Position numbers and translations under genes: made by a program
The notes under the pieces: model-generated
Databases searched by the model: none
What the model was told of the DNA's origin: nothing
Seen by the model: the letters and a program-made list of their open reading frames with translations, nothing else
Assembly: GCF_000559085.1 (NCBI RefSeq)
Contig: NZ_JALN02000001.1
Span: 1,550,001 to 1,614,000, forward strand
Direction of reading: 5' to 3'
Source: Mycolicibacterium aromaticivorans JS19b1 = JCM 16368
GTDB taxonomy: Bacteria > Actinomycetota > Actinomycetes > Mycobacteriales > Mycobacteriaceae
Length of the DNA stretch: 64,000 nt
Shown here: positions 1-64,000 of the stretch, piece after piece
Layout: each line of letters begins with the position of its first letter
Position numbering within the stretch: position 1 is the stretch's first letter

Positions 1-266
1 ATCACCGGCAGTGCGGGTGCCAACGGATGCGCCTCGCGCAGCCGCGCCAATTTCTCGCCGACCGGAGACGGCTGCGCGGCGCCGTCCGGGTCGACGCCCT
101 TGGCCAGGCTGCGCTGCCAGCTCTTGGCGACGATCGGTCGCAGCGAGCTCGATTCCAGATAGCTCGCGTCGACCTCACCGGCGACGAACAGCTCGTGGAC
201 CGCGCGCAACAGCGCCGACGGCCGGGCGCCACCGGCCCCGGATCGCGTCGTTCTGGATATGCCCAT
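1..266 (-). CDS. GAF/HTH-type transcriptional regulator, N-terminal part (runs off left edge)
   Basis: Only the first 88 codons are present. The ATG at 266 is the only usable start because an in-frame TGA lies three codons upstream. The protein reads LRPIVAKSWQRS, then GVDPDG, then LREAHPLAPALPVI, a pattern I associate with the N-terminus of GAF-domain regulators of the AcoR/acetoacetate-regulator type common in mycobacteria. The GAF and DNA-binding domains would lie outside the window. A CAGGAG sequence sits about 11 nt before the start. In M. tuberculosis rplM occupies this place next to esxT, so local order differs. Reading the frame is secure; the family name is inference from a short segment. 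Confidence 0.6.
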   Translation of the reverse strand, partial: MGISRTTRSGAGGARPSALLRAVHELFVAGEVDASYLESSSLRPIVAKSWQRSLAKGVDPDGAAQPSPVGEKLARLREAHPLAPALPV

Positions 267-373
267 CGGCGATCACACTCCTGCGTGCGGTCACCTCAAC
301 CGGCGCGCGTGCGGCCACGATACGCCAGATCTCAACGGACATGTGGGCATCGGATGCGATCGGGCCGGGATGA

Positions 374-413
374 CTGTGCGGCCCCGTTGGCTCTCCTCCG
401 CGGGGCCGCACAG
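374..413 (-). terminator. Perfect 13-bp stem hairpin after esxT
   Basis: CTGTGCGGCCCCG (374-386) and CGGGGCCGCACAG (401-413) are perfect inverted repeats around a 14-nt loop. The hairpin begins 17 nt beyond the esxT stop on the minus strand, at the end of the ESX-4 minus operon. There is no U-tract, as is usual for mycobacterial intrinsic terminators. The rest of 267-429 shows nothing else I can name. Confidence 0.6.
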
Positions 414-429
414 AGATCGAGGGACGCCG

Positions 430-723
430 TCAGCCCCACATCCCGGCGGCGCGACGGTCAGCATCGGCCACGTCGGCTGCCCCGTCGCGCACCGCAACCC
501 CCAGTCGGACCAGGATGTCGCGCAGTGCCGATGCTGATTGCTGCCACTGTGCCTGTTCGGCCTGATATGCCGCCGCGGCGTCACGGGTCCAGACCTGCTG
601 GAGCGGAGCGATCTGACGACTCAGATCGTCCAACGCCGCGCCGAGTCGCGCCGACGTGCCCTGGATGTCAGCGAGTACCGCCGCGTCGATCTCGGCGAAA
701 TCGTAAGAGAGGACGGGGTCCAC
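430..723 (-). CDS. esxT: EsxT, WXG100-family ESX-4 substrate
   Basis: A 97-residue helical protein that should pair with EsxU as the secreted heterodimer of ESX-4. The start is GTG at 723, chosen for the AAGGAG ribosome site 7 nt ahead. It matches the EsxT pattern: DPVLSYDF at the N-terminus, IAPLQQVWTRDAAAAY at the central turn and ADRRAAGMWG at the end. The turn carries W-T-R instead of the canonical W-x-G, which I recall also for M. tuberculosis EsxT. It is the last gene of the minus operon eccC4, Rv3446c-like, esxU, esxT, 15 nt after esxU. No signal peptide, as expected for a type VII substrate. Confidence 0.93.
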   Translation of the reverse strand: MDPVLSYDFAEIDAAVLADIQGTSARLGAALDDLSRQIAPLQQVWTRDAAAAYQAEQAQWQQSASALRDILVRLGVAVRDGAADVADADRRAAGMWG

Positions 724-738
724 GGGGGTGCTCCTTGT

Positions 739-1047
739 CTAGAGGTGTGCGGTCACGGCGGCGATGCGCTGGGCGTGCAGTTGCGCGGCCTCACGCAATT
801 GGTGTTCGTTGTTTCTGATTGTGTCCGCGATCCCGGCCAGTGCCTGCGACAGCTTGGTGGACTCGTTGTTCCAGTGCGCGACAACAGTCTGGAATCGCGC
901 GGCAGCCAATCCGCCCCACACTGTGGGCGGCACAGATTCCATCCGGGTGATGAAGCCGTGCAACAAAACCCGTATCTCGTCGTTGCGGGTGTCGGTAGCC
1001 GCAGCAACGGAACGCATCAGGTCGAAGTCAGTGCTCAAATTCGTCAC
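739..1047 (-). CDS. esxU: EsxU, WXG100-family ESX-4 substrate
   Basis: A 102-residue WXG100 protein and predicted partner of EsxT. GTG start at 1047 preceded by GGAAGGA at 6 nt. The VWGG motif marks the helix-turn-helix turn near residue 44, flanked by two long amphipathic helices rich in Ala, Gln and His. It lies 48 nt downstream of the Rv3446c-like gene and directly before esxT. In M. tuberculosis the ESX-4 esx pair has been reported to depend on the ECF sigma factor SigM; I see no clear SigM site in front of esxU here. Confidence 0.92.
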
Positions 1048-1095
1048 GCGGGGTCCTTCCGGTCGAGTTGTGCAGGCTTACAGTGGTTTCGACGT

Positions 1096-2262
1096 TCACG
1101 AGCCGGTTGCGGTTCCACTGAATTCATGGGCTGATTCAATGGCCTCTTCGCAGGGCTCGGCGATCGAATCGGGCCGGCCCTGCGCAGACTGGCAGCCGAT
1201 GCTGATGCGCGTCGACCCGTCGAGGACCACCGCCCAACGGATCTCGCGGGCCATGCGGACTTCCCGGTACGTGACCGCTGGGCGCCCGCCACGCCGGTCC
1301 GCGGGGTTGAAGTCGACGAACACACCGCGGGGCTGCTCGCCGATCGCCCGAAGAAGGGTCGCGGCGGTCCGATCCAAAGTCTCTTCGGGCGAATAGGATT
1401 GGGTGATATGCAAGGCCGTATTCGAATCGGTCGGCGGCCTGGCCTGAACGCGGCGTGAACCAGGGCCTGCCGTGACGCGGGTGAGCATCCAATCCGGTGG
1501 GATCAGAAATGTGACGCGGCCCTCGACGACGGAGATGCCGTGGGGAGTCGGTGCCGCCGGCGTGCCGACCGCGGCCACTCCCATCAGGCACAGTGTCAAC
1601 GCCATGCCGGCTGTCGCAGCCGCCGGCCCACGCCACTGTCGCCGTGGGACGGGTCCTGGATCCGCCGTCGACTCCGGCTCGGACGGGTCCTGGGCGGCGA
1701 CGGGCATCCGTACCATCCGCGCATCCGTACCGCGCCGGCGCAGCGCGTCTCGCAGACCGTCGGCGTATTCGGCCGAGCCGGCTACACCCGGCGGGCAATC
1801 GATGAGAATAGCTGTGGGAGACGGTGTCTCGATCATCTCGGCGAGGTCTGTTGGATCGTGCGGCCGACTGCGCATCACCGGAGAACGGCCATCGGCAATG
1901 ACGGCCACCAGTTCGGCGGCGATCTCGATGACGGTGGCGGCTTCGCCGGCGGCGAGCACTGCGGACCTGGGCTGCGCGAGAACCTCGGTGGCGACTGCTG
2001 CCGCAGCATCGACGAGTCGCGAGACACGGTGATGTGCCCACCACGACGGATGCACGATAGTCAGTGTTTCGCAGCGCTTTCCGGCGCAGTCCGTGATGAC
2101 CTTCCGCCACAGGTCGTCGGCGGCGATCGGCCGTTCGCGAAACAGCACCACCGTGTCGTCGATGCCGGCCAGAGCGGCCGTGACCATCTCCTGCTCTCCC
2201 GTTCGCTGCGGGTGGGGGGTCAGCCGGGTGACCATTGCGGGACCGACTTCCAGCACTGTCAT
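1096..2262 (-). CDS. Type VII secretion-associated protein, Rv3446c family
   Basis: A 388-residue protein, ATG at 2262 overlapping the eccC4 stop by 4 bp (ATGA), which implies translational coupling. The N-terminal part (about 1-200) is soluble; a membrane segment follows (AAATAGMALTLCLMGVAAVG, about residues 215-235), then an extracytoplasmic C-terminal domain with VVEGRVTFLIPPDW and VTYREVRM, typical of the Rv3446c C-terminal family found only beside ESX loci. Its biochemical role is unknown. A TTG at 2274 is in frame, but the ATGA overlap is the better start. Position between eccC4 and esxU supports a structural or chaperone role in ESX-4. Confidence 0.85.
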   Translation of the reverse strand: MTVLEVGPAMVTRLTPHPQRTGEQEMVTAALAGIDDTVVLFRERPIAADDLWRKVITDCAGKRCETLTIVHPSWWAHHRVSRLVDAAAAVATEVLAQPRSAVLAAGEAATVIEIAAELVAVIADGRSPVMRSRPHDPTDLAEMIETPSPTAILIDCPPGVAGSAEYADGLRDALRRRGTDARMVRMPVAAQDPSEPESTADPGPVPRRQWRGPAAATAGMALTLCLMGVAAVGTPAAPTPHGISVVEGRVTFLIPPDWMLTRVTAGPGSRRVQARPPTDSNTALHITQSYSPEETLDRTAATLLRAIGEQPRGVFVDFNPADRRGGRPAVTYREVRMAREIRWAVVLDGSTRISIGCQSAQGRPDSIAEPCEEAIESAHEFSGTATGS

Positions 2263-5200
2263 GTTGGGATCCAACCGACCTGCACCAGCTCGGCGCCGGC
2301 CCGAGTCACCAGCAGTCCGCGTCCGGGCGGGCGCTCGGTCGCGCGGTGGTGGCCGATCAGCGGACCCTCATCGGAGCTGCCGCTCATCAGCAGCGCGCCG
2401 CACCCGCTGTCCCGGATGTGCGCCAGCAGGGGTTCGAACATCGCCCGCGCCGATCCGGCGCAGCGTCGGGCGACGACCACGTGCAGCCCGATGTCGGCGG
2501 CGTGCGGCAGTAGTGCGACCAGCGGACTCAGCGCATCCGGTGAGGTGGCGGCGACCACGTCGTAGTCGTCGACCACGACATAGATCTCCGGTCCGGTCCA
2601 CCACGATCTCGCCCTGAGCTGTTCGATCGTGGTGTCGGCGGTAGGCAGTCTGTTCTGCAACAACGAGATCAGGCCGGGAAGTCGTTGTGCGAGGCCGTGT
2701 TCGGAGAACACGTAGTCGAGCGCATGGTCCGCATCAGCGACATCGAGCAGTCCACGGCGGTAGTCGACCACGAACAGCAGCCCGGGTTGCGTTGTCGCAA
2801 CACGTGGTATCTCGCGGCACAGCGTCCGCAGTGCGGAGGTCTTCCCGCATTCCCGGTCGCCGAGCACCAGCAGGTGTGCCTGGCGACGGAAGTCCACAGC
2901 CACCGGCGCGAACTGGTCGTCGCCCAGACCGAGCAGGACGCCGTCCATGTCGGGAGCCGTCTCGACGACCGCGGAGTAGTCGACGAGTCCCGGCAGCAGT
3001 CGGACGGGCGGCGCCTGCCACGAGCCGTCGTAGAGAACGTCTGCGCCGTCCGGCACGGCGATCAGGAAGTGGTTGCCTTCACGGGTGATGCCGCGCCCCG
3101 GCACATCGATCGGAACGAGTGCCGCCTGCTTGCGATCCATCTCGGAGTCGATCGGATCCCCAAGGCGCAGTTCGATCCTGGTGCCGATATGGTCCTTGAG
3201 CGCGGGCCGGATGTCGGCCCATCGACCGGCGGTCAGGATCAGGTGGATGCCGAACGACAGTCCGCGGGAGGCGATGCCGGCGATTGCCGGCTCGAGATCG
3301 GGAAACTCCTCGCGCACGCTCGACCAACCGTCCACGACAAGAAAGACCTCACCGTACGGGTCGACATCGTCGCGGTTCTCGCGAGCCGACAGAACGGCGC
3401 CGACGTGGCTGATCGTCCGGCGCACCAACTCGGTCTCGCCCCGGCCTGCGACCGATCCCACGTGCGGTAACCGCCGCAGCGAATCGAGGGTGCCGCCGCC
3501 GAGGTCGATGCAGTAGAACTGGACCCGCCGCGCGTCGTGCCCGGCGGACATCGCGGTGATCAGCGACCGCACCGCGGTGGACTTTCCGCTTTGTGCCGTT
3601 CCGACCACCGCGACGTTGCCGCGGGTGCCGGTGGGGTCGACGGTCATGGGTGCCTGGCGCTGCTCGAACGGTAGGTCGACCACCCCGATCGCCACCGCAC
3701 GATCGCGCCCGGTACCCCGTGGCAGGTCAGCGAGGTTCACCGATCTGGTGAGCGGTGGGAGCCACATCTGGTGCGCCGGCGTTCCTCGGCCACTGAACCG
3801 GTCGACCATCGCGTCGAACGCCGTCCGCTGCGGCCCGGCGGCTTCGCCGGTCGCCGGCGGCGCGGCGGACTCCCGGGTGAACAGCTCCACGGTGGCGACT
3901 TTCGCTGTTGTGGCACTCGCCGGAGCCGGTCCCCCGAGATAGGCCGCCTGAAATCGCACCAGCTGCCCGTCGCCGGTCCGCAGCAGCGCGGCGCCCGGGG
4001 TGGCCGCAAGCTCGGCAGCGTCCGTGACACCCAGTACCGCTCGCGATTCCGCGGCCGTCGCTGTCTTGAGACAGATGCGGTAGGACAGATGCGATTCGAG
4101 ACCGCGCAGGCGCCCCTCGTCGAGGCGCTGACTCGCCAGCAGCAGATGCACGCCCAGCGAGCGCCCGACCCGTCCGATCATCGCGAACAGATCGGCGAAA
4201 TCGGGTTGGTGAGTCAGCAATTCGGCGAACTCGTCGACGATGACGAACAGCGTCGGCAGCGCGGGCAACCTGGGGTCTGCGCCTCGATGGCGCCGGTACG
4301 CGGCGAGGTTGACCGCATTGCCTGCCCGCCGTAGCAATTCCTGCCGACGGTGAACCTCACCGCCGAGCGCATCCCGTGCGCGCGCCACCATCGGCGCGGC
4401 GTCGGCAAGGTTGGTGATGACCGCGGCGACATGGTGCAGACCTTCCAGGCCGAGAAACGTCGCGCCGCCTTTGAAGTCGATGAGCACGAGGTTGACGTCA
4501 TCCGGCGAGTGCCGGGCGATGATCCCGGCCGCGATCGTGCGCAACAGTTCGGATTTTCCCGAACCGGTCGCACCCACACACAGCCCGTGCGGACCGTGGC
4601 CACCGTCGGCCGGCTCCTTGATGTCCAGAACAACCGCTTCGCCGCTCACCCCTGAACCGAGCTCAACCCGGAGTTGCTCGGACGAGGGCAGCGGTGGCCA
4701 GAGAGCTTCCGGCTCCGGGCAGCTCACGCCCGGCCCGCTGTCCTGGTGGCGGTACCGCGCCAGTCGGCGGGCACACGTCCGCGCCTGGATGATCGTCATG
4801 GTGTCGGCGGCGGCGAAGTCCTCGATGCCCGCACCGCTGCGCACGGCGAGGTGGTCCCCGTCGACCCACAGGCGTCGTGGTTCTGAGTCGTGTTCCACCT
4901 GCCCGACGGCGATGACGGTGGTGTCGGGCCCCGCGTGCGTTCGGTGATCCGCTCCGTCGACGACGGCGACCCGATACCTGCCCCGGTGGTCGCGACCATC
5001 GTTGTGCGGCAACCACTTCAACCAGTCCCACTGCTGCCGGTGCTCTGCGGTGACGTCCGCCGTGATCACCAGGTTCGCCGGGCTGTGCAGCACGGCGAGC
5101 TGGCAGAGCATCGCACGCACCAGGGCACGCGCACTCGACGGATCGCCCTCGACGACCAGCACACCGACCCTCGGCAGCGCGATCGTTACGGGCGCACCGT

Positions 5201-5774
5201 CGACCGTCGCGTGGTGGTGGACGAAGCGCCGCAACGCATCGGCGGTCACCGGGTCCAGCTCGTCCACGAATCCAACCGGCGGCACGACTATCCGTCGCGC
5301 CAGCCGGTGTCGGCCGACACCGACACGGACGTGGCAGAAGTCCGGATCCTGATCGCGGCGCTCCCACATCTGCGGGCCGCCGACCAACGTCCACAGCGCG
5401 GACGGCTCTGGATGTCGCTGCTGCAGTGCTGAGTGTTGCCGCTGCGACGCGTCCCGCAGCTGCTCGCTGAGCCGGTCGAGATGATTCAGATAGCGTCTGC
5501 GTTGGTGGTCCAGCCCGCGGCCTGATCGCCTGGCACCGGCCTGCAGCGCCATTCCCACCGCCGACACCACCATCATGGCCGGCAGCATCACCGCGGTCGG
5601 TCCGCGCGAGCCAACTCCCGACCCCCACATCACGGCACCGACGGCCACCACCGCACCAACCGCGACGAACGGCATGAACCGCGACAGGCCCGACGTCGGC
5701 TCGGTACGGGGCAACTCACCGACGACCAGATCGTCGGTCGCGATGTCCATCGCCAACCGGGCAGACCGATTCAT
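2259..5774 (-). CDS. eccC4: EccC4, FtsK/SpoIIIE-type ATPase of ESX-4
   Basis: The motor ATPase of the ESX-4 secretion machine, 1171 residues. Two membrane segments near residues 25-75 (FMPFVAVGAVVAVGAVMWG and the following MLPAMMVVSAVGMAL) anchor it. Three tandem P-loop ATPase domains follow: GATGSGKS (about residue 400) with LIDFKGG and VDEFAEL; GTAQSGKS (about 725) with VVDGWSS; and GDRECGKT (about 975) with VVDYRRG and VVVDDYD. The ATG at 5774 is preceded 6 nt upstream by TACCGT, a leaderless-type -10, and it avoids the overlap with eccD4 that a longer frame would require. It heads the minus operon and is divergent from eccD4. Confidence 0.93.
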   Translation of the reverse strand: MNRSARLAMDIATDDLVVGELPRTEPTSGLSRFMPFVAVGAVVAVGAVMWGSGVGSRGPTAVMLPAMMVVSAVGMALQAGARRSGRGLDHQRRRYLNHLDRLSEQLRDASQRQHSALQQRHPEPSALWTLVGGPQMWERRDQDPDFCHVRVGVGRHRLARRIVVPPVGFVDELDPVTADALRRFVHHHATVDGAPVTIALPRVGVLVVEGDPSSARALVRAMLCQLAVLHSPANLVITADVTAEHRQQWDWLKWLPHNDGRDHRGRYRVAVVDGADHRTHAGPDTTVIAVGQVEHDSEPRRLWVDGDHLAVRSGAGIEDFAAADTMTIIQARTCARRLARYRHQDSGPGVSCPEPEALWPPLPSSEQLRVELGSGVSGEAVVLDIKEPADGGHGPHGLCVGATGSGKSELLRTIAAGIIARHSPDDVNLVLIDFKGGATFLGLEGLHHVAAVITNLADAAPMVARARDALGGEVHRRQELLRRAGNAVNLAAYRRHRGADPRLPALPTLFVIVDEFAELLTHQPDFADLFAMIGRVGRSLGVHLLLASQRLDEGRLRGLESHLSYRICLKTATAAESRAVLGVTDAAELAATPGAALLRTGDGQLVRFQAAYLGGPAPASATTAKVATVELFTRESAAPPATGEAAGPQRTAFDAMVDRFSGRGTPAHQMWLPPLTRSVNLADLPRGTGRDRAVAIGVVDLPFEQRQAPMTVDPTGTRGNVAVVGTAQSGKSTAVRSLITAMSAGHDARRVQFYCIDLGGGTLDSLRRLPHVGSVAGRGETELVRRTISHVGAVLSARENRDDVDPYGEVFLVVDGWSSVREEFPDLEPAIAGIASRGLSFGIHLILTAGRWADIRPALKDHIGTRIELRLGDPIDSEMDRKQAALVPIDVPGRGITREGNHFLIAVPDGADVLYDGSWQAPPVRLLPGLVDYSAVVETAPDMDGVLLGLGDDQFAPVAVDFRRQAHLLVLGDRECGKTSALRTLCREIPRVATTQPGLLFVVDYRRGLLDVADADHALDYVFSEHGLAQRLPGLISLLQNRLPTADTTIEQLRARSWWTGPEIYVVVDDYDVVAATSPDALSPLVALLPHAADIGLHVVVARRCAGSARAMFEPLLAHIRDSGCGALLMSGSSDEGPLIGHHRATERPPGRGLLVTRAGAELVQVGWIPT

Positions 5775-5777
5775 GCA

Positions 5778-5860
5778 CGGACGGTAGACACCGTCGGGTC
5801 GGACCGGCAATTCACCTGTGGACAGCGGAGTTCGATTCACCGCGAGATCGCTACCGTCCG
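5778..5860. promoter_or_regulatory. Mirrored divergent leaderless promoters, eccC4/eccD4
   Basis: CTACCGTCCG at 5851-5860 (plus) and its exact inverse at 5778-5787 each contain TACCGT. On plus TACCGT ends 8 nt before the eccD4 ATG (5866); on minus it ends 6 nt before the eccC4 ATG (5774). Both genes therefore look leaderless with matched -10 elements. ATTCACC also repeats directly at 5811-5817 and 5836-5842. The embedded CGTC resembles an ECF -10, but I find no GGAAC -35 at the right distance. Confidence 0.6.
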
Positions 5861-5865
5861 CTGTC

Positions 5866-7191
5866 ATGGCTGCCACCGACCAGATCTGCCAGGTGTCGAT
5901 CCGTACCGCAGACCGGGAAACAGACGTCACCCTGCCCGCCGGCATACCGATCGCCGAGCTGATGCCCGCCGTGGTCGACGTGATCGGAGCGCCGGAGTTC
6001 AGCGGCCGCGATCCGCATCTCATCCGGGTCTGTGGACAACGGCTCGACCCGGAGAAGTCACTCGTGCAATCCGCCGTCCATGACGGTGAACTTCTGATCC
6101 TTACCACAGCGGCACGGCCCGCGCCGATCACCCGGTTCGATGTGAACGGCACCGTAATCGATGCGATTGCGGCGCTGCCGGAACCGACGCGTCGGCTCAT
6201 CCCACCGGGCGCGGGTCACTGCGTGCTGGGATGGGCGGCCGTGGCACTGCTGGTGTTACTGGGACGCGCGATTGCCGACCCGGGGGCAAGCCGTCATCCC
6301 GTAGTCGGCGCGGCCGCAGCACTTCTGGCGATGACCGGTGCGGTCACCGCGCGCCGGACGACCACCGGCCAGGTGACGGCGGTGAGCCTCGGTGTCCTGG
6401 CTGTTGTCTTCTCGGGTTTGACCGCCGCCCTGCTTCCGCTGGGCCCACCGGCGATGCCGACCTTCCTGGTGGCCATGGCCGCAACCGCGTCGGCGTCGCT
6501 GCTGGTTTGGCGCCTGTTGGGTTGTGCGACTGAGGTTTTCCTTCCACTGGCGGTTGTTGCGATGGCGGCGGCGATGACGACGATGGGGGCGGTGGCGGGG
6601 TGCTGGCCGGCTGAAACCTGCGGGCCGATACTGGCATGTGGGTCAGTGGCCGCGCTTGCGGCATCGGCGCGGCTGTCGATCCTCAGCTCCGGGCTGGCGA
6701 GGGCCCGGCTCGCCGACACTGACCTCGAAACCCTGGCACGACGGGTTCATCACCGGCTGAACCTGATCGTGGCGACGGCGGCCGTGTCCGCGGCTCTCGG
6801 AGCTGCCGTCACGGCGGCGACCACCTCGCATCCCCTTCTCGCGGCGACCTTCCTCGCGATCATCGCAGCGCTGCTGAGTCTCCGGATCGTCCGGGAGAGA
6901 GATCTGTGTCGGATTGTCGCGCAGAGCATTTCATCCGCGATCACGGTGACGGCGCTCGGCGGCTTGTGCGCCGTCACCGCACCGCAGAGCATCCCGTGGC
7001 TGTGCGGGGCATGCGCGCTCATCGCTGCCGGGGCGGTGCGGGTCACGCAACGCGGACCTGTCCCCATCTCCCCGGCGGTGCGCCAGGTGCTCTCGACAGT
7101 GGAGCTGATGCTCGGCGCCTCGGTCGTACCCGGCGCCTGCGCGGCAGGAGGCATGTTCGGCGGGCTCGCTCAGATCGGTTCGGCCTGGTGA
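5866..7191 (+). CDS. eccD4: EccD4, membrane channel component of ESX-4
   Basis: EccD proteins form the integral membrane pore ring of type VII systems. The 441-residue product has a ubiquitin-like cytosolic N-terminus (about 1-90: QICQVSIRTADRETDV, LIRVCGQRLDPEKSL) followed by about eleven hydrophobic segments from WAAVALLVLLGRAI to the C-terminus. ATG at 5866 is chosen because TACCGT lies 8 nt before it; an in-frame start at 5818 would intrude on the promoter. It is divergent from eccC4 and overlaps mycP4 by GTGA, so both are co-translated. Confidence 0.92.
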   Translation: MAATDQICQVSIRTADRETDVTLPAGIPIAELMPAVVDVIGAPEFSGRDPHLIRVCGQRLDPEKSLVQSAVHDGELLILTTAARPAPITRFDVNGTVIDAIAALPEPTRRLIPPGAGHCVLGWAAVALLVLLGRAIADPGASRHPVVGAAAALLAMTGAVTARRTTTGQVTAVSLGVLAVVFSGLTAALLPLGPPAMPTFLVAMAATASASLLVWRLLGCATEVFLPLAVVAMAAAMTTMGAVAGCWPAETCGPILACGSVAALAASARLSILSSGLARARLADTDLETLARRVHHRLNLIVATAAVSAALGAAVTAATTSHPLLAATFLAIIAALLSLRIVRERDLCRIVAQSISSAITVTALGGLCAVTAPQSIPWLCGACALIAAGAVRVTQRGPVPISPAVRQVLSTVELMLGASVVPGACAAGGMFGGLAQIGSAW

Positions 7192-8498
7192 GGATCACCG
7201 CGCGGATCGCATCCGCTTTCGCGGCGGCGCTGATCACGGTGATGCACTGTGCACCAATCGCGTCCGCGGTGATTCCGCCCCCGATCGACAATTCATTGCT
7301 GCCGCCAGCGGCTCCCCCTGCCCCACCCCAGCCGACCGAACAACGCCTGCCCTGCACCGTGTCGCTTCCCGCCGAGTCCGGGGTATCAGCGGCGCAGTTC
7401 GCCGGTTTCGACGTGACGGCGATGTGGCGGCTCACGCGCGGAGCAGGTCAACGCGTAGCGGTGATCGACACCGGGATCGCCGCACATCGCCGGCTGCCCG
7501 ATGTCGTTGCAGGCGGCGACTACGTGTCGACCGGCGACGGCAGACAGGACTGCGATGGACACGGGACGGTCGTCGCGGGCATCATCGCGGCTGCCCCAGA
7601 TCAGACCGATGGGACGGGGTTCTCCGGGATCGCTCCGGAGGTCAGCCTGATAGGGATTCGGCAGTCCAGCAACAAGTTCGGTCCGTTGGCCGATCCCGGT
7701 GAGCACGGCTTCGGGGATGTGAGCACACTGGCCATGGCGGTGCGGACGGCTGCGGACATGGGCGCGTCGGTGATCAACATCTCGTCGGTGGCCTGTGCCG
7801 AGTCGAGTCTGGACGACCGTGCGCTCGGCGCGGCACTGTCGTACGCAGTCGATGTCAAGGATTCCGTGGTGGTCGTCGCCGCGGGAAATGTCGGTGGCGA
7901 CGGCCAGTGCCCCGGCCAGAACACCACGGCACAGCCCCGTGTGATCGCCAGCCCGGCGTGGTACGACGACTATGTCCTGACAGTCGGCTCGGTGGGTTCC
8001 GACGGCGCGCCATCGGAATTCAGCCTCAACGGCCCGTGGGTCGACGTCGCCGCCCCTGGCGAGAATGTCGTGTCGGTGGATCCCGACGGCGACGGCGTCA
8101 TCAACACCCTGCCGACGGCGGCTGGACAAGCGTCGATGTCGGGCACGAGCTACGCCGCGCCGGTGGTCTCCGGCGTGGTGGCCCTGGTTCGGTCCCGCTT
8201 TCCGAGGCTCTCGGCCCGCCAGGTGATGACGCGCATCGAAGCCACCTCGCGTCATCCCGCGCAAGGGTGGAACTCCGCGGTGGGAAACGGTGTCATCGAT
8301 CCTCTGGCAGCGCTCAGCGATCACACCAACGAGCCTCTGCCGCAACAGACAACGCGGTCTTCGACGCCAATACCGACCCAGCCCGAGAAGAACCACCGCT
8401 ACGCGGTGGTGGGAGGTTCGGCCGCGCTGTGTGTGGCCGCCGTGATGGCGGCGTCGGTGCGGCTACGGCGCCGCACCGAGGACGTCCCGACCGACTAG
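7188..8498 (+). CDS. mycP4: MycP4, mycosin subtilisin-like protease of ESX-4
   Basis: Membrane-anchored serine protease (S8) that accompanies ESX systems. GTG at 7188 overlaps the eccD4 stop (GTGA). The 436-residue product has an N-terminal signal sequence (to about ASAV, residue 27), a proline-rich segment, and a complete catalytic triad: Asp94 in VIDTG, His125 in CDGHGT and Ser321 in SGTSYAAP. A C-terminal membrane helix (YAVVGGSAALCVAAVMAA) is followed by basic RLRRR, placing the protease domain outside the membrane. Its last 36 bp overlap the 3' end of the convergent eccB4. The family's substrate at ESX-4 is unknown. Confidence 0.93.
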   Translation: MRITARIASAFAAALITVMHCAPIASAVIPPPIDNSLLPPAAPPAPPQPTEQRLPCTVSLPAESGVSAAQFAGFDVTAMWRLTRGAGQRVAVIDTGIAAHRRLPDVVAGGDYVSTGDGRQDCDGHGTVVAGIIAAAPDQTDGTGFSGIAPEVSLIGIRQSSNKFGPLADPGEHGFGDVSTLAMAVRTAADMGASVINISSVACAESSLDDRALGAALSYAVDVKDSVVVVAAGNVGGDGQCPGQNTTAQPRVIASPAWYDDYVLTVGSVGSDGAPSEFSLNGPWVDVAAPGENVVSVDPDGDGVINTLPTAAGQASMSGTSYAAPVVSGVVALVRSRFPRLSARQVMTRIEATSRHPAQGWNSAVGNGVIDPLAALSDHTNEPLPQQTTRSSTPIPTQPEKNHRYAVVGGSAALCVAAVMAASVRLRRRTEDVPTD

Positions 8499-9812
8499 GG
8501 CGGCGTCCCGGTTCAATGCAGGACCGGCGGGAAGCACGCCGACGATCGCCCATGGCGCAGCAGCAGGAGCGCCACTGAGTCCGAGTGCGGCGCTCACCGA
8601 ATCATCAACGGGGAAGCGCACTCCCGCGCTCGTCACAAGGTAGCGTTCTGTTCCCGGTCCGCCGGTGACGTCCAGGCTGGCGCCGGGGATCATCCGCACA
8701 CTGTCGACGGCGGGCCCGTCCCCGTCGGACCCGGCCAGGGCGACCGTGCCGGGACGATCGCCGGGGTGTGGTGTGACGGCAATACCACTGTGTCCGGATA
8801 ACCATGTCGCACAGACGTCGACGCCGGCGCCGACGAGTGCGGGCGGTTCGTCGGGATAGCTTCCGACCGGCAGGGTGTCGACGAGCGGGCTGCGCGTGAT
8901 CAGCTCCGGCGGGACATCGGTGATCTCGGCCTGCGCGGCCGGGTCGCTGAACCGGATGAGTTCGGCGGCCAGCCGGCCGATGCGCTGAAGGCCACCCGGC
9001 AGCGCGACGTAGTACTCGGGTGACTCGGTCCGCACGACGCGCAGGACGGTTCCGACCGCGATCCCGGTCACCCCGGACGGTTGTCCCATTCCGGCGATCC
9101 GCGGTGCACTGATCGCCGGCACCTCGGGGATCGTGTTCAGCACCGTCGAGGACACCGTGCGTAGTGTCGCCTCCGTGATCCGCAAGGCGCGCGCCGTGGC
9201 CGGGTCGCCGGGGTCGAGCATGGCGCGTGTGCCGTCGTACAGCAGGTAGGCCGACCCGTCACCGCGCGCCACCGTGGCGACGACGGCGGTGCGAGGGTCC
9301 AAGTCGAGCGGCATGGAGTCGTCGCCAACGGCGACGGTGGTGTTCCCCTCGACGTCATCGCACACCGCCCACCTGACGTCGCGGGGCACCATCACGCGTC
9401 CGAATGATGCAGGCGCGCCGGGGATACCCAGAATCGGACCGGTGGCTGTATCGCCGAGTGCGGCGTCGTCGACCAGTCGCGGTGTGGCCGGTGAACCCAG
9501 GATCAGGCGGGCCGACGTCAGGTTTGCCACCGGGCGGAGACGGTCGTCGATCCTGACGAACAGGGCGCCGGACTGTCGCACCATCACGACTGTCGCATCG
9601 CTGGGGATGACACGGCCGGCCGCCGATCCCAGGATCGTGTCGAGGACCACGGCAATCCCCGCCACACCGCAACCGACCAGGAACGCGATCTTCCGCGCCC
9701 GAACGGGATCACGCCGGGTCGGCATCTGCCGGGCCAGGATCGCATACTCCAGGCGGCGCAGGAGGAATCGCTGTGCACTCAACTGAGCCCGAAGTGGTGG
9801 GCGGCCCGCCAT
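8463..9812 (-). CDS. eccB4: EccB4, ESX-4 core complex subunit
   Basis: EccB is a single-pass protein whose large extracytoplasmic domain caps the ESX membrane complex. The 449-residue product begins with a cytosolic stretch (QLSAQRFLLRRLEYAILAR, diagnostic for EccB), one membrane helix near residues 45-65 (IAFLVGCGVAGIAVVLDTIL), then repeated beta-rich modules typical of EccB. The ATG at 9812 has TAGCGT 7 nt upstream on the minus strand, suggesting a leaderless transcript. It is convergent with mycP4 (36-bp overlap) and 36 nt downstream of the CGNR gene. No eccE, PE or PPE genes are present, as is normal for ESX-4. Confidence 0.92.
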   Translation of the reverse strand: MAGRPPLRAQLSAQRFLLRRLEYAILARQMPTRRDPVRARKIAFLVGCGVAGIAVVLDTILGSAAGRVIPSDATVVMVRQSGALFVRIDDRLRPVANLTSARLILGSPATPRLVDDAALGDTATGPILGIPGAPASFGRVMVPRDVRWAVCDDVEGNTTVAVGDDSMPLDLDPRTAVVATVARGDGSAYLLYDGTRAMLDPGDPATARALRITEATLRTVSSTVLNTIPEVPAISAPRIAGMGQPSGVTGIAVGTVLRVVRTESPEYYVALPGGLQRIGRLAAELIRFSDPAAQAEITDVPPELITRSPLVDTLPVGSYPDEPPALVGAGVDVCATWLSGHSGIAVTPHPGDRPGTVALAGSDGDGPAVDSVRMIPGASLDVTGGPGTERYLVTSAGVRFPVDDSVSAALGLSGAPAAAPWAIVGVLPAGPALNRDAALVGRDVLGAAP

Positions 9813-9819
9813 CTGCGTG

Positions 9820-9825
9820 ACGCTA
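9820..9825 (-). promoter_or_regulatory. Leaderless-type -10 (TAGCGT) for eccB4
   Basis: TAGCGT on the minus strand ends 7 nt before the eccB4 ATG. It would let eccB4 be transcribed independently of the upstream CGNR gene. No -35 is evident. Confidence 0.45.
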
Positions 9826-9848
9826 GAACACCCGCTTACCAGGCGATG

Positions 9849-10424
9849 TCACTCATCAACAGCCCCCTCTTTCGAGCGGCGCTCGCGGTAGGCGGCGACG
9901 TGCTGACGGTTGCCGCAGTTACCGGTGTCGCAGAACATCCGGGAGCGGTTGCGGGACAGGTCGATCAACACCGCATCGCAATCGGGGGCCGCACAGATCT
10001 TGAGCCTGCGCAGTTCACCGGCGCGCACCAGGTCGGCCAGCGACATCGCCATCTCGGCACCCATCCGCTGGGCCAGTGGATCGTGGATGGACGCCAGGTG
10101 CAGGTGCCACTCCGGCATCTCCGGGTGGCGGGTCAGCCACGGGGCGGCGCGGGTATCGGAGAGCAACGCGTTGATCTGACCGACGGCGCGTTCCTCGTCG
10201 GCGGCGGCCGCCCAGATCCGGCCGAGCCGGCCGCGCAGCGTGTGCACCGCCGACACCTCGGCGTCGTCGCGATCGCGCCGGCCGGTCCAGCCGTAGCTGT
10301 CCAGATAGTCGTCCAGGGCCGGCTGGTCGCCCAGCTGCTCGCCGTCGACGCGGTCGCTGTTGATCAGCGCACAGGCAGCACGCAACGTGAGCTCTGTGTC
10401 ATGACTGAAAAGCATTTGACTCAT
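9849..10424 (-). CDS. CGNR zinc-finger protein (ABATE-type putative regulator)
   Basis: A 191-residue protein with the two-part architecture of the ABATE/zf-CGNR family: an alpha-helical N-terminal region and a C-terminal treble-clef-like zinc finger, with CAAPDC and, about 18 residues later, CDTGNCGNRQHVAAYRERR (about 145-183). Family members are regarded as stress-related transcription factors; the ligand is unknown. The start at 10424 is fixed by GGAGGA a few nt upstream, rejecting an in-frame ATG at 10457. It is divergent from the EamA exporter, a typical regulator/transporter arrangement, and it precedes eccB4. Confidence 0.8.
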   Translation of the reverse strand: MSQMLFSHDTELTLRAACALINSDRVDGEQLGDQPALDDYLDSYGWTGRRDRDDAEVSAVHTLRGRLGRIWAAAADEERAVGQINALLSDTRAAPWLTRHPEMPEWHLHLASIHDPLAQRMGAEMAMSLADLVRAGELRRLKICAAPDCDAVLIDLSRNRSRMFCDTGNCGNRQHVAAYRERRSKEGAVDE

Positions 10425-10458
10425 GACTTCCTCCGGACGTAGTGTCATGACCAACATC

Positions 10459-10465
10459 TATTTTA
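10459..10465. promoter_or_regulatory. Overlapping divergent -10 elements, CGNR gene / EamA gene
   Basis: The AT-rich TATTTTA holds TATTTT on plus (10459-10464) and TAAAAT on minus (10465-10460). The inferred leaders are about 18 nt to the EamA ATG (10490, with GGGGAG) and about 28 nt to the CGNR ATG (10424, with GGAGGA). GTCATGAC, a perfect 8-bp palindrome, lies at 10444-10451 and could be an operator half. Confidence 0.45.
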
Positions 10466-10489
10466 CTCATTACATCCGGGGAGTGCCTC

Positions 10490-11485
10490 ATGTCGACGCT
10501 GGTCCGCACCCAAGACCACTTCCGGCTTGGGCTGATGTTCGCCATCGGATCGGCGTTCACGTTCGGCATGTCCGGGCCCTTCGCCAAATCGCTGATGGGC
10601 GCCGGCTGGTCGCCGACCGCCGCCGTCACCGCCCGACTCGCCGGCGGTGCGCTGGTGATGGCGATCTTCGCCACCATCGTCAAGCCCGGCTGGGTCCGAG
10701 AAGCCCGCGCGCACGCCCGCGTCGTCGTGGCCTACGGGCTCGTCCCGATCGCCGGCGCCCAACTCTGCTACTACAACGCTGTCTCTCACCTGTCGGTCGG
10801 CGTGGCACTGCTGCTCGAATACACCGCACCCATCCTGGTCGTGGGCTGGATCTGGGGAACCACCCGGCGTCGCCCCCGCGCCATGACACTGGCCGGAGTG
10901 GCGCTCGCCGTGGCCGGAATCATGCTGGTGCTCAACGTCTTCGAAGGCGCGCACATCAACACGGCGGGCGTCCTGTGGGGATTGGGTGCAGCGATCTGCG
11001 CGGCCTGCTACTTCATGATGTCCGATGAGGTCAGCGCCGACGGCAACGGACTGAATTCGATCACCCTGGCCGCCGGCGGGCTCGTGGTCGGCACGATCGC
11101 GGTGGTGCTGCTGGGCCTGACCGGTGTGATGCCGCTGATCTTCACCGCCAACAACGCCGTTGTCGCCGGCCTGACGGTGCCGTGGTGGGTTCCGGTGGTG
11201 ATGCTGGCCGTGGTGGCCACCGCGATCGCCTACACGCTGGGCATCAGCGGGGTGGCGCGGTTGCGCCCGAGTTTCGCCTCACTGGTCGGCCTCGGCGAGG
11301 TGCTGTTCGCCGTGCTGTCGGCGTGGGTGTTGCTCGGTGAAGCGGTCACCGCCGTGCAGGCCGTGGGCGGCGTGGTGGTGCTTATGGGCCTCGCGCTGGC
11401 CCGTCAGGGCGACCGCAGTGCCGAGGTCACCGCAGCGACGTGGCCCGACGCGGGACCCATCGAGGAAGTCGCCGCGCGACACTGA
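10490..11485 (+). CDS. DMT-superfamily EamA transporter
   Basis: A 331-residue integral membrane protein of the drug/metabolite exporter type, with ten predicted helices arranged as two EamA repeats: first repeat from LGLMFAIGSAFTFGMSGPFAK to AGIMLVLNVF, second from LWGLGAAICAACYFMM to VLMGLALARQG. The conserved EYTAPILV of repeat one and LVGLGEVLFAVLSAWVLLGE of repeat two are visible. Likely an efflux permease for an amino acid or other small metabolite; the substrate cannot be told. ATG at 10490 has GGGGAG 6 nt upstream. Divergent from the CGNR gene, which may regulate it. Confidence 0.85.
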   Translation: MSTLVRTQDHFRLGLMFAIGSAFTFGMSGPFAKSLMGAGWSPTAAVTARLAGGALVMAIFATIVKPGWVREARAHARVVVAYGLVPIAGAQLCYYNAVSHLSVGVALLLEYTAPILVVGWIWGTTRRRPRAMTLAGVALAVAGIMLVLNVFEGAHINTAGVLWGLGAAICAACYFMMSDEVSADGNGLNSITLAAGGLVVGTIAVVLLGLTGVMPLIFTANNAVVAGLTVPWWVPVVMLAVVATAIAYTLGISGVARLRPSFASLVGLGEVLFAVLSAWVLLGEAVTAVQAVGGVVVLMGLALARQGDRSAEVTAATWPDAGPIEEVAARH

Positions 11486-11534
11486 TCGGCGGCACGCCAG
11501 GCAAACGCCGGGAATGAAACTCCGCTCCCATCTG

Positions 11535-11540
11535 TAACAT
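11535..11540 (+). promoter_or_regulatory. Leaderless-type -10 (TAACAT) for the first cutinase gene
   Basis: TAACAT lies 6 nt before the GTG at 11547, which has no ribosome site. This supports both a leaderless transcript and the GTG start. Confidence 0.5.
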
Positions 11541-11546
11541 CCAGAT

Positions 11547-12203
11547 GTGATATCAACCGCTGCGCCGAAGCGTTTCCTGCTGGCCGCGTCCGCTACCGTC
11601 CTCGCCGCAATGTCGGTGCTGGTCAGCCCGGCCACCTTGCCGAGAGCTGCGGCCGCCTGCAATGACGTGCAGGTGGTGTTCGCCCGCGGCACCGACGAGC
11701 CGCCGGGCATCGGGCGCGTCGGGCAGGCATTCGTCAACGCGCTGCGACCCAAGATCGGCAACCGCTCGATGGGTGTCTACGCGGTGAACTATCCCGCCAG
11801 TTACGACTTCCTGGCTGCCGCCGACGGTGCCAACGACGCCAGCGCCTTCATCCAGGGGGTGGTCAACGACTGCCCGAACACCCGGTTGGTACTCGGCGGG
11901 TATTCGCAGGGCGCGGCGATCATCGACATCATCACCTCGGTCCCCTTCCCGGCGGTGGGCTTCAACAACCCGCTACCGCCGAACGTTCCGGACCACGTCG
12001 CCGCGCTGGCCGTCTTCGGCAACCCCACCACCAAAGTTGGCCTGCCGCTGACCAGCAGCGCCGTCTACGGTGGCCGGGCTATCGACCTGTGCAACGCCGG
12101 GGACCCGATCTGCAGCAGCGGTGACGACGTCCAGGCTCACCGCATCTACAACAGTGACGGGTCAGCGGTTCAAGCCGCCTCGTTCGTCGCCGGACTGCTG
12201 TAG
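11547..12203 (+). CDS. Cutinase-like serine esterase (Cut3-type)
   Basis: A secreted alpha/beta-hydrolase of the cutinase family, acting on lipid or polyester esters at the cell envelope. 218 residues. The N-terminus to AAAA (about 36) is a signal peptide ending before CNDVQVVFARGT. The nucleophile is Ser120 in GYSQG; Asp lies in the CNAGDPIC loop and the His in DVQAHRIY. Four cysteines are placed as in other mycobacterial cutinases. The GTG start is set by the TAACAT -10. First of four tandem paralogues; M. tuberculosis, as I recall, has two here (Rv3451, Rv3452). Confidence 0.88.
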   Translation: MISTAAPKRFLLAASATVLAAMSVLVSPATLPRAAAACNDVQVVFARGTDEPPGIGRVGQAFVNALRPKIGNRSMGVYAVNYPASYDFLAAADGANDASAFIQGVVNDCPNTRLVLGGYSQGAAIIDIITSVPFPAVGFNNPLPPNVPDHVAALAVFGNPTTKVGLPLTSSAVYGGRAIDLCNAGDPICSSGDDVQAHRIYNSDGSAVQAASFVAGLL

Positions 12204-12280
12204 GTCGCGGACGGTTTGGGCCTCCCAGCCTGGTGTGTGACTATTAGCCGAATGCTCGCGACCAAGGGGGCCTCATCAGC

Positions 12281-12952
12281 ATGGCGACGCCGACCATGAC
12301 ATCACTGCGCAAACTCGGTGTTGCCTCGATCGCGGCGCTGGCGATCCTGCCGCCGATCGTCGTCGCCCCGGCAGCCCAGGCCGCGCCGTGCCCGGACGTC
12401 GAGGTCGTCTTCGCCCGCGGCACCAGCGAGCCGGCCGGTATCGGCCGTGTCGGGCAGGCCCTGGCCGACTCACTTCAGTCTCAGCTCGGCGGCCGCACGG
12501 TAAGCACCTACGGGGTCGACTACCCGGCCAGCTATGACTTCCTGGCCGCGGCCGACGGTGCCACGGACGCGACCAATCACATCGCGGCCACCGCTGCCGC
12601 ATGCCCGTCGACCCGCTTCGTTCTCGGTGGCTACTCGCAGGGCGCCGCGGTGGTGGACATGCTCGTCGGGATCCCGCCGCTGGGCAACAAGGTCGGTGAA
12701 ATCGGCTCGGCGCCTCCGCTGCCGGGCAATCTGGCCAACCGGGTCGCCGGGCTGGCGGTATTCGGAAATCCGTCGACGAAGTTCGGCATCCCCATCACGT
12801 CGGCCGGGGGGACGTTCGCCGGCAAGGGCGTCGACTTCTGCAACGACGGCGACCCGATCTGCTCGCGGGGACGCAATCCGTTCGCGCACACCGATTACGA
12901 GCAGGGGCCGGCGCCCGCGCAGGCGGCCGGTTTCCTGGCAGGCTTGCTGTAG
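12281..12952 (+). CDS. Cutinase-like serine esterase (Cut4-type)
   Basis: Second esterase of the cluster, 223 residues. The signal peptide runs to about AAQA (residue 35), then PCPDVEVVFARGTSEPAG. Nucleophile Ser119 in GYSQG; acid in FCNDGDPIC; His in NPFAHTDYE. The ATG at 12281 follows AAGGGGG by about ten nt; an ATG at 12296 is possible but has no ribosome site. It is close in sequence to the preceding gene (shared YPASYDFLAAADGA), consistent with tandem duplication. Substrate range cannot be inferred; family members include esterases and phospholipase-like enzymes. Confidence 0.88.
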   Translation: MATPTMTSLRKLGVASIAALAILPPIVVAPAAQAAPCPDVEVVFARGTSEPAGIGRVGQALADSLQSQLGGRTVSTYGVDYPASYDFLAAADGATDATNHIAATAAACPSTRFVLGGYSQGAAVVDMLVGIPPLGNKVGEIGSAPPLPGNLANRVAGLAVFGNPSTKFGIPITSAGGTFAGKGVDFCNDGDPICSRGRNPFAHTDYEQGPAPAQAAGFLAGLL

Positions 12953-12994
12953 TCTCGCAATTTCATTTGCTGCCAGCATTTTCCCAGGCTCGTC

Positions 12995-13000
12995 TACCAT
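12995..13000 (+). promoter_or_regulatory. Leaderless-type -10 (TACCAT) for the third cutinase gene
   Basis: TACCAT precedes the ATG at 13008 by 7 nt and overlaps the alternative ATG at 12999, favouring 13008 as the true start. Confidence 0.45.
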
Positions 13001-13007
13001 GGCTGGC

Positions 13008-13661
13008 ATGCGCGCGAAAACGGTACTGAGCGCGGCGGCGGCGGTTATGTCCGTGGCCGCATCCCTGTTGCCGTCGGCGGTGGCGTCCGCCGCGGACTGC
13101 CCCGACGCGGAGGTGATGTTCGCCCGCGGACGGTTCGAGCCGCCCGGCATCGGCCGCATCGGTCAGGCGTTCGTCGATTCGCTGCGCGGTAAAACCCCCA
13201 AGAGCGTCGGGGTGTACGGGGTCAACTACATCGCCGACTGGGACATCGTGCCGGGCGCGAACGACCTGAGCCGGCACATGCAATACATGGCGACGAACTG
13301 CCCCAACACCCGCCAGGTGCCAGGCGGCTACTCGCTGGGTGCCGCGGTGGTCGACGTCGTGGTCGGTTCGAACAAGGCGCAATTCGGCTTCAACTCACCG
13401 CTGCCCGCCTCCGTCGCCGATCACGTCGCGGCGGTGGTGTTGTTCGGCAATGGCACCCGCAGCATCTTCGGACCGGTGTCGGCGGCCAACAGTCCCGTCT
13501 ACGGCCCCAAGACCATCGACCAGTGCAACGTGGACGACCCGATCTGCAACGGCATCGATCCGAGCACCCTCGCCGACAACTGGAACTCGCACCTGCAGGA
13601 CGCGTACATCGGCTCGGGTCTGGTTGACCAGGCGGCCCAATTCACTGCAGACAGGCTCTGA
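13008..13661 (+). CDS. Cutinase-like esterase, GYSLG variant
   Basis: Third member of the tandem array, 217 residues. The signal peptide begins MRAKTVLSAAA and ends near VASA (about 29), before ADCPDAEVMFARGRFEPPG. The nucleophile elbow is GYSLG (Ser109) instead of GYSQG, and the approach segment is QVPGGYS instead of VLGGYS. Acid (CNVDDPIC) and His (NWNSHLQD) positions are kept, so it should be active. The oxyanion-side change may alter substrate preference. An upstream ATG at 12999 is possible. It lies 3 nt before the fourth member and is probably co-transcribed with it. Confidence 0.83.
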   Translation: MRAKTVLSAAAAVMSVAASLLPSAVASAADCPDAEVMFARGRFEPPGIGRIGQAFVDSLRGKTPKSVGVYGVNYIADWDIVPGANDLSRHMQYMATNCPNTRQVPGGYSLGAAVVDVVVGSNKAQFGFNSPLPASVADHVAAVVLFGNGTRSIFGPVSAANSPVYGPKTIDQCNVDDPICNGIDPSTLADNWNSHLQDAYIGSGLVDQAAQFTADRL

Positions 13662-13664
13662 CAC

Positions 13665-14348
13665 ATGCGGATTCGGGGGACACTGACCCGTGCGGTCACG
13701 GTGGTCGTCGCGGCCGCGGCGATGGCCCTCGGCCCGACTCCTCTGCCCGGCGGTGGCCTGATGACGGCGCCGCAGGCTTCCGCTGCGGGCTGCCCCGACG
13801 TGGAGGTGATCTTCGCGCGCGGCCGCCTTGAACCCCCCGGCGCGGGAATCATCGGCAACCAGTTCGTCAGCGCACTGCGCTCCCGCGTCCACCGCAACAT
13901 CGGCCTCTATGCGGTGAAATACCCCGCCGACAACCAGGTCGACGTCGGCGCCAACGACATCAGCCAGCGGATCATCTACAACATCAACAATTGCCCGAAT
14001 ACGCGGTTGGTTCTCGGTGGGTACTCGCTGGGCGCAGCAGCCACCGATATGGTGCTGGCACTTCCGATCCCCATCCTGGGCTTCAAGACACTGCTCCCAC
14101 CGGACGCCGGAAACCACATCGCGGCGGTCGCCTTATTCGGCAACGGAACCCAATGGTTGGGCCCAATCACGAATTTCAGCCCCGAGTATCAGGACCGGAC
14201 CATCGAGCTGTGCCACGGCGCCGACCCGATCTGCAATCCCGCCGACCCGGACACCTGGGAAGCCAATTGGCCCGACCATCTCGCCGCCGCCTATCAGAAG
14301 GCCGGAATGATCGATCAGGCAGCCGATTTCGTAGCGGGCAAGCTCTAA
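13665..14348 (+). CDS. Cutinase-like esterase, GYSLG variant
   Basis: Fourth esterase, 227 residues, with a long signal region (to about QASA, residue 40) and mature start [19 protein letters not shown]. Nucleophile Ser121 in GYSLG; acid in CHGADPIC; His in NWPDHLAA. It shares the FARGR and GYSLG signatures with the third gene, so these two form a sub-pair distinct from the first two. Its stop overlaps the end of the convergent truA by 4 bp. Likely secreted; specific role unknown. Confidence 0.83.
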
Positions 14349-15226
14349 GGCTTATCCAGCGTTCGCAGATCGCGGGTGATCATGATGCGTGCGGCGAGCT
14401 CGTCATCCGGCGGGTAGTCCACCCCGGTGAGGGTCAGGCCACGAGCCGGTGCTGCGGCGAAGTCACTGGAACGCGAGTGCGCGGTCAACAGCGTTGCACA
14501 CCAGGATGGTTCGCGACGACCCTCCCCGACCGCGAGAAGCGCACCGACCAGTGACCGCACCATCGACCAGCAGAACGCGTCAGCGGTGACGTAGACCGTC
14601 ACCGCATCGCCGTCGCGTACCCAGTCCAGGCGCTGCAGGTCGCGGATGGTCGTCGCACCGGGCCGGTGGCGACAGAAAGCGGCGAAATCGTGCAATCCCA
14701 CCAGATGCCGCGACGCCGAATTCATGGCGTCGACGTCCAACGGCTTCGGCCAGGGTGTCACATACCGCGCGGACTGCGGCTCGACTCCGTAGGGGGCCAG
14801 CGACAGCCGGTATTCGTAGTGCCGACGCAACGCCGAGAAGCGGGCGTCGAATCCGGCTGCGGCGCGCTTGATTCCACGCACCCGAACATCCTGAGGCAGG
14901 AAGCGGGCCAGCCGGCGCACCAGCGGCAGGAACTCGGGCTCGCCGGGCCTGGCATGGCGCGGATACGCATGAGCCAGGGCGTCGGCCGGGACGTCGAGAT
15001 GGGCCACCTGGCCGGTGGCGTGTACTCCGGTGTCGGTGCGGCCGGCCCCGAAGACCCGGACCGGCTCCCGGAAGACCGTCGTGAGAGCGTCCTCGAGGAC
15101 GCCCGCGACCGTGCGGTGGCCTTCCTGCGCCGCCCAGCCGGTGAATTCAGTGCCATCGTAGGCGATGTCGAGCCGCAGACGAACGAGCCCGCCACCGCTG
15201 TCGGTGACGGGCTCGTTCGTACTCAC
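14345..15226 (-). CDS. truA: tRNA pseudouridine(38-40) synthase TruA
   Basis: Isomerises uridines 38-40 in the anticodon arm of many tRNAs. 293 residues from a GTG at 15226, which begins 4 nt after the rplQ stop. The catalytic aspartate is in [15 protein letters not shown]; other family blocks are [16 protein letters not shown] and [21 protein letters not shown] longer in-frame reading into rplQ is rejected. It closes the minus-strand ribosomal operon infA to truA, the same order as in M. tuberculosis, and its 3' end meets the fourth cutinase gene. Confidence 0.93.
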
Positions 15227-15230
15227 GGCG

Positions 15231-15806
15231 TCAGGACTTGTCAGCGTCCGAATCCTCGGCGGATTCTTCGGCCTTCTCCTCGGCGACCTCGGCGGCAGCC
15301 TCGGCGGTCTGCGCGTCGGCGATGCCGGCATCCTCGGCCTCGACAGCTTCCATCGGCTCCTCTGCGGGGGCCTCGTCGGCAGCGGCAGCCACCGGCGCAG
15401 CCGTGGCGGCCGAGCTCTTACGAGCCCGGTTGGCTTCCGAGGTCACCGTCTTCTCCCGTACCAGTTCGATGACCGCCATCGGGGCGTTGTCGCCCTTGCG
15501 CGGCTCGACCTTGATGATGCGGGTGTAGCCGCCGTTGCGGTCCGCGAAGAACGGCGCGATCTCGGCGAACAGGGCGTGCACCACGTCCTTGTCGCGGATC
15601 TTCTTCATCACCTCACGCCGGTTGTGCAACGCGCCCTTCTTGGCGTGGGTGATGAGCTTCTCCGCGTAGGGCCGCAACGCCCGCGCCTTGGGCTCGGTGG
15701 TCTTGATCCGGCCGTGCTCGAACAGCGAGGTGGCCAGGTTGGCCAGAATCGCCTTCTGGTGTGAGGACGACCCGCCGAGGCGAGGACCCTTGGTGGGCTT
15801 GGGCAT
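15231..15806 (-). CDS. rplQ: 50S ribosomal protein L17 (bL17)
   Basis: Large-subunit protein near the exit tunnel. The core (about 1-120) starts [19 protein letters not shown] and includes [20 protein letters not shown] and the [15 protein letters not shown] and GGYTRI blocks. A C-terminal tail of about 65 residues rich in Ala, Glu and Asp follows ([14 protein letters not shown], ending EDSDADKS), making 191 residues; mycobacterial L17 carries such tails. It lies between rpoA and truA. Confidence 0.96.
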
Positions 15807-15880
15807 TGCGACTTCTCCTAAATGGGGCCGGTCCCCGTATCAGGTAGGACCGGGACGGTTCTCTTGCGAGGTTGGGTGGT

Positions 15881-16942
<1,062 letters not shown>

Positions 16943-17016
16943 CTATCTCCCTCTCGGCAACCGCTATTTGATGCCGTTAAGTGATCCGCGGAACGGTCGC
17001 CCCGCAGACGTCTTCT

Positions 17017-17622
17017 TTACTTCGAGTAGAACTCGACGATCAGCTGCTCGGCGAGCGGAACCTGGATCTGCTCACGAGTCGGCAACTGGTGGACGAGGAT
17101 TCGCTGACGCTCCCCCACGACCTGCAGCCAGGACGGGATCGGGCGCTCACCGGCGGTCTGCCGGGACAGCTCGAACGGGAAGGTGTTCAGCGACTTGTCC
17201 TTGATGTCGATGATGTCGTACTGCGACACCCGGTAGCTCGGGATGTTCACCTTGACACCATTGACGGTGAAGTGGCCGTGGCTGACCAGCTGGCGAGCCA
17301 TCCGGCGGGTACGCGCCAGGCCGGCGCGGTACACGACGTTGTCCAGCCGGGTCTCCAGGATCTGGAGCAGGTTCTCACCGGTCTTGCCGGTGGACCGATT
17401 GGCCTCTTCGTAGTACTTGCGGAACTGCTTCTCCATCACGCCGTAGGTGAAGCGAGCCTTCTGCTTCTCCTGCAGCTGCTGACGGTATTCGCTCTCCTTG
17501 ATCCGCGCGCGGCCGTGCTGGCCGGGCGGGTAGGGGCGCTTCTCGAACGACTGATCACCACCGACCAGGTCGACGCCGAGGCGGCGCGACTTGCGGGTAG
17601 CGGGTCCGGTATAACGAGCCAT
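17017..17622 (-). CDS. rpsD: 30S ribosomal protein S4 (uS4)
   Basis: Primary 16S rRNA binding protein and 30S assembly initiator. 201 residues starting MARYTGPATRKSRRLGVDL, with YPPGQHGRAR and the S4 RNA-binding domain RLDNVVYRAGLARTRRMARQ LVSHGHF. No zinc-binding cysteines are present in the N-terminal region (the C-minus form). It lies 15 nt after rpsK and before rpoA in the ribosomal operon. Confidence 0.97.
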   Translation of the reverse strand: MARYTGPATRKSRRLGVDLVGGDQSFEKRPYPPGQHGRARIKESEYRQQLQEKQKARFTYGVMEKQFRKYYEEANRSTGKTGENLLQILETRLDNVVYRAGLARTRRMARQLVSHGHFTVNGVKVNIPSYRVSQYDIIDIKDKSLNTFPFELSRQTAGERPIPSWLQVVGERQRILVHQLPTREQIQVPLAEQLIVEFYSK

Positions 17623-17637
17623 ATTTCTTTATCCTCC

Positions 17638-18051
17638 CTAGACCCGGCGCCGCTTGGGCGGACGGCAGCCGTTGTGCGGCTGCGGAGTGACGTCGGAGAT
17701 GGCGCCGACCTCGAGGCCGGCAGCCTGCAGCGAGCGAATCGCCGTTTCGCGGCCCGAACCCGGGCCCTTCACGAATACGTCGACCTTCTTCACACCGTGC
17801 TCCTGCGCCTTGCGGGCCGCATTCTCGGCGGCGAGCTGCGCGGCGAACGGGGTCGACTTACGCGACCCCTTGAAGCCGACGTGACCTGACGAAGCCCAGG
17901 CGATGACGTTGCCCTGGGGATCGGTGATCGAGACGATCGTGTTGTTGAACGTGCTCTTGATGTGAGCGGCGCCGTGCGGGATGTTCTTCTTTTCCCTGCG
18001 ACGGGTCTTCTGACCCTTCTTGGCGCCGGTGCCCTTCTTTGCCTGTGCCAT
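17638..18051 (-). CDS. rpsK: 30S ribosomal protein S11 (uS11)
   Basis: Platform protein of the 30S subunit. 137 residues with a basic N-terminus ([18 protein letters not shown]) and the family blocks [45 protein letters not shown] and the terminal [16 protein letters not shown]. It is 6 nt downstream of rpsM. Confidence 0.97.
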
Positions 18052-18057
18052 CCGGGG

Positions 18058-18432
18058 TTACCTGGCCTTCTTCTTGCCGGCGATGGTGCGCTTGGGGCCC
18101 TTGCGGGTGCGCGCATTGGTCTTGGTTCGCTGGCCACGCACCGGAAGGCCACGGCGGTGCCGCAGGCCCTGGTAGCAGCCGATCTCGATCTTGCGGCGAA
18201 TGTCGGCCTGAACCTCGCGGCGCAGGTCACCCTCGACCTTGAGGTTGCCTTCGATGTAGTCGCGCAGCTGGGTCACCTGATCGTCGGTGAGGTCCTTGGT
18301 GCGCAGGTCCCGGTCGATGCCGGTGCCGTCCAGGATTTCCTGGCTGCGGGTACGGCCGATGCCGTAGATATAGGTCAGCGCGATCTCCATGCGCTTGTCG
18401 CGCGGGAGATCAACGCCCATGAGACGTGCCAT
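18058..18432 (-). CDS. rpsM: 30S ribosomal protein S13 (uS13)
   Basis: Head protein contacting the P-site tRNA and the 50S subunit. 124 residues starting [19 protein letters not shown], with [14 protein letters not shown], the [20 protein letters not shown] block and a basic tail. The upstream spacer to rpmJ is about 170 nt and includes a double hairpin. Confidence 0.97.
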
Positions 18433-18478
18433 CAGGCAGTGATTCCTTCTCTATGCGGAGGTCTGATCCCAGTCCGTT

Positions 18479-18512
18479 CCCCGTCTGTCGGGGTCCGGCC
18501 TCCGTGCCGGAC
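18479..18512 (-). other. Double hairpin in the rpmJ-rpsM spacer
   Basis: Two adjacent perfect stems, CCCCG/CGGGG (18479-18483 and 18489-18493) and GTCCGGC/GCCGGAC (18493-18499 and 18506-18512), share one base. They lie inside the 170-nt spacer 18433-18602 of the ribosomal operon. They may attenuate or process the transcript; nothing else is recognisable in that spacer. Confidence 0.35.
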
Positions 18513-18602
18513 GTGGATGAGGCGCTTCATCTCTAAAGATGCCGGGCCCTCAGTGGTACTGGGAGGTCTGCATTCAGTTGTGGGTAGTGCTCGCGCCGGG
18601 TG

Positions 18603-18716
18603 TTAGCCCTGCCGCTGCTTGTGGCGCGGATCAGAGCAGATCACCATGACCCGCCCATGCCGGCGGATCACCCTGCACTTGTCGCAGATCGGCTTGACGC
18701 TCGGGTTCACCTTCAC
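18603..18716 (-). CDS. rpmJ: 50S ribosomal protein L36 (bL36), zinc-binding form
   Basis: A 37-residue protein from GTG at 18716 to TAA at 18603-18605. It reads [20 protein letters not shown] and ends [10 protein letters not shown]. Cys11, Cys14, Cys27 and His32 form the zinc ribbon, so this is the C-plus version. It lies between infA and rpsM as in other actinobacteria. An overlapping 68-codon frame on the same strand (18631-18837) is out of phase and is not coding. Confidence 0.95.
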
Positions 18717-18817
18717 GGCTGTTCGATCCTTCGTAGTTCTCGGTGGTTGTCTTGAATGCTGGCGATCGGGTCGGTTGGGGCACGTAGGTTGTCGGTAGCG
18801 ACTCGCTGCGCTCTTCG

Positions 18818-19039
18818 CTACTTGTACCGGTACACAATGCGCCCGCGGGTCAGGTCGTAGGGAGACAACTCCACCACCACCCGGTCCTCGGGAAGGATGC
18901 GGATGTAGTGCTGCCGCATCTTGCCGCTGATGTGAGCGAGTACCTTGTGTCCGTTCTCCAGCTCAATGCGAAACATCGCGTTGGGCAGGGGCTCGACCAC
19001 GCGGCCCTCGACCTCGATGGCACCGTCTTTCTTGGCCAT
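18818..19039 (-). CDS. infA: Translation initiation factor IF-1
   Basis: Binds the ribosomal A site during initiation. 73 residues starting [20 protein letters not shown], an OB fold ending [11 protein letters not shown]. The ATG at 19039 follows GAGGAC; an in-frame upstream extension to 19165 has no family match and is rejected. It is the first gene of the minus-strand ribosomal operon. The 284-nt gap up to 19323 must hold its promoter; TAGGGT on minus (19288-19283) is a possible -10, without a clear -35. Confidence 0.96.
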
Positions 19040-19323
19040 GTCCTCTTCGATCCTGCTTTCTCGGTTTGGGGCAGCATTCGCCCCGACTGCAAAACGTGAG
19101 CCGGGAGCGGGAAATTCCAGGATTTCCTCAGACAGGGCACGCAAGAGTCGGCGCGGAATCCGCACCGTTGGTCAACGATACCCGCTCGGGCGCGCTACTC
19201 CAAAACGCGCCGAAGCCGCGCTGACCTCCGCTTCATCTGCTGGCGAACACGGCGCGGCGGCAACTGCGGGCCCGCAAAGCCCACCCTAATAAGCACTGGA
19301 CAACGAGCGCATACTTGACGGTG

Positions 19324-21024
19324 ATGACTGGACCCGCCCCCCAGCCCCGCAAACCCGTGATTCTCACCGTGGACGACGACCCCGCCGTCTCGCGTGCCGT
19401 GGCACGTGACCTCCGCCGCCACTACGGCGAGCGGTATCGGATCGTCCGCGCCGAATCCGGGCTCGACGCGCTGGAAACGATCAACGAACTGAAGCTGCGC
19501 GGCGAAACCGTGGCAGTGTTCGTCGCCGACTACCGGATGCCGCAGATGAGCGGCATCCAATTCCTCGAAGAGGCGATGGACGTCTACCCGATGGCCCGTC
19601 GAGTTCTGCTGACGGCCTACGCCGACACCCACGCCGCGATCGACGCGATCAACGTCGTCGACCTGGACCACTACCTGCTCAAGCCGTGGGATCCGCCGGA
19701 GGAAAAGCTCTACCCGGTGATCGACGCGCTGCTGGAGGCCTGGCATGCCACCGGCGACCGGGCCATCCCGCACACCAAGGTGATCGGGCACCGCTGGAGC
19801 GAACGTTCGTGGGAGGTGCGCCAGTTCCTGGCCCGCAACCTACATTCGTTCCGGGCGTTCAACGCCGACGAGCCCAAGGGCAAGCAACTGCTCGATGCGG
19901 GCGGCCTCGACGAGTTCCAGCTGCCGGTGGTGATCAGCGAACAGGGTCAGATCCTGGTCGACCCGACCGATGCCGAGCTGGCCGCGATGCTGGGGCTGTC
20001 CACCAGCCCGTCGCTGGAGATGTACGACCTGGCGGTCATCGGCGGCGGCCCGGCCGGGCTGGCGGCGGCGGTCTACGGCGCCTCCGAAGGGCTCAAGACC
20101 GTGCTGATCGAGGAGACCACCACCGGCGGTCAGGCCGGCCGCAGCTCCCGGATCGAGAACTATCTCGGCTTCCCCACCGGCGTCTCCGGCGCCGAACTCA
20201 CCACGTCGGCCCGCAGGCAGGCCGAGCGCTTCGGCGCCGAGGTGATCACCACGCGCAAGGCGATCAAGCTGTCCGCCGGCGAGGCGGGCACCGCACGCAC
20301 CATCGAGTTCGAGGACGGCAGCACCATCGCCGCCCGCGCCGTCATCCTGGCCACCGGCGTGGCGTACCGCCAGCTGCAGGTCACCGGTTGTTGGGACAAC
20401 CCGGACGATCCCGCTTGCAACTACGTCGGGCGCGGGGTCTACTACGGCGCCTCGGTGTCCGACGCCTCGGAGTGCCGCGGCGAGGACGTCTACATCGTGG
20501 GCGGCGCCAACTCGGCCGGGCAGGCGGCCATGTACATGTCCCGCGAGGCCCGCTCGGTCACCATGCTGGTGCGCGGACCGTCGCTCGAGGCGTCGATGTC
20601 GCATTACCTGATCCAGCAGATCGAGAAGAACCCGACGATCTCGGTCCGCAAGTGCACCGAAGTGGTGGACACCCTCGGCGCGGACGACCACCTGACCGGC
20701 CTGATCCTGGAGAACCGGCAGACCGGCCAGCGCGAAACCGTCGAAGCCAGCCGGATGTGCTGCTTCATCGGCGCCGAGCCCCGCACCGACTGGCTCAAGG
20801 AGGTCGTCGCGGTCGACGACCACGGTTTCGTACTCGCCGGCCCCGACCTGCTGAACGTGGCCGGGTGGACTCTGGACCGCCCGCCGCATCACCTGGAAAC
20901 AAGTGTGCCCGGTGTGTTTGTTGCAGGAGACGTGCGCTCCGAGTCCGCAAAACGGGTGGCGGCCGCCGTCGGCGAAGGGTCGATGGCGGTGATGCTGGTG
21001 CACCGGTATTTGGCGGAGGCCTAG
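19324..21024 (+). CDS. Response regulator fused to a thioredoxin-reductase-like FAD oxidoreductase
   Basis: A 566-residue fusion. Residues 10-130 are a CheY-like receiver with acidic pocket Asp17-Asp18, phosphoacceptor Asp69 (VADYRMPQMSG), LLTAY and the lysine in YLLKPWD. A linker of about 100 residues leads to a pyridine-nucleotide flavoprotein (about 235-566): FAD motif IGGGPAGLAAAV (about 241), TGGQAGRSSRIENYLGFP, NADPH motif IVGGANSAGQ (about 393) and the final VFVAGDVRS. The redox CxxC of thioredoxin reductase is absent: GVYYGASVSD stands at that place (about 374), so it cannot be a classical disulphide reductase. TTG (19315) and GTG (19321) are alternative starts. It lies 14 nt before a sensor kinase that is its likely partner. 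Confidence 0.85.
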   Translation: MTGPAPQPRKPVILTVDDDPAVSRAVARDLRRHYGERYRIVRAESGLDALETINELKLRGETVAVFVADYRMPQMSGIQFLEEAMDVYPMARRVLLTAYADTHAAIDAINVVDLDHYLLKPWDPPEEKLYPVIDALLEAWHATGDRAIPHTKVIGHRWSERSWEVRQFLARNLHSFRAFNADEPKGKQLLDAGGLDEFQLPVVISEQGQILVDPTDAELAAMLGLSTSPSLEMYDLAVIGGGPAGLAAAVYGASEGLKTVLIEETTTGGQAGRSSRIENYLGFPTGVSGAELTTSARRQAERFGAEVITTRKAIKLSAGEAGTARTIEFEDGSTIAARAVILATGVAYRQLQVTGCWDNPDDPACNYVGRGVYYGASVSDASECRGEDVYIVGGANSAGQAAMYMSREARSVTMLVRGPSLEASMSHYLIQQIEKNPTISVRKCTEVVDTLGADDHLTGLILENRQTGQRETVEASRMCCFIGAEPRTDWLKEVVAVDDHGFVLAGPDLLNVAGWTLDRPPHHLETSVPGVFVAGDVRSESAKRVAAAVGEGSMAVMLVHRYLAEA

Positions 21025-21038
21025 AAAGGGCGAGCGAC

Positions 21039-22523
21039 ATGGGCCAGAACTGCATGCCCGACGAACTCAGGACGCTGTTCCTGTTCGAAAAGCTGTCGGG
21101 AGAACAACTCCAGACGTTGTGCGACAACGGGCACATCGCGACGTTCGAAGCCGGCCCGGTGGTCGTCGAAGGCGAACCGGCCACGTGCTTCTACGTCCTG
21201 CTCGACGGCGAGCTGGTGATGTCGAAACGCTCCGGCGGCGTAGACGTCGAGACCACACGCACCTCGCAGCGTGGCGTGTATTGCGGCGCGTGGTCGGCCT
21301 ACATCCCCAATGAGGAGCAGGTCTATCAGGCCTCGGTGCGCGTCACGAAGCCGTCGCGGTTCTTCGTCCTCGACGCCGAAGCCTTCGCGGAGTTCATGAA
21401 GTCGGAATTCCCGATGGCCGTGCATCTGCTCGAGGGCCACATGGTCGGCGGCCGGCGACAGAGCCAGATCCTCGGTCAGCGGCAGAAGCTGCTGGCGCTC
21501 GGCACCATCACGGCGGGGTTGACCCACCAGCTGAACAACCCGGCGGCGGCGACCGCGCGCGCCGTGGCCGACCTCCGCGAAGGGGTCGGCAAGATGCGTC
21601 ACAAGCTCTCCATGCTCGCCGACGGCAAGTTCAGCCCCGAGGCGCTGCGCACGCTGGTGCGGATCCAGGACGAGGTGGCCGAGCAGGTCGCCAAGTCCAA
21701 GGTTCAGGAATTGTCCGCGCTAGAGACCTCTGATCGCGAAGACCAGGTCGGCGATTGGCTCGAAGACCACGGCATCGCCAGTGCGTGGGATTACGCCCCG
21801 ACGTTCGTCGAAGCCGGCCTCGACGTGGACTGGCTGGAACGCATCGAGGCATCGATCGACTCGGTGGACTGCTCGGCGACACTGCAGAGCGCCATCGGCT
21901 GGCTCAAGTACACGATCGACACCGAACTGCGGATGAACGAGATCGCCGACGCGAGCGAACGCATCTCGGGTCTGCTCGCCGGGGCCAAGAAATACTCCCA
22001 GATGGACCGGGCCGAATACCAGGTCGCCAACGTCCACGAACTGCTGCACAGCACGCTCAAGACGCTGTTCGGCGACAAGGTCGGAGCCGACAAACCCATC
22101 AAACTGGTCAAGGAATGGGATAAGTCGATTCCCGAAATCGCTTGTTACCCAGGCGGTTTGAATGAGGTCTGGGACGTCATCATCAACAACGCCATCCAGG
22201 CGATGAAGGGCCGCGGCACCCTGACGATCCGGACCGCCCGCCAGGGCGACGACCGGATCCGGGTCGAGATCTGTGACGACGGCCCGGGCATCCCCGAAGA
22301 GATCATCGACCGGATCTTCACCGCGTTCTTCACCACCAAGCCCTTCGGTGAGGGCGACGGCCTGGGCCTGGATCTGGCCCGCCGGATCATCGTCGAGAAG
22401 CATCAGGGCGATATCCGGGTCGAATCCGAACCGGGCAACACCCGCTTCATCATCCTGCTGCCGCTGGTGGCATCCGCGCCCGTCGCGGTAACTCCGGGTG
22501 AACTTTCCACCGCAGCGGAATAG
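21039..22523 (+). CDS. Cyclic-nucleotide-binding-domain sensor histidine kinase
   Basis: A 494-residue soluble kinase. Residues about 10-130 form a cNMP-binding/CRP-like sensor (FLFEKLSGEQL, VVEGEPATCFYVLLDGELVMSK). His163 in GLTHQLNNPAAA is the predicted phosphorylation site. A helical region follows, then the GHKL ATPase domain: N box NEVWDVIINNAIQAM (about 375), G1 DDGPGIP (about 412), F box TAFFTTK and G2 GDGLGLDLARR. No membrane segment, so it senses a cytoplasmic ligand. ATG at 21039 has AAAGGGCGAG upstream. It is co-transcribed with the receiver-flavoprotein fusion. Ligand identity (cAMP or other) is not established. Confidence 0.87.
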   Translation: MGQNCMPDELRTLFLFEKLSGEQLQTLCDNGHIATFEAGPVVVEGEPATCFYVLLDGELVMSKRSGGVDVETTRTSQRGVYCGAWSAYIPNEEQVYQASVRVTKPSRFFVLDAEAFAEFMKSEFPMAVHLLEGHMVGGRRQSQILGQRQKLLALGTITAGLTHQLNNPAAATARAVADLREGVGKMRHKLSMLADGKFSPEALRTLVRIQDEVAEQVAKSKVQELSALETSDREDQVGDWLEDHGIASAWDYAPTFVEAGLDVDWLERIEASIDSVDCSATLQSAIGWLKYTIDTELRMNEIADASERISGLLAGAKKYSQMDRAEYQVANVHELLHSTLKTLFGDKVGADKPIKLVKEWDKSIPEIACYPGGLNEVWDVIINNAIQAMKGRGTLTIRTARQGDDRIRVEICDDGPGIPEEIIDRIFTAFFTTKPFGEGDGLGLDLARRIIVEKHQGDIRVESEPGNTRFIILLPLVASAPVAVTPGELSTAAE

Positions 22524-22552
22524 CTCATGCTCGAGCCCGGGTTGTAGCCGCC

Positions 22553-23386
22553 ATGAGCGCCAAACCCGATCTCGGTAAGTTCGCGTCCTTCGGCATGGGC
22601 ATCACCGGCGAAGATGCCTCGGCGATAGAGGCGCTCGGTTACGGCGCGGTGTGGGTGGCGGGCTCGCCACCCGCCGAGCTGGACTGGGTGGACCCGACCC
22701 TCGCCGCGACCAGAACTCTGAAGCTGGCCACCGGCATCGTGAACATCTGGACCGCCAAGCCCGAGGCCGTCGCCGCCTCGTTCCACCGCATCGAGAATGC
22801 GCACCCGGGCCGCTTCCTGCTCGGCCTCGGTGTCGGCCATCCCGAGGCGGACGCCGAGTTCACCAAGCCGATCACCGCACTCAACGCCTACCTCGACGTG
22901 CTGGACGAGCACGGCGTACCGCCGCAGCGCCGCGTTCTGGCCGCGCTCGGTCCGCAGGTCCTGAAACTGTCGGCCCGCCGCAGCGCCGGCGCCCACCCGG
23001 TGCTCGTCACCCCCGAGCACACCGCGCAGGCGCGCGAACTGATCGGTCCCGACGCGTTCCTGGCGCCCGCGGTACCCGTCGTCCCCACCACCGACGTTGC
23101 GCACGCCCGAGCCGTCGGCCGAAAGACCCTCGAGCTTTATCTCGGGCTGAGCAATTACCTCAACAACTGGAAGCGGCTGGGCTTCACCGATGAGGACATC
23201 ACCCGCCCCGGCAGCGATCGGCTGGTGGATACCCTGATCGTCCACGGAACCGCCGACACGATCGCGTCGCGGCTCACCGAGCACCTCGAGGCCGGCGCCG
23301 ACCACGTCCCGATCCAGCTGCTCACGTCGCAGGACAAGGTCATACCCACCTTGGCCGATCTCGCAGGCCCGCTCGGGCTGGGCTGA
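22553..23386 (+). CDS. LLM-class F420-dependent oxidoreductase (Rv3463-like), copy 1
   Basis: A TIM-barrel protein of the luciferase-like monooxygenase superfamily, 277 residues. It shows LGYGAVWVAGSPPAEL, ATGIVNIWTA, HRIENAHPGRFLLGLGVGHPE and EHLEAGADHVPIQ, typical of mycobacterial deazaflavin (F420)-dependent members rather than bacterial luciferase. Substrate unknown. It starts 29 nt after the kinase. First of three tandem paralogues; M. tuberculosis has, as I recall, a single member (Rv3463) next to rmlB. Confidence 0.82.
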   Translation: MSAKPDLGKFASFGMGITGEDASAIEALGYGAVWVAGSPPAELDWVDPTLAATRTLKLATGIVNIWTAKPEAVAASFHRIENAHPGRFLLGLGVGHPEADAEFTKPITALNAYLDVLDEHGVPPQRRVLAALGPQVLKLSARRSAGAHPVLVTPEHTAQARELIGPDAFLAPAVPVVPTTDVAHARAVGRKTLELYLGLSNYLNNWKRLGFTDEDITRPGSDRLVDTLIVHGTADTIASRLTEHLEAGADHVPIQLLTSQDKVIPTLADLAGPLGLG

Positions 23387-23420
23387 CCGGAAGGCTGGGT
23401 CGATGGAAGTAGGAAGGTCG

Positions 23421-24257
23421 ATGACAGACACCAAGCCGGATCTGGGCAAGTTCGGGTCGTTCGGGCGCGGGGTCACCCCGCAACAGGCCGGAGAAATCGA
23501 GGCACTCGGTTATGGCGCGGTATGGGTGGGCGGTTCGCCGCCTGCCGAACTGGATTGGGTGGAGCCGATTCTGGAGAACACCACCACACTGAAGGTGGCC
23601 ACCGGCATCGTCAACATCTGGACCGCGGCCGCCGGCCCGGTGGCCGAATCGTTCCACCGCATCGAGAAGGCGTACCCCGGCAGGTTCATCCTCGGCATCG
23701 GCGTCGGACATCCCGAGGCGCATCAGCAATACCAGAAGCCGATCGACGCGCTGCGCGGCTACCTCGACAAACTCGACGAGTACGGCGTCCCCAAGAATCG
23801 GCGCGTTGTCGCTGCGCTCGGCCCACAGGTACTGAAGCTGTCGGCCACCAGGGCGGCCGGTGCGCACCCCTACCTGACCACGCCGGAGCACACCGCCGAA
23901 GCGCGGCGGCTGATCGGACCCGAGGCCTTCCTGGCGCCCGAGCACAAGGCGGTGCTGACCACCGACTCCGGTGAGGCGCGCGACGTCGGCAGGCAGGCCC
24001 TGGACATGTATTTCAACCTGCAGAACTACCTCAACAGCTGGAAACGGTTGGGATTCACCGACACCGACGTGGCCAAGCCCGGCAGCGACCGACTGGTCGA
24101 CGCCGTCGTGGCCTACGGCACCCCCGAGGCGATCGCAGCCCGACTGACCCAGCATCTCGAGGCGGGCGCCGACCACGTGCCCGTCCAGGTGCTCACCTCG
24201 TCTGACAAGCTGGTGGATGCACTGGCCGCGCTGGTCGGCCCGCTGGGTCTTCACTAA
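23421..24257 (+). CDS. LLM-class F420-dependent oxidoreductase, copy 2
   Basis: A 278-residue paralogue of the flanking genes: LGYGAVWVGGSPPAELDW, ATGIVNIWTAAAGPV, HRIEKAYPGRFILGIGVGHPE and NSWKRLGFTDTD. The ATG at 23421 has AGGAAGG 5 nt upstream; the in-frame ATG at 23403 lacks a ribosome site and is not used. Probably redox chemistry on an unknown substrate with F420. The three copies differ most in the loop after HPE (AHQQYQKP here), which in this fold shapes the substrate pocket. Confidence 0.82.
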   Translation: MTDTKPDLGKFGSFGRGVTPQQAGEIEALGYGAVWVGGSPPAELDWVEPILENTTTLKVATGIVNIWTAAAGPVAESFHRIEKAYPGRFILGIGVGHPEAHQQYQKPIDALRGYLDKLDEYGVPKNRRVVAALGPQVLKLSATRAAGAHPYLTTPEHTAEARRLIGPEAFLAPEHKAVLTTDSGEARDVGRQALDMYFNLQNYLNSWKRLGFTDTDVAKPGSDRLVDAVVAYGTPEAIAARLTQHLEAGADHVPVQVLTSSDKLVDALAALVGPLGLH

Positions 24258-24291
24258 TTTGGGACTCAACCAACCGTAACGAGGGGGACTC

Positions 24292-25161
24292 GTGACCAAT
24301 CCGTCGCTGCTCAAACCAGATCTCGGCCGCTACGGGGTGTGGACCGGTGGACCGGTCACACCGGAGCAGGCAGTCGAGATCGAGCGGCTCGGCTACGGCG
24401 CGGTGTGGGTCGGCGGTTCACCGGCGGCCGACCTGTCGTTCGTCGAGCCGATCCTCTCCCAGACCGAGACCCTGTCGATCGCCACCGGAATCGTCAACAT
24501 CTGGAGCGCGCCGGCCGACGAGGTCGCCGAGTCCTACCACCGCATCGAAAACGCTTATCCCGGTCGGTTTCTGCTCGGAGTCGGCGTCGGGCACCCGGAG
24601 AAGACTCAGGAGTACACCAAGCCCTACGCGGCGCTGGTGAACTATCTGGACAAGCTGGACGACAAGCATGTACCGACCAGTCGCCGGGTGATCGCCGCCC
24701 TCGGTCCGAAGGTGCTGCACCTCGCCGCGCAACGCAGTGCCGGTGCGCATCCCTACCTGACCACGCCCGAACACACCGGGCAGGCGCGCAATCTGGTCGG
24801 CCCGACGGTGTTCCTGGCACCCGAACACAAGGTGGTGCTGAGCAGCCCGGACGCACAAGGGGCCGAGGAAGCCCGCGCACTCGGCCGTGACAGCGTCGGC
24901 TTCTATCTGGGGTTGAGCAACTACGTGAACAACTGGAAGCGGCTGGGATTCACCGACGCCGACGTAGCGCCGCCGGCCAGCGACAAGCTGATCGACGCCG
25001 TGGTCGCCCACGGAACGGCCGACGCCATCGCCGCGCGGCTTGCCGAACACCTCGACAACGGCGCCGACCACGTGACCATCCAGGTGCTCGGCGGCTGGGA
25101 CAAGCTGCTGCCGACCCTGACCGAGCTGGCCGGACCGTTGGGGCTGACGGCGAAAGGGTGA
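24292..25161 (+). CDS. LLM-class F420-dependent oxidoreductase, copy 3
   Basis: A 289-residue paralogue with GTG start at 24292 after GAGGGGG. Conserved blocks: LGYGAVWVGGSPAADLSF, ATGIVNIWSAPADEV, HRIENAYPGRFLLGVGVGHPE, NNWKRLGFTDADV. It has a slightly longer N-terminus (GVWTGGPVTPEQ) and an insertion near VLSSPDAQGAEEA. It is 30 nt before rmlB, which has its own promoter element. Function beyond the superfamily is not identifiable. Confidence 0.82.
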   Translation: MTNPSLLKPDLGRYGVWTGGPVTPEQAVEIERLGYGAVWVGGSPAADLSFVEPILSQTETLSIATGIVNIWSAPADEVAESYHRIENAYPGRFLLGVGVGHPEKTQEYTKPYAALVNYLDKLDDKHVPTSRRVIAALGPKVLHLAAQRSAGAHPYLTTPEHTGQARNLVGPTVFLAPEHKVVLSSPDAQGAEEARALGRDSVGFYLGLSNYVNNWKRLGFTDADVAPPASDKLIDAVVAHGTADAIAARLAEHLDNGADHVTIQVLGGWDKLLPTLTELAGPLGLTAKG

Positions 25162-25178
25162 GCATTCCGACCGCCCGT

Positions 25179-26186
<1,008 letters not shown>

Positions 26187-26205
26187 CAATCGTTTTCACG
26201 TCCGA

Positions 26206-26913
26206 TCACGCTGCCATGACAACAGCGGGACGTGGGAACCGCAACGCTGCGCAGGCGTCGTCGACAGACTCACCGATCTCCTCGGCAAGGTCACGGCGCA
26301 CCACTGAACTGCCCGCCGCATCCGGGAGGGCATCGCCGAGCCCGACGAGGAGTCGAGTGAGAACGACATTGTGCCGGCGGCGGATGCGAGCCATCTCGGC
26401 GAGTGTGTCGCCGACCGCGGCCGAACAGCCGCCGGCCGTACCGACCTCGCACAGCAGTCCGACCAAAACCGTTGACCGGCAGCCGATCACCGCATCCACC
26501 GCGTTGTGGGAGACGCGCATTGTGGCGTCGGTCATGCGCAACAGGACATGGTGGGTGCGGCTGGCCCGCAACGTCGCGATCTGCTCGCGACGGCTGAGCA
26601 CCAGCCCGCCCACACCGGCGGCACTCGCCCGGCGGATCCCACCGCTACCCAACTGGTCGGCGTGAACGGTCATCCGCACCGGATGGATGCCAACCGAGAT
26701 GGCCGAATGCAACTCCGCGACAGTGCGGACATCGACAGCCCAGCTGTGCTCACGCACCCAGCGCGCCACCAGCGCGTCGCGCAGAACCCCGGCCGGGAAG
26801 GACACCTCCGCGGGCGCGCACGCGTCCCGGCAGCCGATCATCCGTCGTATCTCCGGATGCTCGACGGGCGGACAGGCTCGGACCCAGGAACGAAAACTTG
26901 TCGACAATGTCAC
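26206..26913 (-). CDS. LysA-like (fold-III PLP barrel) protein lacking catalytic residues
   Basis: 235 residues. The segment ALVARWVREHSWAVDVRTVAEL followed by HSAISVGIHPVRMTVHADQL aligns by eye with the diaminopimelate decarboxylase barrel (RW..E.G...DV.S.GEL..AL..G). The PLP-lysine segment (YAxKAN), the G-x-SKFG motif and the whole C-terminal beta-domain are missing, so it is probably not an enzyme. GTG at 26913 is preferred because GAGGT lies 7 nt upstream; ATG at 26937 is the alternative. It is divergent from the kdp operon and convergent with rmlB. The role is unknown; a degenerate paralogue used as a binding or regulatory protein is possible. Confidence 0.5.
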   Translation of the reverse strand: MTLSTSFRSWVRACPPVEHPEIRRMIGCRDACAPAEVSFPAGVLRDALVARWVREHSWAVDVRTVAELHSAISVGIHPVRMTVHADQLGSGGIRRASAAGVGGLVLSRREQIATLRASRTHHVLLRMTDATMRVSHNAVDAVIGCRSTVLVGLLCEVGTAGGCSAAVGDTLAEMARIRRRHNVVLTRLLVGLGDALPDAAGSSVVRRDLAEEIGESVDDACAALRFPRPAVVMAA

Positions 26914-27080
26914 CGCAGCACCTCTTTCCTTCCCCATCGACGGTGCGCGCCCAAGCCTCGGGGCCGCTCTGATGCCGCTGTGGGCTCGCTGAATCAGCGG
27001 GCGGCCGGACTTTCGTCAAGACGGCCCGTTCCGGCGTAAAGAAACCGTCAACGCCGGTGCTAGCGGGGGTTTTCGGGATC

Positions 27081-27086
27081 TAGCGT
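27081..27086 (+). promoter_or_regulatory. Leaderless-type -10 (TAGCGT) for the kdp operon
   Basis: TAGCGT ends 6 nt before the ATG of the first micropeptide gene (27093). CTAGCG occurs twice, at 27060 and 27080, a 20-bp-period direct repeat that could be part of a KdpE site. The rest of the spacer 26938-27092 is unassigned. Confidence 0.45.
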
Positions 27087-27092
27087 CGCCGT

Positions 27093-27176
27093 ATGAGTGT
27101 CCTCATATTCGTGCTGCTGACAGTGGCGACCTTCGCCCTGCTCGGCTTGGTTCAGAAGCTGGTCGAGCGACTGTGA
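27093..27176 (+). CDS. 27-residue membrane micropeptide ahead of kdpF
   Basis: ATG at 27093 to TGA at 27174-27176. One hydrophobic helix ([18 protein letters not shown]) is followed by a charged QKLVERL end. It precedes kdpF with a GTGA overlap and has a leaderless -10 directly upstream, so it is very likely translated and coupled to kdpF. It is not kdpF itself, which follows. It may be an additional small subunit or stabiliser of the Kdp complex, like KdpF. Too short for family assignment by eye. Confidence 0.65.
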
Positions 27177-27262
27177 GCTACGAGAACGTCGTCGGCTTGA
27201 TCTTGTCGGTGCTGCTGGCCCTGTTCGTGGCCGCGGCCCTGTTGTTCCCGGAGAGGTTCTAG
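27173..27262 (+). CDS. kdpF: KdpF, small stabilising subunit of the K+-ATPase
   Basis: 29 residues from GTG at 27173 to TAG at 27260-27262. A single membrane helix ([20 protein letters not shown]) ends in PERF, matching the KdpF pattern (helix followed by FPE+F). In E. coli KdpF stabilises KdpABC. It overlaps the upstream micropeptide (GTGA) and kdpA (TAGTG, one base). Confidence 0.85.
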
Positions 27263-28932
27263 TGACCACCACATCGGCGGGGATCGTGTTTCTCGGACTG
27301 CTGATCCTCGCGCTGGCCGCCGTGCATGTGCCGCTGGGCGATTACATGTACCGGGTCTACGCGGCGGAGAACCATAACCACGTCGAGCGCGGCATCTATC
27401 GCCTCATCGGCGCCGACCCGAAAGCCGAGCAGACCTGGGGCGCGTACGCGCGCAGTGTGCTGGCGTTCTCGGCGGTCAGCATCCTGTTCCTCTTCGTCTT
27501 CCAGTTGGTGCAGGGCACACTGCCGCTCCACCTCAACAACCCCGGCACCCCGATGACGCCCGCGCTGGCGTGGAACACCGCGGTCAGCTTCGTCACCAAC
27601 ACCAACTGGCAGGCGTACTCGGGTGAATCCACCCAGGGCCACCTCGTTCAGATGGCCGGCCTTGCGGTGCAGAACTTCGCCTCCGCCGCGGTCGGCATGG
27701 CCGTCGCGGTCGCGCTGGTACGGGGGTTCGCCCGCCGCAACACCACCGAACTGGGCAACTTCTGGGTGGACCTGGTTCGTGGCGCACTGCGGATCCTGCT
27801 GCCGATCTCGGTTCTGGCCGCGATCATCCTGATCGCCGGCGGCGCGATCCAGAACTTCCACCTGCACGACCAGGTGGTCAACACCCTGGCCGGTGCGCAG
27901 CAGACCATCACCGGCGGCCCCGTGGCCAGCCAGGAGGCCATCAAAGAGCTGGGCACCAACGGCGGCGGCTTCTACAACGCCAACTCGGCACATCCGTTCG
28001 AGAACCCCACCACATGGACCAACTGGGTGGAGATCTTTCTGCTGCTGGTGATCAGCTTCTCGCTGCCGCGCACGTTCGGACGCATGGTCGACAGCCGTAA
28101 GCAGGGATACGCGATCGCCGCGGTGATGGGTGTGCTCGCGCTCATCAGCGTCACGCTGATGCTTCAATTCCAGTTGCAGGGCCACGGCACCGTCCCCACC
28201 GCGGTCGGATCGGCGATGGAAGGAGTGGAGCAACGGTTCGGGATAGCCGACTCGGCGGTCTTCGCCGACGCCACCACGCTGACCTCGACCGGCGCTGTGG
28301 ACTCGTTCCACGACTCCTACACCAGCCTCGGCGGCATGATGACGATGTTCAACATGCAGCTCGGCGAGGTCGCACCCGGCGGAACAGGATCTGGCCTCTA
28401 CGGCATGCTGATCCTGGCCGTCATCACAGTCTTCGTCGCCGGCCTGATGGTCGGACGCACGCCGGAGTACCTGGGCAAGAAGATCACTCCCCGCGAAATC
28501 AAGCTGGCCGCAAGCTATTTCCTCGTCACGCCGCTGATCGTGCTGACCGGTACCGCCATCGCGATGGCCATGCCCGGCCAGCGAGCGGGCATGCTCAACA
28601 CCGGACCGCACGGATTATCAGAAGTGTTGTACGCCTTCACTTCCGCGGCCAACAACAACGGCTCGGCGTTCGCCGGCATCAGCGTCAACACCGAGTGGTA
28701 CAACACTGCGCTGGGCTTGGCGATGGTGTTCGGCCGTTTCCTGCCGATCATCCTGGTGCTCGCACTCGCCGGGGCGTTGGCCAAACAGGGCCACACCCCC
28801 GAATCGATCGGCACCCTGCCAACGCACCGGCCCCAGTTCGTCGGCATGGTGGCCGGCGTGACGCTCATCCTGGTGGCCTTGACCTTCCTGCCCATGCTCG
28901 CGCTCGGGCCCCTTGCCGAAGGAATTCACTGA
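27262..28932 (+). CDS. kdpA: KdpA, K+-translocating subunit
   Basis: The channel-like subunit that selects K+. 556 residues, about ten membrane helices, related to Trk/Ktr transporters. Selectivity-filter regions are visible at [38 protein letters not shown] and [19 protein letters not shown] start at 27262 overlaps the kdpF stop. kdpB follows 2 nt later. A large antisense open frame lies on the other strand but shows no protein-like features. Confidence 0.95.
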
Positions 28933-28934
28933 CC

Positions 28935-31073
28935 ATGACTGTTACCTCAGTAGAGCGCCGTCCCGAAACGGGCGCCAAGAAGAAACAGGTGCAGGGCGGC
29001 CTTCTGGACCCCAGAATGCTCATGACCTCGCTGCCCGACGCATTACGCAAGCTCGACCCGCGCACGCTGTGGCGGAATCCGGTCATGCTGATCGTCGAGA
29101 TCGGCGCGGTCTGGAGCACCGTCCTCGCGATCGTCGACCCGAACTGGTTCGGCTGGCTGATCGTCTTTTGGCTGTGGCTGACCGTGGTGTTCGCGAACCT
29201 GGCCGAGGCGGTGGCTGAGGGGCGTGGTAAGGCACAGGCCGAGTCGCTGCGAAAGACCAAGGCCGACACCATGGCTCGCCGACTCGTCGGATGGGAGCCG
29301 GGTCAGCCCGGGCGTGAAGAGGAAATCGCCGCGCCGTTGCTTCGACAGGGCGACACCGTCGTCGTCGAGGCCGGACAGGTGATACCCGGCGACGGCGATG
29401 TGATCGAAGGCATTGCCTCGGTGGACGAGTCGGCCATCACCGGCGAATCAGCCCCGGTCATCCGCGAGTCCGGCGGCGACCGCTCGGCGGTCACCGGCGG
29501 AACCACAGTCCTGAGCGATCGCATCGTGGTCCGCATCACCCAGAAGCCGGGAGAAAGCTTCATCGACCGGATGATCGCCCTCGTCGAGGGCGCCAATCGG
29601 CAGAAGACACCCAACGAGATCGCGCTGAACATCCTGCTCGCCGCACTCACGATGATCTTCATTTTCGCGGTGGCGACCTTGCAGCCGTTGGCGATCTTCT
29701 CCAAGGCCAACAATCCCGGTGTGCCGGACTCGCTGTCACTGACCGCAGACGGCGTTTCCGGCATCGTCATGGTCTCACTGCTGGTGTGCCTGATCCCGAC
29801 GACCATCGGCGCGCTGCTGTCGGCAATCGGTATCGCGGGCATGGACCGGCTGGTGCAGCGCAACGTCCTGGCCATGTCCGGCCGCGCGGTCGAAGCCGCA
29901 GGCGACGTCAACACCCTGCTGCTGGACAAGACCGGCACGATCACGCTGGGTAACCGCCAGGCATCGGACTTCGTTCCGCTGGAAGGTGTTTCACCGGAGC
30001 AGCTCGCCGACGCGGCGCAGTTGTCCAGCCTGGCCGACGAAACCCCCGAAGGCCGCTCCATCGTGGTGTTCGCCAAGTCGAACTTCGGCCTGCGGGCCCG
30101 CACCCCGGGCGAGCTCGTCAACGCGCACTGGGTCGAATTCTCGGCCGCCACAAGGATGTCCGGTGTCGACCTGGAGAACGGGCACCTGCTGCGCAAGGGC
30201 GCGGCCAGCACCGTCGCGCAGTGGGTACGCGACCAGGGCGGTTCCGTACCCGCGCAGCTCGGCGACATCGTCGACGGCATCTCCGCTGCCGGTGGTACGC
30301 CGTTGGTCGTCGGACAGGTGGTCGACAAACGAGCGGAGGTCCTGGGCGTCATCCATCTCAAGGATGTCGTCAAGCAGGGTATGCGAGAGCGCTTCGACGA
30401 GATGCGCAAGATGGGCATCCGCACGGTGATGATCACCGGCGACAATCCGTTGACCGCCAAGGCGATCGCCGACGAAGCCGGGGTGGACGACTTCCTTGCC
30501 GAGGCCACCCCGGAGGACAAGCTCGCGCTGATCAAGCAAGAGCAGGCGGGCGGCAAGCTCGTCGCGATGACCGGCGACGGCACCAATGACGCGCCCGCGC
30601 TCGCGCAGGCAGACGTAGGGGTGGCGATGAACACCGGCACCTCGGCGGCCAAAGAGGCCGGCAACATGGTCGATTTGGACTCCGACCCGACGAAGCTCAT
30701 CGAGATCGTCGAGATCGGCAAGCAGCTGTTGATCACCCGTGGCGCTCTGACCACCTTCTCGATCGCCAACGACATCGCCAAGTACTTCGCGATCATCCCG
30801 GCGATGTTCGTCGCGTTGTTCCCCGGCCTGGACCTGCTCAACATCATGCGGCTGCACAGCCCGCAATCGGCCATCCTCTCCGCGGTCATCTTCAACGCGC
30901 TCGTCATCATCGCGCTGATTCCGTTGTCGCTGCGGGGCGTTCAATACACCCCGAGCAGCGCCTCGAAGCTACTGAGCCGAAACCTCTATATCTACGGCCT
31001 CGGCGGGATCATCGCCCCCTTCATCGGGATCAAACTGATCGACCTCGTCGTCCAATTCTTGCCAGGGATGTGA
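28935..31073 (+). CDS. kdpB: KdpB, P-type ATPase subunit
   Basis: Energises K+ uptake. 712 residues. P-type signatures: actuator TGES (169-172), phosphorylated Asp331 in [19 protein letters not shown] and [20 protein letters not shown]. Membrane helices flank the A and P domains, with [15 protein letters not shown] before the P domain. The N-terminus from ATG at 28935 carries a short basic extension. It overlaps no neighbour and is followed by kdpC after one nt. Confidence 0.96.
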
Positions 31074-31074
31074 C

Positions 31075-31980
31075 ATGAACTTCTCCAGTCTCGTTCGTCA
31101 ACACTGGGCAGCGCTGCGGGCGCTGCTGGTGCTCACCGTCATCGTCGGAGTCGGCTATCCGGTGTTCATCTGGCTGGTGGCTCAGATTCCCGGGCTCAAG
31201 GACAAGGCCGACGGTTCGATCATCGAGGTGAACGGAAAGCTGTTGGGCTCCAGCCTGATCGGCCAGTCCTTCACTGACGACAGGGGCAACCCGCTGCCGC
31301 AGTACTTCCAGAGCCGCCCGTCGGCGGCCGGCAACGGATACGACCCGCTGGCCACCGGCGCGTCGAACCTGGGCCCGGAGAGCATCGTGGACACCCTTGG
31401 TGATCCCGCTGCCCCCGCGGATACCAACGGCTACAAGGCCAGCCTGCTATCCCTGGTCTGCTCGCGCAGCAAGGCGATCGGCGATATCGACGGCGTCGAC
31501 GGCAAGCGCCCATTCTGCACCGGCGACGGTGTGGGTGCGGTGCTGTCCGTGATCGGTCCGCGGGATGCTCGCGGCAACGTCGCGGCCCCCACCAAGGTCG
31601 TCAGCGTCAACGAGCCGTGCCAGACCACCAAGACCCCGTTCCTCGCAACATACGAGGGTGTGCGGGTGGAATGCGCCAAATTCGGCGACGACTACTCGGC
31701 AGGCCAGATCGTCCCGATCAAGGGCGCGGTTGGTGAGCCGGCGGTACCCGCGGACGCGGTGACCGCCAGCGGCAGCGGACTCGACCCGAACATCTCCCCC
31801 GCCTACGCCGACCTGCAGATCGCGCGGGTCGCCAAGGCCCGCGGTGCCAGCGCCGATCAGATTCGGGATCTTGTCGCCGACCACACCGACGGCCGCACGC
31901 TGGGCGTCTTCGGTGAACCGCGGGTCAACGTCCTCGAACTCAACATCGCGCTGGACGAGAAGTTCGGTGTGAAGAGCTGA
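31075..31980 (+). CDS. kdpC: KdpC with a long inserted domain
   Basis: Periplasm-facing single-helix subunit of the Kdp complex. The N-terminal helix is ALLVLTVIVGVGYPVFIWLV; conserved blocks are GSSLIGQSFTDD, YFQSRPSAAG and ATGASNLGPES, then, at the C-terminus, VTASGSGLDPNISP and VNVLELNIALDEKFG. Typical KdpC is about 190-200 residues; this one has 301. The extra 110 or so residues (about 103-213) sit between ASNLGPES and VPADAVTAS and contain four cysteines (LVCSRS, PFCTGD, EPCQTT, VECAKF) that could form disulphides outside the membrane. Gene order and both termini leave no doubt about identity. Confidence 0.93.
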   Translation: MNFSSLVRQHWAALRALLVLTVIVGVGYPVFIWLVAQIPGLKDKADGSIIEVNGKLLGSSLIGQSFTDDRGNPLPQYFQSRPSAAGNGYDPLATGASNLGPESIVDTLGDPAAPADTNGYKASLLSLVCSRSKAIGDIDGVDGKRPFCTGDGVGAVLSVIGPRDARGNVAAPTKVVSVNEPCQTTKTPFLATYEGVRVECAKFGDDYSAGQIVPIKGAVGEPAVPADAVTASGSGLDPNISPAYADLQIARVAKARGASADQIRDLVADHTDGRTLGVFGEPRVNVLELNIALDEKFGVKS

Positions 31981-31987
31981 TCTCACG

Positions 31988-34624
31988 GTGGATCGATCTG
32001 CGAATAATAGAGACGTGGACACCGTGCAGCCGCCGCGCGTGACGTCCGGCGGCGACCCGCCGCCGGACACGTCGTCCGAGAGCGACTCGCAGCCCGCCTC
32101 CTGGAGCCCCCGGCCGAAGCGAGGCGAGTTGCGCATCTACCTCGGCGCCGCGCCGGGCGTGGGCAAGACGTTCGCGATGCTCGGCGAGGCGCATCGCCGT
32201 CTGGAGCGCGGCACAGATCTGGTGGCCGCCGTGGTCGAGACGCACGGCCGGAAGAAGACGGCTGACCTGCTCAGTGGCATCGAGGTCATCGCCCCCCGCT
32301 ACATCGACTATCGGGGCACCAGCTTCCCTGAACTCGACGTGCCTGCCGTGCTGGCCCGCAAGCCGCAGGTCGTGCTCGTCGACGAACTGGCCCACACCAA
32401 CACACCCGGCAGCAAGAACCCCAAACGCTGGCAGGACGTCGAAGAGCTGCTCGAGGCCGGCATCGCGGTGATCTCGACGGTCAATGTCCAACACCTGGAG
32501 AGCCTCAACGACGTTGTCGCACAGATCACCGGCATCGAGCAGCAGGAGACGGTGCCCGACGAGATAGTCCGCAGCGCCGCACAGATCGAATTGGTCGACA
32601 TCACTCCAGAGGCGCTGCGGCGCAGGCTTTCTCATGGCAATGTCTATGCCCCGGAGAAGGTCGACGCGGCGCTGTCGAATTACTTCCGCCGGGGGAATCT
32701 GACCGCGCTTCGAGAGCTTGCGCTGCTCTGGCTGGCCGACCAGGTGGACGCCGCACTGGCCAAGTATCGCGCCGACAACAAGATCACCGCGACCTGGGAA
32801 GCCCGTGAACGCGTCGTCGTCGCCGTCACCGGTGGCGCGGAGTCGGAAACGTTGGTGCGCCGGGCATCTCGGATCGCATCGAAGGCCAGCGCCGAACTGA
32901 TGGTCGTGCACGTGGCGCGCGGTGACGGGCTGTCCGGGGTGTCGGCGCCGCAGATGGGGAAAGTCCGGGAGCTGGCCGCCAGCGTGGGCGCCACCGTCCA
33001 CACCGTCGTCGGCGACGACGTGGGCAAGGCTCTGTTGGACTTCGCCCGCGAGATGAACGCCACCCAGCTGGTGATCGGCACATCACGACGGTCCCGGTGG
33101 GCCCGTGTGTTCGACGAAGGCATCGGCGCGGCGATCGTCCAGGACTCCGGCAAGATCGACGTGCACATGGTGACCCATGAGGAGGCCAAGCGGGGCTTCT
33201 CGGTGCGGGCGGCGTCGCCGCGCGAACGCCGGGTGATCTCCTGGCTGGCCGCCGTCATCGTGCCGTCGGTCATCTGCGCGCTGACCGCACTGTTCCTCGA
33301 CAAGTACCTGACCATCGGCGGCGAGAGCGCGCTGTTCGTGGTCGGCGTGCTGATCGTCGCCCTGCTCGGCGGGGTGGCGCCAGCGGTGCTCTCGGCCATG
33401 CTGTCCGGTCTGCTGCTCAACTACTTCCTGACCGAACCGCGATACACGTTCACGATCGCCGAACCCGACGCCGCGATCACCGAACTCGTGCTGTTGATGC
33501 TGGCGGTCGCCGTTGCCGTCCTGGTCGACCGTGCGGCCAGCCGCCAACGTGAGGCCAGGCACGCCTCCCAGGAGGCCGAGCTGCTGACCCTGTTCGCCGG
33601 CTCGGTGCTGCGCGGCGCGGACCTGGCGACGCTGCTCGAACGGGTGAGGGAAACCTACTCGCAGCGGGCAGTGAGCATCTTGCGGGTTCGCGGTGAAGAC
33701 GAACAGATCGTCGCGTGTGTCGGCAAGGACCCCTGCGTGACAGTCGATTCCGCCGACACCGCGATCGAGGTCGGGGACGACGAGTTCTGGATGCTGATGT
33801 CCGGGCGCAGCCTGCCCGCCCGCGACCGACGGGTACTGACCGCCGTCGCCAAGCAGGCCGCCGGGCTGGTCCGCCAGCGCGAACTCACCGAGGAAGCCAG
33901 CAAGGCCGAGGCGATCGAGAAGGCCGACGAACTGCGCCGCTCGCTGCTGTCGGCGGTCAGCCACGACCTGCGCACCCCGCTGGCCGGGGCCAAGGCCGCG
34001 GTGTCGAGCCTGCGCTCCGACGACATCGGCTTCTCCGAGGAGGACACCGCGGAACTGCTTGCCACCGTCGAGGAGTCGGTGGACCAGCTGACCGCACTGG
34101 TGGACAACCTGCTCGATTCGTCCCGGCTGGCCGCCGGGGTGGTGCGTCCCGAACTCAAGCGGGTGTATCTCGAAGAAGTGGTACAGCGCGCGCTTCTGAG
34201 CATCGGCCGAGGCTCGACAGGGTTCGGCGCCAGAGGCCTTGACCGGGTGAAGGTCGATGTCGGAGACGCGGTGGCGCTGGCCGATGCCGGACTATTGGAG
34301 CGTGTGCTGGCGAACCTGGTCGACAACGCGCTGCGGTACGCCCCCGAATCCACCGTGCGGATCAACGCCGGCCGAGTCGGGGACCGCATGCTGATCAACA
34401 TCGTCGACGAGGGCCCCGGCGTGCCCCGCGGCACCGAGGAGCAGCTGTTCGAACCGTTCCAGCGCCTCGGCGATCGGAACAACAAATACGGTGTCGGACT
34501 GGGCCTTTCGGTTGCCCGCGGATTCGTCGAGGCGATGGGCGGAACGATATCGGCCACCGATACCCCGGGCGGTGGCCTTACCGTGATCGTCGACCTGGCC
34601 GCACCGCCGGGAGGGCGGCTGTGA
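31988..34624 (+). CDS. kdpD: KdpD, K+-responsive sensor histidine kinase
   Basis: Senses K+ limitation and phosphorylates KdpE. 878 residues from GTG at 31988 (GTG at 32015 is an alternative). An N-terminal KdpD domain with Walker motif GAAPGVGKT and VDELAHTNTPGSKNPKRWQD; a USP-like domain (about 275-400); four membrane helices (about 415-515); a GAF-like region; and a kinase core with His659 in SAVSHDLRTPL, the VDNALRYAPES N box, DEGPGVP and GVGLGLSVAR. It overlaps kdpE by GTGA. In M. tuberculosis kdpDE are, as I recall, divergent from kdpFABC; here all are collinear. Confidence 0.95.
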   Translation: MDRSANNRDVDTVQPPRVTSGGDPPPDTSSESDSQPASWSPRPKRGELRIYLGAAPGVGKTFAMLGEAHRRLERGTDLVAAVVETHGRKKTADLLSGIEVIAPRYIDYRGTSFPELDVPAVLARKPQVVLVDELAHTNTPGSKNPKRWQDVEELLEAGIAVISTVNVQHLESLNDVVAQITGIEQQETVPDEIVRSAAQIELVDITPEALRRRLSHGNVYAPEKVDAALSNYFRRGNLTALRELALLWLADQVDAALAKYRADNKITATWEARERVVVAVTGGAESETLVRRASRIASKASAELMVVHVARGDGLSGVSAPQMGKVRELAASVGATVHTVVGDDVGKALLDFAREMNATQLVIGTSRRSRWARVFDEGIGAAIVQDSGKIDVHMVTHEEAKRGFSVRAASPRERRVISWLAAVIVPSVICALTALFLDKYLTIGGESALFVVGVLIVALLGGVAPAVLSAMLSGLLLNYFLTEPRYTFTIAEPDAAITELVLLMLAVAVAVLVDRAASRQREARHASQEAELLTLFAGSVLRGADLATLLERVRETYSQRAVSILRVRGEDEQIVACVGKDPCVTVDSADTAIEVGDDEFWMLMSGRSLPARDRRVLTAVAKQAAGLVRQRELTEEASKAEAIEKADELRRSLLSAVSHDLRTPLAGAKAAVSSLRSDDIGFSEEDTAELLATVEESVDQLTALVDNLLDSSRLAAGVVRPELKRVYLEEVVQRALLSIGRGSTGFGARGLDRVKVDVGDAVALADAGLLERVLANLVDNALRYAPESTVRINAGRVGDRMLINIVDEGPGVPRGTEEQLFEPFQRLGDRNNKYGVGLGLSVARGFVEAMGGTISATDTPGGGLTVIVDLAAPPGGRL

Positions 34625-35307
34625 GCAAGATCAAGGTGCTGGTGATCGACGACGAGCCGCAGATCCTGCGGGCGTTGCGGATCAATCTGAGCGTGCGCGG
34701 CTACGAGGTGATCACCGCCGCCACCGGCGCGGCGGCACTGAAGGCTGCCGCCGAGCAGCGGCCCGATGTGATCGTGCTCGACCTCGGGCTGCCCGATATG
34801 GACGGCATCGAGGTGCTCGGCGGCCTACGCGGCTGGCTCACCGCACCGGTCATCGTGCTGTCGGCCCGCACCGACTCCACGGAAAAGGTGGACGCGCTCG
34901 ACGCCGGCGCCGACGACTACGTGACCAAGCCGTTCGGGATGGACGAGTTCCTGGCCCGGCTGCGCGCGGCGGTGCGCCGGGGCGCGGCGGCGTCCGAGAC
35001 CGACGAGCCGGTGATCGAAACCGATTCGTTCACAGTCGATCTGGCCGCCAAGAAGGTGATCAAGAACGGCGCCGAGATTCACCTGACCCCCACCGAGTGG
35101 GGCATGCTCGAGATGCTGGTGCGCAACCGCGGCAAGCTGGTGGGCCGTGAGGAACTGCTCAAAGAGGTATGGGGCCAGGCGTACGCGAAGGAGACCCATT
35201 ATCTGCGGGTGTACCTGGCGCAGCTGCGCCGCAAGCTAGAGGACGACCCGTCACATCCGCGGCACCTGCTGACCGAAGCGGGAATGGGCTACCGGTTCGA
35301 GCAGTGA
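34621..35307 (+). CDS. kdpE: KdpE, response regulator
   Basis: OmpR/PhoB-type activator of the kdp operon. 228 residues: receiver with phosphoacceptor Asp54 (VLDLGLPDMDG), conserved LSART and VTKPFGMDEFL; winged-helix domain (about 130-228) with LTPTEWGMLEMLVRNRGKLV and GMGYRFEQ. GTG at 34621 overlaps the kdpD stop. Confidence 0.95.
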   Translation: MSKIKVLVIDDEPQILRALRINLSVRGYEVITAATGAAALKAAAEQRPDVIVLDLGLPDMDGIEVLGGLRGWLTAPVIVLSARTDSTEKVDALDAGADDYVTKPFGMDEFLARLRAAVRRGAAASETDEPVIETDSFTVDLAAKKVIKNGAEIHLTPTEWGMLEMLVRNRGKLVGREELLKEVWGQAYAKETHYLRVYLAQLRRKLEDDPSHPRHLLTEAGMGYRFEQ

Positions 35308-35313
35308 CGCCGA

Positions 35314-35332
35314 GCCGCGACGGCAGCGCGGC
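35314..35332 (+). terminator. Short GC hairpin after kdpE
   Basis: GCCGCG and CGCGGC form a perfect 6-bp stem with a 7-nt loop, starting 7 nt after the kdpE stop. No U-tract. It may end the kdp transcript and separate it from the micropeptide gene downstream. Confidence 0.35.
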
Positions 35333-35346
35333 AAGCCACGAATTCA

Positions 35347-35376
35347 CTGACGTACAACTGGGCCGCGAACTAGGGT
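35347..35376 (+). promoter_or_regulatory. Sigma-A-like promoter for the Cys/His-rich peptide gene
   Basis: CTGACG (35347-35352), an 18-bp spacer and TAGGGT (35371-35376). The predicted start near 35383 gives a leader of about 26 nt containing AAGGAG (35393-35398), 10 nt before the ATG at 35409. Confidence 0.5.
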
Positions 35377-35408
35377 GAGCACCATCCGGGCGAAGGAGAT
35401 GATCTGCC

Positions 35409-35513
35409 ATGAACGAGCCCAAACATACCGGTGGCTGCACCTGTCGCTGTAATGCCTGCGACGGCGGCCATCACTGTCACAACATCGGCAGCGGCTGCAA
35501 GGTCAAGCTCTAG
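35409..35513 (+). CDS. 34-residue Cys/His-rich peptide, metallothionein-like
   Basis: ATG at 35409 to TAG at 35511-35513, with its own promoter-like sequence and an AAGGAG ribosome site. Six cysteines (10, 12, 14, 17, 23, 30) and four histidines (6, 21, 22, 24) fall in GGCTCRCNACDGGHHCHN and SGCKVKL. CxCxCxxC followed by HHxH is the kind of ligand set that binds Cu(I) or Zn(II). It does not resemble the mycobacterial metallothionein MymT as I remember it. The gene downstream is on the opposite strand, so this is not one of the Cys-rich leader peptides that regulate a following gene. Placement between kdpE and a winged-helix regulator gives no direct clue. Confidence 0.65.
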   Translation: MNEPKHTGGCTCRCNACDGGHHCHNIGSGCKVKL

Positions 35514-35521
35514 CTTCCGCG

Positions 35522-35848
35522 CTACCGGTCGTAGAGCGACGTCCAGACCGAAAATCTCGACAGCAGGTCGACGACGGCACGCCCGCGGGCCGTGTAGTCA
35601 TATGGTTCGTCGAGCGAGCCCATGCTGTCGCGGCTGCCGGGTGTGCCGCCGGCCACCAATCCGGTGACCACCAGGTCCCGCAATGCCGGAACAAGATCCC
35701 ACCGCGCCCCGGGGAGCGCGGACCGCATCTGTTCGAGTGTCATCGGTCCGGCCGCCAGCGCGTCGAGCACCTCGACCAGATAGCGGCGGCTGACGAGCTC
35801 ACGCAAGTGCTCTCTGCTACCCCATCGGTCCAGACCACAATCGGACAT
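35522..35848 (-). CDS. Winged-helix transcriptional regulator, HxlR-like
   Basis: 108 residues. The central RYLVEVLDALAAGPMTLEQMRSALPGARWDLVPALRDLVVTGLV is a helix-turn-helix followed by a wing with DEPYDYTARGRAVVDLLSRF, as in HxlR/MarR-like small regulators. The lone cysteine near the N-terminus (MSDCGLDRW) is at a position used for redox sensing in some HxlR members; that is inference. ATG at 35848 is favoured because TATGTT lies 8 nt upstream on minus; ATG at 35878 is possible. Convergent with the Cys-rich peptide (8-nt gap) and divergent from the KimA-like gene, either of which it may control. Confidence 0.6.
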   Translation of the reverse strand: MSDCGLDRWGSREHLRELVSRRYLVEVLDALAAGPMTLEQMRSALPGARWDLVPALRDLVVTGLVAGGTPGSRDSMGSLDEPYDYTARGRAVVDLLSRFSVWTSLYDR

Positions 35849-35856
35849 AACGCGCC

Positions 35857-35862
35857 AACATA
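35857..35862 (-). promoter_or_regulatory. Leaderless-type -10 (TATGTT) for the winged-helix regulator
   Basis: TATGTT on minus ends 8 nt before the ATG at 35848. Confidence 0.4.
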
Positions 35863-35972
35863 GGTAATCACAGGCCACGACACACTCGCCCTTACGGAAT
35901 TACCCACAGCGCCAACGTCAATCTTTACGAAATCCCTACGGCTCGCGCTGCGCCCCGCGGGCCGGTGGAAAC

Positions 35973-35978
35973 TAGGCT
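35973..35978 (+). promoter_or_regulatory. Leaderless-type -10 (TAGGCT) for the KimA-like gene
   Basis: TAGGCT ends 8 nt before the GTG at 35987, which has no Shine-Dalgarno. The 138-nt gap upstream shows no c-di-AMP riboswitch that I can recognise. Confidence 0.45.
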
Positions 35979-35986
35979 CGCTTCTC

Positions 35987-38002
35987 GTGTCTTCGCCGAC
36001 GTCGCTGATGAAGCGCTTGGTACTGGGTCGGCCGTTTCGCAGCGACAGCCTCGGTCACACCCTGCTGTCCAAGCGAATCGCGTTACCCGTCTTCGCCAGC
36101 GACCCGTTGTCGTCGGTCGCCTACGCGACCCAGGAAATCCTGCTCATCCTGACCCTCGGGGGCCTCGCCTACATCCACCTGACGCCCTACGTGGGTGCCG
36201 CCGTAGTGGTCCTTCTGGCCGTAGTTGTGCTCTCCTACCGCCAGGTCGTTCGGGCCTACCCCAGTGGAGGTGGGTCCTACGAAGTGGTGTCCAAGAATCT
36301 CGGTCCGCTGGCCGGGCTGGTGGTGGCCGCCGCGCTCTTGGTGGACTACGTGATGACCGTTGCGGTCTCAGTGGCCGCGGGCGTGGACAACATCATCTCA
36401 GCCTTCCCGGATCTCAACGCCTACCGAGTAGGCATCAACATCGGATTTGTCATCCTGCTGACCGCGATGAACCTTCGCGGCGTACGAGAATCCGGTCGAG
36501 CCTTCGCCATTCCGACCTATGCCTTCATCGTGGGCGTCTACCTGATGGTCGGGCTCGGTCTGCTACGCGCCCTGCTGGGACATCCGCCGGTGGCCGAGAG
36601 CGCCGGCTACGGAATACGGGCAGAGCAAGTCGGACTGACCACTGTTGCGCTCATCTTGCTTGTGCTCCGCGCCTTCTCCTCGGGCTGCACCGCGCTGACC
36701 GGCGTCGAGGCCATCTCCAACGGGGTTCCAGCGTTCCGTAAACCCAAGGCGCTCAACGCAGCCCGGACCATGGCCGCAATGGGGTTGCTGGCTGTCACCA
36801 TGTTCGCCGGTGTCACCGTGCTGGCGCTGATCGCCAAGACTCGAGTAGTGGAGAACACCTGCGACCTCGTCGGCTTCCACGGCGACTGCACAACCGAACC
36901 GCAACGCACCGTCATCGCGCAACTTGCGGCCGCCGTGTTCGGCAACAACAGCGTCATGTTCTTTTACATCCAGGCCGCCACAGCACTGATCCTGGTACTC
37001 GCGGCCAACACCGCCTACAACGGATTTCCCCTGCTGGCATCGATTCTCGCCCAGGATCGCTATCTGCCCCGGCAACTTCAGAATCGGGGTGACCGACTGG
37101 CCTACTCCAACGGCATCATCCTGCTCGCCGTCGTCGCAGGCGGACTGATCTACGCCTTCGACGGGTCGGTCACCCGGCTGATCCAGCTGTACATCATGGG
37201 TGTCTTCACGTCGTTCACGCTCTGCCAGGCAGGCATGGTGCGGCACTGGAATTCAGAGCTGAGGCATGCGACCACACCGGCTCTACGCCGAAAGATAAAC
37301 AGCGGCAGAGCAGTCAATGCGTTCGGGGCACTCCTGACCGGCTTGGTGCTCGTGGTGGTCATGATTACGAAGTTCACCCACGGTGCCTATCTCGTGGTCA
37401 TCGCGATCCCCGTGCTATGTGCGCTGATGCACGCCATCCACCGCCACTACGCCTCGGTTCGCGACGAATTGCGGCTCGCTCCCGACGATGAAGCGACCCT
37501 CCCGAGCCGGGTACACGCAGTCGTGCTGGTCTCGGGGTGGAACAAAGCCACTCAGCGCGCGATCCTGTATGCGCGCGCGACCAGGCCCCACACGTTGACC
37601 GCCCTGACCGTGAACATCAACGACGACGACACCCGGGCGCTGCACCGCGAATGGGAAGCCTTGGACATCGACGTACCCCTGAAGGTGGTGGAGTCGCCGT
37701 ACCGCGAGATAACCCGGCCGGTCTTGCAATACGTGAAGCGCGCGCGACAGCGGCCTCGCGATGTGGTGTGCGTGTACATACCGGAAACCGTGGTGGGGCG
37801 ATGGTGGGAAAACCTGTTGCACAACCAAAGCTCACTGCGACTCAAAGCACGCCTGCTGTTCGAACCCGACGTGATGGTGACCAGCGTTCCATACCAACTC
37901 CACACCGCCGCGCGCCGCGACGTCACCAAGGCCGAACACAGCCCCGGCGACGTCCGCAGCGGCGTTGACCGATCGGTGCGCTACGACAGAAACCTCGACT
38001 GA
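35987..38002 (+). CDS. APC-superfamily K+ permease, KimA-like
   Basis: 671 residues: about twelve membrane helices (to about 490) and a cytosolic C-terminal domain. The opening FASDPLSSVAYATQEILLIL, YPSGGGSYEVVSKNLG, ANTAYNGFPLLASILAQDRYLPRQL and NGIILLAVVAG are the signature of the KUP/KimA-type potassium importers (Rv2690c-like in M. tuberculosis). The C-terminal part (VVLVSGWNKATQRAILYARA, VCVYIPETVVGRWWENLLHNQ) matches the soluble domain of this family. It follows the kdp operon, giving a second K+ uptake route of different mechanism. GTG start with a leaderless -10. Confidence 0.82.
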   Translation: MSSPTSLMKRLVLGRPFRSDSLGHTLLSKRIALPVFASDPLSSVAYATQEILLILTLGGLAYIHLTPYVGAAVVVLLAVVVLSYRQVVRAYPSGGGSYEVVSKNLGPLAGLVVAAALLVDYVMTVAVSVAAGVDNIISAFPDLNAYRVGINIGFVILLTAMNLRGVRESGRAFAIPTYAFIVGVYLMVGLGLLRALLGHPPVAESAGYGIRAEQVGLTTVALILLVLRAFSSGCTALTGVEAISNGVPAFRKPKALNAARTMAAMGLLAVTMFAGVTVLALIAKTRVVENTCDLVGFHGDCTTEPQRTVIAQLAAAVFGNNSVMFFYIQAATALILVLAANTAYNGFPLLASILAQDRYLPRQLQNRGDRLAYSNGIILLAVVAGGLIYAFDGSVTRLIQLYIMGVFTSFTLCQAGMVRHWNSELRHATTPALRRKINSGRAVNAFGALLTGLVLVVVMITKFTHGAYLVVIAIPVLCALMHAIHRHYASVRDELRLAPDDEATLPSRVHAVVLVSGWNKATQRAILYARATRPHTLTALTVNINDDDTRALHREWEALDIDVPLKVVESPYREITRPVLQYVKRARQRPRDVVCVYIPETVVGRWWENLLHNQSSLRLKARLLFEPDVMVTSVPYQLHTAARRDVTKAEHSPGDVRSGVDRSVRYDRNLD

Positions 38003-38028
38003 GCGATTGACGGCCCGTATTGACGGGT

Positions 38029-38535
38029 ATGCAGCACCCCATGGAAACGGCCCGTTCGGGCAGGCTGCAGCGGGCGAGGGTAGGCCTGCTGGCGGTACAG
38101 GGAGCCGCGATCCTGGTCGCCGGGGCGTTCGTCGTTGTCGCGATCGCCGGCTTCATTCCCGGTCTGACCACTCATCTGGACCAGCTGCATTGGGCTCATG
38201 GCTCGCGCTCCGAACTGTTCGGTGTCTTCGAGGTGTCGGTGGTGCACAACCTGGTGCACCTGTGCTTCGGTGTGGCCGGCCTGGTGCTGGCGGGCACGTT
38301 CGCCCGAGCGCGGGCGTACCTGATCGGCGGCGGGCTGATCTTCCTCGGTCTCTGGGTCTACGGTCTGCTCATCAACCTGTCTGGTCCGCGAAACATCTTG
38401 CCTATCAACAACGCCGACAACTGGCTTCACTTCGCGATCGGCGTGGTCATGACGCTGCTCGGTGTCACGCTGGCAGGCACCAAGATACCGACCGGGGCCG
38501 ACGGGGAACCGTTGGTGCTGCCCGAGGACGAGTGA
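38029..38535 (+). CDS. DUF4383-family membrane protein
   Basis: 168 residues with four membrane helices (VGLLAVQGAAILVAGAFVVV; NLVHLCFGVAGLVLAGTF; YLIGGGLIFLGLWVYGLLI; WLHFAIGVVMTLLGVTLAG). HNLVHLCFGVAGL and INNADNWLHFAIGVVM are typical of DUF4383, whose function is unknown. ATG at 38029; a TTG at 38020 is the alternative. It ends 8 nt before the 3' end of the convergent ppx. Confidence 0.75.
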   Translation: MQHPMETARSGRLQRARVGLLAVQGAAILVAGAFVVVAIAGFIPGLTTHLDQLHWAHGSRSELFGVFEVSVVHNLVHLCFGVAGLVLAGTFARARAYLIGGGLIFLGLWVYGLLINLSGPRNILPINNADNWLHFAIGVVMTLLGVTLAGTKIPTGADGEPLVLPEDE

Positions 38536-38542
38536 GAGACGC

Positions 38543-39511
38543 TCAGGCCAGGGACAGCGCGATCCCGTCGAGGATGTCGTGCTCGCTGACCACCAACTCG
38601 TCGATCCCCGCCCGCTGACCGAGCGCATAGGCGAGTTCCTCCACGACAATCGAACCACCGCCGATGACGTCGACGCGACCCTCGTGCATAGGACCGAGCG
38701 CGGCACGCTGCTTACGGGTCATCCCGACGAGTTGTTCGCACACCGCCAGCAAGTCCGGAAACCCGATCCGCGACAGGTGAATCGCAGCGGGATCGTACGT
38801 CGTCATCCGTTGGGCCAGCGCGGCGATCGTGGTGAACGTCCCCGCCACCCCCACCCAGGTCTTGGCCTGGTCCACGGGTACCGCACGCAGAGCCTCGCCG
38901 AGACGTTCCCGCACCACCTCGCGGGCAGCGGCGATCTCGGTCGCGGTCGGCGGATCGGAGTGCAGGCAGCGTTCGGTCAGCCGCACGCATCCGATGTCGG
39001 CGGAGAAGCTGGCCTGCACGCCGCCGTCACGGACCCCGCTGCCCACCACCACCTCGGTCGAACCGCCGCCGAGGTCAACAACCACGAACGGCACTGCGGC
39101 GTGAGCGAGTTCGCCCACCGCGCCGTTGAACGACAGCTCGGCTTCCTCGTGCCCGCTGATCACCTCGGCGATCGCACCGGACACGACCGGGTCCAACACT
39201 TCGGCCGTCATCGCGAAGAACACGTCACGATTGGCCGCATCCCGAGTCGCCGACGTCGCCACCATCCGCACCTTGCCGACGTCGAACTGCTTGAGCAGCG
39301 CGGCGTAGTCGACCAGCGCGGCATGTGTGCGGGCCAGTGCTTCAGGGACGAATTGCCCTGTGGCGTCGACACCTTCGCCCAGCCGCACGATGCGCATCTC
39401 CCGGTGCACATCGTGCAGGCGCCCCCCGGCCAGATCTGCGATCAGCAGCCGGATCGAGTTGGTGCCGCAGTCGATGGCCGCAACCCGGTTCGTCTCTACG
39501 ATGATGTCCAC
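38543..39511 (-). CDS. ppx: Ppx/GppA exopolyphosphatase-family phosphatase
   Basis: Acts on polyphosphate and/or pppGpp in the stringent response. 322 residues from GTG at 39511, which overlaps the DUF501 gene by 16 bp; the upstream GAGGA supports this start. ASKHA-fold motifs: AIDCGTNSIRLLIAD (phosphate 1), ATSATRDAANRD, VVDLGGGSTEVVVG (phosphate 2) and VIGGGSIVVEEL. It corresponds to Rv1026 by order. Short Ppx proteins of this type have only the N-terminal two-domain core. Confidence 0.9.
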   Translation of the reverse strand: MDIIVETNRVAAIDCGTNSIRLLIADLAGGRLHDVHREMRIVRLGEGVDATGQFVPEALARTHAALVDYAALLKQFDVGKVRMVATSATRDAANRDVFFAMTAEVLDPVVSGAIAEVISGHEEAELSFNGAVGELAHAAVPFVVVDLGGGSTEVVVGSGVRDGGVQASFSADIGCVRLTERCLHSDPPTATEIAAAREVVRERLGEALRAVPVDQAKTWVGVAGTFTTIAALAQRMTTYDPAAIHLSRIGFPDLLAVCEQLVGMTRKQRAALGPMHEGRVDVIGGGSIVVEELAYALGQRAGIDELVVSEHDILDGIALSLA

Positions 39512-39993
39512 TCCTCGTTGTCCAGGATTCCCGCCATCCCCGGCTCGACGGCCAGCACGGCCAACGCCTCGTCGCCAAATGGGTTGATGCCCCTGCCTTT
39601 CGCCAATGAATGCGCGATCACCACGTGCAGACACTTGACCCGATCGGGCATGCCACCGCCGGTGAAAGTGGTGCCCAGCGGCTCGATCGCGTCACGCTCG
39701 GCCAGGTACGACTCGTGAGCCCGCCGATAGGCCGCGGCCAGGTCCGGGTCCTGGGCCAACCGCTCACTCATACCGCGCATGAGCCCGTCGGACTCCAGGC
39801 GGCTCGCCGCTGCGGTCAGCACCGGATGGGTCAGGTAGTACAGCGTCGGGAACGGAGTACCGTCCGGCAGGCGGGGGGCGGTCTTGACCACGGCCGGTTC
39901 ACCGTTCGGGCAGCGATAGGCGATCTCCAGTACGCCGCGCGGCTCGCGCCCGAGCTGTCGCGCCACCGCGTCGAGATCGGCGGGATCAACCAC
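39496..39993 (-). CDS. DUF501 protein (Rv1025-like)
   Basis: 165 residues, soluble. Conserved blocks: RGVLEIAYRCPNGEPAVVKTAPRLPDGTPFPTLYYLTHP (positions about 19-57, shown by its ends RGVLEIAYRCPNG and FPTLYYLTHP) and GMPDRVKCLHVVIAHSLAKG, near NPFGDEAL. The family is unassigned but almost always lies between the ftsB/divIC-like gene and ppx in actinobacteria, as here. GTG at 39993 overlaps the upstream gene by 8 bp. Catalytic function is not known. Confidence 0.85.
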   Translation of the reverse strand: MVDPADLDAVARQLGREPRGVLEIAYRCPNGEPAVVKTAPRLPDGTPFPTLYYLTHPVLTAAASRLESDGLMRGMSERLAQDPDLAAAYRRAHESYLAERDAIEPLGTTFTGGGMPDRVKCLHVVIAHSLAKGRGINPFGDEALAVLAVEPGMAGILDNEEWTSS

Positions 39994-40681
39994 CGGGCGC
40001 CGGGGGTGGTGCGGGACCGGGTTCCGGTGGCGGCGCAGTATCGGCGGCCGGGACCGGTGGCGGCCCGTGCGGGGTGTCGGCGATGGTGTGCCACAACGAG
40101 GTGTACCAGGGGTCGTTGCTGCGCACCGGCGCGGCCTGGGGGCCGTTATCGGTTGTGACGACGGCTCCCGGCGGCAGCTGCACCTGGTAGGGAATGTCGC
40201 CCGGCATCACGAAGCCGAGTCGCTCACGAGCCTGCGCCGCGATGTACACCGGATCACCCAGCTTGGCCTTCTGCGACTCCAGATCGGCGATCTGCTTTCG
40301 CAGCGCGGCCTCTGCCGCGGCGAGCTGCTTCATCTCGGTGCGCTGCGCGAAATAGGTGCGCACCGGACCGGCGATGGTCAGCGTGAGCACGCAGACCACC
40401 GCCGCCAGGATGGCCGCGCGGCGCGCGGTGAAGCCCAGCCGCTGTTCGCTCTGACGCTCCGCCGACGCCGCGATTGCACGGCGGACCGGTTCGGTGACCG
40501 TGTGCCCGGTCTCGGATGCGCCAGGCCCGGTAACTCCGACCGCCTCCGGTTTGGCTCTGGTCTCGGCGGGACGGGGGTCTTTCTTGGCCGACGGCGACGT
40601 GCGCGAGCGGACACGACCCGAGCCCCCCGGCCGGGAGGCCGGTGAGCGTCGCTTCGAGTCAGGCCGCTTGCTTTCCGCCAC
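39986..40681 (-). CDS. FtsB/DivIC-like septum formation protein
   Basis: 231 residues. A basic disordered N-terminus (RPDSKRRSPASRPGGSGRV), one membrane helix (AAILAAVVCVLTLTIAGPV, about 90-108), an extracytoplasmic coiled coil (EMKQLAAAEAALRKQIADLE), the RLGFVMPGDIPYQV block, and a Pro-rich tail. This is the layout of the actinobacterial DivIC/FtsB component of the FtsQLB divisome subcomplex (Rv1024-like). It follows eno by 23 nt and overlaps DUF501. Confidence 0.85.
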   Translation of the reverse strand: MAESKRPDSKRRSPASRPGGSGRVRSRTSPSAKKDPRPAETRAKPEAVGVTGPGASETGHTVTEPVRRAIAASAERQSEQRLGFTARRAAILAAVVCVLTLTIAGPVRTYFAQRTEMKQLAAAEAALRKQIADLESQKAKLGDPVYIAAQARERLGFVMPGDIPYQVQLPPGAVVTTDNGPQAAPVRSNDPWYTSLWHTIADTPHGPPPVPAADTAPPPEPGPAPPPAPGG

Positions 40682-40704
40682 AGTCTCTTTCGGATCTCTG
40701 GAGG

Positions 40705-42788
<2,084 letters not shown>

Positions 42789-42870
42789 AGCACTCCTCGG
42801 GCCCAACCAAACATGTTCATCGTCCCACGGCTCCCGGGTCGTTAGTCCCTACCGGCGGGCCCGAACGGCC

Positions 42871-42885
42871 GGTAACTTCGTTACC
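42871..42885. promoter_or_regulatory. GGTAAC-ttc-GTTACC inverted repeat in the lpqU/efeU spacer
   Basis: Perfect 6-bp arms with a 3-nt centre, about 80 nt from the lpqU start and about 80 nt from the efeU start. It looks like a dimeric-regulator operator; the regulator is not known. Confidence 0.4.
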
Positions 42886-42895
42886 TATCGTCTGT

Positions 42896-42914
42896 TAAGG
42901 TGAGCCGATCCTTC
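42896..42914 (+). promoter_or_regulatory. IdeR (iron) box candidate 1 for efeUOB
   Basis: TAAGGTGAGCCGATCCTTC matches 15 of 19 positions of the recalled IdeR consensus TWAGGTWAGSCTWACCTWA. Its centre is about 60 nt before the efeU ATG, suitable for repression when Fe(II) is plentiful. Confidence 0.5.
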
Positions 42915-42915
42915 G

Positions 42916-42934
42916 TTTGGTAAGCCTTGCTTGA
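42916..42934 (+). promoter_or_regulatory. IdeR (iron) box candidate 2 for efeUOB
   Basis: TTTGGTAAGCCTTGCTTGA also matches 15 of 19 consensus positions and begins 20 bp after box 1. Tandem iron boxes are known for several IdeR-regulated mycobacterial promoters. Confidence 0.5.
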
Positions 42935-42966
42935 CCGGCATTGTCTGAAGTTAGTTAGGACGCACG

Positions 42967-43923
42967 ATGACCCACCTGGCGGAAGTCTCGAGCGGCATCC
43001 AGACGACATTCAGCGCGGCCGCCCCCAATGTCAGCGCGCAGCTGTTCGGCAGCGGCCTGATCGGCGTCCGCGAGGGTCTGGAGGCCGGGATCATCGTCAT
43101 GGTCCTGATCGCCTTCCTGGTGAAATCCGATCGCCGCGACGCCCTGAAGTGGGTCTGGCTGGGCGTGGGCGCCGCGGTGCTGATGACCGTCGTCGTGTTT
43201 CTGACGATCCAGTACGGCACCTACACGATCACCGGCCTGGCTGCCGAAGCCATCGCCGGGGTCGCCTCCCTGGTGGCCGTCGTGATCGTCACCTCGATGG
43301 TGCTGTGGATGCGCAAGGCGTCCGCCGGCATGTCCGGTGAGCTGCGAGCCGGGATGTCGAAGGCACTCGAGACGGGTGCGTTCGCCGTATTCGCCCTGGC
43401 GTTCCTGGCCGTGGGCCGGGAGGGCGTCGAAACCGCACTGTTCATGGTCGGCTTCGCCGAAGCCGAGACTGCCTGGCCGCTGCTCGGGCTGCTGATCGGC
43501 GTCCTGGTCGCCGCCGCCATCGCCTGGGGTATGTACGCCGGGGCGGTGCGGATCAACCTGGCAAAGTTCTTCTCCTACACCGGCGTGTTCCTGATTCTGG
43601 TGGCCGCGGGCGTCCTGTCCTACGGCATCGGGGCGCTGCAGACCGTGGGCTGGCTGCCCGGCCTGGGCTCCAAGGCCTTCGACATCAGCTCCGAACACTG
43701 GTCGGCCTGGTACGGCGAGATCGTCCAGGGCGTCTTCAACATCACGCCCACCCCGACAGTGCTGCAGCTCATCTGCTGGCTGGCCTACATCGTCGTCGTG
43801 CTCGCCCTGTTCCTGCGGCCCACCCATTCCGCGCCGAAGCCCGCTCCGGCCACCGACGTCTCCCCCGACACCGGCTCCGAAGACCCGGAGCGCTCTCCCC
43901 TTACCGAAAGGTCCCATAAGTGA
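42967..43923 (+). CDS. efeU: EfeU, FTR1-type iron permease
   Basis: Imports iron across the membrane together with EfeO and EfeB. 318 residues, seven helices. The two REGLE-type iron motifs are present: REGLE (about 36-40) and REGVE (about 150-154). A hydrophilic C-terminal tail of about 40 residues follows the last helix. AGGA precedes the ATG at 42967 by 6 nt. efeO overlaps by GTGA. This three-gene system lies between lpqU and mazG, which are adjacent in M. tuberculosis as I recall, so it is an insertion relative to that order. Confidence 0.92.
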   Translation: MTHLAEVSSGIQTTFSAAAPNVSAQLFGSGLIGVREGLEAGIIVMVLIAFLVKSDRRDALKWVWLGVGAAVLMTVVVFLTIQYGTYTITGLAAEAIAGVASLVAVVIVTSMVLWMRKASAGMSGELRAGMSKALETGAFAVFALAFLAVGREGVETALFMVGFAEAETAWPLLGLLIGVLVAAAIAWGMYAGAVRINLAKFFSYTGVFLILVAAGVLSYGIGALQTVGWLPGLGSKAFDISSEHWSAWYGEIVQGVFNITPTPTVLQLICWLAYIVVVLALFLRPTHSAPKPAPATDVSPDTGSEDPERSPLTERSHK

Positions 43924-45086
43924 CGCTGCCCCACGGCATCAAGACGTCTACCGCCGCCGTCGCCGCGATCCTCGCCGGAGTCTCCCTGGCCGGATGCGCC
44001 GCCAAGGAAACGAAGTCTGCGGACTCGAGCAGCAAGGCAGCGTCCGAGATCACCGTGAACGCCACCGACACCGACTGCACGCTGTCGGGCACCCAGGCCG
44101 CCACCGGGCCGAGCACGTTCGTGGTCACCAACAACGGGACCAAGGTGACCGAGTTCTACGTGTACGGCGCGGGCGAGCGGGTGATGGGTGAGGTCGAGAA
44201 CATCTCCCCCGGCCTGCAGCGCAAGCTCGTCGTGCAACTCGCCGAGCCGGGCACGTACCAGACCGCGTGCAAGCCGGGGATGATCGGCGACGGCATCCGC
44301 GCCGACTTCACCGTCACCGGCAACGCCGTCGCAGTCGACACCCAGGGCGAATTCAAGGAAGCCGGTGAGAGTTACAAACGCTACGTCGACAGCCAGACAG
44401 ATGCCCTGATCCCGGCCACCCAGCTGTTCGTCGACGCGATCAAGAAGGGTGACGTCGCGGCGGCCAAGGCGCAGTACCCGGTTGCGCGTACGTACTACGA
44501 GCGCGTCGAGCCGGTGGCCGAGTCGTTCCCCAACGATCTCGACCCGCGCATCGACCTTCGCGAGGCCGACCTGGAACCCGGCCAGAAGTGGACCGGCTTC
44601 CACGCGCTCGAGAAACAGCTGTGGGTCACGGGTCTGCAGCCCGACGCCGGTGCGCTGGCCGACCAGCTGATGGCCGACGTCAAGGAGCTCAACGACGGTG
44701 TGAAGGCACCCGGCTGGACCATCGACTCCACCCAGATCGCCGGTGGCGCACAGGGTCTGCTCGACGAGATCGCGGCCAGCAAGATCAGCGGCGAAGAGGA
44801 CATCTTCAGCCATACCGACCTGTGGGACTTCAACGCCAACGTCCAGGGCAGCCAGACCGCGGTGGCCTCGGTCCGGCCGATCCTCGACAGCCGCAACGCC
44901 GATCTGGGCAAGCGGGTCGACAAGGGCTTCGCCGATGTCGAGGCGCTGCTGGCCAAGTACCGCAAGGGTGACGGCTTCGTGCTCTACGACACCGTGACCG
45001 AGCCCCAGCGACAGGAACTCTCGCGTGCGATCGACGCACTGAGCAAAGAGGTAAGCCAGGTGCAGGGTGTCATCGCTCCCCAGTAG
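43920..45086 (+). CDS. efeO: EfeO, iron-binding lipoprotein with cupredoxin and M75 domains
   Basis: Extracytoplasmic iron-binding partner of EfeU. 388 residues, GTG start overlapping efeU. Lipobox LAGC near residue 26. An N-terminal cupredoxin-like domain (about 40-140, ending GIRADFTVTG) precedes the imelysin/M75-type helical domain, with the HxxE metal site His228/Glu231 in GFHALEKQLW and the YPVARTYYERVEPVAESF block. Full-length, two-domain form. efeB overlaps its end by 20 bp. Confidence 0.92.
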   Translation: MTLPHGIKTSTAAVAAILAGVSLAGCAAKETKSADSSSKAASEITVNATDTDCTLSGTQAATGPSTFVVTNNGTKVTEFYVYGAGERVMGEVENISPGLQRKLVVQLAEPGTYQTACKPGMIGDGIRADFTVTGNAVAVDTQGEFKEAGESYKRYVDSQTDALIPATQLFVDAIKKGDVAAAKAQYPVARTYYERVEPVAESFPNDLDPRIDLREADLEPGQKWTGFHALEKQLWVTGLQPDAGALADQLMADVKELNDGVKAPGWTIDSTQIAGGAQGLLDEIAASKISGEEDIFSHTDLWDFNANVQGSQTAVASVRPILDSRNADLGKRVDKGFADVEALLAKYRKGDGFVLYDTVTEPQRQELSRAIDALSKEVSQVQGVIAPQ

Positions 45087-46383
45087 CGAGGACAAGCCGG
45101 CAACGACCTCTCCCGGGCCGGCACCGTCGGGAATGTCGCGGCGCAAGCTGTTCGGCGCGGCAGGCGTCACCGCCGCGGTGGTCGGTGCGGCGGGCGCCGG
45201 GGCGCTGGCCGGCCGGGCGTCCGCAGCCGGTGCGGTCACCGGCGGGCTGGACAAGCCGGTGCCGTTCCGAGGCGAGCACCAGGCCGGGATCGTCACTCCC
45301 GCCCAGGATCGGATGCACTTCGCCACCTTCGATGTGACTACCGAGTCCAGGGCTGATCTCGTCGCGATGCTCAAGGAGTGGACCGGCATGGCCGAGCGGA
45401 TGACCGCCGGCCAGGAAGCCGTCCACGACGGTGCTGTCGGGCTCAATCCCTATGCCCCACCGGCGGATACGGGTGAGGCGTTGGGTCTGACGCCGTCGCA
45501 GTTGACGTTGACCATCGGGTTCGGTCCATCGCTTTTCCTCAAGGACGGCAAGGACCGCTTCGGGTTGGCCGGCCAGAAGCCGCAGCTGCTGGAGGACCTG
45601 CCCAAGTTCCCGAACGAGACCATGGACCCGGCCCGCTGCGGCGGGGACATCGTCGTACAGGCCTGCGCCAACGACCCCCAGGTCGCAGTGCACGCGATCC
45701 GCAATCTGGCCCGGGTCGGCTTCGGCACCGTCGCGGTGCGGTACTCCCAGCTGGGGTTCGGCCGTACCTCCTCGACCACCCGGGAACAGTCCACACCGCG
45801 AAATCTCTTCGGGTTCAAGGACGGGACCGCGAACATCAAGGCCGAAGACACCGACACGCTGAACCAGCAGGTGTGGGTGGCCAAGGGCGACGGACCGGAC
45901 TGGATGACCGGCGGCAGCTACATGATCAGCCGTCGCATCCGAATGCGGATCGAATCATGGGACCGCACAACGCTTCTCGAGCAGGAGCGGGTGATCGGCC
46001 GACAGAAGGGCAGCGGTGCCCCCAATGGACTCAAGCAGGAGTTCGAGGAGCTGAACTTCGACATCGTCGACAACAAGAACGAGCCGTTGATCGACCGTTA
46101 CGCCCACGTGCGGCTGGCATCCCAGCAGCACCTGAACGGTATCCAGATCCTGCGCCGCGGTTACAACTTCACCGACGGCTCCGACGGATTCGGGCACCTG
46201 GACGCCGGACTGTTCTTCATCGCATTCGTGCGCAACCCGGCGACCCAATTCATCCCGATGCAGATGGAGCTGGCCCGCCGCGATCTGCTCAACGAGTACA
46301 TCACCCACACCGGCAGCGCGATCTTCGCGATCCCGCCGGGCCTGCGTGACGGCGACTACTGGGGTTCGACGCTGCTGGGCTGA
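45067..46383 (+). CDS. efeB: EfeB, Tat-exported DyP-type haem peroxidase
   Basis: Haem peroxidase of the EfeUOB system. 438 residues. The Tat signal is SRRKLFGAAGVTAAVVGAAG with cleavage near ASAA (about 54). DyP hallmarks: GFKDGT with Asp252, and the proximal haem ligand His347 in AHVRLA; RIRMRIESWDRTTLLEQE is the distal Arg region. GTG at 45067 overlaps efeO. The 3' end overlaps the convergent mazG by 28 bp. Confidence 0.93.
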   Translation: MSSLPSSEDKPATTSPGPAPSGMSRRKLFGAAGVTAAVVGAAGAGALAGRASAAGAVTGGLDKPVPFRGEHQAGIVTPAQDRMHFATFDVTTESRADLVAMLKEWTGMAERMTAGQEAVHDGAVGLNPYAPPADTGEALGLTPSQLTLTIGFGPSLFLKDGKDRFGLAGQKPQLLEDLPKFPNETMDPARCGGDIVVQACANDPQVAVHAIRNLARVGFGTVAVRYSQLGFGRTSSTTREQSTPRNLFGFKDGTANIKAEDTDTLNQQVWVAKGDGPDWMTGGSYMISRRIRMRIESWDRTTLLEQERVIGRQKGSGAPNGLKQEFEELNFDIVDNKNEPLIDRYAHVRLASQQHLNGIQILRRGYNFTDGSDGFGHLDAGLFFIAFVRNPATQFIPMQMELARRDLLNEYITHTGSAIFAIPPGLRDGDYWGSTLLG

Positions 46384-47479
46384 TCGGCCTCGAGCAGCTC
46401 ACTGCCCGCAAGGTCGTCGGCCAGCTCGGGCAAATCCAGATCGTCGTCGACACGCAGGAAGTCGACATCGTCGAGCACGTCGTCGTCGGTGACCACCTCG
46501 GGCACCAGCGGTAGCTCAAACGGCTCGGCATCCGGCGCCGGCCAGTGCCTGCGCCACTCGTCGGCGCTGACCGCGCCCAACGCCGCGACGGCGTCGAGTT
46601 CCGTTGCGGCGTCGGTATCGCGGCGGTTCGCCGCGATCGCGCGCTCGACGGCTCGTACGGTGTCCATGAATTCCAGCACGTCGGTGCGCAGCTCGTTCTC
46701 GGCATCGCGCTCCGCCGCTACCGTCACCGTGACGATCGATGCCGGGATCAGCTCCGGCGGCAGCCCGGCGGTCGTCACCCGGGCAATCACCTTCTGCGCC
46801 AGCGCCAGTGCCGGCTGAGCGGTCGGCACGTCGTCGACACAGGAGACCCGGTTGCTCTTCCCCAGATTCTCCGCGGCCTTGCGCTGTTCCCACTGGGCCA
46901 GTTGGTCTTCCAGCGAGATCGACTCTCCGGCCAGCACCGCGGGCACCCGGTTGCCGAGCTTGCGCACCAGCGCGTCGGCGACGTCGTCGATGGTGAACCC
47001 GTGCAACGCCTCCTCGGCGATCCGGGCGTGAAATAGGACCTGCAGCAACACATCTCCGAGTTCCTCTCGCAGTTCGTCGGCGTTGCCGCCGCGAACCGCG
47101 TCGAAGAGCTCGTAGGTTTCCTCCAACAGGTAGCGCCGCAGCGAGTCGTGGGTCTGTTCGCTCTCCCACGGCCCGGCCGTGCGCAGCTTGTCCATGATCG
47201 CGACCGCGTCGACCAGCCGCTCGCCGGACTGCGGGGCGGGTGCGGCGATCAGCCGCTCACCGGCGGACAGCCGGGCCCGCACCCCGGGGTGCTGCCGATC
47301 GGAGGAGAGGAGAACCGGGGCTGGGTCTTCAGAGTCGCCGGTGAACCACGGCCGCGCCGACGGCAGCGACCACGGCACCTTGACCGGCATCTCCTCGGTG
47401 TACTGCACGTCACCGCCCAGCAGCTCAACGGCGTCGACGGGGACGAGCGACGGACGACGCGGATCGACCAGGATGACGG

Positions 47480-47483
<4 letters not shown>
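46356..47483 (-). CDS. mazG: MazG nucleoside triphosphate pyrophosphohydrolase
   Basis: Hydrolyses (d)NTPs, including oxidised ones, to monophosphates. 375 residues. The MazG core (about 95-260) has the EEtYE and [19 protein letters not shown] metal-binding helices (Glu-rich EExxE/ExxD). An N-terminal extension (about 1-90) and an acidic C-terminal tail ([22 protein letters not shown]) frame it, as in mycobacterial MazG. ATG at 47483 overlaps the mfd stop by 4 bp (ATGA). Confidence 0.9.
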
Positions 47484-51142
<3,659 letters not shown>

Positions 51143-51224
51143 GATGACCCCATCCTAGGCGGCAGTGCCGAAGACGTTGCGGCGGGCCGCGATTCGCTCG
51201 CGCGCTGTGACGCAGGTCGCGGAA

Positions 51225-51860
51225 TCACTCACCTTCCAATTGCGGATCGGCTTCCAGATGCGTCAGCCCGTTCCACATCAGGTTCACCAGATGCGCGGCG
51301 ACCACTTCCTTCTTCGGCTCGCGGGTGTCGAGCCACCATTGGGCGGTCATCGACACCGAACCGACCAGGGCTTGGGCGTACAGCGGCGCCAGCACGGGGT
51401 CCAGGCCGCGGCGAGCGAAATCCCCGGCCAGGATCGAGGACACCTGGCTGACCGCGTCGTTGAGCAGGCTGGAGTAGGTGCCGGTGCTGATCGCCGCTGG
51501 TGAGTCACGGATCAGGATGCGGAACCCGTCGGTCCGCTCCTCGACATAGGTCAGCAGGGCCAGCGCCACCCGTTCGACCCGGACCCGGGAACGGTTGTTG
51601 GTCAGCGACGACGAGATCCCGTCGAGCAGGGCCGACATCTCGCGGTCGACGACCACCGCGTACAGGCCTTCCTTGCCGCCGAAGTGCTCGTAGACGACGG
51701 GCTTGGAGACGTTCGCGCGTTGGGCGATCTCCTCGATGGAGGTGCCCTCGTAACCGCGCTCGGCGAACAGGGTCCGCGCCACGTCGATGAGCTGGCGGCG
51801 GCGTTCGGTGCCGGTCATCCGGGCGCGCGGTGCCCGCGGCTCCTTCTCCGGTGCTGCCAC
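51225..51860 (-). CDS. TetR-family transcriptional regulator (Rv1019-like)
   Basis: 211 residues from GTG at 51860 (AAAGG 6 nt upstream); a shorter start at 51818 is possible. The N-terminal DNA-binding domain is RRRQLIDVARTLFAERGYEG followed by IEEIAQRANVSKPVVYEHFGGKEGLY; the C-terminal domain is a helical ligand/dimer domain (VERVALALLTYVEERTDGF). It stands between mfd and the tRNA-Gln/glmU pair. An inverted repeat TGAGACT/AGTCTCA upstream (51976-52004) may be its operator. Effector unknown. Confidence 0.88.
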   Translation of the reverse strand: MAAPEKEPRAPRARMTGTERRRQLIDVARTLFAERGYEGTSIEEIAQRANVSKPVVYEHFGGKEGLYAVVVDREMSALLDGISSSLTNNRSRVRVERVALALLTYVEERTDGFRILIRDSPAAISTGTYSSLLNDAVSQVSSILAGDFARRGLDPVLAPLYAQALVGSVSMTAQWWLDTREPKKEVVAAHLVNLMWNGLTHLEADPQLEGE

Positions 51861-51865
51861 TCTGT

Positions 51866-51976
51866 ACCTTTCCCCGGTCGCTGCGCTCCTGCCCTCCGGT
51901 GGACCTTTCCCCGGTCGCTGCGCTCCTGCCCTCCGGTGGACCTTTCCCCGGTCGCTGCGCTCCTGCCCTCAGGTGT
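51866..51976. repeat. Three tandem 37-bp repeats upstream of the TetR gene
   Basis: Units at 51866-51902, 51903-51939 and 51940-51976. The first two are identical; the third differs only at two positions near its end. Each contains GGTCGCTGCGCTCCTGCCC. Read on the minus strand each unit ends GGGGAAAGGT, which in the unit next to the gene provides the ribosome site of the TetR gene. There are no unique spacers, so this is not a CRISPR array. It occupies the regulator leader. Confidence 0.85.
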
Positions 51977-52004
51977 GAGACTAACGGTTTGCACTAGAGT
52001 CTCA
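51976..52004. promoter_or_regulatory. Inverted repeat TGAGACT / AGTCTCA, candidate TetR operator
   Basis: Perfect 7-bp arms (51976-51982 and 51998-52004) separated by 15 nt. TAGAGT at 51995-52000, a possible -10 for tRNA-Gln/glmU, overlaps the right arm. A TetR-family dimer bound here could control both directions. Confidence 0.45.
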
Positions 52005-52022
52005 GGCGGACATTTCGGCCAG

Positions 52023-52094
52023 TCCGTCGTGGTGTAATCGGCAGCACCTCTGATTTTGGTTCAGATAGTTCAGGTTCGAGTCCTGGCGACGGAG
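52023..52094 (+). tRNA. glnU: tRNA-Gln, anticodon TTG
   Basis: 72 nt. Acceptor TCCGTCG (52023-52029) pairs with CGACGGA (52087-52093), with G as discriminator. The anticodon stem TCTGA/TCAGA encloses loop TTTTGGT, giving anticodon UUG. T-arm TCAGG-TTCGAGT-CCTGG. The 3' CCA is not fully encoded (CA follows the discriminator). It lies 19 nt before the glmU start, as in M. tuberculosis. Confidence 0.95.
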
Positions 52095-52113
52095 CATATT
52101 GATGGAGGTCCAG

Positions 52114-53577
52114 GTGACCACGCAGACCGATGCCGCCGTCCTGGTGCTGGCGGCCGGGGCCGGAACCCGCATGCGCTCCGATACGCCCAAGGTGTTGCAC
52201 ACCCTCGGCGGGCGCAGCATGCTCTCGCACGCCCTGCACGCAGTCGCCAGGGTCGCTCCCCGGCACCTGGTCGCCGTGCTGGGCAAGGACCGCGAACGCA
52301 TCGGCCCGGTGGTGGCCGGGCTCGCGCAGGAACTGGGCCGCACCATCGAGGTGGCCGTGCAGGAGCAGCAACTCGGCACCGGTCACGCCGTGCTGTGCGG
52401 ACTGTCCGGGCTGCCCGACGATTTCGCCGGCACCGTAGTCGTGACCTCGGGTGATGTGCCGCTGCTGGACGCCGACACCCTGGCCGAGCTGATCGCCAAC
52501 CACTGCGCTGCGCGTGCGGCGGCGACCGTCGTGACGACGACCCTGCCGAACGGAGGCGGCTACGGCCGGATCTTGCGCACCCAGGACGGCGAGGTCATCG
52601 CGATCGTCGAGGAGGCCGACGCCACCCCGCAGCAGCGCGCCATCCGCGAGGTCAACGCCGGCGTGTACGCGTTCGACATCGCCGAACTGCGCTCCGCGCT
52701 GAGCCGGCTGTCGTCCGACAACGCCCAGCACGAGCTCTATCTGACCGACGTGATCTCGATCCTGCGCGCCGACCACCGGGTGGTGCACGCCAAGCATGTC
52801 GACGACGCCGCGCTGGTCGCCGGGGTCAACGACCGGGTGCAGCTCGCCGACCTGGCCAGGGAGCTCAACCGGCGGGTGGTGGCCGCCCATCAGCGCGCCG
52901 GAGTCACCGTCGTCGACCCTCTGAGCACCTGGATCGACGTCGACGTCACCATCGGCCGTGACACCGTCATCCGGCCGGGAACCCAGCTGCTGGGCGCCAC
53001 CCGGATCGGCGCACGCTGCGAGATCGGCCCCGACACCACGCTCACCGGCGTGAGCGTGGGCGTTGAGGCCTCGGTGGTGCGCACCCACGGCAGCGAATCG
53101 GTGATCGGCGACGGGGCGACGGTCGGACCGTTCACGTTCCTGCGGCCCGGCACCGAGCTCGGCGCCCGCGGCAAGCTCGGCACCTTCGTCGAGACCAAGA
53201 ACGCGGTCATCGGCGCGGGCACCAAGGTCCCGCACCTGACCTACGTGGGCGACGCCGACATCGGCGAGCACAGCAACATCGGCGCATCCAGCGTGTTCGT
53301 GAACTATGACGGCGAGAACAAGAGCCGCACCACCATCGGTTCGCACGTACGCACCGGCTCGGACACCATGTTCGTCGCACCGGTCACCGTCGGTGACGGC
53401 GCCTACACCGGGGCGGGCACGGTGCTGCGTGACGACGTGCCCCCGGGCGCGCTGGCGGTGTCGGCTGGGCCGCAGCGCAACATCGAGGACTGGGTGCAGC
53501 ACAAGCGGCCCGGGAGCGCATCAGCGCAGGCCGCGGCCAAGGCCAAGCACGCCGACGCAGGTGACGCACACGACTGA
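52114..53577 (+). CDS. glmU: GlmU, bifunctional UDP-GlcNAc pyrophosphorylase / GlcN-1-P acetyltransferase
   Basis: Makes UDP-GlcNAc for peptidoglycan. 487 residues. The uridylyltransferase domain (about 1-235) has [32 protein letters not shown] and TSGDVPLLD; the left-handed beta-helix domain (about 255-487) has [35 protein letters not shown] and [15 protein letters not shown] with the catalytic His/Tyr/Asn region. GTG at 52114 is chosen for GGAGG 5 nt upstream; ATG at 52102 would overlap that site. Confidence 0.95.
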
Positions 53578-53671
53578 TCGTCGTCGCCAGATGTTGCCTT
53601 TTTGGTAACCCGGGGAGGTAGCACCGTACGATTGGCCCGTATCGATCCCCGACCGGCAAGGGCAGCACACA

Positions 53672-54652
53672 GTGGGCACGGACTGGACCGACAACCGCAA
53701 AAATCTGATGCTCTTCTCGGGCCGCGCGCACCCGGAGCTGGCGGATCAGGTCGCCAAAGAGCTCGACGTCCAGGTCACTGCGCAGACCGCACGAGATTTC
53801 GCCAACGGTGAGATCTTCGTCCGCTTCGACGAATCGGTGCGTGGCTGCGACGCGTTCGTCCTGCAGTCCCATCCCGCGCCGCTGAACAAGTGGCTGATGG
53901 AACAGCTGATCATGATCGACGCGCTCAAGCGCGGCAGCGCCAAGCGGATCACCGCGATCCTGCCGTTCTATCCCTACGCCCGCCAGGACAAGAAGCACCG
54001 CGGCCGTGAACCCATCTCCGCCCGGCTGGTCGCCGACCTCTACAAGACGGCGGGCGCCGACCGCATCGTCACCGTGGACCTGCACACCGATCAGATCCAA
54101 GGCTTCTTCGACGGCCCGGTCGATCACATGCGGGCACAGCCGCTGCTGACCGGCTACATCCGGGACAACTACAACTGCGAGAACATTGTCGTGGTGTCGC
54201 CCGACTCGGGTCGCGTGCGCGTGGCCGAGAAGTGGGCCGACGCCCTCGGCGGCACACCGCTGGCGTTCATCCACAAGACCCGCGACCCGAAGGTGCCCAA
54301 CCAGGTGAAGTCCAACCGGGTCGTGGGTGACGTGGCCGGCAAGACCTGTGTACTCACCGACGACATGATCGACACCGGTGGGACCATCGCCGGTGCGGTC
54401 AGGCTGCTGCACGACGACGGCGCCAAGGACGTCATCATCGCCGCCACCCACGGCGTGCTGTCCGATCCGGCCCGCGAGCGACTGGCTGACAGCGGTGCCC
54501 GCGAGGTTATCGTCACCAACACCCTGCCGATCGACGAGTCCAAGCGATTCCCGCAGCTGACGGTGCTCTCGATCGCCCCGCTGCTGGCGAGCACAATCCG
54601 CGCGGTCTTCGAAAATGGTTCGGTGACAGGTCTTTTCGACGGGGACGCGTAG
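53672..54652 (+). CDS. prs: Ribose-phosphate pyrophosphokinase (PRPP synthetase)
   Basis: Makes PRPP for nucleotide, histidine and decaprenyl-phosphoarabinose synthesis. 326 residues, GTG start at 53672. Motifs: FSGRAHPELADQVA, FANGEIFVRFDESVRG, PFYPYARQDKKHRGREPIS, TVDLHTDQIQGFF and the PRPP-binding loop DDMIDTGGTIAG. TACGAT at 53633-53638 is a possible -10. Order glmU-prs matches Rv1018c-Rv1017c. Confidence 0.95.
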   Translation: MGTDWTDNRKNLMLFSGRAHPELADQVAKELDVQVTAQTARDFANGEIFVRFDESVRGCDAFVLQSHPAPLNKWLMEQLIMIDALKRGSAKRITAILPFYPYARQDKKHRGREPISARLVADLYKTAGADRIVTVDLHTDQIQGFFDGPVDHMRAQPLLTGYIRDNYNCENIVVVSPDSGRVRVAEKWADALGGTPLAFIHKTRDPKVPNQVKSNRVVGDVAGKTCVLTDDMIDTGGTIAGAVRLLHDDGAKDVIIAATHGVLSDPARERLADSGAREVIVTNTLPIDESKRFPQLTVLSIAPLLASTIRAVFENGSVTGLFDGDA

Positions 54653-54994
54653 TTGGCAAGCACCATCTACCACAATCCGCGCTGCAGCACCTCCCGCAAG
54701 ACATTGGACCTGCTGCGCGACAACGGACTTGCGCCGGAGGTCGTCGAATATCTCAAGACACCGCCGTCGCGCGCCGAGATCGCCACGCTGATCGCCGACG
54801 CCGGCATCGATGTACGCGCCGCGGTCCGCAAGCGTGAATCCCTGTACAGCGAACTGAATCTCGCCGACGCCAGCAATGACGAGTTGCTGGATGCCATGGC
54901 GGCCAACCCGATCCTCATCGAGCGCCCGTTCGTGGTGACCGACAAGGGCACCCGGCTGGCCCGGCCGATCGAATCGGTGCACGACATTCTGTGA
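54653..54994 (+). CDS. ArsC-family (glutaredoxin-coupled) arsenate reductase-like protein
   Basis: 113 residues, thioredoxin-like fold. Redox Cys11 lies in HNPRCSTSRKTL, and the NPILIERPFVV block carries the anion-binding Arg seen in ArsC. Members of this family reduce arsenate or belong to the uncharacterised YffB/Spx-like group; no other ars gene is nearby, so arsenate may not be the substrate. TTG at 54653 directly follows the prs stop, indicating co-translation; no better start exists upstream. lpqT overlaps its end by GTGA. Confidence 0.8.
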   Translation: MASTIYHNPRCSTSRKTLDLLRDNGLAPEVVEYLKTPPSRAEIATLIADAGIDVRAAVRKRESLYSELNLADASNDELLDAMAANPILIERPFVVTDKGTRLARPIESVHDIL

Positions 54995-55644
54995 GGGTGG
55001 GTAGCGCAGTCCTGTGCATCGCGCTGGCCACGACCGTGGCGGCGTGCGGGTCGAAGCCGCCGGACTACTCCTCGATCTGGAGCACACCGGCGACCACCAC
55101 CACGGCCGCCCCCACCACCTCGGGCAAGCCGCAACCGATCGCCGAGTACCTCTACGGCGTCGGCGTCGTCGGCGAGCAGATTCCGCTGGACAAGCTCACC
55201 GACATCACCGTCACGCTGCCGCGGCCACCGGGCTGGACAAAATACGACAACTCGAACTTCTCGCCGGGCACCGAAGTCATCGCCAAGAACAACACCTATC
55301 CGACGGCGATGGTGATCGTGTTCAAGCTGACCGGCAACTTCGACGTGGGCGAGGCGCTCAAGCACGCCAGCGCCGATGCCGAGATGTCGCAGAACTTCAC
55401 CAAGCTCAACGCGTCCTCCGCCGACTTCAAGGGGTTCCCGTCGTCGATGATCGAGGGCAGCTACGACCTCAACGGCAAGCGACTGCACTCCTACAACCGC
55501 GTGGTGATCCCGGTGACTCCGGCGCCCGCGTTCCAGCGCTACCTGGTGCAGCTGACGGTGACCACCCTGGCCGATCAGGCCGCCGCGGCGTCCACCGATG
55601 TCGAGGCGATCATCTCCGGGTTCAACGTCGCCCTGAAGAAGTAG
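54991..55644 (+). CDS. lpqT: LpqT-like lipoprotein (LpqN/LpqT family)
   Basis: 217 residues. Signal peptide with lipobox VAAC (about residue 19), a Thr/Pro-rich linker (STPATTTTAAPTTSG), then the family domain with VTLPRPPGWTKYDNSNFSPGT (split here: VTLPRPPGW and FSPGTEVIAKN), FKGFPSSMIEGSY and the C-terminal VEAIISGFNVALKK. Related LpqN proteins interact with cell-envelope factors; the precise role of LpqT is not known. GTG overlaps the upstream gene. Confidence 0.87.
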   Translation: MRVGSAVLCIALATTVAACGSKPPDYSSIWSTPATTTTAAPTTSGKPQPIAEYLYGVGVVGEQIPLDKLTDITVTLPRPPGWTKYDNSNFSPGTEVIAKNNTYPTAMVIVFKLTGNFDVGEALKHASADAEMSQNFTKLNASSADFKGFPSSMIEGSYDLNGKRLHSYNRVVIPVTPAPAFQRYLVQLTVTTLADQAAAASTDVEAIISGFNVALKK

Positions 55645-55670
55645 CCTCTGCCCGCTGCGCCGGGTCCCCC

Positions 55671-55676
55671 TAGAGT
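55671..55676 (+). promoter_or_regulatory. Leaderless-type -10 (TAGAGT) for the SDR gene
   Basis: TAGAGT ends 7 nt before the ATG at 55684. It supports that start over the in-frame GTG at 55675, which overlaps the -10. Confidence 0.55.
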
Positions 55677-55683
55677 GACTCAC

Positions 55684-56550
55684 ATGAGTTGGACCGCCGC
55701 AGATTTGCCGTCGTTCGCCGGACGCACCGTCATCGTCACCGGAGCCAACAGCGGGTTGGGGCTGATCACCGCGCGCGAGTTGGCGCGCGTCGGCGCACAC
55801 ACCATTCTGGCCTGCCGCAGCGCGGCCAAGGGTGCGGAAGCCGCCGCCACCATGACCGGCGACGTCGAGGTGCGCAGCCTCGACCTCCAGGACCTGAGCT
55901 CGATCAGCGACTTCGCCGCAGGCGTCCAGAGCGTCGACATCCTGATCAACAACGCCGGGATCATGGCGGTCCCCTACGCCGTCACCAAGGACGGATTCGA
56001 GAGCCAGATCGGCACCAACCACCTGGGCCACTTCGCGCTGACCAACCTGCTGCTGCCCAAAGTGACCGACCGGGTCGTCACGGTCTCGTCGTTCATGCAC
56101 CTGCTCGGCAAGATCAGCCTGAAGGACCTGAACTGGAAGGCCCGGCCGTATTCTGCGTGGCTGGCCTACGGCCAGTCCAAGCTGGCCAACCTGCTGTTCA
56201 CCAGTGAGCTGCAGAAACGCCTCGACGCCGCCGGGTCATCGCTGATGTCGCACGCCGCCCATCCCGGCTACTCGGCGACCAACCTGCAGGGCCATACCGG
56301 CAACCGGATGGGCACCCGGATCTGGGACGCCGGCAACGCGGTGTTCGCCACCAGCGCCGACTTCGGCGCCCGCCAGACCCTGTACGCCGCTGCCGAGGAT
56401 CTGCCCGGTAACAGCTTCATCGGGCCCAAGTTCGCCATGCGCGGGCCGACCGGCCAGTCACCGCGCAGCCCGCTGGCCCGCAACCAGACCACCGCCGCCG
56501 GGCTCTGGCGGCTGTCCGAGCAGCTCACCGGCATCGAATTTCCGCTCTGA
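55684..56550 (+). CDS. Short-chain dehydrogenase/reductase
   Basis: 288 residues, NAD(P)-dependent Rossmann enzyme of the retinol-dehydrogenase-like SDR group. Cofactor motif TGANSGLGLITAREL, NNAGIM, catalytic Ser in VTVSSFMH and YGQSK as the YxxxK. HPGYSATNLQGHTGN is the substrate-lid region. Substrate unknown. Own leaderless-type promoter; placed between lpqT and rplY. Confidence 0.88.
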   Translation: MSWTAADLPSFAGRTVIVTGANSGLGLITARELARVGAHTILACRSAAKGAEAAATMTGDVEVRSLDLQDLSSISDFAAGVQSVDILINNAGIMAVPYAVTKDGFESQIGTNHLGHFALTNLLLPKVTDRVVTVSSFMHLLGKISLKDLNWKARPYSAWLAYGQSKLANLLFTSELQKRLDAAGSSLMSHAAHPGYSATNLQGHTGNRMGTRIWDAGNAVFATSADFGARQTLYAAAEDLPGNSFIGPKFAMRGPTGQSPRSPLARNQTTAAGLWRLSEQLTGIEFPL

Positions 56551-56684
56551 ACCCCTGATCGGTTACCCTGGGGGCCGCGTCACGGCGAGGGTGGTCCAGC
56601 CACCGTTATCGACGAGGCTTCCTTTCATTGGTGCCTTGCCTCAGCCGTGCGGATGACCCACGACAGGCAACAGGAGCACCCCTC

Positions 56685-57344
56685 ATGGCCAAGAACGCCA
56701 CCAACAACCTCACCGCCGGCGTGCGGGACAAGACCGGCAAGGGCGCCTCGCGCCAGGCCCGCCGCGACGGCAAAGTTCCCGTCGTCCTGTACGGCCACGG
56801 CACCGAGCCCCAGCACCTCGAGCTCGACGCCCACGACTTCGCCGCCGTTCTGCGCAAGGCCGGCACCAATGCGGTGCTGACCCTCGACATCGACGGCAAG
56901 GAGCAGCTGGCACTGACCAAGGCCCTCTCCGTGCACCCGATCCGCCGGAGCATCCAGCACGCAGACCTCATCGTGGTTCGCCGCGGCGAGAAGGTTACCG
57001 TCGAGGTCAACGTCACCCTCGAGGGCGACGCCGCACCGGGCGCCCTGGTCACCCAGGATGCCAATACCATCGAGATCGAGGCCGACGCCATGTCGATCCC
57101 GCAGCAGCTGGTCGTGTCGATCGAGGGCGCCGAGGAGGGCACCCAGATCACCGCAGGCCAGGTCGAGCTGCCCGCAGGCGTGACGCTGATCAGCGATCCC
57201 GAACTGCTGGTCGTCAACATCGTGACCGCCCCGACCGCCGAGGAGCTCGAGGCCGAGGGTGGCGGCGAGTCGATCGAGGAGCAGGCCGCCGACGCTGCCG
57301 AGGCAGCCGAAGCCCCCGAGGGCGAGTCGGCCGAGGCCGAGTAA
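56685..57344 (+). CDS. rplY: 50S ribosomal protein L25/general stress protein Ctc (bL25)
   Basis: Binds 5S rRNA. 219 residues, the long CTC form. The N-terminal domain has [35 protein letters not shown] and [18 protein letters not shown]; the C-terminal beta domain has [15 protein letters not shown] and [12 protein letters not shown]; an acidic tail ([15 protein letters not shown]) ends it. ATG at 56685 is chosen by family start; GGAGC lies about 9 nt upstream. The 134-nt leader contains TACCCT, a possible -10, near its 5' end. Confidence 0.94.
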
Positions 57345-57353
57345 GACTGCTCG

Positions 57354-57929
57354 GTGGCCGATCCCCTGCTGGTTGTCGGTCTGGGCAACCCGGGCTCGCA
57401 GTACGCCAAAACCAGGCACAACCTCGGTTTCATGGTGGCCGACGTGCTGGCCGGGCGCATCGGCGCACAGTTCAAGGTGCACAAGCGCTCCGGCGCGGAG
57501 GTCGTGACCGGCCGGCTGGCGCATCGTCCCGTGGTGCTGGCCAAGCCGCGCACCTACATGAACGAGTCGGGGCGCCAGGTCGGTCCGTTGGCGAAGTTCT
57601 ACTCGGTCATGCCGGCCGACATCATCGTCATCCACGATGAGCTCGACATCGACTTCGGCCGCATCCGCCTGAAACTGGGCGGCGGCGAGGGCGGCCACAA
57701 CGGCTTGCGATCTGTGGCCAATGCGTTGGGGACCAAGAACTTTCAACGGGTCCGCATCGGGGTCGGCCGGCCGCCGGGACGCAAGGACCCGGCGGCGTAC
57801 GTACTGGAGCCGTTCACTGCGGCCGAGCGCGCGGAGGTCCCGTCGATCTGCGAGCAGGCCGCCGACGCGACCGAGTTGCTGATCGAGGCCGGGCTGGAGC
57901 CAGCCCAGAATCAAGTGCACGCCTGGTGA
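57354..57929 (+). CDS. pth: Peptidyl-tRNA hydrolase
   Basis: Recycles peptidyl-tRNA dropped from ribosomes. 191 residues, GTG at 57354. Motifs: [18 protein letters not shown] with the catalytic His, [28 protein letters not shown] and [11 protein letters not shown], then the C-terminal lid [13 protein letters not shown]. It follows rplY by 9 nt, the usual actinobacterial pairing. Confidence 0.95.
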
Positions 57930-57985
57930 ATCCGTAAGGGTTCGCCGGGCGGGCGTCAGGATTCCGTATAGACCGAGGACGGGGA

Positions 57986-58001
57986 TACGCCCGCGGGCGT
58001 A
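57986..58001. promoter_or_regulatory. 16-bp perfect palindrome TACGCCCGCGGGCGTA
   Basis: An uninterrupted palindrome 11 nt before the GTG of the following membrane-protein gene (58013). Location and symmetry suggest an operator, or a hairpin in the leader. Confidence 0.4.
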
Positions 58002-58012
58002 GACCTGACTGC

Positions 58013-58681
58013 GTGACCACTTCTGTCTGGGGTTCTTTCGACGCCTACCCGGCGCGCTACGGCGTCGCCCGCTATCGCCTTGTGGTGTTCCCACCCGGCA
58101 TCACCGCGTGGGAACGACGCAGGGTGCGGGCGTGGCGCACCTGGCCGCTGTGGGGAGCCACACTGTGGCTGGTCCTGCAGATCGGCGGCGAGGCCGTCGG
58201 AATGTCGGCAACCGCGCTGATCGCCGGGACGATGATCTATATCGCCGCTGGGGCAATCACATTCGCGTTAACGGGCGAGACGCGGATGCGGGTGCGCACC
58301 TTGTGGGCCATCAAAGTAGCGGGCGTGCACCACCACGAGACCGAGCGACGGTATGAACAGCTGCGCGTCATGGCGCGGGCCCTGGATCATGCGGATCTCG
58401 ATCTTGCGGAGGGACGGATCTCCCCGCTGGAACACGAGGCCCGCTGGTGGAGTGTCTATGACGTTCTCGACGCGATGACGCCTGCCGCTCGCGAGGAGGA
58501 TCGGCGCGCTCCCCACGCACGAGCCACAGGCCCAGCGCAATCAGCGCAGCCACCTCGAACCCGGCGATCCCTCGTTCCACCACGCCGAGCGGGATCAGTT
58601 TCCACCACGGTCGACCAGTCGCCACACCGACCGCGATCGCCCCGAACAGCACTGCCAGCCAACCGATTCCGACTGCAGTAA
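58013..58681 (+). CDS. DUF6611-like membrane protein with read-through C-terminus
   Basis: 222 residues from GTG at 58013. The N-terminal 155 residues are protein-like: YGVARYRLVVFPPGI, two membrane helices (LWGATLWLVLQIGGEAVGM and ATALIAGTMIYIAAGAITFA) and ISPLEHEARWWSVYDVLDAM, the conserved end of this mycobacterial family. The last 65 or so residues (Arg/Pro/Ser-rich) are antisense to the convergent DUF998-like gene and look like read-through after loss of the normal stop. Function unknown. Confidence 0.6.
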   Translation: MTTSVWGSFDAYPARYGVARYRLVVFPPGITAWERRRVRAWRTWPLWGATLWLVLQIGGEAVGMSATALIAGTMIYIAAGAITFALTGETRMRVRTLWAIKVAGVHHHETERRYEQLRVMARALDHADLDLAEGRISPLEHEARWWSVYDVLDAMTPAAREEDRRAPHARATGPAQSAQPPRTRRSLVPPRRAGSVSTTVDQSPHRPRSPRTALPANRFRLQ

Positions 58682-59126
58682 ACCATCTGGCGGCTCGAAC
58701 GGTGACGTCCCGGCCACGGGCGATCAGCAACACCGCAAGTGGCAGCGCGACGAAGGCGAGGAGCGTCGCGAGCCGGTGCACGGTGCCCGACGCACTCGGA
58801 CCGGTGACCCAGTTGTGCTTGGGGAATGCCACGACGCCCAGCAGGCCGACCACCCACAGCATCATCAGCACCGAACCTGCCGAGCGCAGCCGAACCCGTC
58901 CGGCACGGATCAGGCCGTGCAGCAATGCCGCTGACGCGACCGCCAGGATGAGCACGGCCGCGACGAAAGCCGCGCCGCCCGAGGTGTACACGTACTCGGA
59001 GATGGTGGCGGCACGCAATCGTCCGCCGCGAATGTGTTGCCCGCCGAGCGTGGCGTCGAGAGCGAGCACCGCGACGATCGCGAACGCGGAACCGAAAACA
59101 CCCATCCAGCCGAGCGCCCGCTCCAT
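58368..59126 (-). CDS. DUF998-like membrane protein with read-through C-terminus
   Basis: 252 residues with six or seven helices, starting MERALGWMGVFGSAFAIVAV. The ARAATISEYVYTSGG-like segment (LRAATISEYVYTSGG) and VVAFPKHNWVTGPSASGTVHRLATLLAF are the DUF998 pattern. The last helix is IAGFEVAALIALGLWLV; the following 45 hydrophilic residues lie opposite the coding part of the DUF6611-like gene and appear non-native. The two genes overlap by 314 bp. Function unknown. Confidence 0.65.
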   Translation of the reverse strand: MERALGWMGVFGSAFAIVAVLALDATLGGQHIRGGRLRAATISEYVYTSGGAAFVAAVLILAVASAALLHGLIRAGRVRLRSAGSVLMMLWVVGLLGVVAFPKHNWVTGPSASGTVHRLATLLAFVALPLAVLLIARGRDVTVRAARWFTAVGIGWLAVLFGAIAVGVATGRPWWKLIPLGVVERGIAGFEVAALIALGLWLVRGERADPPRERQASSRRERHRHSTSGPRVPAGRSVPPQDRDPHDPGPAP

Positions 59127-59135
59127 CGCACCAGC

Positions 59136-60161
59136 CTACGCGCGCCCCCGCACCCCGGAGTCGACGACTTTGACCGGCTTGTGCGGGTAGCGTCGCTCGG
59201 CATGTGCCTTCGCCGCTGAATTGGGCAGCACGTAAAGGGTTTCCACCTTCTCCTGCAACGGCCGCAACACCAGGTCCATAAAGGCTTTGCGGTCATCCAG
59301 ATAGGGTTCGATGACATCCTCGCCGGCCGGGCAGACCGCCAGGCAGTAGGCCGCTTTGTAGTTGGCCTTGAACGACAGGCTCTGCCACATCGAGGCGTTC
59401 TCCGAATCGGTTACCCGCGAACGAAAGTCGGCCGCATCCTCGCTGTCGGCGATGGTCTGCGCCCAGTCGGTGAATCCACCCATGAACTCGCGGTAGTTGT
59501 GCACCGAGCAGGCCAGGAAGTCGAACTCGCCGTCTTTCTTGATGGCACCGACGGGGCAGGCTGCCACACAGAGCTTGCATTCCAGGCAGGGTGAATAGTC
59601 CAGTGGTGCACCGTAACTACTGACCGGTGCGTCAACGAGAATTGTGGCAAGCAAAACGAAGTTGCCGAATTTGGGGTGGATGACATTGCGGTGGATGCCC
59701 ATCACACCCAGTCCCGCGGCCACCGCGACGGGCTTGTGGGCGACCACCCAGATCCGGCCCGGGTAGCGGTCCATCTCCATCGGGAACGTGGCCGAGGGGT
59801 TGAGCGCCCGGTGGCCGGCATCCTCGAGGGCGCGGGTGATCCGGTGCGCGGCCTCGTTGATGATCTCCCCGCTGCGGTGGAACTCCTGATTGGCCACACT
59901 GCGCGCGACCGAGCGCACGTTGTCCCGATTCATCCGGACCACCAGCGATATGTAACTTCGCGTGCCGGGCAGGGCAGCCTCGACGTGCTCGCGTTCGCCC
60001 GCGAGGTCGGGGTTGTCGACAGCGGCGAATGCCACGTCGTCGGCGCCGGCGGCCAGACAGATCTCACGGAGCCACTCGGCGTCGATCAGCGGCGCCGGCG
60101 TTGTGCGCTGCCTGGCCCGCACCGCCTGCACAGTCGGATGGTCGGAGAGTTGAGGACGCAT
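59136..60161 (-). CDS. 4Fe-4S oxidoreductase, QueG-like (epoxyqueuosine reductase family)
   Basis: 341 residues, no signal or membrane segment. The ferredoxin motif is CLECKLCVAACPVG (about 195-208). A second, shorter CLAVCPAGED occurs near residue 285, and an N-terminal reductase domain (ADDVAFAAVDNPDL, YISLVVRMNRDNV) precedes them. This resembles QueG and the corrinoid-dependent reductase group, but a complete second Cys set is not visible, so epoxyqueuosine reduction is uncertain. ATG at 60161 with TACTAT 8 nt upstream on minus suggests a leaderless transcript. Divergent from the MFS-USP gene. Confidence 0.72.
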   Translation of the reverse strand: MRPQLSDHPTVQAVRARQRTTPAPLIDAEWLREICLAAGADDVAFAAVDNPDLAGEREHVEAALPGTRSYISLVVRMNRDNVRSVARSVANQEFHRSGEIINEAAHRITRALEDAGHRALNPSATFPMEMDRYPGRIWVVAHKPVAVAAGLGVMGIHRNVIHPKFGNFVLLATILVDAPVSSYGAPLDYSPCLECKLCVAACPVGAIKKDGEFDFLACSVHNYREFMGGFTDWAQTIADSEDAADFRSRVTDSENASMWQSLSFKANYKAAYCLAVCPAGEDVIEPYLDDRKAFMDLVLRPLQEKVETLYVLPNSAAKAHAERRYPHKPVKVVDSGVRGRA

Positions 60162-60163
60162 AC

Positions 60164-60187
60164 CTAGGTATAGTACTACATACCCAG
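60164..60187. promoter_or_regulatory. Divergent promoter/operator, QueG-like gene / MFS-USP gene
   Basis: CTAGGTAT (60164-60171) and ATACCCAG (60180-60187) form an inverted repeat with one mismatch in eight. Inside it, TATAGT on plus (60169-60174) and TACTAT on minus (60175-60170) are overlapping -10 candidates. A regulator bound here would affect both genes. Between 60188 and 60338 I see only the MFS gene leader. Confidence 0.45.
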
Positions 60188-60338
60188 ATGGGTGGTGATG
60201 CGGAGCACGTCATCGCGCGAAATGCGGAATATTTGTTACCTATGTAAAGTTGTTTCACGCCATGCCCTGTCTTCTCGCGTCCCCACATCCGGTGTCGGCG
60301 CATCGCGCTCACGCAGCAGCGACCGTAGGACCGAGCTG

Positions 60339-62357
60339 ATGCGCCAGGGCCCGCTCGCGGGGCGCTATCCGGCGGTGGCCGCCATGGTCACCCTCGCCCT
60401 GATCCCCTACCTTGCGCTGTCGGCCGCGCTGGATCCGCTCGTGCCGATCATCACCGAGCAATTGCACATGACGACCCAGGCGATGGCACTGAGTTCAGGT
60501 CTGGGTAACGCGGCCTACGCCGTCGGTACGGTGCTCGCGGTGCAATTCGCGCAACATCTTCCGCAGCGGCGAATGCTGCTCCTGTACGCCGTGGTCCTCG
60601 TCATCGGATCGGTCATCGCCGCGGCCGCGCCGAATGCCACCGCCTTCATCGCCGGCCACGTCCTGCAGGGACTTGCGACCAGCATGCTGCTGATCGCCGC
60701 CGCCCCGCCGCTGACGATCGGATTTCCGCGGGACAAGCTCCGCAACACCGCGGTCATCATGAACATGTGCGTGTTCGGGGCCGTCGCACTCGGGCCGTTC
60801 CTCGGCGGTGTGCAGGCCGAGGCGCACGCCTGGCGGCCGCTGTTCTGGATCGTCGCCGCCGTCGCACTGGCGGCTCTCGTCCTGGCGGCGCTGACGTTCG
60901 ACGACGCACCTCCTGCCGACCCGGAGGCGCCGCGCGATCTGAAGGCGATCGGGCTGGCGACCGTCGGATGTACGGCCGCGTTCGTCGGCGCGGCGCAGCT
61001 GAGCACCCACGAGATCTCCGACTTCGCCGTCACCGCACCGATGTTCGGCGGCCTGGCCCTCATCGTGGCGCTGATCGTGTACCAGTTCCGCGCGCACCGA
61101 CCGCTGCTGACCATCCGCACGATGTTGACCAGTGCGATCCCGGTGGCGGGCGTCGGCGTCGCATTGTTCGCCGCGGCCGCATCGATCGCCGCAACCACTC
61201 TCACCGCGGCCGTGTTCATGCAGCACTTCAGCCCGGTTCAGGTGGGCCTGCTCTACCTACCGGAGCTGGGCGGCGCGATCGTCATGGCCGTGGTGTTCGG
61301 CGTCGTCATCAGCCGCCGTGCCATGCACTTCCTGCCGCTCGTCGGTATGGGCTTGCTGGCGGCCGGTATCGCGGTGTTCCGGGCATCGCTGCCGGCGAAT
61401 GTGCCCCTGGCACTTGTCGGTTCCGCGCTGACGGGCTTGGCATTGGGCGCCACCGTCGCGCCCGCTCTGTTCGTCGCCGGGTTCTCCCTGCGGTCCAACA
61501 GCCTCCAGCGCGTGTTCGCGATCATCGAATTGCTGCGCGCCGTCGCAGCATTCATGGTGGCCCCGATCTTCGCGCACCTCGCGACGCGCTACTCCGGTGA
61601 CCTGCTGGAAGGCACCAACGTCGCCCTGTGGGTGGGATTCGCACTCGCGATCGGCGGCGCGATGTTCGGCGTCGCCGTCTACGCGCTCAGCGGCGCCCGC
61701 CCGCAGACACCGGATCTCGACGAGTTCCTCGACGGCGACTCCCCTGCGTGGTACTCACCTCCGCTGCTGGCGCGTCTGCGTGGCCTGCCGCCCGCACCCC
61801 CCGCCATCGCCGCGCAGCCTTCCACACCGCCCGTCGCGCATCGTCACCCGTCGCACGCGGCAGGCCCGATACTCTTCGCCTACGACGGTTCCGATTTGGC
61901 CCGGTATGCGATTACCCAAGCTGCGCAACAGCTTTCACCCTATCGTGACGCTGTGGTGGTCTGCGTCTGGCAGCCGGTCGACGTGGGCTTCGCGCCGAGC
62001 GACAACCGGCCATTCGACGCCGACTGCGCCGGCGAGGTCCGCCGGGCCGCCGAACAGACCGCCGCGCACGGCGCCACCCTGGCGCGTGCGGCGGGATTCG
62101 AGTCGTGCAGCCTCGCGATCGAGGCGGCACCGACCTGGAAGGGCATCGTCGACGCCGCCGATCAGCACGACGCCGGCCTGATCGTTCTCGGTCCGCACCG
62201 TCGCAGCGGTCTGTTCGGACACCTACAGGGCAGCGTCGCGGCGGCGGTTCTGTCCCACACCACCATTCCGGTCCTTCTGGTCCCCCAGCCGTCAGGCGAC
62301 CGGGAGCCGGCGGCGCCGCCGATTCGTCAGAAAGCGGGAGTAGCCTCGGCGCGGTGA
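60339..62357 (+). CDS. MFS transporter fused to a universal stress protein domain
   Basis: 672 residues. An N-terminal major facilitator exporter (about 1-465, 12-14 helices; LDPLVPIITEQLHM, HVLQGLATSMLLIAAAPPLTIGF, LGPFLGGVQAEAHAWRPLFW), a Pro-rich linker (LPPAPPAIAAQPSTPPVAH), and a C-terminal UspA domain (about 510-655) with FAYDGSDLARYAI, LIVLGPHRRSGLFGHLQGSV (the ATP-binding G-rich loop) and IPVLLVPQ. ATG at 60339 has AGGA about 8 nt upstream; an in-frame extension to 60192 has no family match. The USP domain could regulate export by ATP/energy status. It overlaps the next gene by GTGA. Confidence 0.78.
   Translation: MRQGPLAGRYPAVAAMVTLALIPYLALSAALDPLVPIITEQLHMTTQAMALSSGLGNAAYAVGTVLAVQFAQHLPQRRMLLLYAVVLVIGSVIAAAAPNATAFIAGHVLQGLATSMLLIAAAPPLTIGFPRDKLRNTAVIMNMCVFGAVALGPFLGGVQAEAHAWRPLFWIVAAVALAALVLAALTFDDAPPADPEAPRDLKAIGLATVGCTAAFVGAAQLSTHEISDFAVTAPMFGGLALIVALIVYQFRAHRPLLTIRTMLTSAIPVAGVGVALFAAAASIAATTLTAAVFMQHFSPVQVGLLYLPELGGAIVMAVVFGVVISRRAMHFLPLVGMGLLAAGIAVFRASLPANVPLALVGSALTGLALGATVAPALFVAGFSLRSNSLQRVFAIIELLRAVAAFMVAPIFAHLATRYSGDLLEGTNVALWVGFALAIGGAMFGVAVYALSGARPQTPDLDEFLDGDSPAWYSPPLLARLRGLPPAPPAIAAQPSTPPVAHRHPSHAAGPILFAYDGSDLARYAITQAAQQLSPYRDAVVVCVWQPVDVGFAPSDNRPFDADCAGEVRRAAEQTAAHGATLARAAGFESCSLAIEAAPTWKGIVDAADQHDAGLIVLGPHRRSGLFGHLQGSVAAAVLSHTTIPVLLVPQPSGDREPAAPPIRQKAGVASAR
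62341..62346 (+). promoter_or_regulatory. Possible internal -10 (TAGCCT) before the methyltransferase gene
   Basis: TAGCCT ends 7 nt before the GTG at 62354 and lies inside the end of the MFS-USP gene. It could give a leaderless second transcript in addition to translational coupling. Confidence 0.3.
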
Positions 62358-63004
62358 ACACCCTGCGCGATCCTAAGGTGGCCGCGGCCATCGACCGTAT
62401 GTATGCCGAAGCAAGCGGGCAGATGGCCCAACTCCACGAGCGCGGCGCCCAATTGCGGGCGGCGAAGACCGCACAGGAACGCGCCGACGCGTTCAGCGAC
62501 TTCTATCTTCCGGTGACCCCCGAGTCGGGCCTGCTGCTCTACACCCTGGTCCGCGCGACCCGGCCTGCACTCGTGGTGGAGTTCGGAACGTCGTTGGGGC
62601 TCTCCACAATTCATCTGGCCAGCGCGGTCCGGGACAACGGCAGCGGGCGGGTGGTGACCACCGAGCTCAGCGCCGCCAAGGTCGCCGCCGCCCGGAAGAC
62701 CTTCGCCGGGGTCGGTCTGGACGATCTGATCACCGTGCTTGCCGGCGATGCCACGCAGACGCTCGCCACCATCGACGAGACGGTGGGGTTCGTTCTACTG
62801 GACGGTTGGAAGGATCTGTACGTCCCGGTCGTCCAGGTGCTGGAGCCTCGGCTGAGCGACGGGGCCCTGGTGGTCGCCGACAACACCGGACTGGCCGACG
62901 CGCAGCCGTATGTCGAGTACGTCCGCGACCCCGCGAACGGTTTTGTCGGCGTGAGCTTTCCGGTGCGGGACTCCGATGCGATGGAGATCAGCTGCCGGGT
63001 CTGA
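62354..63004 (+). CDS. Class I SAM-dependent O-methyltransferase
   Basis: 216 residues from GTG at 62354, overlapping the upstream stop (GTGA). The SAM-binding motif is VVEFGTSLGLSTIHLA, followed by VTTELSAAKVAAARKTF, GDATQTLATI, VGFVLLDGWKDLYVPV and GALVVADNTGL, the order typical of catechol-O-methyltransferase-like bacterial enzymes. Substrate unknown; coupling to the exporter suggests it may act on the same compound class. It ends 6 nt before the 3' end of the convergent ligase gene. Confidence 0.83.
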   Translation: MNTLRDPKVAAAIDRMYAEASGQMAQLHERGAQLRAAKTAQERADAFSDFYLPVTPESGLLLYTLVRATRPALVVEFGTSLGLSTIHLASAVRDNGSGRVVTTELSAAKVAAARKTFAGVGLDDLITVLAGDATQTLATIDETVGFVLLDGWKDLYVPVVQVLEPRLSDGALVVADNTGLADAQPYVEYVRDPANGFVGVSFPVRDSDAMEISCRV

Positions 63005-63010
63005 ACAGGG

Positions 63011-64000
63011 CTAGGTGACCAGCGCGACCGAGTTGGCGCGACGCAGCTTGCCCGACGGCGTCTTCGGAATGGTGCCCGGCCCGAGGACGACAACGTTGCG
63101 CGGGCGCACGTCGACCTCGGCGACCACCTCGTGTGCCACTTCGTGCTCGATGCGCCGCACCGCGGCGGGATCCTGCCAGGCGTTGGATTCGACGGCCACC
63201 GCGAAGGTCTCGCGGGAGTGGCCGGCATCCAGGCGCACCGCGACCGCACAGCCGGGGCGCACCCCTTCCACACGTCCGGCGGCCCGCTCGATGTCGGTCG
63301 GGTAGATGTTGCGGCCGGCCATGATGATGACGTCCTTGACCCGGCCGCACACCACGACGTGACCGTTCTCCAGCAGGTAGCCGAGGTCACCGGTGTCGTA
63401 CCAGCCGCATTCGTCCTGCGCGGGCACGAAGCCACCCATGGTGATGTAGCCGGGCGTCAGCGACTCACCGCGCAGCTCAATGATGCCCACACCGCGGGCC
63501 GGCAACACGTTGCCGTCCTCGTCGACGATGCGCGCCTCGAGGTCCTTGAGCAGCGGGCCGAGCGTGGCAAGCCGGCGGGTGTTGCCCTTCGATGCGGGAA
63601 CGGCGCGGCGCAGTGCGGCCAGCAGATCGGCGTCGACCTCGTCGACGACCAGGCCCGCGCCGCACTCGGAGAACGAGACCGCCAGAGTGGTCTCGGCCAT
63701 GCCGTAGGCCGGCAGGATCGCCTCGGGCTGGAGGCCGAACGGCTTGCCGGCGTCCAGCAGGTCCTCAACGTCTGCGGGATCCACGGGCTCGGCACCGGAC
63801 AGAGCGAAGCGGAGCGTGGACAGGTCGAACTCGCCGGGCTTGGCCTGGCGGCGAAGGCGCTTGGCGAACAACGCGTACGCGAAGTTCGGCGCCGCGGTCA
63901 TGGTGCCCTTGTACTTGTCGATCAGCTTGGCCCACAGCAGGGTGTCGCGCAGGAAGTCCATCGGCGTGACCTTGACCAACTCGGCACCGAAGTACATCGG
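63011..64000 (-). CDS. Fatty-acyl-AMP ligase/acyl-CoA synthetase (Pks16-like), C-terminal part
   Basis: The 3' end of an adenylating enzyme whose N-terminus is beyond the right edge. Visible: [54 protein letters not shown] and the catalytic lysine in [10 protein letters not shown]. The NIYPTDIE motif and the GMAETTLAV block are typical of the FadD/FAAL group, including Rv1013 (pks16), which has this place in M. tuberculosis next to pth. It likely activates a fatty acid as acyl-AMP; whether the acceptor is CoA or a carrier protein cannot be told from this part. Confidence 0.85.

Follow-up and report, generated by a model that had tools for sequence, protein, structure and literature searches.

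We report that a small open reading frame in Mycolicibacterium aromaticivorans JS19b1 (genome of 6.3 Mb) is, judged by comparative sequence evidence, a conserved coding gene under selection. The frame lies on the plus strand at positions 35409-35513 of the 64,000-nucleotide stretch of DNA that was analyzed, which is called the window in the following, and it encodes a microprotein of 34 amino acids rich in Cys and His. The peptide is one branch of a genus-wide family of paralogs and not an isolated peptide. We favor the reading that the gene stands alone and that its product, which is small and probably cytosolic, binds metal and acts much like a minimal metallothionein.

Results

A Cys/His-rich microprotein and its family

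The gene starts with an ATG at 35409 and ends with a TAG at 35511-35513. Its product has the sequence MNEPKHTGGCTCRCNACDGGHHCHNIGSGCKVKL, with Cys at positions 10, 12, 14, 17, 23 and 30 and His at positions 6, 21, 22 and 24. The initial annotation of this DNA had described a frame with six Cys and four His in a CxCxCxxC plus HHxH arrangement, and all of these features are present. The first four Cys occupy codons 10-17 (CTCRCNAC, i.e. C-x-C-x-C-x2-C; 35436-35459), codons 21-24 encode HHCH (35469-35480), and codon 30 (35496-35498) encodes the last Cys; all are on the plus strand. Inspection by eye revealed neither a Sec-type signal sequence nor a transmembrane segment in the window peptide. An identical peptide is encoded by Mycolicibacterium sphagni ATCC 33027 (L093), Mycolicibacterium sp. 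P1-5 (L092) and Mycobacterium sp. BK086 (L094).

Among the checks proposed in the initial annotation were a homolog search and a codon-substitution test, and both came out in favor of a gene. A search with the single sequence found matches at E≤0.01 in 118 of the 297 genomes of the genus (105 of the 275 genomes of good quality), the own genome counted. A profile built from 18 relatives raised this to 122 of 297 (109 of 275) at E≤0.001, the own genome again counted; in the other 175 of the 297 sampled genomes the profile detected no copy. Within samples of the family (201 genomes), the order (200 genomes) and the class (296 genomes), the profile matches were confined to one of 31, one of 60 and one of 114 genera and to 8, 12 and 11 genomes, respectively, with the own genome counted each time; a rare relative outside the genus could be missed, because at most 25-37 candidates were scored per genome. 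A match in Smaragdicoccus (L129) was rejected as a sign of a wider range, being a chance frame within a 258-residue open frame and devoid of the Cys pattern. Another locus, titled Bifidobacterium breve (L112), carries a mycobacterial-type ppx that is 74% identical to that of the window, and it probably stems from a mislabelled metagenome bin. No relatives were found on plasmids, phages or viral contigs, where the viral scan comprised two 7-residue patterns only.

We read 90 of the 125 single-sequence matches (L002-L091, the window's own locus included). All 90 contain C-x-C-x-C-x2-C, His-Cys, Asn25 and the final Cys, and the gap between Cys17 and His22 measures four residues in 89 of them and three in one. 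These loci were found by similarity and not by the pattern, which was loosened once; a tighter version had missed 28 loci. Twenty further loci, mostly weaker and including the weakest profile matches, were then compared. Fourteen of them fit the full pattern; the remaining six retain, as judged by reading, the six Cys and the His while the rest is broken, and five of these are without Asn25. The family's own core pattern (C-x-C-x-C-x2-C, 3-4 residues, His-Cys, final Cys), with its first four Cys, is present in 90/90 and 20/20 loci. Six Cys and one His are constant in all 110 loci read, with His22 and Cys23 adjoining each other throughout, and Asn25 is found in 105 of them. Outside these residues the chain drifts, and the termini vary. 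The initial annotation had regarded non-conservation of the Cys and His positions as grounds against the gene. The six Cys and His22 dispel this concern; the other His of the window peptide are not among the constant residues.

By eye the family falls into three groups. Type A includes the window peptide (...HCHNIGSGCKVKL), type B reads ...HHCGNPPNCNARR, and a third group consists of longer paralogs, which bear basic or polar N-terminal arms (e.g. ...GCRCHCGTCSGGGHCHNIAAGCAVRR).

Family libraries did not recognize the protein. The window peptide matched no family in Pfam or NCBIfam at E≤1, while seven relatives returned only FeoB_associated from Pfam at E≤10 (E values of 2.4 and 8.2) and nothing from NCBIfam. 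A search of PHROGs at E≤1 with the window peptide and the seven relatives gave one match, which lies in an N-terminal arm (E=0.84). When the profile was run against about 5.8 billion proteins, 57 of 94 candidates were relatives, none with a Pfam domain. Few of them carry a name; they are labelled hypothetical or uncharacterised and once, in Mycobacterium hodleri (P0046), 'calcium-binding protein', a label that nothing in the present analysis supports. No relative of solved structure was found by sequence, apart from one chance match at E=1.8. Among the results listed for searches of an open-access library we recognized no description of the family, which is weak evidence of absence.

Evidence for selection on the coding sequence

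A high Cys content is in itself unremarkable: of the 300 open reading frames of 25-60 amino acids in the window, seven have at least six Cys, and Cys richness was therefore dropped as proof of a gene. This count is what could be said for a mere chance frame. The idea of a chance frame is contradicted by the dN/dS values, by the conservation of the frame and by the matches in 118 of the 297 genomes, and its probability is negligible. It is conservation, not Cys content, that identifies a real gene.

The codon test was applied to the core from Cys10 to Cys30 and used pairwise averages with no tree. For the type A core, with 42 distinct DNA sequences, pS was 0.478 and pN 0.125, which gives a dN/dS of 0.18; the type B core, with 37 distinct sequences, gave 0.082. 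A strict subset of type A with the ending HHC[HR]NIGSGC (26 sequences) yielded 0.018, a value that is biased low because the subset was picked by its amino-acid ending. Selection seems weaker in an A-like HC[KR]N subset of 16 sequences, with a dN/dS of 0.357. Third codon positions account for 17 of the 20 variable columns in the strict subset (p=2.8e-6) and for 20 of 38 in all 42 type A sequences (p=0.011). The synonymous excess is gone in the forward frames +1 and +2 and in two of the reverse frames (0 and 2). Part of it persists in reverse frame 1, where third positions are paired with each other, but stops interrupt this frame in 23 of the 42 type A and in 21 of the 37 type B sequences. We infer that the gene is transcribed and translated.

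Constant ligands and a structure model

Seven constant potential ligands are found within about 21 residues of an otherwise drifting chain, and for this reason a metal site is the likeliest reading of the microprotein. A structure model was calculated from 80 family members. It has a mean pLDDT of 73.5 and a pTM of 0.36, with residues 11-30 at 80-83, and its secondary structure is limited to one four-residue helix (15-18). It matched no solved fold. Since the model contains no metal, it neither supports nor opposes metal binding.

The same residues could serve a structural zinc microprotein, in which one or two Zn ions shape a small knuckle for contact with a protein or nucleic acid; the metal would then be scaffold and not cargo. 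Asn25, kept in 105 of 110 loci, is more than a pure buffer needs, and the C-terminal tail is basic (KVKL or NVRR). Furthermore, C-x2-C-x4-H resembles the start of a CCHC zinc knuckle, which has the form C-x2-C-x4-H-x4-C. The microprotein, however, reads C14-x2-C17-x4-H22-x7-C30, which departs from that form, and it has no Pfam match. Variable termini, the failure to match a solved fold and the lack of a constant downstream neighbor (see below) also speak against a scaffold, and we consider it unlikely.

Promoter, upstream element and hairpin

The initial annotation had predicted a CTGACG-N18-TAGGGT promoter and an AAGGAG ribosome site. Both are present on the plus strand: the -35 element CTGACG at 35347-35352, the -10 element TAGGGT 18 nt past it at 35371-35376, and AAGGAG at 35393-35398, 10 nt 5' of the ATG. 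The -10 element ends 32 nt before the ATG. This promoter did not come up in a strict sigma-70 scan. The -10 form recurs upstream of the relatives, there mostly as TATCGT, TATGGT or TATTGT. The pattern TA[TG][TCG]GT, which was defined post hoc from these data, matches 63 of the 74 distinct upstream regions versus 7.4% of Markov-shuffled controls. CTGACA or CTGACG stands at the matching place in several relatives; -35 and -10 occur together in 15 of the 74 regions, the window included, versus 0.2% of controls. By eye, AAGGAG or GAGGAG precedes most relatives.

For the following comparisons the 13 paralog loci were removed from L002-L091, which leaves 77 loci of the window's kind. A further element, [TC]ATATGTTGAT[AG], follows the -10 in exact form in 25 of the 77 loci and is found nowhere else in the same 631,184 strand-bases. 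It belongs mainly to type B (20 of 37 loci, compared with 4 of 24 in type A and 1 of 16 in the rest). Loci with the element upstream of the peptide include L041, L060, L091, L114 and L115, and its fullest form, the near-palindrome TATCGGCATATGTTGATA, is that of L114. The exact element suggests regulated expression in the species that carry it. It is absent from the window's promoter, in which no operator was recognized. When up to two mismatches were allowed, the palindromic form gave 16 distinct sites in 9 of 12 chosen genomes, versus 6 sites for the reversed control; four of the 16 lie upstream of the peptide and none is in the window genome. Because the other 12 sites lie elsewhere, the element is not shown to be private to the peptide gene. 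With a promoter of its own and no recognized operator, the gene in the window species may, at a guess, be expressed constantly.

Of 76 distinct downstream regions, 30 have a strong hairpin of -28 kcal/mol or below 3' of the stop, versus 5 of 380 Markov controls, and one of these hairpins is followed by T7 (L030). These hairpins fit a single-gene unit in the relatives. The window gene has no strong 3' hairpin (-17.5 kcal/mol), and its 5' region shows no structure beyond that of shuffled sequences (z 0.76).

A variable interval between kdpE and ppx

The microprotein gene starts 101 nt after the end of a kdpE response regulator gene (34621-35307, plus strand; the KdpE model scores below its curated cut-off), which is the upstream boundary of a conserved interval. 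The downstream boundary is a Ppx/GppA gene (38543-39634, minus strand; PF02541, E=1.1e-72). Between the two the window contains, 8 nt past the microprotein stop, a convergent ORF of 118 amino acids for a winged-helix-like protein (35522-35878, minus strand; HxlR with E=0.023, below cut-off), then a gene for an APC-family, KimA-type potassium transporter of 671 amino acids (35987-38002; 6s3k, E=2.4e-126) and one for a DUF4383 membrane protein called by the Pfam scan (38020-38535, plus strand). The KimA-type transporter next to kdpDE places two potassium systems side by side. The winged-helix-like ORF is present, together with the KimA gene, in 5 of the loci L002-L031 with the own locus counted (L003, L004, L007, L011 and L022).

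At 50 of the 77 loci ppx lies inside the fetched stretch of 1.7-5 kb. The window's copy belongs to the set that is mostly sited between kdpE and ppx, and the paralogs are found elsewhere. The cargo of the interval varies. Some loci have only DUF4383 there, and others share the window's combination of a KimA-like gene and the HxlR-like ORF; elsewhere the interval contains an NmtR/P1B-ATPase pair or a gene that by eye resembles an acyl-CoA synthetase gene. Counts of the next gene were made with a purpose-made gene caller, which can miss or misplace small genes. By these counts 47 of the 77 loci have a co-directional next gene, which is DUF4383 in 30 and ZIP-like in 11; in the other 30 loci, the window included, it is convergent. 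DUF4383 is hence the commonest gene after the peptide in the relatives, and it sometimes occurs in two tandem copies (L009, L012 and L072).

These arrangements bear on the view that the peptide is a leader or attenuator for the next gene. Cys-rich upstream ORFs (uORFs) are known in mycobacteria, as a section of PMC4633059 describes; co-directional neighbors prevail with 47 of 77 loci, DUF4383 being the neighbor in 30, and the hairpins 3' of the stop in 30 of 76 regions are attenuator-like. Against this, the next gene differs from locus to locus and is convergent in 30 of 77, which makes the peptide an unlikely leader for any one fixed gene. Furthermore, the amino acids of the microprotein are kept across differing contexts, the 5' region in the window folds no better than shuffles, and the uORFs described in that section of PMC4633059 are leaderless, while the microprotein has a leader and a ribosome site. 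We rate a leader function as very improbable. The initial annotation had excluded it outright on the grounds of the opposite next gene; the convergent neighbor is real and recurs, but with 47 co-directional loci the verdict softens from excluded to unlikely.

The neighbors scanned in the window were KdpC, KdpD, KdpE, the HxlR-like ORF, the KimA-like transporter, DUF4383 and Ppx. These also bear on the possibility of a metal-chelating RiPP precursor with Cys that, like those of bufferins, would be targets of an MNIO-type enzyme. Small Cys-rich copper-binding RiPPs do exist, according to an excerpt of PMC12452194, but the bufferins described there have Sec signals and sit with MNIO genes. Neither an MNIO gene among the scanned neighbors nor, by eye, a Sec signal was seen here, which makes a RiPP precursor a distant prospect.

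The stand-alone status of the microprotein gene is well supported, at the level of sequence, by the promoter element, the ribosome site, purifying selection and the varying next genes.

Metal genes beside some relatives

Of the 297 genomes, 78 have an NmtR match at E≤1e-20, and in 18 the distance between a relative of NmtR (2lkp, E=2.7e-46) and the peptide is no more than 1 kb. Twelve of the 18 were read with their flanks (L045, L047-L050, L052-L054, L058, L061, L062 and L069). All twelve peptides are of type B, and in all twelve loci, which make up 12 of the 37 type-B-like loci, a heavy-metal P1B-ATPase is divergent from NmtR on its other side. The 18 genomes are probably those of related species and reflect one ancestral event. 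The window genome carries its own NmtR-ATPase pair elsewhere (L162). In M. septicum (L115) a P1B-ATPase (minus strand) comes first and is followed by the NmtR-like repressor, the peptide and the ZIP-like membrane protein; the ATPase scores above cut-off for TIGR01525 and TIGR01512, with 7qbz as best solved relative. The NmtR of M. tuberculosis is a sensor of Ni(II)/Co(II) that regulates an efflux ATPase of the P-type, as stated in part of PMC7055735. The type B clade beside a sensor and a pump points to a divalent metal of the Zn/Co/Ni class for these putative metal-binding proteins.

The ZIP-like membrane protein after type B reached only E=0.015, which is below cut-off, had no family at E≤1e-5 and has no meaningful solved relative; the label of a zinc transporter was weakened to ZIP-like. 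The intergenic regions between nmtR and the ATPase gene (L047-L053, L144, L145 and others) contain a conserved repeat like ATACAT-N12-ATGTAT, which is a candidate NmtR operator. The element upstream of the peptide differs from this repeat; NmtR is thus probably not the regulator of the peptide, and regulation through that element was not supported.

Other paralogs have other neighbors. Those ending in CRASHW directly follow a gene for a formylglycine-generating enzyme in four of four loci (L172, L174, L175 and L177), called by PF03781 with E 2.1e-77 for the L175 gene and by eye for the other three; near relatives ending in CRAQHW and CRAAHW (L089 and L176) do not follow such a gene. A HAD-type gene precedes the enzyme gene in the CRASHW loci. 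Since part of PMC6698867 proposes that the formylglycine-generating enzyme uses Cu(I), this group points to Cu(I) instead as the presumed ion. Two weak relatives adjoin a MoeA gene (L171 by scan, L166 by eye). One paralog (L071, 1118-2045) lies near an ArsR-like regulator with 40% identity to NmtR; the locus also has a glyoxalase-fold-like ORF and by eye resembles an arsenic locus. Further paralogs adjoin genes with no evident metal link.

Several observations weigh against the metal reading. None of the neighbors scanned around the window's own copy is a metal gene. NmtR lies within 1 kb in only 18 of the 78 genomes that have it, the ZIP-like call is weak, the structure model reaches only intermediate confidence and resembles no solved fold, and no copy was detected in 175 of the 297 genomes. 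A thiol or redox peptide, which might work in a disulfide relay, as a persulfide or mycothiol partner or as an Fe-S carrier, would likewise be rich in Cys, and the initial annotation had named this alternative. An invariant His among the Cys and the sensor/pump clade favor metal over it, however, and the neighborhoods showed no constant redox gene; we regard a redox role as rather unlikely. The initial annotation's stand-alone metal-binding or redox peptide has thus fared unevenly: selection, the -10 and ribosome sites and the convergent next gene in 30 of 77 loci bear out a stand-alone gene, while the metal part is the likeliest reading of the ligands kept in 110/110 loci and of one sensor/pump clade.

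Discussion

We propose that the six Cys thiolates and the invariant His22 would coordinate one or two metal ions of soft or borderline character, assisted in the window copy by the neighboring His residues. Candidate ions are those of the Zn(II)/Co(II)/Ni(II) class or Cu(I). The microprotein, presumably expressed from its own promoter in the window species and presumably cytosolic, would then buffer metal or hand it to a pump or enzyme. A bolder and rather doubtful extension is that these ligand-only microproteins were copied throughout the genus beside different metal users, such as the Ni/Co sensor-pump pair, the formylglycine-generating enzyme and MoeA. They might be miniature metallochaperones, each dedicated to the loading or unloading of one partner, with the copy between kdpE and ppx as the founding, general-purpose one.

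Mycobacterial metal biology gains a conserved family, detected in 122 of 297 genomes, for which the libraries searched hold no model. The case illustrates how curated family libraries can miss a microprotein that is under selection, and its kind is easily overlooked by genome annotation. If the proteins bind metal, their natural variants in different metal contexts offer a test of what determines metal choice, and 34 residues are few enough for direct synthesis and titration.

The family can be compared with several known systems. Like the Cys-rich uORFs of mycobacteria, the microprotein is short, rich in Cys and missed by annotation. The uORFs are leaderless and located upstream of annotated genes in the section of PMC4633059 cited above; the microprotein, in contrast, is leadered, with a ribosome site and a -10 that ends 32 nt before the ATG, and in 30 of 77 loci it is followed by a convergent gene. 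At the window locus the next gene is not co-directional, and the predicted promoter and ribosome site do not fit a leaderless start. PacL1 is a small mycobacterial metal-binding protein that works as a chaperone-like partner of a P1B-ATPase, the zinc pump CtpC. It has a transmembrane domain and glutamine/alanine repeats, as described in part of PMC9374683; by eye the window peptide has neither.

In size, Cys content and genus the microprotein resembles MymT, the Cu(I) metallothionein of pathogenic mycobacteria. MymT is longer and copper-regulated. A parallel in arrangement is found with SmtA and BmtA, which are also tiny and rich in Cys and His. In Synechococcus SmtA adjoins an ArsR-family repressor, and some type B copies adjoin NmtR. 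SmtA has about 9 Cys in 56 amino acids, more than the 6 Cys in 34 of the microprotein. PF02069 is the bacterial metallothionein family of SmtA and BmtA, with about 9 Cys plus His that bind 3-4 Zn; the window peptide matched no Pfam family at E≤1 and the seven relatives matched no metallothionein at E≤10. With no profile match and too few Cys, the microprotein cannot be filed in the known bacterial metallothionein family. SmtA holds four Zn, as given in an excerpt of PMC10612145, compared with the one or two ions proposed here. If it does bind metal, the microprotein would probably be among the smallest bacterial metallothionein-like proteins.
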